From Nitrosomonadales bacterium (GTDB lineage: Bacteria > Pseudomonadota > Gammaproteobacteria > Burkholderiales > Gallionellaceae): a stretch of 64,000 nucleotides of DNA. Position numbers and translations under genes: made by a program. The stretch spans positions 1 to 64,000 of the forward strand of contig JANYJE010000070.1 of the NCBI GenBank assembly GCA_025408405.1. The letters run 5' to 3'. Under the pieces are notes generated by a model, which saw nothing but the letters and a program-made list of their open reading frames with translations, had not been told where the DNA came from and made no database searches. Shown here in pieces: positions 1-64,000 of this stretch. Positions within the stretch are counted from its first letter, which is position 1. Every line of letters starts with the position of its first letter.

Positions 1-207
1 AAGGAAGAGGCCGCCCGCGTCCAAGCGCTAAACGATACGCTCGTATTTCTGGGCGTCACGACAGCTACCCTGTTCTCCGGCGCCATGGTCAATTCACTTG
101 GCTGGCAAACGGTCAATCTATACGCCGGCCTTCCGATCCTGATTGTCATGGCAGGGCTCATTCGACTGATGAAGTGGCCTCGGTTTTCATGGTTGCGCAC
201 GGATTGA
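1..207 (+). CDS. MFS-type transporter, C-terminal fragment (truncated by window start)
   Basis: Frame 1 open to TGA at 205-207: ...NDTLVFLGVTTATLFSGAMVNSLGWQTVNLYAGLPILIVMAGLIRLMKWP..., hydrophobic TM segments typical of MFS C-termini. Confidence 0.6.
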   Translation, partial: KEEAARVQALNDTLVFLGVTTATLFSGAMVNSLGWQTVNLYAGLPILIVMAGLIRLMKWPRFSWLRTD

Positions 208-345
208 TTAATGTCTATAGCCACCCATCTACGCATTCCACTGCAAATCCGCCACCTGAAACGATGCAGTTATGCTAACGATTTGCCTAATGCCGAACGC
301 TGGGTAATGTAGTAACGTTTCTCCTATTCAGCGAAGGAGGTGACA

Positions 346-648
346 ATGACTATCACTACATTGACCAGCCGAGAGTTCAATCAGGATCCCGGCAGGGCAA
401 AAAAAACTCTGCGTCCGGCCCCATATTCATTACAGCTCGTGGTCGGCCAAGCGCACGTATTGCTATCTATTGAGAAATACCAGAGGATCACTCGCAGTCA
501 GACGAGCATCGTTGAGCTGCTGGAAATGCCTGGCGTAGCAGATATTGATTTCACCCCACCCCGGTTAGGCGATGAATTAAGTCTCCTTGCGGTGTCCCCT
601 CTGGCCAGCGCACCGACAAAATGCGATAAGAATATTATTATTCAATAG
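346..648 (+). CDS. Phd/YefM-type type II antitoxin (apparently orphan)
   Basis: TITTLTSREFNQDPGRAKKTL...AHVLLSIEKYQRITR..IVELLEMPGVADIDFTPPRL resembles prevent-host-death antitoxins; GGAGG RBS before ATG 346. Confidence 0.7.
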   Translation: MTITTLTSREFNQDPGRAKKTLRPAPYSLQLVVGQAHVLLSIEKYQRITRSQTSIVELLEMPGVADIDFTPPRLGDELSLLAVSPLASAPTKCDKNIIIQ

Positions 649-965
649 ATTACAAAACTCGCACCTTATGCGTTCTTTCATAAGTTTTATTGCATCATAT
701 GCAGTCTGTTGGTTGCACTTTATGGTGTGCACCACGAATATAATCAATTGAATTAATGTGAATCAGACTAGCGGCTTTTGGTGAAACCTACACCTGGAAT
801 AGCTTAATCATCCATCACACCGATCGCAACACGCTGGCCAAGATCGGCAAGCACACGCCAATCCGCTCGCGCAACAGTAGGCGTGAGCTGGAGGTTCTCC
901 TCGTGCCGGCGAATTTGTAAGATGCCGCCCAGCGACGGACATTCGTTACCACTCAGGGGGATTTT

Positions 966-2438
966 ATGGACGACCTTACGCGCGTGTTACGCCCGGAAAA
1001 CGCAGCCAAGGCGCGTGTTGCCCGGCTCTTTGCTGCCCAGCTTGCCGCCTATCAGGCTGATCCCTATCCCGAGGCAGCCGAGCGCCAAGCCAAACTCAAG
1101 GCGTTGAGAAAGCAGGTCGGCCGCTATCAGGATCTGCTTGCCGGTGCCATGAGCCAGGACTTTGGCTTCCGTGCGCCGACCGAATCGAAAATGCTCGATT
1201 TGCTCAGCACCACTCTGGCGCTCAATCACGCCATTGCTCACGTCAAACGCTGGATGAAGCCCAGCTGGCGCGCTACTGAGCTGCTGTTTTTCAGCAATAG
1301 CCTGCAGGTGAGCTATCAGCCCAAGGGGGTGGTGGGGGTCATCGTGCCATGGAATTTTCCCGTCTATCTCGCCCTCGGTCCGCTGATCGCAGCGCTGGCA
1401 GCCGGCAATCGGGTGATGCTCAAAATGCCGGAAATTACCCCGGCAACCAATGCCGCGCTGGCCCGACTACTTGCCGAAATCTTCAACGAGGACGAAGTCG
1501 CCGTGGTGGGCAAGGAGCTGGTTGATCCTGCGGTGTTCAGCGCGCTACCTTTCAATCACCTCCTGTTTACCGGATCATCCGATGTTGGCAAGAGTGTCAT
1601 GCGCGCCGCTGCCGAAAACCTAACGCCGGTGACTCTGGAACTCGGTGGAAAATCGCCGGCAGTGGTTACGCGCAACTATCCGACGGCCGATGCCGCGTTG
1701 CGTATCACCCACGGTAAAACCAGCAACTGTGGCCAGATCTGCGTCTCTCCCGACTACGCACTGGTGCCGCGCGAGCGTGTTGATGAGTTCATTGCCAGCG
1801 TCAAGTCCAGCTTCGTCAAGCTGTATGGCACCACGCTCAGCGGCAGCAAGGACTACACCTGGGTGGTGGACGAGCGCCACTTGGCACGCATCGGCGAGCT
1901 GCTGGAAGATGCGCGCGCCAAGGGCGCCCAGGTGATTCCCTGCGCCGAATATGTCGCCGCCCGAGACCGCCGGCAGATGCCGCTGCATATCGTTTTCGCC
2001 TGCACTGCCGACATGCGCATCATGCAGGAAGAGTTGTTCGGGCCCATCTTGCCGGTGGTGCCTTACGACACTCTGGATGAGGCCATCAGCTGCATCAATG
2101 CAGGCGCACGTCCGCTCGCACTGTACTGTTTTAGCCATAATGCCGCCGAATGCCAGACACTGCTGCGCCAAACGCATTCCGGTGGCGTCACGCTCAACGA
2201 TTGGGGCTGGCATGTGGCGAACCACGATGCGCCTTTTGGCGGAGTGGGAAACTCCGGCATGGGCGCTTATCACGGCGTGGAGGGATTTCGCGAACTGTCT
2301 CACGCCAAAACCGTGTTCAAGCGCCAGCGTTTTTTCCCCACGCAGTTGTTCTATCCGCCCTACGGAAATCTGGTGCAACGCCTGTCGCTAAGATTCTTTC
2401 TCGGCAAGGGTGATGCATCGCTGGAGAGCAAGCAATAG
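966..2438 (+). CDS. Aldehyde dehydrogenase family protein (coniferyl-aldehyde-dehydrogenase-like)
   Basis: VIVPWNFPVYLALGPLIAALAAGNRVMLK, FTGSSDVGKSVMRAAAENLTPVTLELGGKSPAVV, GQICVSPDYALV (catalytic Cys). Confidence 0.88.
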   Translation: MDDLTRVLRPENAAKARVARLFAAQLAAYQADPYPEAAERQAKLKALRKQVGRYQDLLAGAMSQDFGFRAPTESKMLDLLSTTLALNHAIAHVKRWMKPSWRATELLFFSNSLQVSYQPKGVVGVIVPWNFPVYLALGPLIAALAAGNRVMLKMPEITPATNAALARLLAEIFNEDEVAVVGKELVDPAVFSALPFNHLLFTGSSDVGKSVMRAAAENLTPVTLELGGKSPAVVTRNYPTADAALRITHGKTSNCGQICVSPDYALVPRERVDEFIASVKSSFVKLYGTTLSGSKDYTWVVDERHLARIGELLEDARAKGAQVIPCAEYVAARDRRQMPLHIVFACTADMRIMQEELFGPILPVVPYDTLDEAISCINAGARPLALYCFSHNAAECQTLLRQTHSGGVTLNDWGWHVANHDAPFGGVGNSGMGAYHGVEGFRELSHAKTVFKRQRFFPTQLFYPPYGNLVQRLSLRFFLGKGDASLESKQ

Positions 2439-2648
2439 ACTCGCTTAACGGCATTGAGGCTTTCAATCCAAAGCGTTACACGCCATATGGAAATCGTTCA
2501 TCCACCGGCTTGGAAAGTGAATATAATTATACTTGACTAAATCGATCGGAAATTGTAAGGTGATGGTGCAGTTTGTAGTTGGCGAGCAGATTGCAGTGAT
2601 TGATTTCATCACTTGTCGTTTCAAGTATATCCATAGGAGGTAAATACC

Positions 2649-2765
2649 ATGGCAACAATGACACCAGAATCCAGTGGGTACCATATGCCGGTAGAAGACC
2701 GCGAGTTTTATATCGAGCTTGGCGCAAGTGCGGCGTTGGCAGTGGCTATTGTTCTATTCATTTAG
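2649..2765 (+). CDS. Putative 38-aa small single-TM protein
   Basis: AGGAGG RBS 7-8 nt before ATG; MATMTPESSGYHMPVEDREFYIELGASAALAVAIVLFI*. Confidence 0.5.
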   Translation: MATMTPESSGYHMPVEDREFYIELGASAALAVAIVLFI

Positions 2766-2793
2766 TTTGCAGATACTGCTTGAGAAAGGCGAC

Positions 2794-2830
2794 GTAATGA
2801 CAAGGGCGGTTAAACCGCCCTTGTCATTAC
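2794..2830. repeat. 37-bp perfect palindrome (18-bp arms around a central A)
   Basis: gtaatgacaagggcggtt-a-aaccgcccttgtcattac read directly. Confidence 0.95.
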
Positions 2831-2973
2831 AGGTTACTGCTCTTGGGCGTGGTCAGGTCGACGTGGCTATTTTGGTATTTGATGGGCAATTCGCACCAGG
2901 AAGCATCAGTATCATTGTCGACCAGACGTAGTTACGTTTTATACGAAGTTGATTTCCTGGCAAGGAGAAAAAC

Positions 2974-3063
2974 ATGAGTAGCGTATGGCGTAGCATCCTG
3001 ACATTCATCGCGATAGTGATATTTCTTTTTACAGTAGGCATAGTTTTTTTCGCCGCACATTAG
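2974..3063 (+). CDS. Putative 29-aa small single-TM protein
   Basis: AAGGAG RBS before ATG; MSSVWRSILTFIAIVIFLFTVGIVFFAAH*. Confidence 0.45.
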   Translation: MSSVWRSILTFIAIVIFLFTVGIVFFAAH

Positions 3064-3274
3064 AATCCTGATGAACGTACGGCGTATCGCTATCCCCCTT
3101 GAGCTGCCTCATACTTCAGCTCAAAGCATCCGTTGTGCCATCCCCCCGTTTAAAAATCTCACCTTGCAGCAGTAGCAAGATTGCCTTGCATTATGCACAT
3201 AGCGGATTGCCACCGATTATGATGTGAGGCCAGGCATGGTTGTTTTCTGGAATTAATCGAAACAGGGAGGAAGA

Positions 3275-4342
3275 ATGAGCAAGCTGTTTTCGCCTTTCAA
3301 ATTGCGCGGCGTGGAATTCAAAAATCGAATTTTTGTTGCACCCATGTGCCAATATTCGGCGCAGGACGGCATTGCCAGCGCCTGGCATCTGGTTCATCTG
3401 GGGGGACGTGCGGTCGGCGGGGCAGGCATGGTGATGGTGGAGGCCACCGCAGTTGTCGCGGAAGGACGCATCTCACCCTATGACCTGGGCATTTGGTCTG
3501 ATCGTCATGCCGAGGCGCTGGCGCCCATCGCTCATTTCATTCGGCAACAGGGGGCGGTTCCCGCCATTCAGCTTGCCCATGCCGGGCGCAAGGCGTCGAC
3601 CGATGCGCCCTGGCTCAGCCGTAGCGCGCTCAAGCCGGAGCAGGGGGGCTGGCAGGTGCTTGCCCCCAGTGCCATTTCTTTCTCTGCTGATTCGCCGATG
3701 CCACGTGAATTGGCCGGGGAGGAGCTGGACGGCATCGTAAAAAGTTTCGCCGATGCCGCCAGACGCGCGCTGCAGGCGGGTTTCGAGGCGGCAGAAATCC
3801 ACATGGCACATGGTTATCTGCTGCACCAGTTTTTGTCGCCGCTCACCAATCGTCGCGCCGACGCGTACGGTGGCAGCCTGGAAAACCGAGCGCGCTTGCC
3901 CTTGCAGGTGGCGCGTGCGGTGCGCGCGGTGTGGCCACGGGAGCTGCCGTTGTTCGTGCGCATCTCCGCGACAGACTGGGTGGAGGGGGGCTGGGACTTG
4001 CCGCAATCGCTTGAGCTTTGCCGCTGGCTGAAAGAGATCGGGATAGACTTGATCGACTGCTCCACCGGCGGGCTGGTTAGCGATGCCAGGATTCCTGTCG
4101 CTCCGGGTTTTCAGACACCTTTTGCGACTGCCATCAGGCAGGAGGTGGGGATCGCGGTCGGGGCCGTCGGCCTGATCACCGCGGCGGTGCAGGCCGAGCA
4201 AATCGTGGCGACCGGCCTGGCGGATGTGGTGTTGCTCGCACGCGAGCTGCTGCGCGACCCTTACTGGCCGCTGCATGCGGCGCACACACTGGGGGTGGAT
4301 GTGCCATGGCCGCAGCAGTATCAGCGCGCCAAGCCGGCGTAG
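3275..4342 (+). CDS. NADH:flavin oxidoreductase / old yellow enzyme family (YqjM-like)
   Basis: MSKLFSPFKLRGVEFKNRIFVAPMCQYSAQDG...HLGGRAVGGAGMVMVEATAV...AEIHMAHGYLLHQFLSPLTNRRADAYGGSLENRARLPL. Confidence 0.93.
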   Translation: MSKLFSPFKLRGVEFKNRIFVAPMCQYSAQDGIASAWHLVHLGGRAVGGAGMVMVEATAVVAEGRISPYDLGIWSDRHAEALAPIAHFIRQQGAVPAIQLAHAGRKASTDAPWLSRSALKPEQGGWQVLAPSAISFSADSPMPRELAGEELDGIVKSFADAARRALQAGFEAAEIHMAHGYLLHQFLSPLTNRRADAYGGSLENRARLPLQVARAVRAVWPRELPLFVRISATDWVEGGWDLPQSLELCRWLKEIGIDLIDCSTGGLVSDARIPVAPGFQTPFATAIRQEVGIAVGAVGLITAAVQAEQIVATGLADVVLLARELLRDPYWPLHAAHTLGVDVPWPQQYQRAKPA

Positions 4343-4422
4343 CTTGAGGTTGCTACCACATGTGTGGGTATAATCGCGCATCTTGCGGTGTGCTTTCGTT
4401 GCAAATATATCGAGGGGGACAA

Positions 4423-5397
4423 ATGAAAATTTTCAAATCAATTCTGTTGCTTTGTATTTTGTTGTCAACGCCAGGCGCCCAAGCGGCGACGCCGGACGTG
4501 GTCAGGCTGGGCAATCTCAAGTTTGCCCATTACGGGGCGGTTTCCTACATGAAGGAAATAGCCTCGAAATACAACCTGACCGTCGAAGAGCGTGTCTTTG
4601 CCAAAGGCCTGGATATTTTGCCGGCGACCATCGCCGGCGAGATCGATATCGCCGCGAGTGCGCTGGATGCAGCTGTTGCCGGGCGCGCCAGCGGCGTGCC
4701 GATCTTTGTGGTGGCGGGCTTCGCCAAGGGCGGCGCACGCATTGTGGCGCGCCCCGACCTCAATATCAAATCGGTGGCCGACCTCAAGGGCAAAAAGGTG
4801 GGCGTGGCGCGCGGCGGCGCGCAGGAATTGTTGCTGGCCGCCGAACTGGCCAAATACAAGCTGACCTGGTCAGATCAGCCGGGTAAGGATGTGCAAATTT
4901 TCTTCATGCCCTTCGCCGACCTGAACCAGGCCTTGATGCAGAAAAATATCGACGCGATGTGCCAGTCCGAACCGCAGTCTTCGCAGGCGATCAACAAGGG
5001 CTATGGCGTGGAAGTGTTGAAACCTTACGACACGCCGATAGGCGAGCCGGTACGGGCGCTGGTGATGACCGAGAAGATGTACAACGAGAGGCGCGATGTT
5101 GCCGAGCGTGTGCTGAAGCTGTTTGTCGAGGCTACCAGGACCTTCCAGGACAATCCCAAACTGGCGGAAAAATACGTGCGCGAGCAGATGTTCAAGAACC
5201 AGATCAGCAACGAAGACTATCAGGATGCCATGAGCAACGCTTCCTTCACCTACGACATCAGCCTCGACCATGTGCAGATCACCGCCGACCTGATGAAACA
5301 ATATGGCGTCGGCAAAATGAGCAATACGCCGCAGGCCAAAGACTGGGTGCGGCTCGATCTGCTTGAGCGTGCGAAGAAAGAGCTGAAGGTGAAATGA
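4423..5397 (+). CDS. ABC transporter substrate-binding protein (SsuA/TauA/NMT1-like)
   Basis: Signal peptide MKIFKSILLLCILLSTPGAQA; LAGEIDIAASALDAAVAGRASGVPIFVVAGFAKGG; GKKVGVARGGAQELLL; followed by permease and ATPase. Confidence 0.85.
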   Translation: MKIFKSILLLCILLSTPGAQAATPDVVRLGNLKFAHYGAVSYMKEIASKYNLTVEERVFAKGLDILPATIAGEIDIAASALDAAVAGRASGVPIFVVAGFAKGGARIVARPDLNIKSVADLKGKKVGVARGGAQELLLAAELAKYKLTWSDQPGKDVQIFFMPFADLNQALMQKNIDAMCQSEPQSSQAINKGYGVEVLKPYDTPIGEPVRALVMTEKMYNERRDVAERVLKLFVEATRTFQDNPKLAEKYVREQMFKNQISNEDYQDAMSNASFTYDISLDHVQITADLMKQYGVGKMSNTPQAKDWVRLDLLERAKKELKVK

Positions 5398-5416
5398 TGA
5401 GGCACTGCCGCACACG

Positions 5417-6250
5417 ATGAAAGAATTCTTCCGGGTAAAAATAGTCGAGAACCTGCAGGGTTTTCTGGTGCCGCTTGCCGTGCTGGCACTGTGGCAGTGG
5501 CTGTCGGTGCAGGCGATAGTCAATCCGCAAATCCTGCCGGCGCCCACAGCAGTGCTGGTCAAGTGGTGGGAATACCTGATGCCGACGGAGGCATACGATC
5601 CGGCGAAATCGGGCTATCTGGCCTGGATTTTTTCCGGCGAGTTGATTCACGATGCCTATTCCAGCCTGTTCCGAGTGGTGACGGGCTTTGTTATCGGTGC
5701 CGGCATGGCGTTGCCGATGGGCCTCTTGATGGGCGCGAACGAGCGAATCTACAAGCTGTTCAATCCGCTGATCCAGGTGCTGCGTCCGATTCCGCCTATC
5801 GCCTTCATCCCGCTGTCTATCCTGTGGTTCGGTCTGGGTAATCCGCCGGCGATTTTCCTGATTGTCATCGGTTCTTTTTTTCCCGTCCTGATGAATACCA
5901 TCGCCGGCGTGCGCCATGTCGACGGCATCTACATTCGCGCCGCGCGCAGCCTGGGTGCGAACCAGACCACCATGTTTCTGCGCATCATGCTGCCGGCGGC
6001 CACGCCTTATATCCTGACCGGCGCCCGCATCGGTGTCGGCACTGCCTTCATCGTGGTGATCGTGTCGGAGATGATCGCCGTCAACAACGGTCTCGGTTAC
6101 CGCATCCTGGAGGCGCGCGAATTTTTCTGGTCGGACAAGATTATCGCCGGCATGTTCAGCATCGGACTGCTAGGCCTTGCCATCGATACCGGCATGAACC
6201 GCCTCAATAATTACCTGCTCAAGTGGCACCGCGGTATCGAAAGCAACTGA
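5417..6250 (+). CDS. ABC transporter permease (SsuC/TauC-like)
   Basis: Hydrophobic; RPIPPIAFIPLSILWFGLGNPPAIFLIVIGSFFPVLMNT...VDGIYIRAARSLGANQTTMFLRIMLPAATPYILTGARIGVG. Confidence 0.92.
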   Translation: MKEFFRVKIVENLQGFLVPLAVLALWQWLSVQAIVNPQILPAPTAVLVKWWEYLMPTEAYDPAKSGYLAWIFSGELIHDAYSSLFRVVTGFVIGAGMALPMGLLMGANERIYKLFNPLIQVLRPIPPIAFIPLSILWFGLGNPPAIFLIVIGSFFPVLMNTIAGVRHVDGIYIRAARSLGANQTTMFLRIMLPAATPYILTGARIGVGTAFIVVIVSEMIAVNNGLGYRILEAREFFWSDKIIAGMFSIGLLGLAIDTGMNRLNNYLLKWHRGIESN

Positions 6251-6252
6251 CC

Positions 6253-7047
6253 ATGCAAAGCCATATCCAGATCAAAAACGTCAACAAGATATTCAGCACC
6301 GGCGGCCGCGAGGTGGTGGCGCTGGACGACATCAATCTGGAGATTGCGCGAGGTGAGTTCATCTGCCTGCTCGGGCCATCCGGCTGCGGCAAATCCACTC
6401 TGCTCAACGGCATCGCCGGATTCTCGCTGCCCACCTCGGGCAGCATTCTGATCGACGGCCATGAAGTAGTTGCGCCGGGGCCGGATCGAGGCATGGTGTT
6501 TCAGGAATATGCCCTGTTCCCGTGGATGACAGTAGAAAAGAATATTGCCTTTGGTCTCGAGATCAAGAAGCTGCCCCGCGCGCAGATCCTGGAGAAAGTT
6601 GACGGACTGCTGCGCATGCTGAATTTGCAGGATTTCCGCGACCGCTATCCGAAAGATTTGTCCGGCGGCATGCGTCAGCGCGTGGCGATTGCGCGCGTGC
6701 TGGCGCTGGATTCCCCGATCATGCTGATGGACGAGCCCTTCGGCGCACTCGACTCGCTCACCCGGCGCAATTTGCAGGACGAACTGCTGCGGATATGGAC
6801 TTCGCTCAAGAAGACCATCATCTTCGTCACCCACAGCATCGAGGAATCTATTTATCTCGCCGACCGCATTGTCGTCATGACTTACCGTCCGGGCAAGATC
6901 AAGCGGGACATCCGCATTGCCATGCCGCACCCGCGCGATCCCAGTTCAGCCGAGTTCAACGCGTTGAAGAAAGAGCTGTCGCTGCTGGTGATGGAGGAGC
7001 AGCAACGGCACTATCAGGAAGAAATCAAGGTTCCTGCCGGTGACTGA
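6253..7047 (+). CDS. ABC transporter ATP-binding protein (SsuB/TauB-like)
   Basis: GPSGCGKSTLL, LSGGMRQRVAIARVLALDSPIMLMDEPFGALD. Confidence 0.95.
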   Translation: MQSHIQIKNVNKIFSTGGREVVALDDINLEIARGEFICLLGPSGCGKSTLLNGIAGFSLPTSGSILIDGHEVVAPGPDRGMVFQEYALFPWMTVEKNIAFGLEIKKLPRAQILEKVDGLLRMLNLQDFRDRYPKDLSGGMRQRVAIARVLALDSPIMLMDEPFGALDSLTRRNLQDELLRIWTSLKKTIIFVTHSIEESIYLADRIVVMTYRPGKIKRDIRIAMPHPRDPSSAEFNALKKELSLLVMEEQQRHYQEEIKVPAGD

Positions 7048-7442
7048 TCCCACAATGTCAGAAAAGACCGCAGGATACCTGGCATAAAATTGCCGATTTT
7101 CAAAGTGAAATTCTGTTTAATTCCATCAGTGAGGGGGCGTAAATAATTTTGTTGTAATATCAAATTTTGATTGTGCATTTTGTCATCTGTGGAGTTACAC
7201 ATGAGAACAAAAAATCTATGCGGAAAATTATTACGCAAGACATGTCCCCGGGCATGTCCAACTCCCGCTGATTCGCATTTACCTCTTTCCCCGCTACCAG
7301 CCTGTCATTCTCTCCCTCAGCGCAGTGCTGTTCCACCAAAGATATCGTCCACGGCCGCACTTGTTTCATACTCCTGGCCTGCTTGACCGTTGCCAATACT
7401 TTAGTTTTTTAATTGGGTAAATAATTATAAGCTAATACTCTA

Positions 7443-7456
7443 TTGATCTATATCAA
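7443..7456 (+). promoter_or_regulatory. FNR/ANR/CRP-family binding site (perfect TTGAT-N4-ATCAA)
   Basis: ttgatctatatcaa 74 bp upstream of the monoheme cyt c start codon. Confidence 0.7.
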
Positions 7457-7529
7457 CAAAATTTGTATCAAGGAGGGTACAAATAACCAACCTCTTAACA
7501 CTCACTTAACTTTGCTCAAGGAGATAAAA

Positions 7530-7883
7530 ATGAACTGCAGAATATCTACCCATCCAGTGTTTGCCGCTATTGCAGTGTCCGTCATGCTGTCTTTTCCGCT
7601 TGTGGCTGTTGCCGCAGTAGACGCTGACGCAGCGCAGGCCTTGGCGCGCCAGAACAACTGCTTCAAGTGCCATGGTGTTGACAAGAAAAAAGACGGGCCT
7701 TCTTATAAAGACGTCGCGGCAAAATATAAGGGCAAAAGTGATGCCGAGGCCAAGCTGATCCACCATATTACCTCGGGTGAAAAGGCAAAATTCCCGGATG
7801 GTCACGAAGAGGAACACAAGATTATCAAGACCAAGGACATGGGCGAGATCAAAAATCTGGTGAACTGGATTCTTTCTTTGTAA
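7530..7883 (+). CDS. mtoD: Periplasmic monoheme cytochrome c (MtoD-type)
   Basis: Signal peptide; single CFKCH; class I cyt c pattern; directly upstream of decaheme mtoA. Confidence 0.8.
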   Translation: MNCRISTHPVFAAIAVSVMLSFPLVAVAAVDADAAQALARQNNCFKCHGVDKKKDGPSYKDVAAKYKGKSDAEAKLIHHITSGEKAKFPDGHEEEHKIIKTKDMGEIKNLVNWILSL

Positions 7884-7953
7884 ACAGGCTGCATAGCTGC
7901 GCCTGATGCCCGCGAAGATTGGCAAAAATTATTTTAATACTAGGGGGGTCAAA

Positions 7954-9078
7954 ATGAAAATTTTAAGGCGAATACTGGTTGCCTGCTCTTTCATCGGTAG
8001 CATCGGAGTCGCGGCAACGCTGTGGGCGGCGGATGAAAATCTGCCTAATCCAGGCCAACCCAATCAAAATCAGCAAATCCCCAATCAAAATCAACAAATC
8101 CAAAGTCAGCCAGATCAGAACCAGGCGGTGCCAAGTCAGGCGGTGCAAAATCTGCCCAGTCTGAATGAGGGCGCTGTTAAATCCACCACAGCTCAGGACC
8201 GGCTCAAGAGAGACGCGGTCTGCACGCGCTGCCACGATGAGTCAGAATCAACGCCTATCCTTTCGATCTACCAAACCAAGCATGGCGTCAAGGGTGACAC
8301 ACGCACGCCGTCTTGCCAGACCTGCCACGGCGACAGCGCAAAGCACCTGAACGGTGACCCGAATGTGAAGGGCCGCGCAGCGCCTGACGTGGTGTTCAAG
8401 AAGGGGACTTATGAAGTATCCGATGCGAAAGTGCGTGCCGGTCAGTGCTTGACCTGCCACAAGGGAAGCAATCGTACCCACTGGAGCGGTAGCCAGCACG
8501 AGAACAACGACATGGCCTGCAACGATTGCCATCAGAACCATCAGCCGGCCGACAAGGTGCTGAACAAGAAAACCCAGGCCGAGGTCTGCTATACCTGCCA
8601 CAAGGAGCAGCGCGCCGACAGCCACAAGATGTCGACGCACCCGCTCGATGCCGGGAAGATTGCCTGTTCCGATTGCCACAACCCGCACGGTTCGCCCGGT
8701 CCCAAGTTGCTGAAGAAGAACACCGTGGTGGAAACCTGCTACACCTGCCATGCGGAGAAGCGCGGTCCCTACCTGTTTGAGCATCAGCCGGTCACTGAAG
8801 ACTGCATGAATTGCCATACGCCGCACGGTAGCAACACTACACCACTGCTCAAATCGCGTCCGCCTTTCATGTGCCAGGAATGCCATGACGGAACCCACGC
8901 CAGCGGGACTCCGGTAGGTACTAATGCTGCGGGCTACCAAGGTGGGCTAGCCACATTGAATACAGCTGGAACAGCGCCGCTATATCCAAGCAAGAATAAC
9001 GTGGGCAATGCCTGCATGAATTGCCACAGACAGGTTCATGGCTCGAACAGTCCCGCTGGAGGTTACCTGCAGCGCTAA
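7954..9078 (+). CDS. mtoA: Decaheme c-type cytochrome (MtrA/PioA/MtoA family)
   Basis: Ten CXXCH: CTRCH, CQTCH, CLTCH, CNDCH, CYTCH, CSDCH, CYTCH, CMNCH, CQECH, CMNCH; signal peptide; followed by MtrB-like porin. Confidence 0.92.
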   Translation: MKILRRILVACSFIGSIGVAATLWAADENLPNPGQPNQNQQIPNQNQQIQSQPDQNQAVPSQAVQNLPSLNEGAVKSTTAQDRLKRDAVCTRCHDESESTPILSIYQTKHGVKGDTRTPSCQTCHGDSAKHLNGDPNVKGRAAPDVVFKKGTYEVSDAKVRAGQCLTCHKGSNRTHWSGSQHENNDMACNDCHQNHQPADKVLNKKTQAEVCYTCHKEQRADSHKMSTHPLDAGKIACSDCHNPHGSPGPKLLKKNTVVETCYTCHAEKRGPYLFEHQPVTEDCMNCHTPHGSNTTPLLKSRPPFMCQECHDGTHASGTPVGTNAAGYQGGLATLNTAGTAPLYPSKNNVGNACMNCHRQVHGSNSPAGGYLQR

Positions 9079-9100
9079 TTTCAGAAAATGGGAGACTATG

Positions 9101-11557
9101 ATGAAAACTCGTAACGGAAAAATGCAACTGAGCGTGTTGGCATTTGCTGTGCAAGGCGCGCTGCTGGCGATGTATGCCACCCCTGTGCGCGCGGATGACG
9201 CAGAAGCCGCAGCTTTGATGACCCCGAGCAATTACATCCAGTTTGGTGCGGTGAATACCTCAAGCAGTTCCGCCAAGTTTGGCGAATACAACGGCCTGAA
9301 CAAGATGGGTGCCGATCCGGTTATCAACTTCAACATACGCGGTGGTGATGCTTATGGCGATGGCGACGGAACGAAGCGCTGGGCTTTCACGGGCAGCGAT
9401 GTCGGCCTGAGCTCACGCGCGCTGGGGGCCTCGGTGAGCAATCAGGGGCAATGGAGCTTAGGTGTCGGCTACGATGAATTGAGCCACAACGTCTCGGATA
9501 CCTACCAAACCCCATATCTTGGCAGCATGGGCGGCAGTAGCTTCACCATGCCTGCCGGTTTTGGTACGGTCAGTACGGCTGCAGCTGGAACGGCTCCGAC
9601 GGGTACGGATGCACTGACTGCGGCGCAAAAAGCGGCTTTTCACACGATGGATATATCCAGTATCAGGAAGAATGGTTCTATCAGTGCAGGTGTCAACCTG
9701 AATGCGCAATGGGATGTCAAATTCGACTTCAACCATCTGGAACAGTCGGGTGCAAAGCTGATGGCGTTCGGGTCGATGGCTAATCTGGGAGCCGCCCCAA
9801 CTGTACTTGGCGAGGTGGTTTCGGTTCTGCCGAACCCTACCAACTACACGACCGATACGATCAATCTGGCGCTGAACTGGGTAGGGGAAAAGGCACACAT
9901 GAGTACCTCGTATTTTGGTTCCTTTTTCCGGGACAATTATAACGGCGTTAATTTCCAAACCTTCGGTGCCAGTGCAGCCCCTGCAGGTGTAAGCATGATG
10001 CAAACCATGAGCACCGCGCCCAACAATGACTTTCATCAGTTGAACCTGAAGGGCGGGTATGATTTCTCTTCCAAGACGAAATTGATCGGCGGCTTCTCGT
10101 ATGGTTTGAATACGCAGAATGATAGCTACGCGGTAGACTCGATCTCGATGGCTGGTGCTCTTCCGCAAGGCTCGCTGGGTGGAATGGTGCGCAATACCCA
10201 TGTTGATTTGAGGCTGATAGATCAGACTACCAAGGATCTGGCGCTGTCTGCAGGCGTTAAAGTTGACGAACGCTTTAACCAGACCGCGTCGAATTTCTAT
10301 TACTTCAATGCGCTGGACGGAGCAAACCTTTCCCCTCCCAATCCAACGTCTGATCATCGTGCATATTTTCCGAACACGCCGTACAGCAACAGGAAAACCC
10401 AGGCAGAACTGGCAGGCGACTACCGTCTCACCAAGGATCAGCACGTGCGGCTTGCTTACAATCGTGAGAATATCAAGCGCTGGTGCGACCAGTATGCAGT
10501 AGGCGGTCTGGGAACGGTAACTACTGCTCTTTCTGCAACTGCTGTTGCTACAACTGCGATTAGTTCTTTTCCTGCAGGTACCGATTGCGTTGTTGCTCCT
10601 GGCAGTCAGGATGACAAGCTTAGCGCGACTTACAAGCTCAGGGCCAGCGAGGATCTGAACCTGAACATGGGATACTCCTATAGCAAGCGCGTGACAACTT
10701 CTGACCCATACGCGATCACGGCACGGCTGGGAACCAATGGAAATGCCAATCCAGCCCCTACTACCGGCCTCACCATGGGGCTGAACGGCGGTGATTACGT
10801 GGGCTTCTATCCGGCTTTCGATGCCTCTCGCACGGAACAGACGGTTAAAGCGGGCGCCAACTGGCAGGCCAGTGAAAAAATGTCTCTGGAAATGGTGGGA
10901 AGATACACCGGAATCAATTTCGGCGACTCTACCTACGGTGTGCAGCAAGGCAACTCGTGGAGCGTGAATCTGGATGCCAACTACAGCTACAGCGAGAATG
11001 CTTCTGTTTTCATGTATCTGACCCAGCAGCACAGAGAGCGGGATTTGACAGATCTGCAAAGGTCTCCATATCTGGCAGCAGCTGCCCCTACAGCTACAGC
11101 AATTGGCATACCATCGGGCGCCACCTGGACCGACAAGCTTAAAGATAATCAGACGACCCTGGGTATAGGAGCCAAGCAGAGAGGATTGATGGGATCCAGG
11201 CTTGAGCTTGCCGAAGACTTGACCTACTCCCTGGGCCAGACTGACTACGGCACATTGCTCAACTATGCGACAACCACGACGGGCGGTTTGACTTGCAGCG
11301 ATCCCCATATCTTGTCATGCGGTGATCTGCCCACCATCAGGAACCAGATGATGCAGTTCAAGCTCACCGGAAAATACCAGATCGACAAGAATGCCCTGGT
11401 CGGTATGGGTTACATGTTCCAGCAGTTGGAGAGCAGCGACTATTATTACAATGGCCTGCAGACCGGTTACACAGCGAACTCGATGATGCCGACGAATCAG
11501 CAGTCTGGCAGCTACATTGTGCACGTGGTCGCAGTAAGTTACTCTCACAACTTCTAG
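9101..11557 (+). CDS. mtoB: Outer-membrane beta-barrel porin, MtrB/PioB/MtoB family
   Basis: Signal peptide, long aromatic/polar alternating strands, terminal ...SYIVHVVAVSYSHNF ending in Phe; adjacent to decaheme gene. Confidence 0.88.
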   Translation: MKTRNGKMQLSVLAFAVQGALLAMYATPVRADDAEAAALMTPSNYIQFGAVNTSSSSAKFGEYNGLNKMGADPVINFNIRGGDAYGDGDGTKRWAFTGSDVGLSSRALGASVSNQGQWSLGVGYDELSHNVSDTYQTPYLGSMGGSSFTMPAGFGTVSTAAAGTAPTGTDALTAAQKAAFHTMDISSIRKNGSISAGVNLNAQWDVKFDFNHLEQSGAKLMAFGSMANLGAAPTVLGEVVSVLPNPTNYTTDTINLALNWVGEKAHMSTSYFGSFFRDNYNGVNFQTFGASAAPAGVSMMQTMSTAPNNDFHQLNLKGGYDFSSKTKLIGGFSYGLNTQNDSYAVDSISMAGALPQGSLGGMVRNTHVDLRLIDQTTKDLALSAGVKVDERFNQTASNFYYFNALDGANLSPPNPTSDHRAYFPNTPYSNRKTQAELAGDYRLTKDQHVRLAYNRENIKRWCDQYAVGGLGTVTTALSATAVATTAISSFPAGTDCVVAPGSQDDKLSATYKLRASEDLNLNMGYSYSKRVTTSDPYAITARLGTNGNANPAPTTGLTMGLNGGDYVGFYPAFDASRTEQTVKAGANWQASEKMSLEMVGRYTGINFGDSTYGVQQGNSWSVNLDANYSYSENASVFMYLTQQHRERDLTDLQRSPYLAAAAPTATAIGIPSGATWTDKLKDNQTTLGIGAKQRGLMGSRLELAEDLTYSLGQTDYGTLLNYATTTTGGLTCSDPHILSCGDLPTIRNQMMQFKLTGKYQIDKNALVGMGYMFQQLESSDYYYNGLQTGYTANSMMPTNQQSGSYIVHVVAVSYSHNF

Positions 11558-11583
11558 TAAGTTCTTTATGGAATGAGCGGGCA

Positions 11584-11614
11584 AACGGGACACGGCATCA
11601 GGTGCCCCGTTTTT
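11584..11614 (+). terminator. Terminator-like hairpin between mtoB and cymA-like gene
   Basis: aacgggacac-ggcatcag-gtgccccgtt followed by tttt. Confidence 0.7.
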
Positions 11615-11664
11615 CTTGAGCAATATGGAATATCGCAAGAAATTTTTTCAGAGTGGAGAAAGCA

Positions 11665-12258
11665 ATGGATAACAAAGCGGGCTTTATAAAACGTACCTGG
11701 ACTATTCTGAAGCAGCCCAGCGCCAAATATTCTTTGATCGGCATTGCCACGGTCTCCTTTTTTGCCGGCATTATTTTCTGGGGCGGCTTCAATACCGGGA
11801 TGGAGGCGACCAATCAACTCGAGTTCTGCATAGGCTGCCATGAAATGCGTGACAACGTGTTCAAGGAGTACAAGGAGACCATCCATTATTCCAATCGCAC
11901 CGGGGTGCGCGCCATCTGTTCGGACTGTCATGTACCCAAAGACTGGGTGCACAAGTTGTGGCGCAAGATTCAGGCCAGCGGTGAAGTTTATGGAAAGCTT
12001 ACTGGCTACGTTGATACGCCGGAAAAATTCAATGCCCATCGCATGGAAATGGCGACTAACGAATGGAATCGCATGAAGGGTTCCGACTCGCGTGAATGCC
12101 GTAACTGTCACAGTTTTGACGCGATGAGCGGTGACATACAAAAACAGACTATCTACCAGAGACACATGAAAGCGAAAGCAGAAGGACAGACCTGTATCGA
12201 TTGCCACAAGGGTATCGCCCACAAGCTGCCCAAGGAATACAGAGATCCGGATGAATGA
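11665..12258 (+). CDS. cymA: Tetraheme NapC/NirT/CymA-type inner-membrane quinol-interacting cytochrome
   Basis: N-terminal TM helix; CIGCH, CSDCH, CRNCH, CIDCH; NapC/NirT pattern; linked to mtoDAB. Confidence 0.87.
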   Translation: MDNKAGFIKRTWTILKQPSAKYSLIGIATVSFFAGIIFWGGFNTGMEATNQLEFCIGCHEMRDNVFKEYKETIHYSNRTGVRAICSDCHVPKDWVHKLWRKIQASGEVYGKLTGYVDTPEKFNAHRMEMATNEWNRMKGSDSRECRNCHSFDAMSGDIQKQTIYQRHMKAKAEGQTCIDCHKGIAHKLPKEYRDPDE

Positions 12259-12301
12259 TCTGAACAAACAACAGGAGTTTTAACGTTCCTCCAGCAAAAG
12301 C

Positions 12302-12336
12302 ATCCCCTCGACTGTAATTCGGTAGAGGGGATTTTT
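12302..12336 (+). terminator. Rho-independent terminator downstream of the mto cluster
   Basis: atcccctc ... gaggggat ttttt. Confidence 0.8.
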
Positions 12337-14152
12337 ACATCTGGCTGGCTGGCGGCGCCACCTTCACGACTTCTTCCAGCGTCGTCATTCCAGCTGCAAC
12401 TTTCATGGCGCCGGAAATGCGCAATGGCCGCATGCCTTCGCGTGCTGCCAGTTCGCGGATGGGGGCAGTGTCAGTGGCGGGGGTGACCAGCTTGCGTAAC
12501 TCGGGAGTCATCAGCAGTATTTCGTAAATGCCGATGCGCCCCATATAGCCTGTCATGCGGCATTCCAGGCAGCCCACCGGTTGATGAATTTGCTCCGGGC
12601 GTTTGGCTTTCCACGGCGACACCAGGCTGTCCCACTGTTCCTTCTCATCTTCCTGCAGAGGCACCGGTTTTTTGCAGCGCGGGCACAGCGTGCGCACCAG
12701 TCGCTGCCCCATTACCCCTAGCAGGGTTGCATTGAGCATGTAAGACGGAACGCCCAGGTCGAGCAGGCGCGTGATAGCCGCAGGAGCATCATTAGTGTGC
12801 AGCGTGGACAGCACCAGGTGCCCGGTAAGTGCTGCCTGGATCGCCATGTCGGCAGTTTCCAGGTCGCGTATCTCGCCTATCATGATGATGTCCGGATCCT
12901 GCCGCATCAGTGCGCGCACCCCGTCGGCAAAGCCTAATTCGATGGCATGCTGCACCTGCATTTGGTTGAACGCGGGTTCGACCATTTCGATCGGATCTTC
13001 GATGGTGCAGACATTCACCTCGGATGTGGCCAGGTGCTTGAGCGTCGAATACAGCGTTGTGGTTTTGCCCGAGCCGGTTGGCCCGGTAACAAGGATGATG
13101 CCATTGGGCTGTGAAGTCATCTGCTGCCAGCGTGCCAGATCTTCGTCGGAAAAACCGAGTTCGGAAAAGTCGCGCACCAGCACCTCGGGGTCGAAGACAC
13201 GCATCACCAGTTTCTCGCCAAATGCGGTTGGTAACGTCGACAGGCGTAATTCGATTTCCTGCCCCTCGGCCGTGCGCGTCTTGATGCGGCCATCCTGGGG
13301 GCGGCGCTTCTCCACCAAGTCCATGCGGCCCAGCACCTTGATGCGGCTGGTCATGGCGGCCATTACCGACATGGGAACCTGATATACCTGGTGCAGCACG
13401 CCGTCGATGCGGAAGCGCACGATTCCCAGTTCACGCCTGGGCTCGATGTGGATATCCGAGGCGCGTTGGTCAAAGGCGTATTGCCACAGCCAGTCCACAA
13501 TATGCACGATGTTCTGATCGTTGGCATCGAACTGGCGATTGCTCTTGCCCATTTCTACTAACTGCTCAAACGAGGCCTGCCCGGAGATGCCAGCACGATC
13601 AACCTTGGTTGCACTCTTCACCGAGCGTGCAAGGTTGTAGAACTCGACCAGAAAGCGGCTGATGTCGGGCGGGGTGGCCATCACCCGGCGGATTTCCTTG
13701 CGCAGTATGGGCTGCAGCACACTCTCCCATTCGCGCAGGAAGGGCTCGGCGGTGGCGATCACGACTTCGCGCTGGGTTACCTGCACCGGCAAAATGCCGA
13801 AGCGAGCAGCATAGTCGCTGGACATGATGTCGGTGACGGCGGAGAAATCAATTTTCAGCGGGTCGATGTGCAAATACTCTAGGCCAACCTGCCCCGCCAG
13901 CCACTCAGTCAGTGCTTCGAGCGTGAGCAGCTTGTGTGGGGATCGTTGGGACTTCCAGTTCTGCTCACTGACGGTTACCAGCGGGTGCGTGTCATGTCGC
14001 AGGCTGCGCTTGGCTGCGATCAGGGCATCGGCTTCTGCTCTGCCTACCATACTGTCGTTCACCAGCATGTCGAGCAGCTCGAGCAGCGTCAGCTTGTGCT
14101 CGCGTCTTTCCTCTTGCTTCTGGGCCACTTGTTTCTTGATTTCCTGTTTCAT
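12335..14152 (-). CDS. GspE/PilB-type secretion ATPase
   Basis: GPTGSGKTTTLYSTLKHL, IEDPIE, MRQDPDIIMIGEIRDLETADMAIQAALTGHLVLSTLHTNDA, CXXC pairs. Confidence 0.92.
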   Translation of the reverse strand: MKQEIKKQVAQKQEERREHKLTLLELLDMLVNDSMVGRAEADALIAAKRSLRHDTHPLVTVSEQNWKSQRSPHKLLTLEALTEWLAGQVGLEYLHIDPLKIDFSAVTDIMSSDYAARFGILPVQVTQREVVIATAEPFLREWESVLQPILRKEIRRVMATPPDISRFLVEFYNLARSVKSATKVDRAGISGQASFEQLVEMGKSNRQFDANDQNIVHIVDWLWQYAFDQRASDIHIEPRRELGIVRFRIDGVLHQVYQVPMSVMAAMTSRIKVLGRMDLVEKRRPQDGRIKTRTAEGQEIELRLSTLPTAFGEKLVMRVFDPEVLVRDFSELGFSDEDLARWQQMTSQPNGIILVTGPTGSGKTTTLYSTLKHLATSEVNVCTIEDPIEMVEPAFNQMQVQHAIELGFADGVRALMRQDPDIIMIGEIRDLETADMAIQAALTGHLVLSTLHTNDAPAAITRLLDLGVPSYMLNATLLGVMGQRLVRTLCPRCKKPVPLQEDEKEQWDSLVSPWKAKRPEQIHQPVGCLECRMTGYMGRIGIYEILLMTPELRKLVTPATDTAPIRELAAREGMRPLRISGAMKVAAGMTTLEEVVKVAPPASQM

Positions 14153-14223
14153 GGTTTTACCCTTGCGCTCATGGCTAAACTATACTGGCATTGTAGCCAT
14201 AACTCGGAGCTGTGTATCGCGCT

Positions 14224-15825
14224 ATGCATGACACTCCACAAACCGATGGTGATATCCAGCGCAGGCTGATCGCCGCCTTGCGCGACGCACGCTGCTACCC
14301 GCATGCGGCCAGCAGCGTGCGGCTTGTTGAGACGCATATTTCCTGGGTGCTGCTGGCCGGGCGCTACGCCTACAAAATAAAAAAATCGGTCAACCTGGGC
14401 TTTCTTGATTTCACCACACTTTCGGCGCGTCGCTTCTTTTGTGAAGAAGAGATACGTCTCAACCGGCGTCTGGCGCCGCAGATCTATCTCGATGTCATTG
14501 CTATCGGCGGCAAGCCGGATGCACCCGTGCTGGGGGCCGAGCCGGCACTGGAATATGCCGTCAGGATGCGACGTTTTACGGTGTCACGGCAGATGGACAG
14601 GTTGCTTGCGCGCGACCGGGTGTTGCCCAGGCACATGGATATACTGGCCGGCACTATTGCCCACTTTCATGGCGGGTTGCCTGCAGCGGGGGCGGCGAGC
14701 CCATACGGTACGGCCGCAGCCATCCGTGCAGCGGCCATGGAAAATTTCAGACACCTGCTGGCATTGCTTGGTGATTCGTCCGATCAGGCCAGCGTAGCTG
14801 CTTTGCAACAGGCGAGCGAAGCCGAGTTCGCGATCTGTGAGCCGCACTTTGTAGCACGGCATGCGCAAGGCTATGTGCGTGAATGCCACGGTGATCTGCA
14901 TCTGGGCAATATCGTGCTGCTTGGCCAGCAGCCAGTTCCTTTCGATGGAATCGAGTTCAATCCCGCCTTGCGCTGGATAGATGTCATCAGCGAGATCGCG
15001 TTTACCGTGATGGATCTGCAGCAGTACCAGCGCCATGACCTTGCCAGCCGATTCTTGAACACATGGTTGCAGGAGAGTGGTGACTACAGCGGTGTTGCTG
15101 TGCTGCATTTCTATATTGCCTACCGTGCTGCGGTACGCGCCAAAGTCAGCGCCATCCGCGCGGCACAGGCCGGCCTGGGCAAACGCGATCAGGCAGCTGC
15201 GCTGGCAAGCTGCCGCAGCTATCTGCAGCTTTCCGCGCAAAGTCTGGCTTGCGGCAGGCCTGTGCTGATCATTACCCACGGCTTGCCGGGCTCGGGCAAG
15301 ACCACCTTTGCACAGGCTGCGCTGGAACGGCTGGGCGCCATACGCATACGTTCAGATGTCGAGCGCAAGCGTTTGCATGACCTGTCTCCACTGGCTGCAA
15401 GCCTCGCGCAGTCTGGGTCTGGGCTGTATGGTACGGATGCAACACAGCGCACCTACACACGCCTGCTCGATCTGGCGCGTAGCCTGCTGGCTGCGGGATA
15501 TCCCGTAATCGTGGATGCGGCTTTTCTTAAACAGACTGAGCGCGCACAATTCCGGAAACTTGCCCGGGAGCTGGCTGTGCCCTTTGTTATCGCTTCCATG
15601 CAAGCCAGCGACAGCATCCTGAGTGCGCGCATTACCCGGCGCCTGCAGGCGGGTAATGATGCCTCCGAGGCAGATCTTGCCGTGCTGCAGCTGCTGCAGG
15701 AAAAACAGAAGTTGTTGTCGCCGGAGGAACGCCGCAGTACAGTGGTGTTTGTAAATGAGGGGGCAGGGTTTACGGAATCTGCGTGGGGAACTCTGGATCA
15801 ATTAATGCGCATACCCGCTGCTTGA
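14224..15825 (+). CDS. Bifunctional aminoglycoside-phosphotransferase-like / AAA (zeta-like) ATP-binding protein
   Basis: N-terminal APH-like ECHGDLHLGNIVL, C-terminal ITHGLPGSGKTTFAQAALERLGAIRIRSDVERKRL. Confidence 0.85.
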   Translation: MHDTPQTDGDIQRRLIAALRDARCYPHAASSVRLVETHISWVLLAGRYAYKIKKSVNLGFLDFTTLSARRFFCEEEIRLNRRLAPQIYLDVIAIGGKPDAPVLGAEPALEYAVRMRRFTVSRQMDRLLARDRVLPRHMDILAGTIAHFHGGLPAAGAASPYGTAAAIRAAAMENFRHLLALLGDSSDQASVAALQQASEAEFAICEPHFVARHAQGYVRECHGDLHLGNIVLLGQQPVPFDGIEFNPALRWIDVISEIAFTVMDLQQYQRHDLASRFLNTWLQESGDYSGVAVLHFYIAYRAAVRAKVSAIRAAQAGLGKRDQAAALASCRSYLQLSAQSLACGRPVLIITHGLPGSGKTTFAQAALERLGAIRIRSDVERKRLHDLSPLAASLAQSGSGLYGTDATQRTYTRLLDLARSLLAAGYPVIVDAAFLKQTERAQFRKLARELAVPFVIASMQASDSILSARITRRLQAGNDASEADLAVLQLLQEKQKLLSPEERRSTVVFVNEGAGFTESAWGTLDQLMRIPAA

Positions 15826-15839
15826 AAAAGGAGAAATAA

Positions 15840-16652
15840 ATGGCCGGACAAAGCGAGATCAGCAACATGGCGCTATTCTGCGACTTCGAGAACGTGGCGC
15901 TTGGCGTGCGCGACGCCAAATATGCACAGTTTGATATCCGCAAGGTGCTGGAACGCTTGCTGCTCAAGGGCAGCATCGTGGTGAAGAAGGCTTATTGCGA
16001 CTGGGACAGGTACAAGGAGTTCAAGGCCACCATGCACGAAGCGGCCTTCGAGCTGATCGAGATCCCGCATGTGCGCCAGTCCGGCAAGAATTCGGCCGAC
16101 ATCCGTCTGGTGGTGGATGCGCTGGATCTCTGCTACACCAAGGAGCACGTGGACACCTTCGTAATTATCAGCGGCGATTCGGATTTTTCCCCGCTGGTTT
16201 CCAAGCTGCGCGAAAACAACAAGTATGTGATAGGAATAGGTGTCAAGGACTCGACCTCAGACCTGCTCAGTGCCAACTGTGACGAGTTTATTTTTTACGA
16301 CGACCTGGTGCGCGAGCAGGAAGCAAAACAGAAACGCAAAGCCAAAAAGGCGCCGGTGAAAGATGTTGCGGACAAGAAAATAGCGGCCAGCAGCAGCGAT
16401 GACAACAAGCGCCAGGAAGCACTCGATTTTATCGTGGAGACTGTCGAAGCACTGATTGCCGAGCGTGGCACGGATGAAAAAATATGGGGCTCGCTGGTCA
16501 AGACCACCATGCAGCGGCGCAGGCCGGGCTTCACCGAGTCTTCCTACGGCTATCGTTCCTTCAAGGATCTGGTTGAAGATGCGCAGAAGCACAAACTGCT
16601 GGCTGTGGTGCGCGACGACAAATCGAGCCAGTACACCATACGTTTGCCTTAG
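15840..16652 (+). CDS. NYN domain (LabA-like) protein with C-terminal OST-HTH/LOTUS-like domain
   Basis: [13 protein letters not shown]...[14 protein letters not shown]...[31 protein letters not shown]-terminal [34 protein letters not shown]. Confidence 0.88.
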
Positions 16653-16723
16653 GCAGCGTATTTCCCCTTTTTGTCATTTTGAGGAGTAATATTTTTATTT
16701 CTCACTTACCCAAGGAGATTGTC

Positions 16724-17773
16724 ATGATGGATATCACCAAGTTACTGGCTGATGAAGCCGAGCACCTGCTCAAGCATCGCTGTGTTGGAATCCCCAAAGA
16801 ATCATTGCATCTTCCCGGTCCCGATTATGTCGACCGCGTGGTGTCGCTGAAAGACCGCAAGCCCGGTGTGCTACGCAGCCTGCAGGCGCTGTATGGCCAC
16901 GGAAGGCTGGCGAATACCGGCTACCTGTCCCTGTTGCCGGTCGATCAGGGTGTGGAACATTCAGGCGGCGCCTCGTTTGCGCCCAACCCAATTTATTTCG
17001 ACCCCGATAATATCGTCAAGCTTGCCATAGAAGGCGGCTGCAACGGTGTTGCTTCAACGCTGGGCGTGCTGAGTTCAGTTGCGCGCCGTTATGCGCACAA
17101 GATTCCGTTTATCGTGAAAATCAACCACAACGAGATGCTGACCTATCCCAATATCTACGACCAGACCCTGTTCGCCAGCGTCAATCAGGCTTTCGATATG
17201 GGTGCGGCGGCGGTGGGGGCGACAGTGTTTTACGGCTCCGAGCATTCGCGCCGCCAGATCCAGGAAATCTCCGATGCCTTCGAGCACGCCCACAGTCTGG
17301 GGTTGGCCACTATCCTGTGGGCTTACCTGCGCAATCCGGCATTCAAGGTGGGCGACAAGGATTATCATGTTTCCGCCGATCTAACTGGCCAGGCCAACCA
17401 TCTGGCAGTCACCATCAACGCGGACATCGTCAAGCAGAAAATGGCCGAGAACAACGGTGGTTACAGCGCCATTAAATTCGGCAAGACCAGCCCCAAGGTA
17501 TACAGCGATCTGACCAGCGATCACCCGATTGATCTGGTGCGCTATCAGGTGGCGAACTGCTACATGGGGCGCGCCGGGCTGATCAATTCCGGCGGCGAAT
17601 CCGGCAAGGACGACCTGCATCAGGCAGTGCGCACCGCCGTGATCAACAAGCGCGCGGGTGGCATGGGGCTGATCTCGGGGCGCAAGGCATTCCAAAAGCC
17701 GATGCAAGATGGTGTGGCGTTGCTGCATGCGATTCAGGATGTGTATGCCGCAAAAGAAGTGACGGTGGCTTAG
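16724..17773 (+). CDS. Class I fructose-bisphosphate aldolase (DhnA/FbaB-like)
   Basis: [49 protein letters not shown]...[12 protein letters not shown]. Confidence 0.92.
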
Positions 17774-17798
17774 GACGTAACGGCGAATTGCGCTCGTC

Positions 17799-18587
17799 CT
17801 AGAATGAGTACATGGCCTTTAAACCGAAGGTGTTCATGCTGGATTGGGGTTGCACAATGCTGCAAAGGATACTGCATTGTGCGCTTCCGGGGGCAGTAGC
17901 GTAAACCGGGCCGGATTGCGTGAAGCGCCAGCTGTCGTAATAGCCCACGATATCCCAGTAATTACCAGTGCGGTAGGCGAGTTCGGCATACAGGCTCACG
18001 CTCTTGCCTGGCGAAAGCTGCGGATTGGAACTGAAGCCTGCGCTGTCCAGATGCGCATCTTCGCTGGCTCTGAATGGCAGCTTGAGGCCACCGCCACCGT
18101 GGAAACCTGCACCCTGCATGGGCCGATCCAGGCTGACGCCGGTGCGCAGAAACCAGATGGAATAATCCTCAAACTGGTTCATGTTGATGGTGCGCCGCCA
18201 GCTGTCCCAGCCCAGGCCTGCCACGTAATCGAGCCGGTGATTGCCCAGGTAATTGCGCGCAATCAGCTGGCCTTCGTGCATCATGCCGCTGTAGTCAGTC
18301 TGGGTGGAAACAGGTGTGTAGCTAAATTGGGTGTAAGTGTCATACGCAACGCGCCCGCTGTAGAGCTTTGCGTTATAAGCATAAAGCAGCCCGCTGTCGC
18401 GGTCCTCCATCCATTTCAGGTACAGCGCATAGCGGGAGCCGCTTTCTTTCAGCGTCAGTGCTGGGCTTTGCAGCGTTTCCTCCCAGCTGTACTGTTCAAT
18501 ACCTGTCCCGATTCCCCAGTCTGCATGCGCCTCTGTCGACAGGAGGGCGGTTGCAAAAAGGGTTGCAGCAAAAATTCTGGCGCTCAT
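17799..18587 (-). CDS. Putative outer-membrane beta-barrel protein
   Basis: Signal peptide MSARIFAATLFATALLSTEAHA; alternating strands; terminal ...FGLKAMYSF. Confidence 0.6.
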   Translation of the reverse strand: MSARIFAATLFATALLSTEAHADWGIGTGIEQYSWEETLQSPALTLKESGSRYALYLKWMEDRDSGLLYAYNAKLYSGRVAYDTYTQFSYTPVSTQTDYSGMMHEGQLIARNYLGNHRLDYVAGLGWDSWRRTINMNQFEDYSIWFLRTGVSLDRPMQGAGFHGGGGLKLPFRASEDAHLDSAGFSSNPQLSPGKSVSLYAELAYRTGNYWDIVGYYDSWRFTQSGPVYATAPGSAQCSILCSIVQPQSSMNTFGLKAMYSF

Positions 18588-18705
18588 GTCGTCCTCCCCG
18601 TGGCGGATTAAGGCGATTGAAGGTCTGCTTAATGCTACTACAATTGCCGGGCTGCAGCGCGCACGGAACATTTTTGCAACAGGCCGCCGTTAGGCAGGTG
18701 CCGAT

Positions 18706-19623
18706 TTACTTCAAGCCGACACTCATCTGGCGCCCCTCATTCAGTTTGGCCAGCTTGGCTTTCAGGTCAGGCAGTATCGCGGCGACGGCTTTTTCTCCCT
18801 CAAGCACAGCGAGGTGGCGCCCATTGAAATCGGTGGAGTTGATGCCCAATGTGGTTGGGCGAATGATGACGTCTGCACTGGGCAGCTCACTGCGATTAAT
18901 TGCCTGCCCCATGATGGTGAAGGTCTGCATCAGCACATCCAGGGTGCTTTCTGTTTTTCCATATTGTGGCCGGTCTGAAATATCGACGGCAATGACAAAG
19001 TCTGCACCTAGCGAGCGCGCTACACGTACCGGAACGGGGGCGACCAGCCCGCCATCGACATAGTCATGGCCGTTGATGGAAACCGGCTGAAAGATACCGG
19101 GTACGGAGCTCGACGCACGTACCGCCATGCCGGTGTTGCCGGTACGGAACACGATCATCTCGCCGCTATGCAGGTCGGTGGCGACCACTGCGAACAGCTT
19201 GTTGAGCTTCTCCAGCGTGCGTTGTTTGACGGCATTGTTGATGAAATCCTGCAAGGCCTCGCCCTTGATCACGCCACGGTTGGGCATGGACCAGTCGCTG
19301 ACCTGCCCCTCATCCATCTGCATGGTCAGACTCTGTATTTCAAAGCCGTTATATCCGGCCGCGTAAAGTGCGCCGACAACAGAGCCGGCGCTGGTGCCTA
19401 CGATAATGTCGGGAACGATGCCTTGTGCCTCCAGCGCCTTGATCACGCCGATGTGAGCGAAGCCGCGTGCCGCGCCACCGCCCAGGGCCAGTGCGATCTT
19501 TGCAGTCGGACGTACTACAGGCGCCGCAGCTGGCGGCGGGGTGGTGGTGCATGCGGCCAGCAGTAATGTAGTGGTGAGCGCCAGCAGGGCAGGCGCATGC
19601 ATGGATGGGAGTTTAATTTTCAT
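18706..19623 (-). CDS. Patatin-like phospholipase lipoprotein (RssA/NTE family)
   Basis: Lipobox-like LLLAAC; LALGGGAARGFAHIGVIKALEAQGI, GTSAGSVVGALYAAGY, DGGLVAPVPVRVARSLGADFVIAVDIS. Confidence 0.9.
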   Translation of the reverse strand: MKIKLPSMHAPALLALTTTLLLAACTTTPPPAAAPVVRPTAKIALALGGGAARGFAHIGVIKALEAQGIVPDIIVGTSAGSVVGALYAAGYNGFEIQSLTMQMDEGQVSDWSMPNRGVIKGEALQDFINNAVKQRTLEKLNKLFAVVATDLHSGEMIVFRTGNTGMAVRASSSVPGIFQPVSINGHDYVDGGLVAPVPVRVARSLGADFVIAVDISDRPQYGKTESTLDVLMQTFTIMGQAINRSELPSADVIIRPTTLGINSTDFNGRHLAVLEGEKAVAAILPDLKAKLAKLNEGRQMSVGLK

Positions 19624-19723
19624 ACGTGATACCTTTAAACGAATGGTCTTGTAAATGACACAACGGTATGCATCGTCGCATCGCAATGCCATAAGTTCAA
19701 GCAGCGTGTGCAGTGATGGCCAG

Positions 19724-19999
19724 TCAAACACTACGGCGAGGCGAGAGCCACCTTGCGGTGCTGGTGGTGGCGAGCAGAAGCGGGAACAGGTACAGCCCCT
19801 CATCCTGATGGCGATACTGACCCGCACTGTCAAAGTGGCGCAGGATCGACTGAGCCGCCTGGCGTGCCTGTCCATCGAGGTATTGCTGTAACTTGAGCAG
19901 CGTGCTGCATTGCGCCAATATCCTGCCGTGGCAGGCGCGCAGCATTTCCAAAGGAACCGCGAAAGTCGGCGCACTGGCATTGCCTAACCAAGCATTCAT
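19724..19999 (-). CDS. Hemerythrin-like cation-binding domain protein, apparently short/truncated
   Basis: LEMLRACHGRILAQCSTLLKL...ILRHFDSAGQYRHQDEGLYLFPLLLATTSTA then ends early. Confidence 0.6.
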   Translation of the reverse strand: MNAWLGNASAPTFAVPLEMLRACHGRILAQCSTLLKLQQYLDGQARQAAQSILRHFDSAGQYRHQDEGLYLFPLLLATTSTARWLSPRRSV

Positions 20000-20034
20000 T
20001 GCAGTCTCCTAGCTAGCCAAGTGGTGAGTCCGCA

Positions 20035-20421
20035 TTACAGCGCATGCCACGGTTGAGGATCGTGCGTCAGTGCCACGCCTGCGATATAGAAAAACACCCC
20101 CTGCGCCGCAACCCATGCAGACAGCCTGATGGTTCGTGTTTTGCCGCGTTTCAGCGCGATCGTGCCCAGCGCGATATACAGCAGCAGCGCTACGATCTTG
20201 CTCATCAGCCAGGTATTGGAGAGCGGTGAAATTGACAGCTGTATGGCCAGCGTAACAGCACTGATCAAGAGGGCTGTGTCGACGATATGGGGTGTGGTTC
20301 TTACCCAGTGCCGCTGCAACAGTGGCGAGCCGCGCAACATCCAGATCCCGCGCAGCACAAACAGCGAGTAGCTCATCAGCACGCAGCCGATGTGTACGAG
20401 CTTGATGGTGAGGATGCTCAA
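20035..20421 (-). CDS. SirB family integral membrane protein
   Basis: KLVHIGCVLMSYSLFVLRGIWMLRGSPLLQRHWVRTTPHIVDTALLISAVTLAI. Confidence 0.8.
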   Translation of the reverse strand: MSILTIKLVHIGCVLMSYSLFVLRGIWMLRGSPLLQRHWVRTTPHIVDTALLISAVTLAIQLSISPLSNTWLMSKIVALLLYIALGTIALKRGKTRTIRLSAWVAAQGVFFYIAGVALTHDPQPWHAL

Positions 20422-20428
20422 TTGATTT

Positions 20429-20755
20429 TCAGCCCGTGCTCCACGCGCGGGGCCGTTTCATGCCGGCGATCTTGCATGCCTGTTTTACATAACCGTAAGG
20501 GAAGAGCTCGAATATCATGTTGCGCGATTCGGCCCCGTGCGTCAGCGCCAGATGTTTCATGACATGACGTACATCGGCTGCAACTTGATGCTCCACATAG
20601 TATTCGCGCATAAAACGAATCGCATTCCAGTGCGCGTCCGTGAGCTGGATATTTTCCTGATGGGCGAGAGCCATTGCCACCTCCTCAGTCCAGTCCAGCG
20701 GTTCCACCAGATAGCCTTCGCCATCGGTTTCAGGCAATTGCTCGGTCGCATTCAT
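20429..20755 (-). CDS. TusE/DsrC-family sulfur-relay-like protein lacking the C-terminal CysA
   Basis: GYLVEPLDWTEEVAMALAHQENIQLTDAHWNAIRFMREYYVEHQVAADVRHVMKHL...GYVKQACKIAGMKRPRAWSTG*. Confidence 0.85.
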   Translation of the reverse strand: MNATEQLPETDGEGYLVEPLDWTEEVAMALAHQENIQLTDAHWNAIRFMREYYVEHQVAADVRHVMKHLALTHGAESRNMIFELFPYGYVKQACKIAGMKRPRAWSTG

Positions 20756-20821
20756 TATTCACCTCGATGGAAAATGGTTGTCAAGGGTAACGCACGGTCA
20801 AATTGTATATCAGGTTTTTAT

Positions 20822-20840
20822 AATATCATAGAGTGATATT
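20822..20840. promoter_or_regulatory. Inverted repeat AATATCA-N5-TGATATT in the divergent marR / tusE-like intergenic region
   Basis: Perfect 7-bp arms; lies between divergently transcribed regulator and sulfur-relay-like gene. Confidence 0.5.
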
Positions 20841-20873
20841 TTAACTGCTTGAATAAGCATGTAGTATGCTGGA

Positions 20874-21338
20874 ATGTCAAACAAGAATTTAAGTAAGAAA
20901 GAGTTTGAAGCGCTCTCGCGTTTTCGTTACCAGCTGCGCCGCTTTTTGCGCTTCAGCGAGGAAATTACCCGCCAGTTTGGCATCACGCATCTGCAATACC
21001 TGTTGTTGCTGCATATCAAGGGCTATCGGGGGCGGCAGTGGGCGACAATTGGTGAGCTGGCTGAGCTGCTGCAGTCGCATCATCACGGTGTGGTTTCTCT
21101 GGTGTCACGCTGCGAAAAACTGGGCCTGGTATACCGGCAGCAGGGCACGGCAGACCGGCGTGAGGTCGAGGTGCATCTCACCACGGCGGGTGAGAAAGCC
21201 GTGGGCAAACTTGCACGCCTGCATCGCGACGAACTGCTCAAGCTGCAAGGTGTGTTCCAGGTTCCCGGTATGAGGGAGCTGGCCGGGGACGGGGAGGCGG
21301 AGATGCAGGACGGTGAGGGGGAAGCCGGCGGGAAGTGA
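20874..21338 (+). CDS. MarR family transcriptional regulator
   Basis: ITHLQYLLLLHIKGYRGRQWATIGELAELLQSHHHGVVSLVSRCEKLGLVYRQQGTADRREVEVHLTTAGEKAV. Confidence 0.88.
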   Translation: MSNKNLSKKEFEALSRFRYQLRRFLRFSEEITRQFGITHLQYLLLLHIKGYRGRQWATIGELAELLQSHHHGVVSLVSRCEKLGLVYRQQGTADRREVEVHLTTAGEKAVGKLARLHRDELLKLQGVFQVPGMRELAGDGEAEMQDGEGEAGGK

Positions 21339-21378
21339 TACACAAAATACTGGAATTTTATTCCTTGGATTCTATTGC

Positions 21379-22215
21379 TCAACCCCCAAACAGGTTTGCC
21401 AGCCCATCCAGTCCCACAAAATTGAAGGCATAGCTGGCTTGCGAACGCACCACCGGTTTGGCGTGGAAGGCGATGCTGACGCTGGCCTGGGTCATCATCT
21501 TGAGGTCGTTGGCGCCATCGCCTATGGCGATTACCTGCTTTGCTTTCATCTCCAGTTCATCGCGGGTACGTACCAGCCAGTCGGCCTTGGCCTGGGCATC
21601 AACGATATTTCCCAGCACCCGGCCGGTGAGTTTGCCGTCGACGATTTCCAGCGTGTTGGCCTGGGCAAAGTCGAGCCCGAGGCGCGCCTTGAGGCGCTCG
21701 GTGAAAAACACGAAGCCACCGGAAACCAGCAGGGTCTTGATACCATGTTCCTTCAGCTTGGCCAGCATAAGCTCGGCCCCGGGACTGAGCTGCAGGCGTT
21801 CGTCGTACACGCGCTGCAAGGCGCTTTCCTCCAGCCCTTCCAGCAAGGAAACCCTGCGGCGCAGGCTCTCGGCAAAGTCGATCTCGCCACGCATGGCCGC
21901 CTCGGTAATCACGGAAACCTGCGGCTTCAGGTGGTACATGTCGGCGATTTCATCTATGCACTCGATGGTGATCAGGGTGGAATCCATATCCATCACCACC
22001 AGGCCGAAGTCGGAGAGATGCTGGCTGGGGCGGACAAAGCCGTAATCCAGCTGCTGCTCCCAGCAATAGGCAGCCACGCCATCGTGCGGACGCGCATCAA
22101 CCAGGCGATGGCAATGGGCGGCGGTTTGTTCGATGCGGACGGCACTGGTCAGTCCGGCAAGATATTTGAGATCTGCGGCTAGGATGTCGTGGGTGGCCTG
22201 GATGATGAGATTCAT
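21379..22215 (-). CDS. serB: Phosphoserine phosphatase
   Basis: VVMDMDSTLITIECIDEIADM...LLVSGGFVFFTERLKARLGLDFAQANTLE...AIGDGANDLKMM. Confidence 0.93.
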   Translation of the reverse strand: MNLIIQATHDILAADLKYLAGLTSAVRIEQTAAHCHRLVDARPHDGVAAYCWEQQLDYGFVRPSQHLSDFGLVVMDMDSTLITIECIDEIADMYHLKPQVSVITEAAMRGEIDFAESLRRRVSLLEGLEESALQRVYDERLQLSPGAELMLAKLKEHGIKTLLVSGGFVFFTERLKARLGLDFAQANTLEIVDGKLTGRVLGNIVDAQAKADWLVRTRDELEMKAKQVIAIGDGANDLKMMTQASVSIAFHAKPVVRSQASYAFNFVGLDGLANLFGG

Positions 22216-22311
22216 AAATTTTTACAATATGCTTGATTAACAGGTGCTGACCCGCATGACACTGAAAAATATAAGCAGGCTGGGGCTGGTTGCCAGTTGC
22301 TGAAGTGTTTT

Positions 22312-22983
22312 TTAGCTGATGTCGCCGGGTTCGGAGAGTGTGTTAACGCAGTAATACAACATCAGCTTGTCATTCTGGCTCGTGCTTTCAAACTCTACAC
22401 CAGTTCGTATGCCGCTGAATGATTCGCTGATATGTTTGATAATGGCTGCAAGGGTCAAATCCACATTCTTCTTTTCAAACTCAACCTGGAGTGAAAGATT
22501 GATCCTGTCCCCAATATTGCCAAGTGCTTCGCTGGAAACCAGGCCTGCACCGCCAATACTCAAATCCTTGACGATGATGGCGGTGGGATTACTCATGCCC
22601 TTTGCGGTAACGGTTGCCGTCAACTCGAGATCTGCGCGCAGATGGCTGCGTACAAATTTGACGGCCACAGTATCCGGGCAGGAAAAGCGGGCGTTAAATT
22701 GCGCGCTGTCTAATTGCAGCACGCTGGAAGTGAAAGAAAAATCGTATTTCCCGGTAAACCCCTTAATGAGGTAGCTGTCACCGGCGCGTATCTCTATCAT
22801 TTTTGTGTTGTTCACAAGAAGAGAGGTCAGGATGCTTTTTCCGGCAAAGACCGCAACAAATTGCGCCTTGTGACCCAGCATCCTGCCTTTGCTATCCAGT
22901 ATTTTCAACTCTGTGCCGGGGCGTAGCCTTAACTCCTGAATGCTGACTTCAACATGGCCAGCGCTGTTTGTTTCATGATTCAT
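22312..22983 (-). CDS. PilZ-domain (YcgR-like) c-di-GMP-binding protein
   Basis: YcgR-like N-domain followed by RADLELTATVTAKG...IVKDLSIGGAGLVSS. Confidence 0.75.
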   Translation of the reverse strand: MNHETNSAGHVEVSIQELRLRPGTELKILDSKGRMLGHKAQFVAVFAGKSILTSLLVNNTKMIEIRAGDSYLIKGFTGKYDFSFTSSVLQLDSAQFNARFSCPDTVAVKFVRSHLRADLELTATVTAKGMSNPTAIIVKDLSIGGAGLVSSEALGNIGDRINLSLQVEFEKKNVDLTLAAIIKHISESFSGIRTGVEFESTSQNDKLMLYYCVNTLSEPGDIS

Positions 22984-23210
22984 TGTTCGCCACCCTCGAT
23001 ATTGCTTGTAACGATTGATGAGCGACCAAGTCGCTATGTGGCGTGCATTTTACATGGGCATGCATCAATCGCTACAATTTGTTAATGTGCCGTATACATG
23101 CAGTCTGAAATAAATTTGACAAACATTTCTTTTCATACTAAATTAGTCAACATTGTGTCGCGATGCAGTTTTTATGTTTATGTATGTTCGCGGCAGTTTA
23201 ATGGAACGCA

Positions 23211-23300
23211 ATCTGCACATGGCAAACCTGTCGAAAGTCAGGGACGCAAAGTTACCGGTCTAAGGAGTTTTTTTGCTCTATGACAGCGGGATCGCCAGAT
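23211..23300 (+). ncRNA. Cyclic-di-GMP-I (GEMM-I) riboswitch
   Basis: atctgcacatGGCAAACCtgtcGAAAgtcaGGGACGCAAAGttACCGGtCTAAGgag-ttttttt-gctcTATGacAGCGGGatcGCCagat: GAAA tetraloop, CUAAG/UAUG receptor, P1 AUCU/AGAU. Confidence 0.87.
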
Positions 23301-23469
23301 AGATTACACAGGTTGATCCTGTATCTCTGTTTATCCCCCTCAGGCCGATAACTTCGCAGGTTTTGCGGATTGACTGGCATCCGCAATTGGCTTCGCTTAA
23401 TATATCTATCAACCATGCGGGTATGGTTGGTTAGTTAGTGGAAGCATAACGACGGAATTGGGGGGTAAT

Positions 23470-24123
23470 GTGTCACCTGAACTTTCTAACAAAACCGCTG
23501 ATGCGGGAACTGCCACTTTCGTAGCGGAAAACCATTTGCTCGGCATTGTGCAGCGCATTGTGGCATCGCGTGACGATACACGTATCGTGCTGCCGGGTAA
23601 GGGCGAGATAGCCATACTTCCCGGACGCAATGAATTCCACGCCAATGTGCAGGATATGCCCGAATTCTGCCGTGCTCCCGCAGCTCATTTTGGGGTGACG
23701 GTGTTCGATGGGGCCGTCCACACCTATACATCGCGCAATGGCAGGAGCATCAAAGACCTGCTCTGGCAATCTGCCTTCCATGCTTCACAAGGCCTTCTGC
23801 TTGAGGGCTGTTCGAAATACGATGTCATCCAGTTCAGCCACTGGCCTAACCTGACCCGCCTGCCGGTCACGCCAAATGCCGCACGGATTTGCGCATTGCT
23901 CACGCGCCACCCCACCACCATCATGCTCGTGCATCGCGTACTCGGCATCGACAAGGAAGAGGTGTGGCAGATTTGCAGTGCCGCTTACAGCGCCGGCATT
24001 GCCCGCATGATCAGCCACAACCCGGCGGTGCCAGGTGTTGATGCATTTGCAGCCCAACAACCCGAACCGGTTAAAGAGCGTGGCCTGTTCCGCTCGATGT
24101 TCGCAAAAATCTCGGGGCTCTGA
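23470..24123 (+). CDS. Uncharacterised protein, first gene of riboswitch-controlled GTPase operon (GTG start)
   Basis: Open frame with GGGGGT RBS-like sequence before GTG 23470; 3 nt gap to the GTPase gene. Confidence 0.65.
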   Translation: MSPELSNKTADAGTATFVAENHLLGIVQRIVASRDDTRIVLPGKGEIAILPGRNEFHANVQDMPEFCRAPAAHFGVTVFDGAVHTYTSRNGRSIKDLLWQSAFHASQGLLLEGCSKYDVIQFSHWPNLTRLPVTPNAARICALLTRHPTTIMLVHRVLGIDKEEVWQICSAAYSAGIARMISHNPAVPGVDAFAAQQPEPVKERGLFRSMFAKISGL

Positions 24124-24126
24124 CAA

Positions 24127-24681
24127 ATGGAAAATAAAATCATTTTTGCAGGCCCGGTTGGCGCGGGCAAGACCACCGCCATTAGTTCTGTCAGCGACAT
24201 CATGGTCGTCGGCACCGAGGCGCGCGCATCGGATGAAGTCGCACAACGCAAGAACACCACCACCGTGGCGATGGATTACGGCATCCTCAACCTGGATGGC
24301 GGCGAAAAAGTGCACCTCTATGGCACCCCGGGGCAGGAGCGCTTCAGCTTCATGTGGGAAATATTGAGTGTGGGAGCGATGGGGTTCGTCATTCTCATCG
24401 ACAGTGCCAGACCCGACCCCATGGCAGATCTTGATCTCTATCTGAATGCATTCAGCAAGTCCATTGCCAAGTGCGGTAATGCGGTGGTGATTGGTGTCAC
24501 GCGCACAGAATTAAATCCGCAGGTTGATCTGCTGGACCGCTTTAACGCACGCCTCACCAGCATGAAGCTGAGTATCCCGGTTTTTGAGGTGGACGGGCGC
24601 CAGCGCGAAGATGTCAAACAGATGTTGCTGGCCCTGCTCACGTTTCTTGACCCCGCCACCAATAGGGGGCGCGCGGCATGA
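24127..24681 (+). CDS. Small Ras-like GTPase (MglA/COG2229-like)
   Basis: G1 FAGPVGAGKTTAI; G3 region LYGTPGQERFSFMWEIL; GAMGFVILIDSARP. Confidence 0.85.
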   Translation: MENKIIFAGPVGAGKTTAISSVSDIMVVGTEARASDEVAQRKNTTTVAMDYGILNLDGGEKVHLYGTPGQERFSFMWEILSVGAMGFVILIDSARPDPMADLDLYLNAFSKSIAKCGNAVVIGVTRTELNPQVDLLDRFNARLTSMKLSIPVFEVDGRQREDVKQMLLALLTFLDPATNRGRAA

Positions 24682-26081
24682 GCCTGGTTGCAGCCGCACT
24701 AGAGTTGACGCAGTCTCAGGAGGAGCAAATGGAACTGGAGAGGCGTCGCCGCAATCGCATACTTCCGCTTGATGCTCCAGGCGTTCCAGATGCGCTGCTT
24801 GAATTGCATGGTTTTGGGGTGGCTTTTGGCCAGCAGGTTATCCTGTGTGAAATCTCGCTGGCCATACCGGAGACTGGTGCCGTGATATTGCTCGGGCCGT
24901 CAGGCACCGGGAAGTCCACGTTGTTGCGCACGCTGGCCGGGCTCAGTGTCGCCAGCCCTTCGTTTCGGACCTGGGGGAAGGCGTTTTATCGCGGCTCCTT
25001 ACTGGATGGTAAAGAACGCCCAGAACTGGTGGCGCAAAGCGCGAGGCTGATGATGTCCTCCGTGCTCGAGAATGTCGTCGTCAACTTGCCGGAGCGCAAC
25101 CTGCTTACCCTCTCCATGCAGCGCGACCTTGCGCAGCGCATGCTGGAGCGGGCCGGATTGCAAGAGTTGTGCAACCAACTCAGTGAACCCGTGGTCAATC
25201 TGCCACTGGCGCTGCAGCGCCATCTCTCGATCCTGCGTCAGGTTGCCGCCAGTCCGCGCCTGTTGTGCATCGATGAACCAACCACGGGATTGAACGCCGT
25301 CGAAAGTGCCCGCCTGCTGGCTTACATGCGCGAAGAAGCCTCGCGCCGTGCCCTGCTGGTTGTCCTGCATAACCAACAGCACGCGCGCTTGCTGGGAGGA
25401 ACCGCAGTGCTGATTGCCGGCGGATACGTCCAGGAAGAACAGCCCATTCCGCAGATATTTGATGCTCCGATTTCGGCAGCGGCACGCGAGTTTGCGCGCA
25501 ACGGCACTTGCAGCGTAGCCGCTCCCGGGACACCGCCTGAATATCTGGACGAATCGCTGCCTCCGCCCAAAGCACTGCCAAAGGCAGCATTGAACTATTC
25601 GGGGAGTGCGGCAGGCCCTCGGGGTTTCCTCTGGCTTAAGCAGGGCAAGCTCGCGGGAACGCCATTGCCAGGTGTTTATTTCGACATGGAATACGACTTG
25701 AAAGCCTTGCAGCGCGTCGGGGTGACCACCCTGGTGACGCTCACAGAAACGGCACTGGATGAATCGCGGCTCGTGCCATTCGGCATGAAAAGTTTTTGGG
25801 AGCCCATTCCGGACATGAAGGCTCCTACTATTGAACAGGGCATACGCTTATGCCAGAAAATTGACCAGTTACTTACCCAACGCGAAGCCGTCGCAGTTCA
25901 CTGCAAGGCAGGGATGGGGCGTACCGGCACCGTGCTCGCCGCCCACCTGGTGTGGGAGGGGCAGAGTGCGCTCGATGCGCTGGAAACAGTGCGCAGCATT
26001 GAACCGCGCTGGGTGCAATCACCGCTACAAATTGCATTTCTCGAAGAATTTGAAATTGCGGTAGCAAAGAATCGTGCCTAG
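24678..26081 (+). CDS. Fusion: ABC-type ATPase domain + C-terminal dual-specificity/tyrosine phosphatase domain
   Basis: Walker A LLGPSGTGKSTLL, Walker B RLLCIDEPTTGLN; C-terminal VHCKAGMGRTGTVLAAH (HCX5R). ATGA overlap with the GTPase gene. Confidence 0.87.
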   Translation: MSLVAAALELTQSQEEQMELERRRRNRILPLDAPGVPDALLELHGFGVAFGQQVILCEISLAIPETGAVILLGPSGTGKSTLLRTLAGLSVASPSFRTWGKAFYRGSLLDGKERPELVAQSARLMMSSVLENVVVNLPERNLLTLSMQRDLAQRMLERAGLQELCNQLSEPVVNLPLALQRHLSILRQVAASPRLLCIDEPTTGLNAVESARLLAYMREEASRRALLVVLHNQQHARLLGGTAVLIAGGYVQEEQPIPQIFDAPISAAAREFARNGTCSVAAPGTPPEYLDESLPPPKALPKAALNYSGSAAGPRGFLWLKQGKLAGTPLPGVYFDMEYDLKALQRVGVTTLVTLTETALDESRLVPFGMKSFWEPIPDMKAPTIEQGIRLCQKIDQLLTQREAVAVHCKAGMGRTGTVLAAHLVWEGQSALDALETVRSIEPRWVQSPLQIAFLEEFEIAVAKNRA

Positions 26082-26175
26082 CCTGTAGTGGGCAAGGCGA
26101 TGACGTTGTAGGAAACCCCGGCCGAGCTGTTGCAGCAAGGCTTTTTATAAAATTTATTAATGAAAGATAATGATC

Positions 26176-26580
26176 ATGGCTGACTTAAATAACGCACTAC
26201 AAAATGCAATTACCTCCATCCCGGAATGCCTGGCTGCCGGATACATAGACCTTTCCAGCGGCATGTTGCTGGGCATCCGCTCAGTCGATTCACAACCGGC
26301 TGAAGTCGTCGAGTTGCTGGCCGCCGCCACGGCAGACCTGTACCAGGGTACCAACGTCAAAATGATCGAGAGCATATTCAAGAAGGCGCGCGGACTGAAG
26401 GATGATGGCCATCACTACTTCCAGGAAATCATCATCAACAGCGACAACCTGATCCACATATTTATCCGTGGCAAAAAAGAAGATCAGGTTGCCTGTTTTG
26501 TTTGCCGCAAATCGGCCAACCTCGGCATGGTGCTTACCAAATCGCGCAGTGCCATGCCCGCACTGGAAGCCGCAGTTTAA
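26176..26580 (+). CDS. Small protein, paralog 1, possibly roadblock/LC7-like fold
   Basis: IPECLAAGYIDLSSGMLLGIRSVDSQPAEVVELLAAATADLYQGTNVKMIESIFKKARG...NLGMVLTKSRSAMPALEAAV; near-duplicate of next ORF. Confidence 0.75.
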   Translation: MADLNNALQNAITSIPECLAAGYIDLSSGMLLGIRSVDSQPAEVVELLAAATADLYQGTNVKMIESIFKKARGLKDDGHHYFQEIIINSDNLIHIFIRGKKEDQVACFVCRKSANLGMVLTKSRSAMPALEAAV

Positions 26581-26665
26581 TCGGTAGTGATGTAGCAAGG
26601 AAAGATGAAGCCTGGCTGTTGCAGCGAGGCTTCGTTGATTTTTATTAAACCAGAAAGGAAATGAC

Positions 26666-27070
26666 ATGGCTGATTTGGATAATGCGTTACAAAGCGCAAT
26701 TGCTAACATCCCGGAATGCCTGGCTGCCGGATATATAGACCTTTCCAGTGGCATGCTGCTGGGGATCAAGTCGGTGGATTCTCATCCGACTGAAGTGATC
26801 GAGTTGCTGGCTGCCGCCACGTCGGATCTGTACCAGGGCACCAATGTCAGAATGATTGAGAGCATATTCAAGAAGGCGCGCGGGCTGAAGGATGATGGCC
26901 ACCACTACTTCCAGGAAATCATCATCAACAGCGACAACCTGATTCACGTGTTCATTCGTGGTAAAAACGAAGATCAGGTTGCCTGTTTTGTTTGCCGCAA
27001 AACGGCCAACCTGGGTATGGCGCTCACCAAGGCGCGCAGCTCCATGCCTGCTCTGGAGGCCTCGGTTTAA
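26666..27070 (+). CDS. Small protein, paralog 2 (tandem duplicate of 26176-26580)
   Basis: MADLDNALQSAIANIPECLAAGYIDLSSGMLLGIKSVDSHPTEVIELLAAATSDLYQGTNVRMIESIFKKARGLKDDGHHYFQEIIINSDNLIHVFIRGKNEDQVACFVCRKTANLG. Confidence 0.78.
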   Translation: MADLDNALQSAIANIPECLAAGYIDLSSGMLLGIKSVDSHPTEVIELLAAATSDLYQGTNVRMIESIFKKARGLKDDGHHYFQEIIINSDNLIHVFIRGKNEDQVACFVCRKTANLGMALTKARSSMPALEASV

Positions 27071-27159
27071 ACGGGGCTGCAGTTCGGCCATGCAGCGTGG
27101 CCGAGTCTTGAAAATGTGTATAATTCATTCACCTGATAAATTTGTGGGTATATGGAATC

Positions 27160-27564
27160 ATGAGAGAAGCAGAAAAAACACCGGATGAAGTGCGCGCCTC
27201 GGCCCTGCGCTCCGTCCTGCGCGAATTGAACAATTCTTCTGCCGATATCGAAGCTTCAGCCTGCATATCGAGTGATGGCTACTCCATGGCTGCGGTTCTC
27301 GGTCAAGATGTCGATGCGGACCGTTTTGGCGCCATGTGTGCATCGTTGCTGGCTTTGGCTCATCGGGCTTCCCAGGAAATTCAGCGTGGAAATTTGAAGC
27401 TGGTACTGGTCGAGGGGGAGCAGGGGGTCATGTTGTTGGTACAGGCTGGCCCGGATGCCATCCTGGCTGTGGCTGCCAAGCCAGGCAAAAACATGGGCAT
27501 GATCTTCCTGGATGCCAGAAAAGTTGCGCAGAAACTGCTCACAGTTCTGGAGAGCCACAAGTAG
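27160..27564 (+). CDS. Roadblock/LC7 domain protein (MglB-like)
   Basis: LRELNNSSADIEASACISSDGYSMAAVLGQDVDADRFGAMCASLLALAHRASQEIQRGNLKLVLVEGEQGVMLLVQAGPDAILAVAAKPGKNMGMIFLDAR. Confidence 0.85.
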   Translation: MREAEKTPDEVRASALRSVLRELNNSSADIEASACISSDGYSMAAVLGQDVDADRFGAMCASLLALAHRASQEIQRGNLKLVLVEGEQGVMLLVQAGPDAILAVAAKPGKNMGMIFLDARKVAQKLLTVLESHK

Positions 27565-27597
27565 TTTTCTTATGAACTGACAGCACAGTTCATCTCT

Positions 27598-29247
27598 ATG
27601 GCGAACCTGAAATATCAAGACCGTGAGATCAATTCACGCGAGGGCGAAAACGTCCTCGATGCCTTGTTGCGCCAAGGCATCAGTATCCCGTTTTCCTGCC
27701 GCAGCGGTGCCTGCCATATCTGCCTGCAACGCTGCATTCAGGGAACGGTTCCCCCTGTGGCGCAACGCGGTCTGCGCCCAGCGTTGCGTGAGCAAGGTTA
27801 TTTCATGGCCTGCCAATGCGTGCCGCAGGCGGACATGGAGATTGCGCCTCCCACCGAGCTCTACGCGACGATGCCGGTGCACAGCAAGGAAATGCTTTCC
27901 GCGCATGTGTGCAAACTCCTGATAGAGCCTCCCTCGAATTTCGTTTATCACGCCGGGCAATTCATCAACCTGCGCCGCCCTGACGGCCTGGTACGCAGTT
28001 ACTCTCTCTCCAGCCTGGCGGGAGAGGACTACTTTCTCGAGATACACGTCCTGCGCAAGGAAGGTGGCATCATGAGCAACTGGATACTGGATGAACTGAA
28101 GGCCGGCGACGAAGTGGATATTCTGGGGGCCGGCGGCGACTGTTACTACCGGGATGACGCCCACGGCCATCCGCTGTTGCTGGTAGGCACCGGCACCGGA
28201 CTGAGTCCGCTCGTCGGCATCGCGCGCGATGCCTTGCACCAGCAGCATCGAGGTGAAATCCATCTCTATCATGGTGGCCGCGCTAGTGATCGTTTTTACC
28301 TGCGCGAAAAGTTGCGCCAGATGGAGCAGCAATATCCAAATTTTCACTATCACGAATGCATTTCGAGGAGTCCCATGCCGGCGGATGGCGCTTATGCCGG
28401 GCGTGTGCAGGAGGTCGCCTGCGCGCAACACCAGGATCTGCGCGGCTGGCAGGTGTATTTTGCCGGCTTGGCTGAAATGGTGGATAGCGGGGAACTGCTG
28501 GCGGCAGAGCGTGGTGCTGCGCCGGGGGCAATTCACACGGATGCCTTTGCCCTGCGCGAGTTGCGCAAGGCGCCGCGCAATGGCGACAAGATTGCATCAG
28601 CTTCACAGGCGCACAACGTTGCGGAGTCAGGCATGGATGACGATAGGCCAAAATATCCGCCGCCCGATCCCGAGCTGTGGGCGGCACTGCGCGACGGCGA
28701 GGCGCTCATGCAAGTGCTGAAAGATTTCTATGCGCGGGTCTACCAGGATGCGAGGCTCTCCCACTTTTTCGATGGGGTGACCCAGCAGCGCCTGATTGAG
28801 AAGCAATACCTGTTCACGCGCCAGATACTGACAGGGGAAAAAATCTACTTCGGCGACCGCCCGCGCAATACCCATCACTGGATGGTGATCTCGGATGAAC
28901 TGTTCGATTACCGCGCAAACATCATGGGGAGCTGTTTGCGTGAGCATGGGCTGCCCGAATCCATGGTGCTACGCTTCCTTGAAGTTGAAGAGTACTTTCG
29001 GCACGACATCGTGAAAGTGGCTCCGTTTGCGCGCATCAAAGGCGGCGTGGAAGTTCCCTTCGAGGGGTTCAATGAAATCATTATGGATGTCGGTACGCTG
29101 TGTGACAGCTGCGGGCGCGAAGTCTCGGCAGGAGAAAAAGTCATCTATCATGTACGCATCGGAAAAATCTATTGTTCCGACTGCAGCTCCCGGCCTAACC
29201 ACGAAATGCCTGTTGCAGCTGCTGAGGCAGGGCTGCCGCAGAGATGA
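27598..29247 (+). CDS. Fusion: plant-type 2Fe-2S ferredoxin + FNR-like reductase + truncated-globin + Zn-ribbon-like C-terminus
   Basis: CRSGACHICLQRC...C; LRRPDGLVRSYSLSS and LLLVGTGTGLSPLVGIARDAL; FYARVYQDARLSHFF...FTRQILTGEKIYFGDRPRNTHHWMVISDELFDYR; CDSC...CSDC. Confidence 0.85.
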   Translation: MANLKYQDREINSREGENVLDALLRQGISIPFSCRSGACHICLQRCIQGTVPPVAQRGLRPALREQGYFMACQCVPQADMEIAPPTELYATMPVHSKEMLSAHVCKLLIEPPSNFVYHAGQFINLRRPDGLVRSYSLSSLAGEDYFLEIHVLRKEGGIMSNWILDELKAGDEVDILGAGGDCYYRDDAHGHPLLLVGTGTGLSPLVGIARDALHQQHRGEIHLYHGGRASDRFYLREKLRQMEQQYPNFHYHECISRSPMPADGAYAGRVQEVACAQHQDLRGWQVYFAGLAEMVDSGELLAAERGAAPGAIHTDAFALRELRKAPRNGDKIASASQAHNVAESGMDDDRPKYPPPDPELWAALRDGEALMQVLKDFYARVYQDARLSHFFDGVTQQRLIEKQYLFTRQILTGEKIYFGDRPRNTHHWMVISDELFDYRANIMGSCLREHGLPESMVLRFLEVEEYFRHDIVKVAPFARIKGGVEVPFEGFNEIIMDVGTLCDSCGREVSAGEKVIYHVRIGKIYCSDCSSRPNHEMPVAAAEAGLPQR

Positions 29248-29431
29248 CCGGCTGCTTTTTTTAGAGGCGGAAAGATAGGCGATTCGATATATTTTTTGTG
29301 ATGAGTTTCTGAAAAAAGGGCTGTTTTTACACATCACACAGGCTGTGTCATGAAATATTCACAGACCGGTAAAATAATTGCAACGCCGTTCCATTAGAGT
29401 AGTCGCTTCTAACTAGTCAGCGGAGGCGAGC

Positions 29432-29626
29432 ATGTCTTATGTAATCGGAATTGTGGCAATCCTTTTAATTGGCGTTATTGTCTTGATGGGCGGGATGGTT
29501 ATGATGAGCAGCGGTCAAGTGCAAGGCATGGCGAGTGTGATCAAAGAAGCAATTGCCTGGGGAAGTGCATTTATACTTGGCTACAGTGCTGTTGCGGCGA
29601 TCGCTATTCCTTCTCAAAGGATTTGA
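29432..29626 (+). CDS. Small (64 aa) hydrophobic membrane protein
   Basis: GGAGG RBS; MSYVIGIVAILLIGVIVLMGGMVMMSSGQVQGMASVIKEAIAWGSAFILGYSAVAAIAIPSQRI. Confidence 0.55.
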   Translation: MSYVIGIVAILLIGVIVLMGGMVMMSSGQVQGMASVIKEAIAWGSAFILGYSAVAAIAIPSQRI

Positions 29627-29674
29627 ACGGAATTTTCTGCACTGTTCACCTCACATCGCATACCTGGGGTACTC

Positions 29675-30040
29675 ATGTCTGAATGTGCTAACGTGGATTG
29701 TGCAGCGGGAAGAAAAATGGGATGCCAAACCTTCTGTTGTCGCCTGCTGGTGCGGCTCGACCCGGATGAGCGCAAATTCGACAATGGCGGCGGTATGGCC
29801 AAGGGGTTCGTCGACAAAACAACAGATGGATATTGCGTGAATCTGGATCGCGAAACGCATCTTTGCCGCACTTGGGCGCGGCGCTCACGCACCTGCCGCA
29901 GGTACAACTGCAACAGCGATTTCCTGCTCCAGGTGGCAGTGCGGCACAAGTTCAATAATATTGTGGAACTCGCCAGATTGGCCGCCACCGTGCACATTCC
30001 GAAAGAAACCTACGTTCAAGTTGCGCACACTGACGAGTAG
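29675..30040 (+). CDS. YkgJ-type cysteine-cluster (Zn/Fe-chelating) protein
   Basis: CANVDCAAGRKMGCQTFCCRLLVRLDPDE...DGYCVNLDRETHLCRTWARRSRTCRRYNC. Confidence 0.78.
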   Translation: MSECANVDCAAGRKMGCQTFCCRLLVRLDPDERKFDNGGGMAKGFVDKTTDGYCVNLDRETHLCRTWARRSRTCRRYNCNSDFLLQVAVRHKFNNIVELARLAATVHIPKETYVQVAHTDE

Positions 30041-30231
30041 ATTCGCGCATCGTTAAAACTGTATGCCATGCAAGCGCTGCTCACGGAACCTGTGCTGCTA
30101 TGCGCTTGGTAATACTTAATGTGCCGGCTTACGGCGGTGGTTCGCATCATAAAATTGAACATAATAATTGTTTGACACCATCGGGTACTCTCCATAGAAT
30201 CAAGAAGAAGCAATCATGATTTGCATAGCAA

Positions 30232-30333
30232 CGCCGGCAAGGGCAAGCCCGTCGAAAGGCGAGTACGCACTTCCTGGCTAAGGGGCCGGCTCCTAATCGA
30301 CACACAGTCGAGCGCCAGCGGGGTCGCCAGGTG
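30232..30333 (+). ncRNA. Candidate variant c-di-GMP-I (GEMM-I-like) riboswitch with extra hairpin insertion
   Basis: cgccggcaaGGGCAAgCCcgtcGAAAggcgaGtACGCAcTtcCtGGCTAAGgggccggctccTAA-tcgacacacagtcga-gcgccAGCGGGGtcGCCaggtg; aligns block-by-block with GEMM-I conserved elements. Confidence 0.55.
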
Positions 30334-30529
30334 ATCAAGCATTCTTTGCTATCCACCCGGAGTCTTGGCTCATCAATCTGAGGCGCGGGTGTTATGGCAA
30401 TACTGAAACTCAAAGCCGCAAAATTTGGCAAAGTGCAGCGGCCAGTGTTGGCATCGCAGCCCTATTTTTAGGTTTAAATAGAAAATAGGCTGCCTAAATA
30501 TTTGAGATGGATCCGAAGGAGTAGCTCGT

Positions 30530-33500
30530 TTGGTAAAAAATGGTTCGGGCGTGACTCCCCTTCTTGAAGCCGCCCAGATAAGCACACTGTTTTCTGGTGC
30601 AAGGTTTGTCTTCGCCATCAATGCTGTCAACTCCATTATCGTTGCTTTTGTTCTGTGGGGTGTCGTTTCTGCCACTATCCTTGTGTTATGGATACTGGCG
30701 GTGCTGGGTATCACTGCCACCAGGTTTCGTCTGTTGCTCGATTATGAACAGGACGAGTTGCAGGCTGAACGCCTGGCTTACTGGAAACGGGTGGCCGTAT
30801 GGGGCGCGGCATTATCCGGATTGGCCTGGGGTTTTGCTGCAATACTCCTGTTTCCGCACGGTTCGCCGCTACACCAGATTTTCCTGCTGACCATCATGTT
30901 GGGCATGATGGCTGGCTCGGCCACCTCGTGGCATGCCTATTTTCCCGCCTTTCAAGCCTATTTTCTGCCTGTAGCAATATTTACCCTGATCCGTTTTGTA
31001 CTGGAAGTTCTTTCCAGGGAGGTCGCGCAGGAGATATTCACCGCCTTGGCTGCAATGTTTCTGATTTTCACCGTTGGCTTGTATTTCTTTGCGCGAAAAT
31101 CGAACCGGGTGCTGGAGCAATTGCTGATTGCTCAATATGCAAAAGAGGCGGCAGAGGATCGCTATCGCGCCTTGTTCCAGGGAGCCCGGACGCCCATGTT
31201 TCTGATCAACCCGGTCGATGGGCGGATCGTGGATTGCAATGCCGCAGCAGCAGATTATTACGGCTACCAGACCGATCAATTGAAACAGATGAATGTTGCT
31301 CAGATCAACACTTTGTCGCGTGAAGAAATCGCCGAAAAAATGTTACAGGCGAGCAGCAGGAAGGAGTCCTCTTTCAATTTCAGGCACCGCATGGCTAATG
31401 GCGATGTGCGGGATGTCGAGGTGCTGTCCGGCCCGGTTAAATTGGAAGGCCAGCAACTTCTATATTCCATCGTGCATGACATTAGCGAACGCATAGCATC
31501 GGAACGGCAGGTGGCCTTGACCCGGCAGGCGCTCGATGCCGAACACCTGCGCTTCCAGGCGATTCTGGACAATGCCCCATTGGGCATCTGGTACCTGGGG
31601 ATCGACGGCAATCTGCAATTCGTCAACAAGACATTTTGCCGCTCACTCGGAGTTTCCGAAGAGCAATTCCTGGCAGCGCAGCATTATGCGGGGGTTCTGC
31701 CGCAGGAGGTTGCCAATCATTGCATCCAGTCTGACCGGGAGTGTTTCGAGCGTGATATTCCGCATATATCAAAAGAGTGGATGCCGTTTGTAGATGGCAA
31801 ACAACACTTGCTGGAAATCACCAAGGTGAAACTGGTCGGTTCAAACGGTATCACCAACGGACTGATCGGGCTGTCCGTGGATATAACGGAACGCATGCAA
31901 GCAGAAGAAAGCCTGCTTCTCACTGCCAGCGTGTTCAACAACAGCCAGGAAGGCATTCTCATCACCGATGCCGATAACAATATTCTCGATGTAAATACAT
32001 CCTATAGCCGCATCACCGGCTATAGCCGCGAGGAGGTGCTGGGAAAAAATCCGAAGTTGCTGAGTTCAGGCCATCAGGACAAAACGTTTTATGACGCGAT
32101 GTGGCAATCCTTGCAAGAGCATGGTACTTGGCGCGGCGAGATATGGAACCGGCGCAAGTCCGGAGAAATTTATGCCGCACTGCTCTCGATTTCGGTAATA
32201 CGTGACGAAAACGGCAGGGTACAGCGCCACGTTGGCCTGTTCCTGGATATTTCCCACATCAAGGCACATGAGGCCGAGCTGATCCGCGTTGCCCACTACG
32301 ACATGCTGACCGGCGTTCCCAACCGCGCTCTGCTGGCCGATCGCATGAAGCAGGCAAAAGCCCAGACGTTGCGCGAACAGGACATGATGGCGGTATGCTA
32401 TCTCGACCTCGACGGTTTCAAGTCCATCAACGACACGATGGGTCATGAAGCGGGCGACCAGGTATTGATCGAAGTAGCCCAGCGTATTATGGGCACCATA
32501 CGCGGCGGCGATACCGTGGCTCGCCTGGGCGGTGACGAGTTCGTGATTCTGCTTTTGGGGCAGGAGAGAGGTGAGGAGTGCGTGGCGACCCTTGAACGCC
32601 TGCTCAAGGTGATTTCCCTTCCGATCACAGTCAGGGACCAGTCGGTTACTCTGGGCGCCAGCATCGGCGTCAGCATCTATCCTCTGGATGATGAGGATGT
32701 CGACACCCTGCTGCGCCATGCCGACCAGGCTATGTACCTGGCAAAGCAGGCTGGCAAGAATCGTTTTCACATTTACGATCCGTCGCTGGACCAGCGCACC
32801 CGAGTTCACCACACATTCCTGGAAAATATCCGGGGTGCCCTTGAATACAACCAATTCGAACTGCACTACCAGCCCAAGATCAACTTGCGCTCGGGACTGC
32901 TGGTCGGTGCGGAAGCCCTGATACGCTGGCGGCATCCCGAGAAAGGCTTGCTCCCTCCTGCCGAATTCCTGCATGCCATCGAAAACACCGACCTCGACAT
33001 CGAAATTGGAGAGTGGGTGATAAGCACCGCGCTTGCACAGATTCAGAAATGGAGGGCCGCAGGGCTGGACATCGAGGTCAGCATCAATATATCCGCCTAC
33101 CACCTGGAGTCTTCCGGCTTCGTGGAGAAGCTGCGCCAGAAGATGGCGCAGCACACCAGCATACCCATTGGCAGGCTGCAGATCGAAGTGCTGGAAACCG
33201 CAGCGCTTGATGATGTCGTCACCGTGAATGGCATTATCAAGTCATGCCGCGAATTTGGCGTGAAATTTGCGCTGGACGATTTTGGCACCGGTTACTCCTC
33301 CCTGACCTATTTGAGCAAATTGCCGGTCGATACTCTCAAGATAGACCAGTCCTTTGTGCGGGACATGCTGGAGGACAAGGGCGACATGGCTATCGTCCAT
33401 GGCATCATTGCCCTGGCGCGCACTTTTGAGCTGCAGATCGTGGCCGAAGGCATTGAAACCCGGGAGCATTACAATGCCTTGCTGGATATGGGGTGCGAGA

Positions 33501-33568
33501 TCGGACAGGGCTACGGCATCGCCAGACCGATGGCAGCGGAGGCGCTGGTGAATTGGCGTGCCAAATAA
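30530..33568 (+). CDS. Membrane-associated PAS-GGDEF-EAL protein (TTG start)
   Basis: N-terminal TM helices; PAS repeats; RLGGDEFVILL; GAEALIRWRHPEKG; DDFGTGYSSLTYLSKLPVDTLKIDQSFV. Confidence 0.93.
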   Translation: MVKNGSGVTPLLEAAQISTLFSGARFVFAINAVNSIIVAFVLWGVVSATILVLWILAVLGITATRFRLLLDYEQDELQAERLAYWKRVAVWGAALSGLAWGFAAILLFPHGSPLHQIFLLTIMLGMMAGSATSWHAYFPAFQAYFLPVAIFTLIRFVLEVLSREVAQEIFTALAAMFLIFTVGLYFFARKSNRVLEQLLIAQYAKEAAEDRYRALFQGARTPMFLINPVDGRIVDCNAAAADYYGYQTDQLKQMNVAQINTLSREEIAEKMLQASSRKESSFNFRHRMANGDVRDVEVLSGPVKLEGQQLLYSIVHDISERIASERQVALTRQALDAEHLRFQAILDNAPLGIWYLGIDGNLQFVNKTFCRSLGVSEEQFLAAQHYAGVLPQEVANHCIQSDRECFERDIPHISKEWMPFVDGKQHLLEITKVKLVGSNGITNGLIGLSVDITERMQAEESLLLTASVFNNSQEGILITDADNNILDVNTSYSRITGYSREEVLGKNPKLLSSGHQDKTFYDAMWQSLQEHGTWRGEIWNRRKSGEIYAALLSISVIRDENGRVQRHVGLFLDISHIKAHEAELIRVAHYDMLTGVPNRALLADRMKQAKAQTLREQDMMAVCYLDLDGFKSINDTMGHEAGDQVLIEVAQRIMGTIRGGDTVARLGGDEFVILLLGQERGEECVATLERLLKVISLPITVRDQSVTLGASIGVSIYPLDDEDVDTLLRHADQAMYLAKQAGKNRFHIYDPSLDQRTRVHHTFLENIRGALEYNQFELHYQPKINLRSGLLVGAEALIRWRHPEKGLLPPAEFLHAIENTDLDIEIGEWVISTALAQIQKWRAAGLDIEVSINISAYHLESSGFVEKLRQKMAQHTSIPIGRLQIEVLETAALDDVVTVNGIIKSCREFGVKFALDDFGTGYSSLTYLSKLPVDTLKIDQSFVRDMLEDKGDMAIVHGIIALARTFELQIVAEGIETREHYNALLDMGCEIGQGYGIARPMAAEALVNWRAK

Positions 33569-33579
33569 AGCGAGATGAT

Positions 33580-34437
33580 ATGAGTGATTCTGAAAATTTA
33601 AGACAGTCGCTGAAAAGCCTGCATGTATTACCCGCAATACCTGAGCTTGCGCGGGATATTCTGGCCTTGAAAGTGCTGACTTACGAAGGGGAACAGGAGT
33701 TGCTGAAGCTGATCGAGAATGATCCTTCGATCTCGACTAAAGTGGTCGGCCTGGCCAATTCCCCCCTGTTCGGCACGTCGAGAAAAATAACCTCAGTGCG
33801 TAACGCCGTTTCGCTGCTCGGCATCAAGCGCGTCAAAATGATAGCCCTGAGCTTCGCCATGATGACAGCCATGGCGCGCACCCGGGAGGGATTGCTCAAT
33901 GTGCACAAATTGTGGCAACACTGCCTGACAGTCACCATGGCAATGCACACCATGTCCAAATACATGCCCGCTGACGCTTGCCCCCAGGATGACGATATTT
34001 TTCTTGCCGGGTTGTTGCATGACATCGGTTTTCTGGTTCTGGATTACATTGATCCGATGCTTAGCGATAAATTTCACGCCCGTCTGGCCGCAGAAACCGG
34101 ACTTTCCATTGAAGAGGTGGAGGACGGGGTGTTGGAGATGAGCCACAGTGAACTGGGTGCGGAGCTGGGAAGCCACTGGGGCCTGCCGGAATCCATCGTT
34201 GCCGTGCTGCGCTATCATCACACGCCCAACGCCGTGCAATCCCTTGCCGGACAGCCACTGGTGAACATGGTCAACCTGGCGGAAAAACTGTTGCCCACAT
34301 TTCGCGTTGCCGAACAGGTTCAGCCGGATATCACGCCGGATGATTGGGAATCACTGGGCATTGATCCCAGTCATGCGGCAGAAATTATGGAGGAAGTGAA
34401 CAAACACGCCGAAGAGGTGGCGATTGCGTTTGCCTAG
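33580..34437 (+). CDS. HDOD domain protein
   Basis: LHVLPAIPELARDILAL...LIENDPSISTKVVGLANSPLFGTSRKITSVRNAVSLLGIKRVK...AGLLHDIGFLVL. Confidence 0.88.
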   Translation: MSDSENLRQSLKSLHVLPAIPELARDILALKVLTYEGEQELLKLIENDPSISTKVVGLANSPLFGTSRKITSVRNAVSLLGIKRVKMIALSFAMMTAMARTREGLLNVHKLWQHCLTVTMAMHTMSKYMPADACPQDDDIFLAGLLHDIGFLVLDYIDPMLSDKFHARLAAETGLSIEEVEDGVLEMSHSELGAELGSHWGLPESIVAVLRYHHTPNAVQSLAGQPLVNMVNLAEKLLPTFRVAEQVQPDITPDDWESLGIDPSHAAEIMEEVNKHAEEVAIAFA

Positions 34438-34457
34438 AACTGGTCAGATTTCAATTA

Positions 34458-37400
34458 TTACTTCAACTCACCAAAGAAATTCTTGATCGCCAGCACGCGC
34501 TGAGCAAGATCGCCATATTTCAACTCAATCCGCAACTTGTCTTGCCCGCTCATCTTGAAGTGGCGCTTGCTCTGGATCAGCGTGATGATCTTCATCGGGT
34601 CGATCGGCGGATTGGGCACGAACTGAATCTGGATGGCTTCACCGGAAGCGTCCACCTTGATGATGCCTAATGGCTTGGCCAGGATGCGCAGGCGGTGACA
34701 GTCGAGCAGCGTTTGCGCGGGGGCGGGCAACAGACCGAAGCGGTCCACCAGTTCCTGGTGCATCTCGTCCAGATCGTTGAGTGTGGCGCAGTTGGCCAGA
34801 CGCTTGTACAGCATCAGGCGCTGGTGGATGTCGCCGCAGTAGTCGGCGGGTAGCAGCGCCGGGGTGTGCAGGTTGATCTCGGTGGTGACACCCAGGGGGT
34901 GCGCCATGTCCGGCTCGTGGCCCTGCCTGAGCGAGGTGATGGCGGCATTCAGCATGTCGGTGTAAAGACTGAAGCCGATCTCCTGCATCTCGCCGCTTTG
35001 CGATTCTCCCAGCACTTCGCCCGCCCCGCGAATTTCCAGGTCGTGCATGGCGAGGTAGAAACCTGACCCCAGTTGTTCCATCGCCTGGATCGCTTCCAGG
35101 CGTTTCTTTGCCTGTGCGGTCAGCCCTTCCAGGCTGTCCACCAGCAGATAGGCATAGGCCTGGTGATGCGAGCGCCCGACGCGGCCGCGCAGCTGGTGCA
35201 TCTGCGCCAGGCCGAAGCGGTCGGCGCGGTTCATGATGATGGTGTTGGCACTGGGCACGTCGATGCCGGTCTCGATGATGGTGGTGCACAACAGCACGTT
35301 GAAGCGCTGGTGGTAGAAGTCGCGCATCACCGCTTCCAGGTCACGCTCGCCCATCTGCCCGTGCGCCACGCGGATGCGCGCTTCCGGCAAGAGGTCTGCG
35401 AGTTTTTCCGCCATGTTGGCGATGGTGTCCACCTCGTTGTGCAGGAAGTACACCTGGCCGCCGCGCTTCAATTCGCGCAGCACGGCCTCGCGGATCACGC
35501 CCGAACTGTAGTTGCTGACAAAGGTCTTGATCGAAAGCCGCCGTTGCGGTGCGGTGGCAATCACCGAGAAATCGCGCAGGCCTTCCAGCGACATCGCCAG
35601 CGTGCGCGGGATCGGCGTGGCGGTCAGCGTCAGCACATCCACCTCGGCGCGCAGCGCCTTCAGGTTTTCTTTCTGCTGCACGCCGAAGCGGTGTTCCTCG
35701 TCGATGATCACCAGCCCGAGATTGTGGAACTTGATGCCCTTCTGGATCAGCTTGTGCGTGCCAATGATGATGTCGAGCTTGCCTTCCTCCATGTCCTTGA
35801 GCGCCTGCGTCTGCTCCTTGGCGGAGCGGAAGCGCGACAGCTCGCCGAGCTTGATCGGCCAGTCGGCGAAGCGTGTGGAGAAATTCTGGAAGTGCTGCTC
35901 CGCCAGGAGCGTGGTGGGCACCAGCACCGCCACCTGCTTGCCGTCCATGGCCGCGACGAAGGCGGCGCGCAGGGCCACCTCGGTCTTGCCGAAACCCACG
36001 TCGCCGCAGATCAGCCGGTCCATCGGGCGGCCGGATTGCAGGTCGGCCACCACCGCCTCGATGGCGGCGGCCTGATCAGGCGTTTCTTCAAAGCCGAAGC
36101 CGGCGGCAAACGCCTCGTAATCATGCTGGGTCAGCTTGAACTGGTGGCCACGGCGCGTGGCGCGCTGTGCGTAAAGATTCAGCAGTTCTGCCGCGGTATC
36201 GCGCACCTGCTGCATGGCGCGGCGCTTGGCCTTGTCCCAGGTGCCGCTGCCCAGCTTGTGCAAAGGCGCAGTGTCGGAGGCGCCGCCGCTGTAGCGGCTG
36301 ATCACGTGCAATTGGGATACCGGCACGTAGAGCTTGTCGCTGCCGGCATATTCCAGCAGCAGGAATTCGTTTTCGCCCTCGCCCAGATCCAGATTCACCA
36401 GCCCCTGATAGCGCGCGATGCCGTGCTGCTCGTGCACCACCGGGTCGCCCGGCTTGAGCTCGGACAGGTCGCGCAGCATGCCTTCCACATTGCTCTTCTT
36501 GGCGGCGCGCGCGGCGCGGCTGCGCGGCTGCGCGGCATACAGCTCGCTCTCGGTGACGATGGCGCACTGCTCATCCGTCAGGATAAAACCGTTGCCCAGC
36601 GTGGCCACGCTCAGCATGAATTTGTCCGGGCTCGCCAAAAACTGCGCGTAGTCTTCGCACAGCGCAGGCGCCAGGCCGTACTCCTGCAGATACCCGCTCA
36701 TGATCTCGCGCCGCCCCAGGCTGTCGGCCAGCAGCAGCACGCGCCCCGGGTAGGCTTGCAGGAAATTGTGCAGGGCCTGGGTGGGAACCTCGGCGCGGCG
36801 GTTGACGGCGATGTCGGGTACCGGTGCGGTGGCACACGGCGTCAGGGTGGCAGCAGGCTCATGGTTGTTTCCCACGACATCGATGCGCGCAAAGTTTTTC
36901 GCGGCGATGAAGAATTCTTCCGTGCTCAGAAACAGCTCGTGCGGCTCCAGCAGCGGGCGCTGCGGGTCGCCGCGGAGCAGCTTGTAGCGCGAGGCGGCAT
37001 CCGTGGTGAAGGTGGCGATGGCGCTATCCACATCGTGGTGCAGGCACAGCGTTGCATTGCCGGGCAGGTAGTCGAAAAGTGTCGCTGTCTTTTCAAAAAA
37101 CAGCGGCAGGTAATACTCGATGCCGGCGGGTGCGATGCGCTTGCTCACGTCCTTGTAGATGCGCGACTTGGACGGGTCACCCTCGAAGCGGTCGCGGAAG
37201 CTCTGGCGGAAGCGCGCCTGCCCGGCCTCGTCCAGCGGAAACTCGCGTGCCGGCAGCAAACGTATTTCAGGCACCGGATACAGGCTGCGCTGGGTGTCCA
37301 CATCGAAGGTGGCGATGGCCTCGATCTCGTCATCGAACAAGTCGATGCGGTAGGGCAGCACGCTGCCCATCGGGAACAGGTCGATCAGCCCGCCGCGCAC

Positions 37401-37889
37401 GCAGTATTCACCCGGGGTGAGCACCTGCTGCACATGGGTATAGCCCGCCAGCGTCATCTGTTCGCGCAGGGTGTTGATGTCGAGCTTTTCTCCCTTCTTC
37501 AGGAAGAAGGTGTAAGCGGCGAGATATTCCAGCGGCGGCAGCGGGTACAGCGCGGTGGTGATGGGCACCACGACTACATCGCAGGCATTCGTGCGGATGT
37601 GGTGCAGGGTGGCCAAGCGTTCAGACACCAGATCCTGGTGCGGCGAGAAGTGGTCGTAAGGCAGTGTTTCCCAGTCCGGTAGCAGGTGCACGCGCAGCTT
37701 GGGCGCAAAAAACGGGATCTCCTCCACCAGCCGCTGCGCTTCCAGCGCATTAGCCGCGATGATGACAAGCGGGGTTTGGGCCAGCGGCGAGTTGCGTTCG
37801 GCGTATTGCGCCAGCGCCAGCGCATCGGACGAACCTTGCAGCTTGGTGTAGCGCGGGCGGGAATGTGAGGACGAGAACAGCATGGGCAA
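34458..37889 (-). CDS. mfd: Transcription-repair coupling factor
   Basis: 1143 aa; [79 protein letters not shown]. Confidence 0.97.
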   Translation of the reverse strand: [1143 protein letters not shown]

Positions 37890-37996
37890 TTTACAGCGGC
37901 AAATAAGCAGGGGGCGACATTATAAGGGAATACCCATCACAGCATCTGTTTGCAGTTTGGAAATGTACAACCTTGAGTGTTCGCCGAGTGCGCAGA

Positions 37997-38452
37997 TTAC
38001 TCGGATTTCTGGCCATCTTCAGGAGGTATGGGGGAAGGTGGCTTTTCTGCGGGCTGAGTTTCTGCAGCGGGAGCTGAGGCAGGGGCGTTTTTAGATGGGG
38101 CATGCAGCGATGGCTTGGACATGTACTTGACCAAGGCCAGGCTAGCCTGGTTAAAAGCACCTTCTGCGGCGATATCACTGCGCGCACCAGCGAAATCCTT
38201 TTGTTTGATTTTGCGGATAACCTCTGCAGCGATACGATGAAACTCTGTGTGGAGTTTGACAATCTCATCGAGGTGTTGCTGCGGCAAAAGCCTCTTGCCT
38301 TCTCCTTCCAGCCATTGGCCAAATTTACACTGGTCAGTTTCGCCAATGGACTGCACATTGAGTGATGTTTTGCCGTTGAGGAAATCTCTGAATTTCGTTT
38401 TCCATGCGCTATGTTCTTGGATAGCGTAATCAAGGTCGGCTTTCAATCCCAT
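37997..38452 (-). CDS. CZB (chemoreceptor zinc-binding) domain protein, soluble
   Basis: AIQEHSAWKTKFRDFLNGK...DQCKFGQWLEGEGKRLL...HTEFHRIAAEVI. Confidence 0.78.
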   Translation of the reverse strand: MGLKADLDYAIQEHSAWKTKFRDFLNGKTSLNVQSIGETDQCKFGQWLEGEGKRLLPQQHLDEIVKLHTEFHRIAAEVIRKIKQKDFAGARSDIAAEGAFNQASLALVKYMSKPSLHAPSKNAPASAPAAETQPAEKPPSPIPPEDGQKSE

Positions 38453-38610
38453 CTCCCAGTTATAAATATTTGAGCACTCATCCTGCGACAGTAAATAATT
38501 TTTTTGGAATAGCGGTATTTATTTGAGAGTACGCAAGCTAACATTTGTGCTGCTGCAAGGCAGATTTTGCTTGCAATGCTTCCGCCTGGGAATCTGTGTG
38601 AATCTGCGTA

Positions 38611-41600
38611 TCAGTTTTCAGGCGTGCGGAAGAAGCTGAAGGTGCCGCGCCCCTGTTTTTTGGCTGCATACATCGCGCTGTCTGCGCACTTGATCAATGC
38701 CTCGTCGCTGTCGGCATCGGCCGGATAGAACGCGATGCCGGTACTGCTGCCGATATTGACTTCATGCCCGTCAAGATGGAAAGGCTGTGCCAGCGCAGCG
38801 GTAATCTTTTCGGCAATGAGTGCCGCGTCCTGGCTGCCATTCACCTGTGGCAGCAGTACGGTGAACTCGTCTCCGGCCAGGCGCGACACCGTATCGGTCT
38901 TGCGCACGCAGTCCGTGATGCGCTTGGCGACCTCCTGCAGCAGCAGGTCGCCGATATGGTGGCCGAGCGTGTCGTTCACCGCCTTGAAGCGATCCAGGTC
39001 GAGGTACATCAGGGCGCTGCTCAGGCCGTTGCGCTTGGCCTGGGCCAGCACCTGGCGCAGGCGATCGTAAAACAGCGCGCGGTTGGGCAGGGCGGTCAGC
39101 GCGTCGAAATGCGCCATGTACTGAATGCGGGCAGATATTTCCTTCTGCGAGCTGATATCGTCGAGTATGGAAATGTAGTGAGTGATTTTGCCATTTTCAT
39201 CCTGGATTGGTGTAATGGTCTGTTGCACGGTATACAGCATGCCAGTCTTGTGGCGCTCCACAGTTTCGCTGCTCCAGGTTTGTCCCTGCTGTATGGTTTT
39301 CCACAGCTTCTGGTAATAGGCTGCATCCTGTTTGCCGGATTTGAGCAGGGCGGGTGATTGGCCTATCGCTTCCTTGGCGGTGTAGCCGGTGAGGCGGGTA
39401 AAGGCATTGTTGACCCACTGGATGCGGCCAGTGGGATCGGTAATGAATATGCTGTTGCCAGCCGATGCGAGAGCAGAGCTGAGCAGTCGCAATTGCTCCT
39501 GGTCCATGGCCATTTCCAGCGCCACGCAGATGCGACTGGCTATGCCGGAAAGTCGCTGCAGCGTGGCGCTCTCGTTGAAATCATTTTCGTTGCGGGAGTA
39601 CAGCATCAGCGCGCCATACACCTCTCCGCGCACGATGAGAGGGATCCCTGCGATGGCTTGGAAGCCAAAACGCAAAGCATCAGCGCGCCATGGCTGGAAA
39701 TTGGCGTCTGAAATCTTAAATATCTGCATATGGCCGCTGCGGATACAGGCTCCCGCTGGCCCTCTGCCCTGGGGGGTGTCGTCCCAGCGCACACCGATGC
39801 GCAGCAGCTCCTGCAGATATTCGCCTGCGCCCCGCGATTGTGCTGCAATGAAAAACGCGCCCCCGCCTTCCTTTTTGGCCAGCCAGGCAAAGTGGTAGTC
39901 GAACAGATGCACTACCTCATCGCAGATGAATTGCAGCAGGCCGGTCAGGGTGTTGCTGCGCATTACCTGCACGTCGATGTGATGCAGCAGTGTCTCTTCT
40001 GCCTCCAGCTTCTTGCGCTCGGTGATGTCGGCGGCGTAGATGGCAACATGGCTCACCTTGCCCTGTGCGTCGAAGATCGGGTACAGGCTTTGATCCAGAT
40101 ACAGGCCATTGCGTTCATCCTGAAACTGGGCGGGCCGGCCGCTATGGATGATCTCATCAACCAATATTTTTCTTCTGGCCTCCACCTCGGAGGGAATAAA
40201 GTCGTAGAGGTTGTGATTGATGATCTCGTCCGGTTTTTTGCGCAAGCGTTTGGCGGCAACTTTGTTGATCGCCAGGACGGTGCCGTGAACATCCATCAGT
40301 ATCGCCGACTCCGTGGTGGCGTTAAGCAGGGCGCGCGCAGTTGCTGCGCTGGAGCGCAATGCCTCCTGTGCCGCCTTGCGTTCGCTGATATCGCGAACCA
40401 CGCTGAGTGTGGCGGGCTTGCCGGAATATTCAATCAGGCGGGAGTTTACTTCCACCGGGATTTTTCGCCCATTCTTGCTGATGTGTGCCGTCTCGAAGGT
40501 GATCTGCCCCTGTGCCTTGAGTGCAGCAGCGCGTTCCTGAAATTTGCCTGCACCTTCCGTGTCATTGATGTCGGCAGGAGAGAGGCGCAATAGTTCCTCG
40601 TGGCTATAACCCAGGCGCTCGAGGAAAACCTGGTTGACCTCGACAAAACGTCCCGCTATGTCGTGGATGACAATGGCATCGGCGACGTTGTTGAACACCA
40701 TCTGGAACATGGCTTCTGCACGCAAAAGTTCTTCTTCAGCCTGTTTTTGTTTGCTGATGTCTCTGAAGGCCACGACTGCACCGGCAATTTTTCCGTTGTG
40801 CAGGATGGGGGATGCGTTCACATCGACATGGAAAGAAGATCCGTCTTTGTGCCAGAACACCTGGGTGGTACTACGGTAGGTTTTTCCCGAGCGGATGGCC
40901 TGATAGATTTCGCAGTTTTTTGCCTGGATGGTTGATCCGTCCAGGTCACGATAATGAAACTGCTGATGAGCATGCTGCCCCATGAGTTCGTTGCGGGACC
41001 AACCCAACAGCCGTTCAGCTTCAGGATTTACAAAAGTCATCAGGCCATGCTCATCGATAACGTAAATTCCCTCAGCCACGGTGGAGGTGATTTCCTGCAG
41101 GCGCGCCGCGTTCTCGAATACACTGCGGCGCAATTGCCGGCGGTTAAACAGGGTGCTGGCCAGGTAAACGGAGAGTGCTCCAAGCAGTAAAAGACCCGAT
41201 CCTAACAGGGCAAAGCTGCGCGGATACAGCCCCACAGAAACTGCAGGGACCTCGGCAGCGGGAACGAGGGAGACGATCTTCCAGTAATACTCCTGTATGG
41301 CGGGGCTGCTTGCGTTTTCGCTCGCTGCTTGCTGTCTGGTGAGTAGAGGGAACACGGTGCTGAAGGTATACAGGCCGTCATGGCTCAGCATGCTGCCTTG
41401 TTGCTGACTGGATATGCTGGCCCATTCATCGGGATGGCTCTTGCCGAAGGTGTCATCGCGCCCGAACATGAAACCCCATTCACGGGATGGGTCGGGGTTG
41501 TGCAGCCAGTAGCCATCGCGGTTAAGCAGCATGGCATGATGTCCTTCTCCCATGGCCAGGTTAAAGTTATCCAGCAGTTTCTGGCCGTAGTAGTTAAACA

Positions 41601-42234
41601 GCAAGATGCCCTGCTTTTTGCCCGCACTGTCAAATACCGGTGTGCCAAAGCGCAGCATCGGCTTGTACGGCAGCTCGACCTGGCCCTGTTCAATATTGAG
41701 GTCCAGCGGCGAGATATAAATCCCGCCCTCACCCAGCTTGAGCGTTTCCTTGAAAAAATAGCGCTGTGCCTTGTTCTGTAATGCGCTTGCGGGGACGATC
41801 ACTGCCTTGTTTGCGACCAGGTTAATCCGGATTATTTCCATGCCGCGATTGTCGAGATAGCGAATCTGGTCATAGCGCCCCTTGGCCAGGGCCAGATTCC
41901 TGAAATAGTCAGTCAGCAGCTGCTTTTCTGACTGACTGTGGTCATTGATGAAGCGCTTGAGAGAGGGCGCTTGCGACAGGAATTGCAGGTCGGATATGAC
42001 ATCCTCGAAATTATGCCCCAGCAACTGGGCCGCCACTTTCACCTCGCTGGCCTCCTGCACCTGGAGTTTCTGCAGGTGGATATTGGCATCGGCCTGCAAC
42101 AGGCCATAGACCAATGCGGACAAGGCAAGCGCCAACGGCAGATACATTGCCAGGGCAAGCTTCAGGATGGTTGCCCATGAATACCCACTGGCTGCTGCAG
42201 AGTGGGTGGCGCTGGATAACTGTGGAGCGGGCAT
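38611..42234 (-). CDS. Membrane sensor diguanylate cyclase (periplasmic sensor-PAS-PAS-PAS-GAF-PAS-GGDEF; AGDEF motif)
   Basis: Two TM helices around periplasmic region; PAS repeats; VMYLDLDRFKAVNDTLGHHIGD-type segment and RLAGDEFTVLLPQV. Confidence 0.9.
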   Translation of the reverse strand: MPAPQLSSATHSAAASGYSWATILKLALAMYLPLALALSALVYGLLQADANIHLQKLQVQEASEVKVAAQLLGHNFEDVISDLQFLSQAPSLKRFINDHSQSEKQLLTDYFRNLALAKGRYDQIRYLDNRGMEIIRINLVANKAVIVPASALQNKAQRYFFKETLKLGEGGIYISPLDLNIEQGQVELPYKPMLRFGTPVFDSAGKKQGILLFNYYGQKLLDNFNLAMGEGHHAMLLNRDGYWLHNPDPSREWGFMFGRDDTFGKSHPDEWASISSQQQGSMLSHDGLYTFSTVFPLLTRQQAASENASSPAIQEYYWKIVSLVPAAEVPAVSVGLYPRSFALLGSGLLLLGALSVYLASTLFNRRQLRRSVFENAARLQEITSTVAEGIYVIDEHGLMTFVNPEAERLLGWSRNELMGQHAHQQFHYRDLDGSTIQAKNCEIYQAIRSGKTYRSTTQVFWHKDGSSFHVDVNASPILHNGKIAGAVVAFRDISKQKQAEEELLRAEAMFQMVFNNVADAIVIHDIAGRFVEVNQVFLERLGYSHEELLRLSPADINDTEGAGKFQERAAALKAQGQITFETAHISKNGRKIPVEVNSRLIEYSGKPATLSVVRDISERKAAQEALRSSAATARALLNATTESAILMDVHGTVLAINKVAAKRLRKKPDEIINHNLYDFIPSEVEARRKILVDEIIHSGRPAQFQDERNGLYLDQSLYPIFDAQGKVSHVAIYAADITERKKLEAEETLLHHIDVQVMRSNTLTGLLQFICDEVVHLFDYHFAWLAKKEGGGAFFIAAQSRGAGEYLQELLRIGVRWDDTPQGRGPAGACIRSGHMQIFKISDANFQPWRADALRFGFQAIAGIPLIVRGEVYGALMLYSRNENDFNESATLQRLSGIASRICVALEMAMDQEQLRLLSSALASAGNSIFITDPTGRIQWVNNAFTRLTGYTAKEAIGQSPALLKSGKQDAAYYQKLWKTIQQGQTWSSETVERHKTGMLYTVQQTITPIQDENGKITHYISILDDISSQKEISARIQYMAHFDALTALPNRALFYDRLRQVLAQAKRNGLSSALMYLDLDRFKAVNDTLGHHIGDLLLQEVAKRITDCVRKTDTVSRLAGDEFTVLLPQVNGSQDAALIAEKITAALAQPFHLDGHEVNIGSSTGIAFYPADADSDEALIKCADSAMYAAKKQGRGTFSFFRTPEN

Positions 42235-42374
42235 GTACAGGAGTAGGAAAGAAAAACGTACTTACTATATGCCTATTATAAATGAACTGGAATAGTCCAT
42301 TGGGAAACTCTGGGCATTTATGGGGCCAGGCAGCTTGAGCAGAGCTTTGCGCCGTTTTCCATTACAATTCACCC

Positions 42375-43076
42375 ATGTCTGAATTATTCTACGCACTCGT
42401 TCCCGCCGCCGGTTCAGGTTCCCGTATGGGCAGTGACCTGCCCAAGCAGTATCTGGATCTGGCTGGACGGCCCCTGATTTACCACGCCCTCACCACCCTG
42501 TGTGCCTGCCCCAGTATCGGCGCGGTATTCGTGGTGCTGGCCGCAGACGATGAACACTTCAAGCGCTATGACTGGTCGCATTGCGCTGACAAGCTGCAGC
42601 CGCTGTATTGCGGCGGACAGACACGTGCAGAAAGCGTGCTGAATGGGCTGATGGCCTCGGAGCTGGAGCCGGACGACTGGGTGCTGGTGCACGATGCCGC
42701 GCGCCCGTGCCTGAGCCGGCACCAGCTGGCACGCCTGATTGCCGAGCTGCGCGATGACGAAGTGGGCGGCCTGTTGGCAGTGCCGGTGGCCGACACCCTC
42801 AAGCGTGCCGATGCTGGCCAGCGCGTGGCGCATACCGAACAGCGCGAAGGCCTGTGGCAGGCGCAGACGCCGCAGATGTTCCGTGCCGGGGTGCTGGAGC
42901 AGGCACTGGCCAGTGCAGGGAACGGCGCTCATAGCGTCACCGACGAGGCCTCGGCGATCGAGGCGCTGGGCCTGCATCCTAAGCTGGTGGCGAGCGACAG
43001 CAGCAACTTCAAGGTGACCTATCCGCAAGACCTGCAGCTGGCGGAGCTGCTGTTGCAATACGGGAAAATATCATGA
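42375..43076 (+). CDS. ispD: 2-C-methyl-D-erythritol 4-phosphate cytidylyltransferase
   Basis: [31 protein letters not shown]...[11 protein letters not shown]. Confidence 0.96.
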
Positions 43077-43546
43077 GAATCGGACAAGGCTTCGATGTGC
43101 ACCAGCTGGTGGCAGGCCGCAAGCTGATTATTGGCGGTGTGGATATTCCCTACGCGCTAGGCCTGCTCGGGCACTCCGACGCGGACGTGCTGCTGCACGC
43201 CGTTTGCGATGCGCTCCTGGGGGCGGCGGCGCTGGGCGATATCGGTCGCCACTTTGCCGATACCGATGCGAAATTCAAGAACATCGACAGCCGCATTCTG
43301 CTGCGCGAAACGGCGCGCATGGTGGGCAATGCCGGCTTTCGCATCGGCAACGTGGACGCCACCATCATCGCGCAGGCGCCGAAGATGGCGCCGCATATCC
43401 CGACGATGGTGGAGAACATCGCCGCCGACCTGGGCATCGCCATGAACGCGGTGAACGTGAAAGCGACCACTACCGAAAAACTGGGCTACACCGGGCGCGG
43501 CGAAGGCATTGCGGCGCAGGCGGTGGTGTTGTTGCTGGTGGGATGA
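43073..43546 (+). CDS. ispF: 2-C-methyl-D-erythritol 2,4-cyclodiphosphate synthase
   Basis: [61 protein letters not shown]. Confidence 0.97.
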
Positions 43547-43579
43547 TGCGCGTCGCTCGTGGCGGACAGCCGGGTTTTG

Positions 43580-43638
43580 GTAGGAGCCCGATTCATCGGA
43601 CGATTGGGAAAACATCGCGCAATAAATTGCGCTCCTAC
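43580..43638. repeat. REP-like element with terminal inverted GTAGGAGC / GCTCCTAC
   Basis: gtaggagcccgattcatcgg...catcgcgcaataaattgcgctcctac in ispF-tsaB spacer. Confidence 0.7.
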
Positions 43639-43655
43639 GGGATAGGCATGGCAAC

Positions 43656-44339
43656 ATGATGCGCATCCTCGCCCTGGAAACTTCCACCGAATATTGCTCT
43701 GTTGCCCTGTGGCAGGATGGTGTGGTGAGTGAACGTGTTGAGCTGGTCGGGCAGAAACATTCCGAGCTGTTAATGGCGATGCTGGATAGTGTGCTGCAGG
43801 AATCGGGAATCGGGATTCGGGATGTGGACGGCATCGCTTACGGTGCCGGGCCGGGCTCGTTTACCGGTGTGCGCATTGCCTGCGGTGTGGCGCAGGGCCT
43901 GGCGCTTGGCGCGGATAAGCCGGTGATAGGCATCTGCACCCTGCAGGCGCTGGCGCAAGGCACGGGCAGGAACCGGGTGATTGCGGCGCTGGATGCGCGC
44001 ATGGCCGAAGTGTATTTCGCCGTGTATGAAAAGCGTGCAGACGCATGGCATACGCTGAGCGCGCCCAGCCTGTGCCTGCCGCAGGATACGCCTGCCGTAG
44101 AGGGTGAAGATTGGTTTGCGGCAGGCAGCGGTTTTGGAGTGCATGGCGACCTGCTGGGCGCGCGCTATCGCGGGCAGATAATTGAGGTCGATGCGCAATG
44201 TGTGCCGCAGGCCGGCGCCATTGCCGAACTCGCAGCCCCCGGGTTTGCGGGCGGGCAGGGGCTGGATGCGGCACAGGCGATGCCGCTGTATCTGCGCGAC
44301 AAGGTGGCGCTGAAGACCAGTGAACGCAATTTAACGTGA
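43656..44339 (+). CDS. tsaB: tRNA t6A biosynthesis protein TsaB
   Basis: MRILALETSTEYCSVALW...GIAYGAGPGSFTGVRIACGVAQGLALG. Confidence 0.94.
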   Translation: MMRILALETSTEYCSVALWQDGVVSERVELVGQKHSELLMAMLDSVLQESGIGIRDVDGIAYGAGPGSFTGVRIACGVAQGLALGADKPVIGICTLQALAQGTGRNRVIAALDARMAEVYFAVYEKRADAWHTLSAPSLCLPQDTPAVEGEDWFAAGSGFGVHGDLLGARYRGQIIEVDAQCVPQAGAIAELAAPGFAGGQGLDAAQAMPLYLRDKVALKTSERNLT

Positions 44340-44794
44340 ACACACTGTTGGCGCCGCAGTTGCGCGACATGAAGCCAGCCGATGTGGATGCGGTGCTAAG
44401 CATCGAACAGAGCGTGCATGCCCATCCGTGGACGCGCGGCAATTTCAGCGATGCCCTGGCGAGCGGCTATGTGTGCAAGATTTATGAAACGACGCCAGCC
44501 ATGCTGGGCTTTGTGGTGCTGATGCCTGCGCTGGATGAGATGCATCTGCTCGATATCAGCATCGCCGCAGAGCACCAGCGCCAGGGGCTGGGGCGCAGGC
44601 TGCTGGATGAAGCCATGCAGCTTGCGCGCGGCACGGGCATGCGGCGCATGTTGCTGGAAGTGCGGCCATCGAACCTCGCCGCCATCGCGCTGTACCGCGC
44701 GGCGGGTTTCAGTGAAATCGGCCGACGGCGCGGTTATTACCCCGCTGCTGCTGCCGGCCGTGAAGATGCAATTGTTATGGAATGTGTGCTGTGA
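44336..44794 (+). CDS. rimI: Ribosomal-protein-alanine N-acetyltransferase
   Basis: GNAT fold: LLDISIAAEHQRQGLGRRLLDEAM...LEVRPSNLAAIALYRAAGFSEIGRRRGYY; downstream of tsaB. Confidence 0.92.
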   Translation: MNTLLAPQLRDMKPADVDAVLSIEQSVHAHPWTRGNFSDALASGYVCKIYETTPAMLGFVVLMPALDEMHLLDISIAAEHQRQGLGRRLLDEAMQLARGTGMRRMLLEVRPSNLAAIALYRAAGFSEIGRRRGYYPAAAAGREDAIVMECVL

Positions 44795-45540
44795 ATCGAG
44801 ACGAAGCCATACTGCGCGAGTTAAATCTTTACCCCCTGTGGGTGAAACGCGCCGCTGCGCCCGCCGTGGCCGAGCCGGCAGTTGTTGCGCCGCAGGCACC
44901 TGTGGCAGAGGTTGCTTTGCTGCGTGTGGTGCAGCCTGTGCCTGTTGTCGAGCCGCGTGTTAGCCGTGATGAAAGTTGCGCCGATCTCGGCTGGGCCGAA
45001 CTGAAGGCACGCGTACAGAATTGCAGCGCGTGCGCCTTGCGAGCGGGTTGCAAGCAGACGGTGTTTGGTGTCGGCGATGAGAAGGCCGACTGGCTGTTTG
45101 TGGGGGAAGGCCCGGGGGCGGAAGAGGATGAGCGGGGAGAGCCTTTCGTGGGGCAGGCAGGCCAGCTGCTCGACAATATGCTGATGGCGATCAAACTCAA
45201 GCGCGGCCGGGCGGTGTATATAGCCAATGTGGTGAAATGCCGTCCGCCTGGCAACCGCACGCCCGCAGCGGAAGAGATCAAGCAATGCCTGTCGTACCTG
45301 CAACGGCAGATACAGCTGCTACAGCCCAGGGTGATTGTGGCGCTGGGCAAAACGGCGGCGACCGCACTCTTGGGGGCGGATGCAACACTGGGTTCTCTGC
45401 GCGGCAAGGTGCATGATTATTGCGGCACCCCGCTGATCATCACCTATCATCCTGCCTATCTGTTGCGCACACCGGCGGACAAGGCGCAGGCATGGCAGGA
45501 TTTGCGCCTGGCCGTAGCAACGATGCAGGATTTGAGTTGA
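44782..45540 (+). CDS. Uracil-DNA glycosylase, family 4/5-like (Fe-S)
   Basis: CSACALRAGCKQTVFGVGDEKADWLFVGEGPGAEEDERGEPFVGQAGQLLDNML...YIANVVKCRPPGNRTP. Confidence 0.92.
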   Translation: MCAVNRDEAILRELNLYPLWVKRAAAPAVAEPAVVAPQAPVAEVALLRVVQPVPVVEPRVSRDESCADLGWAELKARVQNCSACALRAGCKQTVFGVGDEKADWLFVGEGPGAEEDERGEPFVGQAGQLLDNMLMAIKLKRGRAVYIANVVKCRPPGNRTPAAEEIKQCLSYLQRQIQLLQPRVIVALGKTAATALLGADATLGSLRGKVHDYCGTPLIITYHPAYLLRTPADKAQAWQDLRLAVATMQDLS

Positions 45541-45546
45541 GCAAGG

Positions 45547-46539
45547 ATGACTATGCACAAAAAATTGGGCGAACTCAAGGTGCTGGTTGTTGAAGACAGC
45601 AGGGTGACACTGAAAGTGCTGTGCAACTATCTGGGGCACATGGGCATCACACCCCTGACGGCGGAACTGGGCCAAACCGCGCTGGAGATTTACCGCCGCG
45701 AGCGCCCGGATATCATCCTGCTGGATGCGCAGTTGCCGGATATCGATGGTTTTGGTATCGCCAAAGAGATACGCGGGCTGGAACAGAAAAAGGACTGGAC
45801 GGCGATTATCTTTCTCACCAGCATGTCCGAGGATGCAGATCTGGCGCGCGGCATCGAGGTGGGTGGCGACGATTACCTGATGAAGCCGATCAGCGAAGTG
45901 GTGCTGAAAGCCAAGGTGGCAGCCATGCGCAGGCTGGTCGAAATGCAGCGCTCGCTGGTTGCGGTGACGCACCAGCTGAATGTCGCCAACAAGGAGTTGC
46001 AGCGCCTGTCCACCACCGACGGGCTCACCGGACTCTCCAATCGGCGCATGTATGATGAGTTGTCCATACGCGAATGGCGGCGCTGCGAACGCGCGAAAAA
46101 ACCACTGTCACTGGTGATGGTGGATGTGGACAACTTCAAGCTCTATAACGATCACTATGGCCACCAGGCGGGTGACGAGTGCCTGAAAGTAGTTGCCGCC
46201 CTGATGAAGCGCGCGGCCCCGCGCCCCAGTGATCTGGTGGCGCGTTACGGCGGTGAGGAATTCGTGTTTGTGCTGGGCGAAACCGACGTGGATGGGGCGA
46301 AGTGGGTGGCCAACCTGATGCGTCAGCGCATTGCCGACCTGAACATGCCGCATGCCGTGTCACCGTTGCAGCGTGTGACGGTGAGCTGCGGCGTCGCTTC
46401 GGTGCTCCCCGGCGAGAATCTGTCACTGGAGGTTCTGATGCAGTCGGCCGACCATGCCCTTTATCAGGCCAAGATGAGCGGGCGTGATCGGGTGGAGAGC
46501 GGGGAGTATGGTGCGGTGAACAGCACAGTAAATAGTTGA
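45547..46539 (+). CDS. Response regulator with GGDEF output (PleD/WspR-like)
   Basis: REC: VLVVEDSRVTLKVLCNYLG...DIILLDAQLPDIDGFGI...FLTSMSED; YGGEEFVFVLGETD. Confidence 0.93.
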   Translation: MTMHKKLGELKVLVVEDSRVTLKVLCNYLGHMGITPLTAELGQTALEIYRRERPDIILLDAQLPDIDGFGIAKEIRGLEQKKDWTAIIFLTSMSEDADLARGIEVGGDDYLMKPISEVVLKAKVAAMRRLVEMQRSLVAVTHQLNVANKELQRLSTTDGLTGLSNRRMYDELSIREWRRCERAKKPLSLVMVDVDNFKLYNDHYGHQAGDECLKVVAALMKRAAPRPSDLVARYGGEEFVFVLGETDVDGAKWVANLMRQRIADLNMPHAVSPLQRVTVSCGVASVLPGENLSLEVLMQSADHALYQAKMSGRDRVESGEYGAVNSTVNS

Positions 46540-46870
46540 CCTTTGCGTGATCAATTGCAGGTTTGAGCTGCGGTTGCTATTCGCGAACGTTCGCAATCAG
46601 GAAGCACCATTCAGCGTACTGACCGGCAACACCGTGCCCGAAGGCGACATTCAGTGATGCAATTTCGCATCCCTAAAGCTGCCAGTGGCGACCTGACTCG
46701 CCACAAATCCTTAACGGATGATCGCTCTGGAATTTCACCTCTCTAAAACAGAATATAGCAATGTACTCTAGCCATTCTGGTGAAGCCTACCAAGGCCAGC
46801 TATTTCAGGTCTTTCGCAACGCAAACGAACCATATTTGAGCTTGTAGCACCATAAATCGAAAAGCCATAA

Positions 46871-47953
46871 CTAATTTTGAAGCGGATCGGGCACCTCGAC
46901 CTTTAGCAGACGCTTTCCAGATGAGTCCAGTTTGAATATTCCAAAATGCGCGCAGTAAAACCATAACGCCCCATCTTCCTGCAATGTTAGGCTGGCATTA
47001 AAGCACGAGCCTAGAGTGGCCCCTGTGATTTGCTGGAAATTCATCTCGAATTTGCGTTCACCAGATAACGACAATTGCACAAGTTTGAATGGGTAGCCGG
47101 TATCCGCGTACCATATTTGCTCGTGTTCGAAATCAATAGCAATTTTGTTTACCGAGCCCTCTGAAGTCAAATATTTTGCTATAGGCACCTTGTTGAGAGT
47201 ATTCCCGTTTCGATCTAGGTGTAGCAATTCACCTCGATTGTGCGAGAGGTAGAGCCATGCCGTTCCATCTCTTTCATCTGGAAATATCCTAGAAATATAG
47301 TCGTGAGGCTTATACGACACTGTCTGGTGAGTTGCATCCGATGATATCTTAAGAGTTCCGTCGATATCTTCCCAAAGTAGGCCGTTCTTTTCATCCCGCG
47401 CCAAGATATGGCGCCCCCCAACACTAGGTGCCACCCAAATGCGCTGCGGTGAACCTGCGATTGACACTTGAAAGCCGTAGATAGGCATTTTGGAATCTGT
47501 GAAAAAACTCTCAGGAGTTGGGCCACGAGTTAGTAGCGAAGAAAATTGATTTGCGGCACTTTGCGGATTCCCTTTGAAACGAAGAATTCGGCCGTAAGCG
47601 GAATCTACGAACCATGTCTGAGTTGTTTGTCCATCGTGCGCATGTTCTTCTTTCCCATAATGTTCAAGCCCAAAAAATGCTGCGTTAATTTCAGTTTCAT
47701 ACCTGCCATCTTCTGAAATGCGTAGGATTTTCGGCTCTTCGATTGTTGAAATTCTGTCTTCATCGAGATAATCAGTATTTATGTAGCCAAACGCATACAG
47801 CTTGCGATCTTCCTTGTCGAAGTAGATGGAGCCTATGTGATATTTCTTAACAACCCGGGGTTCCGCTTTCTGTGGCGCAAGGGCTTCGCCTGCATCTGCA
47901 CATAGGGGAAACATGGTACACGCAACCAAAGTGATCACTATTAGATATTTCAT
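46871..47953 (-). CDS. Secreted hypothetical protein (beta-propeller-like)
   Basis: Signal peptide MKYLIVITLVACTMFPLCADAG; repeated W/Y blades. Confidence 0.5.
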   Translation of the reverse strand: MKYLIVITLVACTMFPLCADAGEALAPQKAEPRVVKKYHIGSIYFDKEDRKLYAFGYINTDYLDEDRISTIEEPKILRISEDGRYETEINAAFFGLEHYGKEEHAHDGQTTQTWFVDSAYGRILRFKGNPQSAANQFSSLLTRGPTPESFFTDSKMPIYGFQVSIAGSPQRIWVAPSVGGRHILARDEKNGLLWEDIDGTLKISSDATHQTVSYKPHDYISRIFPDERDGTAWLYLSHNRGELLHLDRNGNTLNKVPIAKYLTSEGSVNKIAIDFEHEQIWYADTGYPFKLVQLSLSGERKFEMNFQQITGATLGSCFNASLTLQEDGALWFYCAHFGIFKLDSSGKRLLKVEVPDPLQN

Positions 47954-48069
47954 GGGCAACCTTTCATGTGAATAATTACAAATTAGCAATGAGCGCAAGT
48001 ACTCAAAACTTTACTATCGATTCAGGCGGCTGATTTGGCAATCCACTTAGCTGCGTACTGAACAGATTG

Positions 48070-49641
48070 TCATTCAAATTTTCTGATTTGCGCCACACTG
48101 GGAGATGCGCAGTTCGCAAGCTTTGCCGTTTCGCTATTTTTTGAGGACCGATCGATGAATGTGGGCTCCAAACCTCGCTTGCATAGAAAATCAGAAGCAT
48201 CAGGCTTGTGAAAGAACTCTGCATAATCCGTAGCATTTTCCCCCATTAAATCTATCGCATCTATGTTGGCGCCCATTTTGATCAGCAATTCCATCATGGG
48301 GATATTGCCGTTTTCTGCAGCCATCATCAGCGGGGTCTCACCTCTCCTTGCAGTCACACTAACATTGGGATCTGCACCACCAACCAGCAATTCTCGAGCA
48401 AGCTCTAGATTATCCTTCTTCACCGCATGATGTAAGGCGTTATACCAACCACCAACTTGAGTATCCGGATCGCTGCCAGAGTCCAACAGGCGACGGACCG
48501 TATCGATATGCCCAAAGTATGCAGCAAGAGAGATGGCAGAGTATGCCTCGCCTGTGTTTGTGTCGCGCTCAACACCCTGCTCAGCCAGTTCCATTGCCAA
48601 ATCTCCGTAACCACTATTGGCCGCGGCGTTGTATGCACTGAACCCTACTTTGTTTTTCTGGTTTTTGTTTGCTCCAAGCATGAGCAGTTCGCGTACGCTT
48701 TGATGATCGCCATTACCTGCCGCGTAAATCAACGCGGAATCAGCCGAATAATCATCCGAGGTACTATTGACATCAATTCCTGCATTCACCAAAGGGCTGA
48801 TGGCGTCAGGCATCCTTTCAGTGATCGCAATATCAAGCCAAGTTGCCTCGCTACTAGGATTATGCAGAAGCTCCTGTCGTCCCCAAGGGGTATTCAATCG
48901 GGCTTCCAGCGCCTCCGGGCAGCGCGCCGCAAGAGCGTCACTCAACCGCAAAGCTTGTGAGCAGGGGTTCGAAACAAAGGCTTGCCGGTGCGCAGCCTTG
49001 GCCAAGAACCAAGACGACGTAAAGCTCATCAAATCAGAAACGCTGCCGTCATTGACCGTGCATTTAGTTTGAATGGCCAAGCGCGATTCCCAGGGTTTGG
49101 CTACAAGCGGAGCAGGAATGGAAAATATCCAGTTGCCTTGAGCGCTATATGCGCGTTGTCCGGAACGCACTGCAGGAATGGGTTGCCAGGCGGACCAGGT
49201 CCCAGGCGGGTTGTCTATTGTGTATCCATCACCATAAAAACCAAGTGTTGTCAGGCCAATCCTGACTTCCCTTAATGCTTTGCAGTCAAACCACAAATTT
49301 CGCTCTGCCGCATGACTTACTTCTTTGAGTTGAACGGTTAATGCATCATTTTGCCAATGCACACTGCCCCGTACACCTATCCGTGCAAAGGCAGGGTAGT
49401 TGTTTATGTGGGGTAGCTCTAGCGGTGCGTCAAATCGCAATTCGGCGGGCCAGTCATAATGAGATGAAAGTGCCGGGTCGGCGTGCAGGCGGACGTAAAT
49501 TGCGTCAAGAAAAACACGGGGCGAAATACTGCTATTTCCGAACAGCAGCGCAGCAGAAATCACAAAGACTGCGAACAGTATGAATAACCGTGGGCTACGT
49601 AAAATAGGCATAACGGAGAAGTTTAGTCGTGCGCGCTTCAC
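48070..49641 (-). CDS. Ankyrin-repeat protein with N-terminal signal anchor
   Basis: SALIYAAGNGDHQSVRELLMLGANKNQKNKVGFSAYNAAANSGYGDLAMELAEQG...RGETPLMMAAENGNIPMMELLIKMGANIDAIDLMGENATDYA. Confidence 0.85.
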   Translation of the reverse strand: MKRARLNFSVMPILRSPRLFILFAVFVISAALLFGNSSISPRVFLDAIYVRLHADPALSSHYDWPAELRFDAPLELPHINNYPAFARIGVRGSVHWQNDALTVQLKEVSHAAERNLWFDCKALREVRIGLTTLGFYGDGYTIDNPPGTWSAWQPIPAVRSGQRAYSAQGNWIFSIPAPLVAKPWESRLAIQTKCTVNDGSVSDLMSFTSSWFLAKAAHRQAFVSNPCSQALRLSDALAARCPEALEARLNTPWGRQELLHNPSSEATWLDIAITERMPDAISPLVNAGIDVNSTSDDYSADSALIYAAGNGDHQSVRELLMLGANKNQKNKVGFSAYNAAANSGYGDLAMELAEQGVERDTNTGEAYSAISLAAYFGHIDTVRRLLDSGSDPDTQVGGWYNALHHAVKKDNLELARELLVGGADPNVSVTARRGETPLMMAAENGNIPMMELLIKMGANIDAIDLMGENATDYAEFFHKPDASDFLCKRGLEPTFIDRSSKNSETAKLANCASPSVAQIRKFE

Positions 49642-50423
49642 GGCCTCGTCTGCAGCGCTGAGCCAGACGAAAGCGCAAAATCCCTGACGGTCGCTTTATA
49701 TAGCCCACCCGCACCAAAAAATATGTCTTCTCCATCCAGTGCTATGGCCCGAATATAGTTTTGATCCTTGTCGGGAAAACGTGCAGCCGAGCCTGTTTTA
49801 CGATCTATTACAATTAAACCATCTCCACTAGTTGCAACATAAGCCGTTGTTCCAGTCATAAGAGAGGCGACGGCCCAGTTGTAATAGCTCGTAGGTTTGT
49901 AGACCAATTTACAGCGTTGCGTTTTCTGAGTACACAGATAAACATTTCCCTTGAAATAACCTTCTACGACTTGTTCGCCCTCTGTGGCAAAAGTTTCTAT
50001 GCCGCAGCAGGCAGGTTTAGGAAGATTCTCATCTTCCTTCAACAGGTTATTTAAGAATGAGCTTTGCGCCTGACAAGGGCTCAAATCGTATCGATAACAC
50101 TTGCCGCTATATGTATTGCCGTTAGTTGAAATCCACACTTCTTCCTTTCCCTGAGAGATAAGGATGCTTGTAATTTCATCATTTGGTAACTTTTCAATCT
50201 TTGCGGTTTGATCTATTAGCTTGTTGCCTGGAAGAGATAAAGTGAAAAATGATTTGTTCGCCCCTATATATAGCGTCCTATTTACAGCTCCCAGCGCCGT
50301 GACAAACTGACCGGCGAAATATTCCTGTTTTATGGCGCGATCGAACCAATAATTGCCTTCAGCGCCGGCTACAGAAATATTAAATGCGTAGAACGTAATT
50401 ATCAGTGCTGTCACTTTGAGCAT
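49638..50423 (-). CDS. Secreted hypothetical protein (possible beta-propeller)
   Basis: Signal peptide; repeated GANKSFF/EEVWISTNGNTY/YVATSGDGLIVIDRKTG motifs; overlaps ankyrin gene start. Confidence 0.5.
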   Translation of the reverse strand: MLKVTALIITFYAFNISVAGAEGNYWFDRAIKQEYFAGQFVTALGAVNRTLYIGANKSFFTLSLPGNKLIDQTAKIEKLPNDEITSILISQGKEEVWISTNGNTYSGKCYRYDLSPCQAQSSFLNNLLKEDENLPKPACCGIETFATEGEQVVEGYFKGNVYLCTQKTQRCKLVYKPTSYYNWAVASLMTGTTAYVATSGDGLIVIDRKTGSAARFPDKDQNYIRAIALDGEDIFFGAGGLYKATVRDFALSSGSALQTRP

Positions 50424-50667
50424 ATGGATGCCTTATCTAACGAAGTTGTAGTATTAAACGCTGCTCATCGCGCCCCCTCACGAAGGGCAGTATGGCCACA
50501 GGCTGAGGTCTACTTCCAGTCAATATTCACTGCCGCAAAGCTGCCGTTAGCGAACGTCAGGATCTGGGACTCTGCGGCCCTTTGCTACAGGCGGCAATCG
50601 GGAAGCCTGATGGATGGAAGTGGGCAATATTTTTGGCGCGGTCAGATCAAATTCAAACTACTGCCGC

Positions 50668-51555
50668 TTAGATGACGATCTCTTCGCCTTCGCGCGCCAA
50701 GCGGATGTCCAATACGTTTTTGTCATAGGGGTGGCGCGCTACTGCCTCGGCAAAAACTTTTTCCAGATCATCATCGCTGCGGGTGGGTTCGTGGTGGGTG
50801 CAATACAGGATTTTTGCGCCTGCTGCGCGGGCCAGTTCGATGCAGCTGTCGAAAGTGCCGTGGCCCCAGCCTATTTTCTGCGGGTATTCGCCTATGGTGT
50901 AGGAAGAGTCTGCGATAAGCACGTCAACTCCGCGGATGGATTCCACAATGGATCGATGCTGCTCTTCAATCATTGCCTGATATTCGTTGTAGCCGTCGTC
51001 GCCGGGTGCATAGATGTTGTAATGAGGTTCGTGGTCGCCGGTGAAAAATACCGATTTGCCATTGCAGTTGATGCGATAGCCGAAATTGACCACAGGGTGG
51101 CTGAGCAGGGTGGGCGTGATGGTGGTTGAGCCTATCTTCACCGCTTCATGCGGCATGACGGTCTGGTAGATAATGCTCGATTGCATCTCTGCCTCGCGTA
51201 CCGGGAAGTAGCTGTACTGCATCTGGATCAACATGATGCGCTCGGGACCGGCACCGGAAATCGGGTCGAAAGCGCCATACAGGTGGATATGGTTGCCCGG
51301 AATGAAAATCGGAATGAAGAAAGGCAGGCCCTGGATATGATCCCAATGGCTGTGGGTGTTGAAAATATGCGCGTCGATGGGCAGTTCCTTGAGTAGCGTC
51401 TGCGCCAGCGGGAAAATGCCGGTGCCGCCATCCAGAATAATCAGCCCGTTGTCGTCGGTGCGCACTTCTATGCAGGTGGTGTTGCCGCCATAGCGCTGGG
51501 TAGTTGGGCCGGGAGAAGGGATGGAGCCGCGCACGCCCCAGAATTTTATTTTCAT
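50668..51555 (-). CDS. MBL-fold metallo-hydrolase
   Basis: MKIKFWGVRGSIPSPGPTTQRYGGNTTCIEVR...LDGGTGIFPL...FNTHSHWDHIQGLPFF. Confidence 0.9.
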   Translation of the reverse strand: MKIKFWGVRGSIPSPGPTTQRYGGNTTCIEVRTDDNGLIILDGGTGIFPLAQTLLKELPIDAHIFNTHSHWDHIQGLPFFIPIFIPGNHIHLYGAFDPISGAGPERIMLIQMQYSYFPVREAEMQSSIIYQTVMPHEAVKIGSTTITPTLLSHPVVNFGYRINCNGKSVFFTGDHEPHYNIYAPGDDGYNEYQAMIEEQHRSIVESIRGVDVLIADSSYTIGEYPQKIGWGHGTFDSCIELARAAGAKILYCTHHEPTRSDDDLEKVFAEAVARHPYDKNVLDIRLAREGEEIVI

Positions 51556-52427
51556 TTGCTCGCCTCTTTGCCGACCTGCGCGAAAGTTCTGGCTTCATCC
51601 AGCACTTTTGACAGGTCGCCCAGTTGTCCGATGATGTCTTCCAGATTGCCGCCAAAACGCTCTGCGACATTGGGTGGTAGTTCTTCCACGATGGGGTTGC
51701 CGCCGTGCCCCATCGTATGCAACTTGCTGATCTGGTCTGCCACAAACAGGCAGTTCTGCATTGTCGACTCGGTTAACGAACCATCATGCAGGTGGCGTAT
51801 GGTTTCGCTGAGAGATTTCTGGAACTGCCATTTCTCCACCAGCAAGGCGCCCGCCACGGTGTGGTCGACGCCGATGATGCGTTGTTCGGCGCTGTGCAGG
51901 GGGATGTTGTTTTCGGCGCTGTAGCTCAATGCTGCCTTGAATTCTTCCGGCATGTGTTGCGCGAACATCACCTTGCCGAAATCGTGCAGCAGCCCCGCGA
52001 TATAGCAGTCACCCGGGTCGGTGTCTTCATCGCCAAATTTCTGGCACAGCATGCGCGCCAGGCTGGCCGTGGTGAGCGAATGCAGCAGATATTTCTGCAT
52101 GTCGAAGCCGGCGGCGTTCTGCTGCGGGAGTATGCCTATGGCCGCGAACGATATGGCCATGTTTTTCACGGTGTTGAGCCCGAGATACATCACCGACTGA
52201 TTTACCGAGGTGATTTGTTTGGGGAAATTGTAGTAGGCGGAATTGAGTATGCGCAGCAATTTCAGCGTCATCACCGGATCTTTTTCGATCACGCTGATCA
52301 GCTCCTTGGGCGGGCAATTCATGTCGCGCGAAAGCTCCAGAACGCGCTGCACGCTTTTCGGGAAAGCAGGCATCTTATCCACGGCGGCGGATAATTTTTT
52401 GCTGAGCTCTGCAGAAAGTTCGGTCAT
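51552..52427 (-). CDS. HDOD domain protein
   Basis: MPAFPKSVQRVLELSRDMNCPPKELISVIEKDPVMTLKLLRILNSAYYNFPKQITSVNQSVMYLGLNTVKN...AGLLHDFGKVMF. Confidence 0.9.
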   Translation of the reverse strand: MTELSAELSKKLSAAVDKMPAFPKSVQRVLELSRDMNCPPKELISVIEKDPVMTLKLLRILNSAYYNFPKQITSVNQSVMYLGLNTVKNMAISFAAIGILPQQNAAGFDMQKYLLHSLTTASLARMLCQKFGDEDTDPGDCYIAGLLHDFGKVMFAQHMPEEFKAALSYSAENNIPLHSAEQRIIGVDHTVAGALLVEKWQFQKSLSETIRHLHDGSLTESTMQNCLFVADQISKLHTMGHGGNPIVEELPPNVAERFGGNLEDIIGQLGDLSKVLDEARTFAQVGKEASK

Positions 52428-52486
52428 GGAATTGGATTGTTTCTGTCTACGGCGCTAATGTTGCCTGTAAATCCGTGCCCTGTCAG

Positions 52487-52933
52487 CTACTCTTTGCGCA
52501 AACAATCCGCCCAGTTGTTGGGGGTTTCGTAGATGCGCACCCGTTCCAGATGCAGGTGGGTGTGGTAGGTGTCGCGATAGGCAGGGGACAGCAGCTTGAA
52601 AGCGATGGCTGCAAGGTTCTCCGCCGTGGGCACTACATCCATGATGACCGTCTTGTGGCCAGGCAGGGTTTGCAGGAATTCCAGCACCTTCGTGTCGCCG
52701 CGGTACACCAGAAAGGCGTGATCCCATACATCGACCACCTGTTCTTTGGCAATGCGCTTAACATCGGAAAAATCCATCACCATGCCCTGCTCGGACACAC
52801 CTTCCAGGGTGATGATGTCACCGGCGAGGGTCACTTCCAGTGCATAGCGGTGGCCATGCAGATGCTTGCATTGGCTGTTGTGATTGGGGATGCGGTGACC
52901 TGCATCAAATTCCAGGCGGCGTGTGATCTGCAT
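52487..52933 (-). CDS. queD: 6-carboxytetrahydropterin synthase QueD
   Basis: RRLEFDAGHRIPNHNSQCKHLHGHRYALEVTL...DFSDVKRI...DHAFL...PTAENLA. Confidence 0.93.
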   Translation of the reverse strand: MQITRRLEFDAGHRIPNHNSQCKHLHGHRYALEVTLAGDIITLEGVSEQGMVMDFSDVKRIAKEQVVDVWDHAFLVYRGDTKVLEFLQTLPGHKTVIMDVVPTAENLAAIAFKLLSPAYRDTYHTHLHLERVRIYETPNNWADCLRKE

Positions 52934-53003
52934 GATGAATTCAATAATATTAAATGACGTGATATCGCGCGGAAAAATGCAGCGGCTAATTTTCTGCTGC
53001 GGA

Positions 53004-54962
53004 TTATAACTTGAATGCCGCTACCGCGCGGCGCAGCTCGCGCAAGGCGAATGCATCGTCCTGGCCGGCATAGCGCAAAGCCAGGTAGCGTGCGGTGATG
53101 TCGTTGATGGCGCCGGCGCGTTCGGGTTTGCCGTGGATGACGCGCGCGGCAAAATCCTGCGGCCCCTCATGTGCGGCACGCACCAGGCCGGCACGGGCCA
53201 GCTTGCGGCAGAACCTGAGGTACAGCGCTTGCGCCGGGTCAGGCTTGGGCGTGTACAGGCGCCGCAGCATGAACAGGGCGAACAGCGCCACCAGCACCGC
53301 CACTCCGATCAGCAGATTGAGCGCCATCTTCTGCCAGGTGACGTCCTCCATGCCCAGCCGGGTGAGAAAGGCGAACTGGCGCTCCGTGTTGTAGCCCAGC
53401 ACCCACTGGTTCCACTGGTTGGTGAGCGCATCCAGGTTGAAACGCAGCCTGAGCAGCAGCGGCAATTGGGTGCGTGCCAGAAACGGCAATGCCGCATTGT
53501 CCGGCAGGGCTGCGTTCAGTCCCCCCTGGATGCGCGAGGGCGCGATGGCGGCAGTGGGGTCGATGCGCACCCAGCCGCGCTCTTGCAGCCACACTTCGGC
53601 CCACGCGTGGGCATCGGACTGGCGCACGATGTAATAGCCGCCCAGCTCGTTGAACTCCGCCCCCTGATAGCCGGTTACCACCCGGGCCGGTATGCCTGCT
53701 GCGCGCATCAGAAATACAAAACTGGAAGCATAGTGTTCGCAGAAGCCCTGGCGCGATCCGAACAGGAAATCATCGACAGCATTTGCGCCCAGCAAAGGAG
53801 GTTCCAGCGTGTAGATAAAACCCTCGCGGTTGAAATAGCCGAGTGCTGCGCGCATTACCGCCTCGTCGTCGCCCAGATTCGCGCGCCATTCTGTGGCGAG
53901 CTGGCGCGCGCGCGGGTTGAGTCCGCGCGGGAGCGTCACGGCGCGTTGCAACTGGTACGGGGTTTCCTCGGCATTGGCGCGGTATGCCAGTTGCGAGTGC
54001 ACGTCATAGCGCAGGCGGACGCTAACCGGCGCCTTGCTCAGCACCTGGAAATCGTAAGTCAGCGTAGCGGGAATAGTAAGCTGGGTGGGCATTTCCAGCG
54101 TAAACAGCCAGCTCTTGTTGTGCGGCTCCAGCGTTACCGTGTAATCAACCGGGCTGGCGATGTTGTCCAGTTGCGGCAGCCTGGTGCGTACTCCCTGTCC
54201 CGATATCGAGGTGGGGCCGTCCCGATTTTTCCAGGTGAGGCCGTCATAGTCCCACAGCACCGGGCCGCGCCAGTACATCTGTTCGCGCAACGGTGGCGCG
54301 TCCTTGAAGGCGACACGAAAGGCGACTGCATCGGAGAGCGACAGCTTGCTCATGCTGCCGGGCGACATCGTGTCGTCGAGGCCGCTTCTGGAATAGGCAT
54401 CCTGCGGCATGCCCCATAGTGGTCCCTGTACGCGCGGGAACAACACAAACAGCAGCAGCGTGAGCGGTATGGCCTGCAGCAGCAGCACCGAGGCGATGCG
54501 CAGGCGCGGCTTGAGCGCCAGCGTGCCGGTGTGCATATGCACCCAGGTTGCCATGATCACCAGCAGGGAGAACAGCATGAACAGCGCGGTGGCTATGCTC
54601 TGCGAGTAGAAAAAATTGGTGATGATGATAAAGTTGGAGAGGTAGATCAGTACCGTGGCATCGCGTGCAGTGCGCAGCTCCAGCAACTTGAGCGTGGCCA
54701 GCAGAATCAGCAGCGTCACCCCCGCCTCGCGCCCGAACAGGGTATGGAACTCGATGAGCAGGCCGCCCACGCCAGCCAGCGTAATGGTGAGCAGCAGCCA
54801 GCGTGGCGGCAGAGGATTGGCGCTGGCGGCGAGATAAAGACGCCAGCCCAGCATCATCGTGCTTAGCGCGGCCACCCACAGCGGCAAGTGCTCGGCGTGC
54901 GGCGCGCTCACCAGCAGGATGGAGGCGATAATGCCGTAGACGAGGGGGGCGGTGAGTTTCAT
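53004..54962 (-). CDS. Transglutaminase-like TgpA family protein (DUF3488 + transglutaminase)
   Basis: Multiple N-terminal TMs; FLFGSRQGFCEHYASSFVFLMRAAGIPARVVTGYQGAEFN...SDAHAWAEVWL; next to DUF58 and MoxR genes. Confidence 0.92.
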   Translation of the reverse strand: MKLTAPLVYGIIASILLVSAPHAEHLPLWVAALSTMMLGWRLYLAASANPLPPRWLLLTITLAGVGGLLIEFHTLFGREAGVTLLILLATLKLLELRTARDATVLIYLSNFIIITNFFYSQSIATALFMLFSLLVIMATWVHMHTGTLALKPRLRIASVLLLQAIPLTLLLFVLFPRVQGPLWGMPQDAYSRSGLDDTMSPGSMSKLSLSDAVAFRVAFKDAPPLREQMYWRGPVLWDYDGLTWKNRDGPTSISGQGVRTRLPQLDNIASPVDYTVTLEPHNKSWLFTLEMPTQLTIPATLTYDFQVLSKAPVSVRLRYDVHSQLAYRANAEETPYQLQRAVTLPRGLNPRARQLATEWRANLGDDEAVMRAALGYFNREGFIYTLEPPLLGANAVDDFLFGSRQGFCEHYASSFVFLMRAAGIPARVVTGYQGAEFNELGGYYIVRQSDAHAWAEVWLQERGWVRIDPTAAIAPSRIQGGLNAALPDNAALPFLARTQLPLLLRLRFNLDALTNQWNQWVLGYNTERQFAFLTRLGMEDVTWQKMALNLLIGVAVLVALFALFMLRRLYTPKPDPAQALYLRFCRKLARAGLVRAAHEGPQDFAARVIHGKPERAGAINDITARYLALRYAGQDDAFALRELRRAVAAFKL

Positions 54963-55909
54963 GTTGCCATCCCATACAACGCCAATGCCCTTAAACACTC
55001 CTCGCGCTGAGCCGCGCTGTTGCTGGGCGGCAGCTCGATATTGGGCAGGCGCAGGCCGTAGCGCAATTGCCCGGCATCGGCATCCAGTACCCAGCGCGTG
55101 AGCATCTCCAGCCTGCGTTCCGTGTCGGCGTATGGAAGCTGCGACCAGTCCAGCCACAGTTCTCGCCCCTGGGTGGCGCTGAACTGCTTGACCTGCAAAC
55201 CCTGCTCGCGCGCCAGTGCCTTCCAGGCGATGCGCGGCAGCGCGTCTCCCGCGACATAGCCGCGCAGCCCGGCAAAGTCTTCATCGCCGCTGCTGATCAG
55301 CTTGCCCGCGCCATCCTGGGCCGAACTGGCAGGCAATGGCAGCGGGGCGGCAGGTTTGGGGTAGACGAGTGCGCGCGTATCGAACTGCAGATACGACCAG
55401 GCATGAAACAGCCCGAGCGGGAATTCGGTGTGCAGCGTCAGCCGCCCAGTGGCGAGCCAGCCGCGGTGCGCGGCGGGTATGGCAAGTTTTACAGCGGTGT
55501 TGTGCTGCGCCGGGAGGTCGAAGCTGGTGCTGTGGCCGGCATCGTCGCGCAAAGTCAGCTGATAGCGCATCAGCTTGATGGTGTTGTGAAAATGGAACAC
55601 GAAGCAGGCGTTGTCTCCGGCAAACACGGTCTCGGTGCGGCCTGCGCGCACTTCCAGCTGTGCCATGTTGCGGAAGGCATGCAGCATGGTCATCGTGGCA
55701 GCCGTGGCGAGCAGGAAGGTGAGCACATAACCGAGGCTGAGGTTGTAGTTGATGTCGCCCAGCAGCATCAGCAGCAGAACAAAGGCAAAACCCAAGCCCC
55801 GGCGCGTGGGCAGGATGAAGATGCGGCGCTGGTTGAGAACGACCGTGCCGCTGCTGATTTGGGGCCGGAACAGCCAGATGCGGAATTGTTGGCGGAGTGC
55901 GGTCAGCAC
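54959..55909 (-). CDS. DUF58 domain protein
   Basis: Two TM helices; YVAGDALPRIAWKALAREQGLQVKQFS; gene order with MoxR and TgpA. Confidence 0.88.
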   Translation of the reverse strand: MLTALRQQFRIWLFRPQISSGTVVLNQRRIFILPTRRGLGFAFVLLLMLLGDINYNLSLGYVLTFLLATAATMTMLHAFRNMAQLEVRAGRTETVFAGDNACFVFHFHNTIKLMRYQLTLRDDAGHSTSFDLPAQHNTAVKLAIPAAHRGWLATGRLTLHTEFPLGLFHAWSYLQFDTRALVYPKPAAPLPLPASSAQDGAGKLISSGDEDFAGLRGYVAGDALPRIAWKALAREQGLQVKQFSATQGRELWLDWSQLPYADTERRLEMLTRWVLDADAGQLRYGLRLPNIELPPSNSAAQREECLRALALYGMAT

Positions 55910-55919
55910 GTCTAGGCCT

Positions 55920-56852
55920 CTACGGAATCGCGACCGCTTCGATCAATTCGCGCGCCAGTTTGTCACCGTCCGAGAGTTGCACGTCCTGCACGCTTTGCAG
56001 GCGGTGGCTGGCTACACCCGGCAACACAATCTGGATGTCTTCCGGGATGACGGCAGTGCGTCCGTGCAGCAATGCCCAGGCACGTGCGGCGGCAAGCAGC
56101 GAGAGCCCGGCGCGGGGTGAGAGACCGTGCACAAAGCGGGCCGATTCGCGCGTGTGGCGCAGGATGGCTTGCACATAGTCGAGCAGGGCGGGGGAGGCGT
56201 GCACCTGTTTCACCTGCTGTTGCAAGGCGAACAGCTCGGCAGCCTGCATCTGAGGTGTCAGTTTGGCCACGATCTCGCGCCGATCCACGCCGGCGAGCAG
56301 GTTGCGCTCGGCCTGTGCGTCCGGGTAGCCCAGCTGGATGCGCATGAGGAAGCGGTCGAGCTGCGACTCAGGCAGCGGGAAGGTGCCGATCTGGTTGGTG
56401 GGGTTCTGCGTGGCGATCACGAAAAACGGCACGGGCAACGGGCGCGTGCTGCCCTCGATGGTCACCTGCTGTTCTTCCATGGCTTCCAGCAGGGCGCTCT
56501 GGGTCTTGGGGGTGGCGCGGTTGACCTCGTCGGCGAGGATCATCTGCGCGAAGATCGGCCCGGGGTGAAACTTGAAGTCGCCGGACGTTGAATCGGCGCC
56601 TGGGCGCTGGTACACCGATACCCCGAGAATGTCTGCAGGCAGCATGTCGCTGGTGAACTGGATGCGCTGGAACTGCAGGCCGAGCGTGCGTGCCAGCACG
56701 TGCGCCAGCGTGGTCTTGCCGACCCCCGGCAGGTCTTCGATGAGCAAGTGCCCACGCGCCAGCAGGCAGGCCAGCGCCAGCCTGATCTGGTGCGGTTTGC
56801 CGAGGATGACCTGTTCGGTCTGGGCGATGACGTTGTGCAGGGACGGGTTCAT
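55920..56852 (-). CDS. MoxR family AAA+ ATPase
   Basis: GHLLIEDLPGVGKTTLAHVLARTLG, ILADEVNRATPKTQSALLEAMEEQQVT, ATQNPTNQIGTFPLPESQLDRF. Confidence 0.95.
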   Translation of the reverse strand: MNPSLHNVIAQTEQVILGKPHQIRLALACLLARGHLLIEDLPGVGKTTLAHVLARTLGLQFQRIQFTSDMLPADILGVSVYQRPGADSTSGDFKFHPGPIFAQMILADEVNRATPKTQSALLEAMEEQQVTIEGSTRPLPVPFFVIATQNPTNQIGTFPLPESQLDRFLMRIQLGYPDAQAERNLLAGVDRREIVAKLTPQMQAAELFALQQQVKQVHASPALLDYVQAILRHTRESARFVHGLSPRAGLSLLAAARAWALLHGRTAVIPEDIQIVLPGVASHRLQSVQDVQLSDGDKLARELIEAVAIP

Positions 56853-56859
56853 GTTGGCC

Positions 56860-57231
56860 TTATTCAAACAGGATGGCGGCAACCACCTTGCGGTCTTCGC
56901 CTATCAGGATGTTGTAGGTGCGGCAGGCGGCGGGGGTGTTCATGAATTCTACGCCGATGCCGGCATTGCTCAGTGCACGATAAAGCTGGGGATGGGCAAA
57001 GCGGTGTTCTGCGCCGGTGCCCAGCAGCACGACCTCGGGCTTGAGCGCCAGGAAATATTCAAAGTGAGCCTCGCCCAGTGCGGCAAAGGTGGTGGCCGGC
57101 CAGTCGCCCAACACCTGTTGCGGTGTGACCACGATGGGCTGCTCGAAGCGCTCGCCGCTCACCGTGACATAACCTGTGCCGTGTGCGCTGAAAAACTTCT
57201 GGCCCTGGTTCCGGGAAAGGCTGATTTTCAA
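56860..57231 (-). CDS. Mth938-like/DUF498 domain protein (likely TTG start)
   Basis: GTGYVTVSGERFEQPIVVTPQQVLGDW...PEVVLLGTGAEHRFAHPQLYRALSNAGIGVEFMNTPAACRTYNIL. Confidence 0.85.
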   Translation of the reverse strand: MKISLSRNQGQKFFSAHGTGYVTVSGERFEQPIVVTPQQVLGDWPATTFAALGEAHFEYFLALKPEVVLLGTGAEHRFAHPQLYRALSNAGIGVEFMNTPAACRTYNILIGEDRKVVAAILFE

Positions 57232-57352
57232 TTGGTATCTCCATTTGCCGCAAGGGCGCCGCTCGGATAGAATTACGCCCTTTGCAAACTGTTGTTTCAA
57301 GCGGATTCTACCGGATTCGCCCGCGCTTGAGATGCTACCCTGAGAGAACATT

Positions 57353-58621
57353 GTGAAACATACCTCCAAGCCTAATACTGTCGATGGGGTTGCTGTGCGC
57401 CCCGTGCTGAAATCCACCAAGCTGGCCAATGTCTGCTACGACATTCGCGGCCCGGTGATGGCGCGTTCCAAGCAGATGGAGGAAGACGGCCATCGCATCA
57501 TCAAGCTGAATATCGGCAATCTCGCGCCGTTCGGTTTCGAGGCGCCGGAAGAAATCCAGCAGGACGTGATTCACAACCTGCCCAACTCCTCCGGCTATTC
57601 CGACTCAAAAGGCCTGTTCGCCGCGCGCAAGGCGATCATGCATTATTCGCAGCAGAAGAAAATTTCCGGCGTGGGGCTGGAAGATATTTTTATCGGCAAC
57701 GGCGCCTCCGAGCTGATCGTGATGGCGATGCAGGGTCTGCTCAACACCGGCGACGAAGTGCTGGTGCCGGCACCCGATTACCCCCTGTGGACGGCTGCAG
57801 TCACCCTGGCAGGCGGCACGCCGCGCCATTATCTGTGCGATGAACAGAATGACTGGATGCCTGACCTGAAAGACATGCGCAGCAAGATCACCAGAAACAC
57901 GCGCGCCATCGTGCTGATCAACCCCAACAATCCCACCGGTGCCTTGTATTCGGATGCATTGCTGCTGGAGATTATCGAGATCGCGCGCCAGCACCAGCTG
58001 ATTATTTATGCCGATGAAATCTACGACAAGGTGCTGTACGACGGCGCTACGCACACCTCGATTGCCTCGCTGGCAGACGATGTGCTGTTCGTGACCTTCA
58101 ACGGCCTGTCGAAAAACTACCGTGCGTGCGGCTATCGCTCCGGCTGGATGATTGTGTCGGGCAACAAGAAGCATGCGCAGGATTACATCGACGGCCTCGG
58201 CATCCTGGCTTCGATGCGGTTGTGCTCCAACGTGCCCGGGCAATATGCCATCCAGACCGCGCTGGGCGGCTACCAGAGCATCAACGACCTGGTGGCGCCC
58301 GGCGGGCGGCTGTGCAAGCAGCGCGACCTCGCCCATGAATTGCTCACCTCGATTCCGGGTGTCACCTGCGTGAAGCCCAAGGCTGCATTGTATCTGTTCC
58401 CGCGTCTGGACCCCGTGATGTATCCGATTGCGGACGACCAGAAATTCATCCTCGAACTGCTGGAGGCCGAGAAGGTGCTGGTGGTGCAGGGCTCGGGATT
58501 TAACTGGCCGCATACCGACCACCTGCGCATCGTATTTTTACCCAACGCCGACGATCTCACCGAAGCGATCGGGCGTATCGCGCGCTTTCTTGAAAGCTAT
58601 CGCAAGCGGCATGGAACCTAA
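57353..58621 (+). CDS. PLP-dependent aminotransferase, class I/II (alanine transaminase AlaA-like; GTG start)
   Basis: KLNIGNLAPFGFEAPEEI...YSDSKGLFAARKAI...NPNNPTGALYSDALL...FNGLSKNYRACGYRSGWMI. Confidence 0.92.
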   Translation: MKHTSKPNTVDGVAVRPVLKSTKLANVCYDIRGPVMARSKQMEEDGHRIIKLNIGNLAPFGFEAPEEIQQDVIHNLPNSSGYSDSKGLFAARKAIMHYSQQKKISGVGLEDIFIGNGASELIVMAMQGLLNTGDEVLVPAPDYPLWTAAVTLAGGTPRHYLCDEQNDWMPDLKDMRSKITRNTRAIVLINPNNPTGALYSDALLLEIIEIARQHQLIIYADEIYDKVLYDGATHTSIASLADDVLFVTFNGLSKNYRACGYRSGWMIVSGNKKHAQDYIDGLGILASMRLCSNVPGQYAIQTALGGYQSINDLVAPGGRLCKQRDLAHELLTSIPGVTCVKPKAALYLFPRLDPVMYPIADDQKFILELLEAEKVLVVQGSGFNWPHTDHLRIVFLPNADDLTEAIGRIARFLESYRKRHGT

Positions 58622-58662
58622 TGCGGTGAAATGTGAAACGTAAAATTCAGGACTGACTGAAC

Positions 58663-58705
58663 TTTTCACCTTTCACCTTTCACTTTTCACCTTTCACTTT
58701 TCACC
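58663..58705. repeat. TTTCACC/TTTTCAC simple-sequence tandem array upstream of hom
   Basis: ttttcacctttcacctttcacttttcacctttcacttttcacc. Confidence 0.9.
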
Positions 58706-58715
58706 AGGTTAAGTT

Positions 58716-60029
58716 ATGAAACCAATCAATGTAGGACTGTTAGGCATCGGCACCGTGGGTGCGGGCACGTTTAACGTGCTGGCGCGCAACGCGGAAGAAA
58801 TCAGTCGGCGCGCTGGACGGCCGATAAAAATCACGGTGGTGGCGGACAGGAATTTGGAGTTGGCCAAGGCCGTCACCAAGGGGGCCTGCCGCGTGACCGA
58901 TGATGCATTTTCTGTGGTGAACGATCCCGAAATAGACATCGTCATCGAGCTGATCGGCGGCTACGGTGTGGCCAAGGAACTGGTGCTGAAGGCGATCAAC
59001 AACGGCAAGCACGTGGTCACCGCCAACAAGGCGCTGCTCGCCGTGCACGGCAACGAGATTTTTGCGGCTGCGCAGAACATGCGCGTGATGGTGGCGTTCG
59101 AGGCTGCCGTGGCCGGCGGCATCCCCATCATCAAGGCACTGCGCGAGGGCCTTTCCGCCAACCGCATCGAATGGATAGCCGGGATTATCAATGGCACCAC
59201 CAACTTCATCCTGTCCGAGATGCGCGACAAGGGGCTGAGTTTCGACACCGTGCTGCAAGAGGCGCAGCGCCTGGGCTACGCCGAGGCCGACCCGACCTTC
59301 GATATCGAGGGCGTGGATGCCGCGCACAAGATCACCATCCTGGCGGCGCTCGCCTTCGGCATTCCGGTGCAATTCGACAAGGCCTATGTAGAAGGCATCT
59401 CCAGGCTGGATGCCACCGACATCAAATACGCCGAACAGCTGGGCTACCGTATCAAGTTGCTGGGCATCACCAAGCGCACGCCGGAAGGCGTGGAGCTGCG
59501 CGTGCATCCCACGCTGATCCCGGCCAAACGCCTGATCGCGAACGTCGAAGGTGCGATGAACGCGGTGCTGGTGCAGGGCGATGCCGTGGGTGCGACGCTG
59601 TATTACGGCAAGGGCGCAGGTGCGGAACCGACTGCCAGTGCCGTGATTGCCGACCTGGTGGACGTGACGCGCATGCACACCGCCGACCCGCAAAATCGCG
59701 TGCCGCATCTTGCGTTCCAGCCCAACGCGATGGCCGACCTGAAGATCTTGCCCATGGACGAGGTGCAGACCAGCTACTACCTGCGCCTGCGCGTAGAGGA
59801 CAAGCCCGGCGTCTTGGCCGATATCACGCGCATCCTGGCGGACGAGCAGATTTCCATCGACGCGGTGATACAGAAAGAGCCGGGAGAGGGCGAAGAGCAG
59901 ACCGACCTCATCATGCTCAGCCACCTGACGCGCGAGAAGCACATCAATGCCGCGATCGCCAAGATCGAGGCGCTCAAGGTGGTGGCGGGCAAGGTGACGC
60001 GCATCCGCCTGGAAGCGCTGGGGAAATAG
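58716..60029 (+). CDS. hom: Homoserine dehydrogenase
   Basis: MKPINVGLLGIGTVGAGTFNVLARN...VVTANKALLAVHG...GIINGTTNFILSEM; C-terminal ACT domain. Confidence 0.96.
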   Translation: MKPINVGLLGIGTVGAGTFNVLARNAEEISRRAGRPIKITVVADRNLELAKAVTKGACRVTDDAFSVVNDPEIDIVIELIGGYGVAKELVLKAINNGKHVVTANKALLAVHGNEIFAAAQNMRVMVAFEAAVAGGIPIIKALREGLSANRIEWIAGIINGTTNFILSEMRDKGLSFDTVLQEAQRLGYAEADPTFDIEGVDAAHKITILAALAFGIPVQFDKAYVEGISRLDATDIKYAEQLGYRIKLLGITKRTPEGVELRVHPTLIPAKRLIANVEGAMNAVLVQGDAVGATLYYGKGAGAEPTASAVIADLVDVTRMHTADPQNRVPHLAFQPNAMADLKILPMDEVQTSYYLRLRVEDKPGVLADITRILADEQISIDAVIQKEPGEGEEQTDLIMLSHLTREKHINAAIAKIEALKVVAGKVTRIRLEALGK

Positions 60030-60031
60030 AT

Positions 60032-60059
60032 CGTCATTCCCGCGCAGGCGGGAATGACG
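60032..60059 (+). repeat. 28-bp dRS3-like palindromic repeat, copy A
   Basis: cgtcattcccgcgcaggcgggaatgacg (ATTCCC-N8-GGGAAT core). Confidence 0.9.
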
Positions 60060-60073
60060 GTTGAGGGAAGAGC

Positions 60074-60388
60074 ATGGAAAAATATAAGGTGCTGTTTGAA
60101 TCATTGGATTGGCAGCCCACTATAGCGGGAGCGCGCTTCAAGGTTTATCGCGACGGTGCTAAACAAGTTCGTCTGCTTGAACTGACTTCCGAATTTGTTG
60201 AGCCGGACTGGTGCGAAAAAGGGCATACAGGATTGGTGCTGAAAGGCGAATTGGAGATCGATTTTAAAGGGCAGCATGTGCGTTATCCTGAAGGGTCTGT
60301 GGTTTTTATTCCATCTGGCTCAGAGAGCGGACATATGGCACGTTCAATTGCTGCGGTGACGCAGCTTTTTCTGGTCGAAGATATTTAG
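60074..60388 (+). CDS. Small cupin domain protein
   Basis: EPDWCEKGHTGLVLKGELEIDFKGQHVRYPEGSVVFIPSGSESGHMA. Confidence 0.8.
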   Translation: MEKYKVLFESLDWQPTIAGARFKVYRDGAKQVRLLELTSEFVEPDWCEKGHTGLVLKGELEIDFKGQHVRYPEGSVVFIPSGSESGHMARSIAAVTQLFLVEDI

Positions 60389-60396
60389 GAAAATGC

Positions 60397-60424
60397 CGTC
60401 ATTCCCGCCTGCGCGGGAATGACG
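60397..60424 (-). repeat. 28-bp dRS3-like palindromic repeat, copy B (exact reverse complement of copy A)
   Basis: cgtcattcccgcctgcgcgggaatgacg. Confidence 0.9.
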
Positions 60425-60440
60425 GTGAAGAAAGAAAACT

Positions 60441-61874
60441 ATGAAATACATTTCCACACGCGGCAATGCTCCCGCCAAGAACTTTACCGAAATCCTGCTG
60501 GGCGGACTCGCCCCCGATGGCGGCCTGTATCTGCCTGAACAGTATCCGCAGGTGACGCGCGCCGAACTGGAGGTCTGGCGCAAGCTGTCCTACGCCGAGC
60601 TGGCGTACGCGGTGCTGTCCAAATTCGCCACGGATATTCCGGCGGCCGATCTCAAGGCCATCGTAGCCAAGACCTATACCGCCGAGGTGTACCACAACGC
60701 GCGCGCCGGTTCCGACACCACGCAGATCACGCCGCTGCGCACGCTGGAACCGGGACTGCACCTGCTGGAACTGTCCAACGGGCCGACGCTGGCGTTCAAG
60801 GACATGGCGATGCAGTTGCTGGGCAACCTGTTCGAGTACGCCTTGGCCCGCCAGCACGACGAGCTGAACATCCTCGGTGCGACTTCCGGCGATACCGGCT
60901 CGGCGGCGGAATACGCGATGCGCGGCAAGCGCGGCATCCGCGTGTTCATGCTGTCGCCTGAGGGCAAGATGAGCGCGTTCCAGACCGCGCAGATGTTCTC
61001 GCTGCAAGACCCGAATATTTACAACATCGCGATTCGCGGTGTGTTCGACGATGGCCAGGACATGGTCAAGGCTATTTCCAACGACCATGCCTACAAGGAA
61101 AAATACAAGATCGGCACGGTCAATTCGATCAACTGGGCGCGCGTGTCGGCGCAGGTGGTGTATTACTTCAAGGGCTATTTCGCGGCGACGCAATCCTGCG
61201 ACGAGCAGGTTGCGTTCTCGGTGCCATCGGGCAACTTCGGCAACATCTGCGCCGGCCACATCGCGCGCATGATGGGCTTGCCTATCGCCAAACTGATTCT
61301 CGCCACCAACGAGAATAACGTGCTGGAAGAGTTTTTCCAGACCGGCGCCTACCGGCCGCGCACCACCGCCGAGACGGCACACACCAGCAGCCCGTCTATG
61401 GACATCTCCAAGGCATCCAACTTCGAGCGCTTCATCTTTGACCTGGTCGGGCGCGATGCCGCCAAGGTGCGCGAGCTGTGGGGGCGCGTGGATACTGGCG
61501 CTGCATTCGATCTGCATGCGACCGAGTACTGGAAACGGATTTCCCAATACGGCTTTGCCGCAGGCAAGAGCACGCATGCGGATCGCCTCAATACCATCCG
61601 CATGGTGTGGGAGAAATACGGCGTGATGGTGGACACGCATACTGCCGATGGCATCAAGGTCGGCCTTGAGCACCGCGCAGCCGGCGTGCCGCTGGTATGC
61701 CTGGAAACTGCGCTGCCGGTCAAGTTTGAAGACACCATCGTCGAAGCCCTGGGGCGCAAGCCGGAGCGTCCGGCCGGAATGGAAGACATGGAAAAACTGC
61801 CGCAGCGCTGCGCAGTGATGGATGCGGATGTGGCGGCACTCAAGTCTTTCATTGCCGCGCACGTGCCGCAATAG
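60441..61874 (+). CDS. thrC: Threonine synthase
   Basis: MKYISTRGNAPAKNFTEILLGGLAPDGGLYLPEQYP...LSNGPTLAFKDMAMQLLGN...LGATSGDTGSAAEYAMRG. Confidence 0.97.
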   Translation: MKYISTRGNAPAKNFTEILLGGLAPDGGLYLPEQYPQVTRAELEVWRKLSYAELAYAVLSKFATDIPAADLKAIVAKTYTAEVYHNARAGSDTTQITPLRTLEPGLHLLELSNGPTLAFKDMAMQLLGNLFEYALARQHDELNILGATSGDTGSAAEYAMRGKRGIRVFMLSPEGKMSAFQTAQMFSLQDPNIYNIAIRGVFDDGQDMVKAISNDHAYKEKYKIGTVNSINWARVSAQVVYYFKGYFAATQSCDEQVAFSVPSGNFGNICAGHIARMMGLPIAKLILATNENNVLEEFFQTGAYRPRTTAETAHTSSPSMDISKASNFERFIFDLVGRDAAKVRELWGRVDTGAAFDLHATEYWKRISQYGFAAGKSTHADRLNTIRMVWEKYGVMVDTHTADGIKVGLEHRAAGVPLVCLETALPVKFEDTIVEALGRKPERPAGMEDMEKLPQRCAVMDADVAALKSFIAAHVPQ

Positions 61875-62076
61875 CTGTTCAGCCAACTTGTTTTTCCAGT
61901 TTCAATTCGAAGGCGAAACAAGGCGACGACGAAGAAAACCTGGTGCAGTGCACGCCAACCTCGCTGGCGAAGTTAGCCCGTTAGGGCGGCGGCAGCTACA
62001 GCTACAGCGCGAGAAGCACGGCTGGGCGTGAGCGAGGAAGCCAACGCAGTGTCAGCGATGAAGTGAAATTGGAGGG

Positions 62077-62517
62077 TTGATCATGCAAGCTGATGTGAGC
62101 ATTACCACCGTTGCACACGTGATCCAGCTGGCGGTGGCCCCTGTGTTCCTGCTGACCGGTGTGGGAGCAATCCTGGCGGTGATAATCAATCGTCTGGGGC
62201 GCATCATCGACCGTTTTCGCGTGCTGGAACACACATCGCCCAGTGCGGAAGAAGTGGGTGCGCATCATGCTGAAATGGCCGCGCTGGCCCATCGTGAGAG
62301 GGTGATCTACTGGTCAATCAGCCTGTGTACTGTGTGTGCACTGCTGATCTGCGTGGTGATTGCAACGCTGTTTGTGGGGGCGATGATGGGCGTGGAATTG
62401 TCGGGTGCCATCGCGCTGCTGTTTATTCTCGCCATGCTTGCCTTGATTGCAGGGCTGCTGAGCTTTCTGCGTGAAATCTACATCGCAACCGGCAGCATAC
62501 ACCGGACTGCAAAATAG
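62077..62517 (+). CDS. DUF2721 family membrane protein
   Basis: VAHVIQLAVAPVFLLTGVGAILAVIINRLGRIIDRFRVLE... Confidence 0.82.
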   Translation: MIMQADVSITTVAHVIQLAVAPVFLLTGVGAILAVIINRLGRIIDRFRVLEHTSPSAEEVGAHHAEMAALAHRERVIYWSISLCTVCALLICVVIATLFVGAMMGVELSGAIALLFILAMLALIAGLLSFLREIYIATGSIHRTAK

Positions 62518-62573
62518 CGGCTGGTGCATGGCGCCACGTGCGCGCCAATCTTTGACTATCCCGCTTCCCCGAC

Positions 62574-63176
62574 ATGACCAGCATGGATCCCCTTTCCCCT
62601 CAGGCCGAACCGGCGCCTGCCGACAAGATAAGCAGAAAACGTGTATGGCTGCGGCGCGCGCTGGAGCTGTTGCTGGTGATCGCTGTATTCATGGGGGTGC
62701 GTGCCTGGCAGCAGCGCGATATCGTGAGTGGCAAGGCTCCCGCCTTGCACGGCGAGCTGCTCGACCAGCGGCCATTTGTGATGCCTGCCAAGCCGGGGAA
62801 ACCCGTGCTGGTACAGTTCTGGGCTACATGGTGCGCGATTTGCCGCACCGAGCAAGGCACGATTGAAAAATTGGCCGGCGAAAATCTGGCCGGGCAAAAA
62901 TTGGCTGGCGAGAACCAAGTCGACGCCCGCTTCGGGGTGGTGACGGTGGCGATGCAAAGCGGCACGCACGAGTCGCTTTGCAGATTCATGGCGGAGCAGA
63001 AATTGAGCTTTCCCGTTTTGAATGACCCCGAGGGGCTGGTTGCAGCGACGTGGGGCGTGCACGCCGTTCCGGCCAGTTTCATCATCGATAGCAGTGGCCA
63101 GGTGCGCTTTGTCGAGATCGGTTATACGACCGAAATTGGGTTGCGCCTGCGCCTGTGGCTGGCGCAGTATTTATAA
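62574..63176 (+). CDS. Membrane-anchored thioredoxin-fold protein (TlpA/ScsD-like)
   Basis: N-terminal TM; VLVQFWATWCAICRTEQGTIEKL; WGVHAVPASFIIDSSGQV. Confidence 0.85.
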   Translation: MTSMDPLSPQAEPAPADKISRKRVWLRRALELLLVIAVFMGVRAWQQRDIVSGKAPALHGELLDQRPFVMPAKPGKPVLVQFWATWCAICRTEQGTIEKLAGENLAGQKLAGENQVDARFGVVTVAMQSGTHESLCRFMAEQKLSFPVLNDPEGLVAATWGVHAVPASFIIDSSGQVRFVEIGYTTEIGLRLRLWLAQYL

Positions 63177-63209
63177 TCGAACAATGTAAAATCAGACGGG
63201 GTACATTAA

Positions 63210-63575
63210 ATGAAAGAACGAAAAATCATCCCCATCCTCCCGGCTGCGGAAGCGAGCGCAAACGATTCCTCATGCAGCGCTGCCGAGGCCTACGCGCTGA
63301 TGGTGCTGGGGGATTCGATGCTGCCCGAGTTCGAGGATGGTGACGTTATAGTCGTCGAGCCGGAAGGTCTTGCACGCGACGGCTCCTTCGTGATCGCATT
63401 TCATAACGAAGAGCACATCTTGCGCCAGTTGCGTATCCAGTATGGCCGTTACTCGCTGGTGGCGCTCAACGAACAATATCCAAGTATGGATGTGCCCGGT
63501 ATCGAGGTGGTTAAGGGAGTGGTGATACAGAAGTCCAAGCCGGGCAAGCGCAAACATTCAAAATCCTACATCTGA
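63210..63575 (+). CDS. S24/LexA-like peptidase-fold protein without DNA-binding domain
   Basis: AYALMVLGDSMLPEFEDGDVIVVEPEGLARDGSFVIAFHNEEHILRQLRIQYGRYSLVALNEQYPSMDV. Confidence 0.8.
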   Translation: MKERKIIPILPAAEASANDSSCSAAEAYALMVLGDSMLPEFEDGDVIVVEPEGLARDGSFVIAFHNEEHILRQLRIQYGRYSLVALNEQYPSMDVPGIEVVKGVVIQKSKPGKRKHSKSYI

Positions 63576-63663
63576 CAGAACCAAGCCACCGAGCACACAG
63601 AGAAAAACGCGGTCACAATGACGCAGCTTCGCTCTCTGTGTACTCTGTGGCAAGGTATTTGAG

Positions 63664-63823
63664 CTTGTGGCTCCGACGTCACGTTGTGCTTCGCACAACA
63701 TGAGTCTTCACCGCAAGGTGAAATAATTGTTCAGCCGAAATTAGGGCCTTGTGGCTACGGCATCACATCACGCTACGCGAGATATGAGCCTACACCGTAA
63801 AGTGAAGGAATTCTTCAGCCGAA
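63664..63823. repeat. Two diverged direct repeats, period about 84 bp, preceding the dnaJ 3' end
   Basis: cttgtggctccgacgtcac...atgagtcttcaccgcaaggtgaaataattgttcagccgaa and cttgtggctacggcatcac...atgagcctacaccgtaaagtgaaggaattcttcagccgaa. Confidence 0.75.
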
Positions 63824-63839
63824 GAATTCCTTCACTTTA
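63798..63839. repeat. 19-bp perfect inverted repeat with 4-nt spacer overlapping the dnaJ stop codon
   Basis: taaagtgaaggaattcttc-agcc-gaagaattccttcacttta. Confidence 0.93.
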
Positions 63840-64000
63840 TCCATCCAGGATTTGGCACGGGGGCTGTGGCGGGCGCTGTCCTGTTCGCTGATGCTTTCGA
63901 ATTCGCGCAACAGTTCTTTTTGGCGCTCGGTCAGCTTCACCGGCGTTTCCACCACGACGTGGCAGTTCAGGTCGCCATGCGTGTTGTTGCGCATGCCCTT
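63815..64000 (-). CDS. dnaJ: Chaperone DnaJ, C-terminal fragment (truncated by window end)
   Basis: Minus-strand translation [61 protein letters not shown]. Confidence 0.88.

Follow-up and report, generated by a model that had tools for sequence, protein, structure and literature searches.

A GEMM-I riboswitch aptamer followed by seven co-directional genes (A through G), all on the forward strand, is present in the window, i.e. the whole 64,000-nucleotide stretch of DNA that was analysed. Judged by sequence, the operon is real and widely conserved in bacteria, its identity and conservation being well supported. Comparative sequence analysis places it as a variant of the Group 3 MglA systems, in which the core of genes A, B and F has gained a linked C-D pair, usually gene G (with or without its reductase) and, in several lineages, a GEMM-I aptamer. 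We lean towards regarding it as a c-di-GMP-controlled, phosphatase-coupled Group 3 MglA switch whose targets are type IV pili or attachment to surfaces, with the output inferred. The features are listed in Table 1.

Table 1. Features of the operon and its surroundings, in window coordinates.
Feature	Position	Strand	Details
Sigma-70-like promoter candidate	23116..23144	+	TTGACA-17-TAAATT; upstream of aptamer; consensus scan 10/12
GEMM-I (c-di-GMP-I) aptamer, RF01051	23211..23299	+	cmscan 75.6 bits, E 4.9e-13
Possible anti-aptamer at gene A start region	23469..23486	+	complementary to aptamer bases 23233-23248 (single-sequence folding)
Gene A	23470-24123	+	GTG start; no Pfam/NCBIfam match
Gene B	24127-24681	+	Group 3 MglA-type small GTPase; P-loop; GTPGQ, TRTE, VDGR
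Gene C	24678-26081	+	soluble ABC ATPase fused to dual-specificity phosphatase (HCKAGMGRTG)
Gene D	26176-26580	+	divergent roadblock protein, second-MglB type; motifs VDS[HQ]P, HYF
Gene E	26666-27070	+	close duplicate of D (87% identical)
Gene F	27160-27564	+	canonical roadblock/LC7, MglB-type; Asp-Gly pair
Gene G	27598-29247	+	[2Fe-2S] ferredoxin - FAD/NAD reductase - HbN-like truncated globin - 4-Cys Zn-ribbon-like
TfpB pilus motor with MshEN domain	12335-14152		9 kb from operon

The first-pass annotation had proposed this gene content and order, and it was borne out for each gene, with domain matches for B, C, F and G and a structure model for D. The tight coupling it had described for the first three genes agrees with the coordinates: A and B are spaced by 3 nt, and B and C share an ATGA overlap. 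The gaps between C and D, D and E, E and F, and F and G are 94, 85, 89 and 33 nt, respectively.

The small GTPase B carries the marks of Group 3. Its G3 motif GTPGQ and the TTVAMD motif are invariant, G2 contains a threonine and no arginine, G4 reads TRxD/E and lacks the lysine of [NT]KxD, and G5 is DAR or DGR (VDGR in the window). The one or two coupled MglB proteins with an Asp-Gly pair that are typical of the group are represented by F, which contains SSDGY, and by D and E with their predicted MglB folds. In a tree built only from C-linked B proteins and those of C-less A-B-F-D operons, the 21 B proteins of the A-B-C-D loci form one clade (91/89), which is nested inside the B proteins of the C-less, Group 3-type operons (96/94). 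The system as a whole had been put forward as undescribed, which does not hold for its A-B-F(-D) core, described as a Group 3 MglA system by Wuichet & Søgaard-Andersen (PMC4316618).

Across many beta- and gammaproteobacterial families, 21 loci share the gene order A-B-C-D, a recurrence that, like that of GEMM-I ahead of A, goes beyond chance; C-D pairing is seen in Myxococcota as well, and three loci (L048, L050 and L072) contain C and D without A, B or F adjacent. Distribution is patchy across orders: the operon is found in six of 399 genomes of the window's order and in none of the 11 other genomes of its family. The conserved synteny expected by the first-pass annotation thus reaches far beyond close strains, while failing within the family itself. 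An origin from a phage or plasmid was rejected: D has no match among phage records, and the plasmids matched are Ruegeria replicons that carry another set of genes.

The GEMM-I aptamer had also been anticipated, and it scores far above the 35-bit gathering score of its covariance model, being the sole Rfam match in the window. The base at the position of G20 in Vc2 is a G, and we take the aptamer to be of the c-di-GMP rather than the cGAMP type. Ligand selectivity of GEMM-I aptamers is set by this A20/G20 base (PMC6456294). Promoter-like sites at the level of the candidate upstream number 6 in all, versus 4.7 expected by chance. The predicted anti-aptamer duplex is stronger in the window than in 497 of 500 shuffles; the pairing is likewise strong in locus L075; L009 and L052 do not show it. 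The start of gene A is complementary to the aptamer, which in its ligand-free state could therefore occlude the start codon; this alternative pairing of aptamer core and start codon suggests, by folding prediction, that the window's leader is a translational ON switch. No intrinsic terminator is found consistently after the aptamers of the compared leaders.

A GEMM-I aptamer is located just upstream of A in four of the 21 A-B-C-D loci, namely the window, L009, L052 and L075, one of which is from Methylotenera. In the flanking sequence scanned, about 413 kb, no GEMM-I match turned up other than those of the latter three loci, for which a rough chance estimate is 1e-6. The Marinobacter operon (L010) has no upstream GEMM-I even at a relaxed threshold. 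Control by c-di-GMP through a riboswitch is thus optional, given its presence in only four of the 21 operons. Could the riboswitch then be there by accident, because a mobile Group 3 variant whose cytosolic role is unrelated (phosphate or metabolic signalling, for example) landed behind a GEMM-I leader? We consider this very unlikely. The patchy spread fits such an origin, the ABC part of C is closest to PstB among the NCBIfam models, and two GEMM-I aptamers in the window's genome precede PstS-like genes; against this, at least two distinct branches of the family (window and L009; L052 and L075) have the aptamer ahead of A, and none was found at eight C-less A-B-F-D operons.

Protein C combines an ABC_tran domain (3.7e-13) with a DSP phosphatase domain (Tc-R-P, 2.3e-21), and the solved structures closest to the phosphatase part belong to the DSP family. 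Both the HCX5R motif and the Walker A motif are intact in all 28 C proteins, so that by sequence the phosphatase is active-looking and of the dual-specificity kind. A role as an ABC transporter was rejected: the canonical LSGGQ is replaced by a degenerate signature (LPLALQR..) across the C proteins and the operon contains no permease. Anti-phage defence was likewise set aside, PADLOC having given only partial, ATPase-type matches of C.

Of the three small proteins, F matches Robl_LC7 (9.8e-15), while D and E match no Pfam family. A sequence search of the PDB with D and E gave nothing useful, and a fold search was therefore used. The AlphaFold2 model of D (pLDDT 86) matches MglB structures with TM-scores of 0.72-0.74 and E about 1e-7, so D and E are predicted to have a roadblock fold like that of MglB. 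The first-pass annotation had named three findings that would count against it: transcription breaks between the genes, products of D, E and F that are not roadblock-like, and synteny confined to close strains. With these folds and the far-reaching synteny, neither of the two tests that could be run refuted its reading. The D proteins linked to C form a single group (100/100), apart from the D proteins of C-less operons, and the motifs VDS[HQ]P and HYF occur in 29 of 29 D proteins where C is present and in none of 14 where it is not. The window's genome also contains an orphan copy of D.

Gene A encodes a short form of the "unknown protein" conserved in Group 3 MglA systems. Its carboxy-terminal part (HWPNLTRLP..) is putatively winged-helix-like, and the candidate receiver-like amino-terminus of the long forms, which occur in L075, L052 and others (hhalign probability 44%, E 2.3e-4), is absent in the window. 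Output by transcription, with the winged-helix protein A as the effector and its activity set by B, F, D and C, is a less probable reading, although a serious one. All 21 operons begin with A (though in L052 a second roadblock gene lies ahead of it), long forms have the candidate receiver-like part, models of the family's carboxy-terminal part are winged-helix-like, and output through a wHTH protein has been proposed for Group 3 by Wuichet & Søgaard-Andersen (PMC4316618). The structural matches of A are weak, however (best E 0.025), and are led by components of eukaryotic trafficking or GTPase-regulator complexes (FAM91A1, SEAC, KICSTOR), not by DNA-bound regulators; moreover, the window's A is without the receiver-like part.

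Protein G contains Fer2, FAD_binding_6, NAD_binding_1 and Bac_globin domains, plus a 4-Cys motif. A link of the module to O2/NO or redox sensing had been proposed, and the globin of G does resemble the truncated haemoglobin HbN; fused to a reductase as it is, G could equally be an NO-detoxifying enzyme rather than a sensor. That the operon is mainly a module for NO or redox stress, with G as a self-sufficient NO dioxygenase or sensor and its signal relayed by the GTPase and phosphatase, appears unlikely. The globin is nearest to the HbN type and joined to a ferredoxin/FNR reductase, 13 of 13 G proteins keep the probable haem-ligand histidine and the distal tyrosine (from reading the alignment), and G adjoins the operon even on the opposite strand (L076, L077). 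Yet G is missing from the A-B-C-D operons L010, L012, L013, L051, L071 and L081, L052, L076 and L077 have a G that has lost the reductase, and the G of L011 has lost the FNR part. With these absences and losses, G looks like an accessory, not part of the core.

The type IV pilus is the output favoured here. In Snodgrassella, colonisation and pilus-dependent motility are altered through a Group 3 mgl locus (PMC11112851), a second respect in which the module was not undescribed. In the window's genome, two of eight GEMM-I aptamers precede Pil-Chp-like operons (PilG-PilH-PilI-MCP-ChpA-like), and pilT/pilU-like ATPases are also present. The MshEN domain found in the nearby TfpB is of a c-di-GMP-binding type. 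At no locus does the operon lie within a cluster of pilus genes or join onto one, and we infer the pilus link from the shared riboswitch class and from analogy. With an MglA module behind a c-di-GMP riboswitch in some lineages, the operon probably ties the behaviour of type IV pili to c-di-GMP, a signal for surface attachment. What stands of the c-di-GMP-gated GTPase module first proposed is a riboswitch-linked MglA/roadblock module with phosphatase and globin, not a wholly undescribed one.

In the mechanism we propose, binding of c-di-GMP to the leader would set the amount of the module. F, possibly together with D/E, would govern the GTP/GDP cycle of B, and D/E would serve as an adaptor that docks C. 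The ATPase state of C may gate the removal of phosphate from a partner, either D itself or a pilus or chemosensory protein, while G might provide an NO, O2 or redox input or remove NO locally. The most likely output would be type IV pilus activity or polarity, and hence surface attachment versus movement. A bolder version, which we regard as doubtful, is that C-D regulates the GTPase in a new way: a phosphatase driven by its ABC-ATPase and docked on a roadblock dimer would take phosphate off either the roadblock or the GTPase; it would be an ATP-gated reset of a Ras-like switch, its dose set by c-di-GMP and NO or O2 reported by the globin.

Group 3 MglA systems have seen little experimental study despite their occurrence in many beta- and gammaproteobacteria. 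The present variant joins such a system, c-di-GMP, protein dephosphorylation and a haem protein in one operon, and names a protein pair, C-D, in which motifs of D track the presence of C. Its free-living hosts Marinobacter and Oceanobacter are testbeds for a polarity-type GTPase possibly steered together with type IV pili. The full gene set was not found in the literature searched, which left out most subscription journals.

When compared with known systems, the A-B-F-D core is already known, and the C-D pair, the globin and the riboswitch are new. The described Group 3 systems (PMC4316618) share the unknown protein with a putative wHTH-like carboxy-terminus, an MglA with GTPGQ, no G4 lysine and DAR, one or two MglB-type proteins and the same beta- and gammaproteobacterial host groups. 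The operon described here differs from them in having C inserted after MglA and before the roadblocks, a second roadblock from a separate, C-linked group, usually a globin protein, in some cases a c-di-GMP riboswitch in front and, in the window, an A without the receiver-like part. The Snodgrassella locus also has mglA and several mglB genes, one of them an orphan, as D is in the window's genome; the ABC-phosphatase, globin and riboswitch go unmentioned in the available part of that report (PMC11112851). The Myxococcus/Thermus MglA-MglB polarity module likewise pairs a small GTPase with a roadblock GAP-type partner, of which the D model has the fold, but its MglA is of Group 1 (TVPGQ, Arg finger), and phosphatase and globin are no part of it. 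Pil-Chp chemosensory operons, two of which share the GEMM-I class in the window's genome, encode a chemosensory array, not a GTPase module. The Streptomyces conservons (CvnA-D) are also operons of a GTPGQ-type GTPase with a DAR-type G5, a roadblock and an unknown protein, and where they have the histidine kinase CvnA, the operon described here has the ABC-phosphatase instead.

Downstream of the GEMM-I aptamer, genes A to G all run in one direction, with a gap of 3 nt between A and B and an ATGA overlap between B and C, as the first-pass annotation had described. Pfam confirms B as a GTPase, C as an ABC-ATPase/DSP phosphatase fusion, F as a roadblock protein and G as a Fer2-FAD-NAD-globin protein. 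For A, D and E there is no match to any Pfam family, and a sequence search with D and E reveals nothing useful among PDB sequences. An AlphaFold2 model of D, calculated from a nine-sequence alignment (pLDDT 86), matches the fold of MglB from Thermus and Myxococcus, of a Streptomyces roadblock protein and of the Ragulator roadblocks, with E-values of about 1e-6 to 1e-8 and TM-scores of at most 0.74. The model thus bears out the earlier guess that D and E are roadblock-like and hence that the operon encodes three roadblock proteins (D, E and F). The intergenic spacers in front of D, E and F resemble one another in carrying hairpin-like sequences (GTTGCAGC.AGGCTT..), which may have been copied together with D or may be processing or attenuation sites. 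A third D-type gene of the same genome is located beside a tRNA cluster, without link to any GTPase gene.

Coordinates of the operon, its surroundings and the third D-type gene
Feature	Position	Strand	Remark
TfpB-like gene	12335-14152	-	
PilZ-domain gene	22312-22983	-	YcgR-like, c-di-GMP receptor-type; divergent, upstream of operon
GEMM-I aptamer	23211-23299		Rfam match
Start-masking aptamer bases	23233-23248		folding prediction
A	23470-24123		
B	24127-24681		
C	24678-26081		
Spacer before D	26100-26170		
D	26176-26580		
Spacer before E	26590-26660		
E	26666-27070		
Spacer before F	27075-27140		
F	27160-27564		
G	27598-29247		
PAS-GGDEF-EAL gene	30530 (start)		
Third D-type gene	G000:C72:30862-31251 (L046:9848-10282)	-	

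A first scan of the genome collection with C as query yielded seven relatives. By tblastn and HMM scans, the order A-B-C-D is kept in Methylotenera, two Marinobacter, an Oceanospirillaceae MAG and Oceanobacter, and the C-D pair is also present in two Myxococcota. In one of these (L014) the neighbours of the pair are a receiver-domain protein and an Arf/Ras-like GTPase of a larger and different kind; in the other (L015) an unknown protein takes the place of that GTPase beside the receiver-domain protein. Searches with a D profile extended to the class, the order, the phylum and two further orders, and the neighbourhoods of the matches were inspected. In all, 21 loci keep the gene order A-B-C-D; they are not to be read as 21 independent cases, because several come from close relatives of the same genus. 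The first-pass observation is right, and more general than could have been known from the window. Two loci (L053 and L073) have C-D followed by a divergent GTPase, and five (L014, L015, L048, L050 and L072) have C-D without a recognised B. Within the order, 6 of 399 genomes are positive, and the window's family yields none in 11 further genomes, a patchiness that likely reflects horizontal spread or much loss. Two Ruegeria plasmids (NZ_CP065362.1 and NZ_CP081104.1; L084 and L085) encode a D-like roadblock protein (about 41% identity) whose gene stands in a group of four genes for dynamin-family GTPases, with a Ser/Thr kinase, an FHA protein and a PP2C phosphatase encoded next to it; this is another GTPase-roadblock-phosphorylation gene cluster.

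The Walker A and HCX5R motifs of C are intact in 28 of 28 proteins, and the ABC signature of C is degenerate throughout the family. The GTPase motifs of B are intact too. The solved structures closest to the phosphatase part belong to the DSP family. In D, the motifs VDS[HQ]P and HYF are kept in all 29 proteins from C-bearing loci, in 0 of 14 from C-less loci and in neither of the two Ruegeria proteins, a pattern compatible with an interface or a substrate site and proof of neither, since the correlation runs along one deep split. G is a neighbour of 13 A-B-C-D operons out of 21, that of the window among them, and in two cases lies on the opposite strand; two further operons stop at a contig edge. 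Its globin and four-cysteine part is constant across relatives, but L052, L076 and L077 lack the reductase and L011 lacks the FNR part. The closest solved structures of the globin are of the HbN type. G may be either a sensor or an NO-removing enzyme.

A GEMM-I aptamer precedes A in four loci, namely the window, L009, L052 and L075 (Rfam). In roughly 413 kb of scanned flanking sequence, matches occur only at the latter three, all on the strand of A and at most about 500 nt ahead of it (rough chance estimate 1e-6); eight C-less A-B-F-D operons have none by Rfam scan, and at gathering score 17 of the 21 A-B-C-D operons lack a match. Mapped to Vc2 numbering, the selectivity base is G in all four aptamers, which we take to indicate the c-di-GMP type. 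The effect of A20 or G20 on GEMM-I ligand selectivity has been described (PMC6456294). Folding of the free leader in the window predicts that aptamer bases mask the start codon, in a duplex stronger than in 497 of 500 shuffles; among about a dozen leaders tested, L075 is similar, and L009 and L052 are not. An ON switch in the window's leader is thus a lead rather than a result.

The window's genome contains eight GEMM-I aptamers. Two (L092 and L093; with L099 and L100) head chemosensory operons, with response regulators, CheW, MCP and a ChpA-like hybrid kinase ordered as PilG-PilH-PilI-PilJ-ChpA; these appear Pil-Chp-like, an assignment by gene order and domains, as no pilus-specific NCBIfam model was reached. 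Two others (L095 and L096) precede similar genes for PstS-like phosphate-binding proteins, an unexpected c-di-GMP target, two (L090 and L091) precede related membrane-anchored ankyrin-repeat proteins, and one precedes a PAS-type multidomain gene continuing into GGDEF-like sequence. Among non-pilus genes, the window also contains a gene that encodes an MshEN domain and scores above the NCBIfam threshold for TfpB, a motor for pilus extension; Acinetobacter baylyi has TfpB as its second such motor (PMC8213720).

In the proposed mechanism, c-di-GMP would raise expression of the operon, B would be regulated by F and D/E, and C would be docked by D. The output may be type IV pilus behaviour, as suggested by the riboswitch class that the operon has in common with the Pil-Chp-like operons of this genome and by a Snodgrassella Group 3 locus, for which an orphan mglB allele is reported to have changed pilus-dependent motility and colonisation (PMC11112851).

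Weak-scoring relatives of D sit in A-B-F-D operons without C. This is the gene set of the Group 3 MglA system, in which MglA and one or two MglB proteins accompany a conserved protein of unknown role with a receiver-like part and a winged helix (PMC4316618). B carries the published Group 3 marks: the GTPGQ motif, a G2 lacking arginine, a G4 lacking lysine, and D(A/G)R. In a tree of B, the proteins from the 21 A-B-C-D loci group as a single clade (91/89) that is nested within the C-less B proteins (96/94, starred), with the divergent L053 and L073 outside it on long branches; the D tree splits cleanly by presence of C (100/100). These trees are most simply read as a single acquisition of a C-D pair by a Group 3 module in this lineage. 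The first-pass interpretation was right in its general nature but missed this precedent (PMC4316618).
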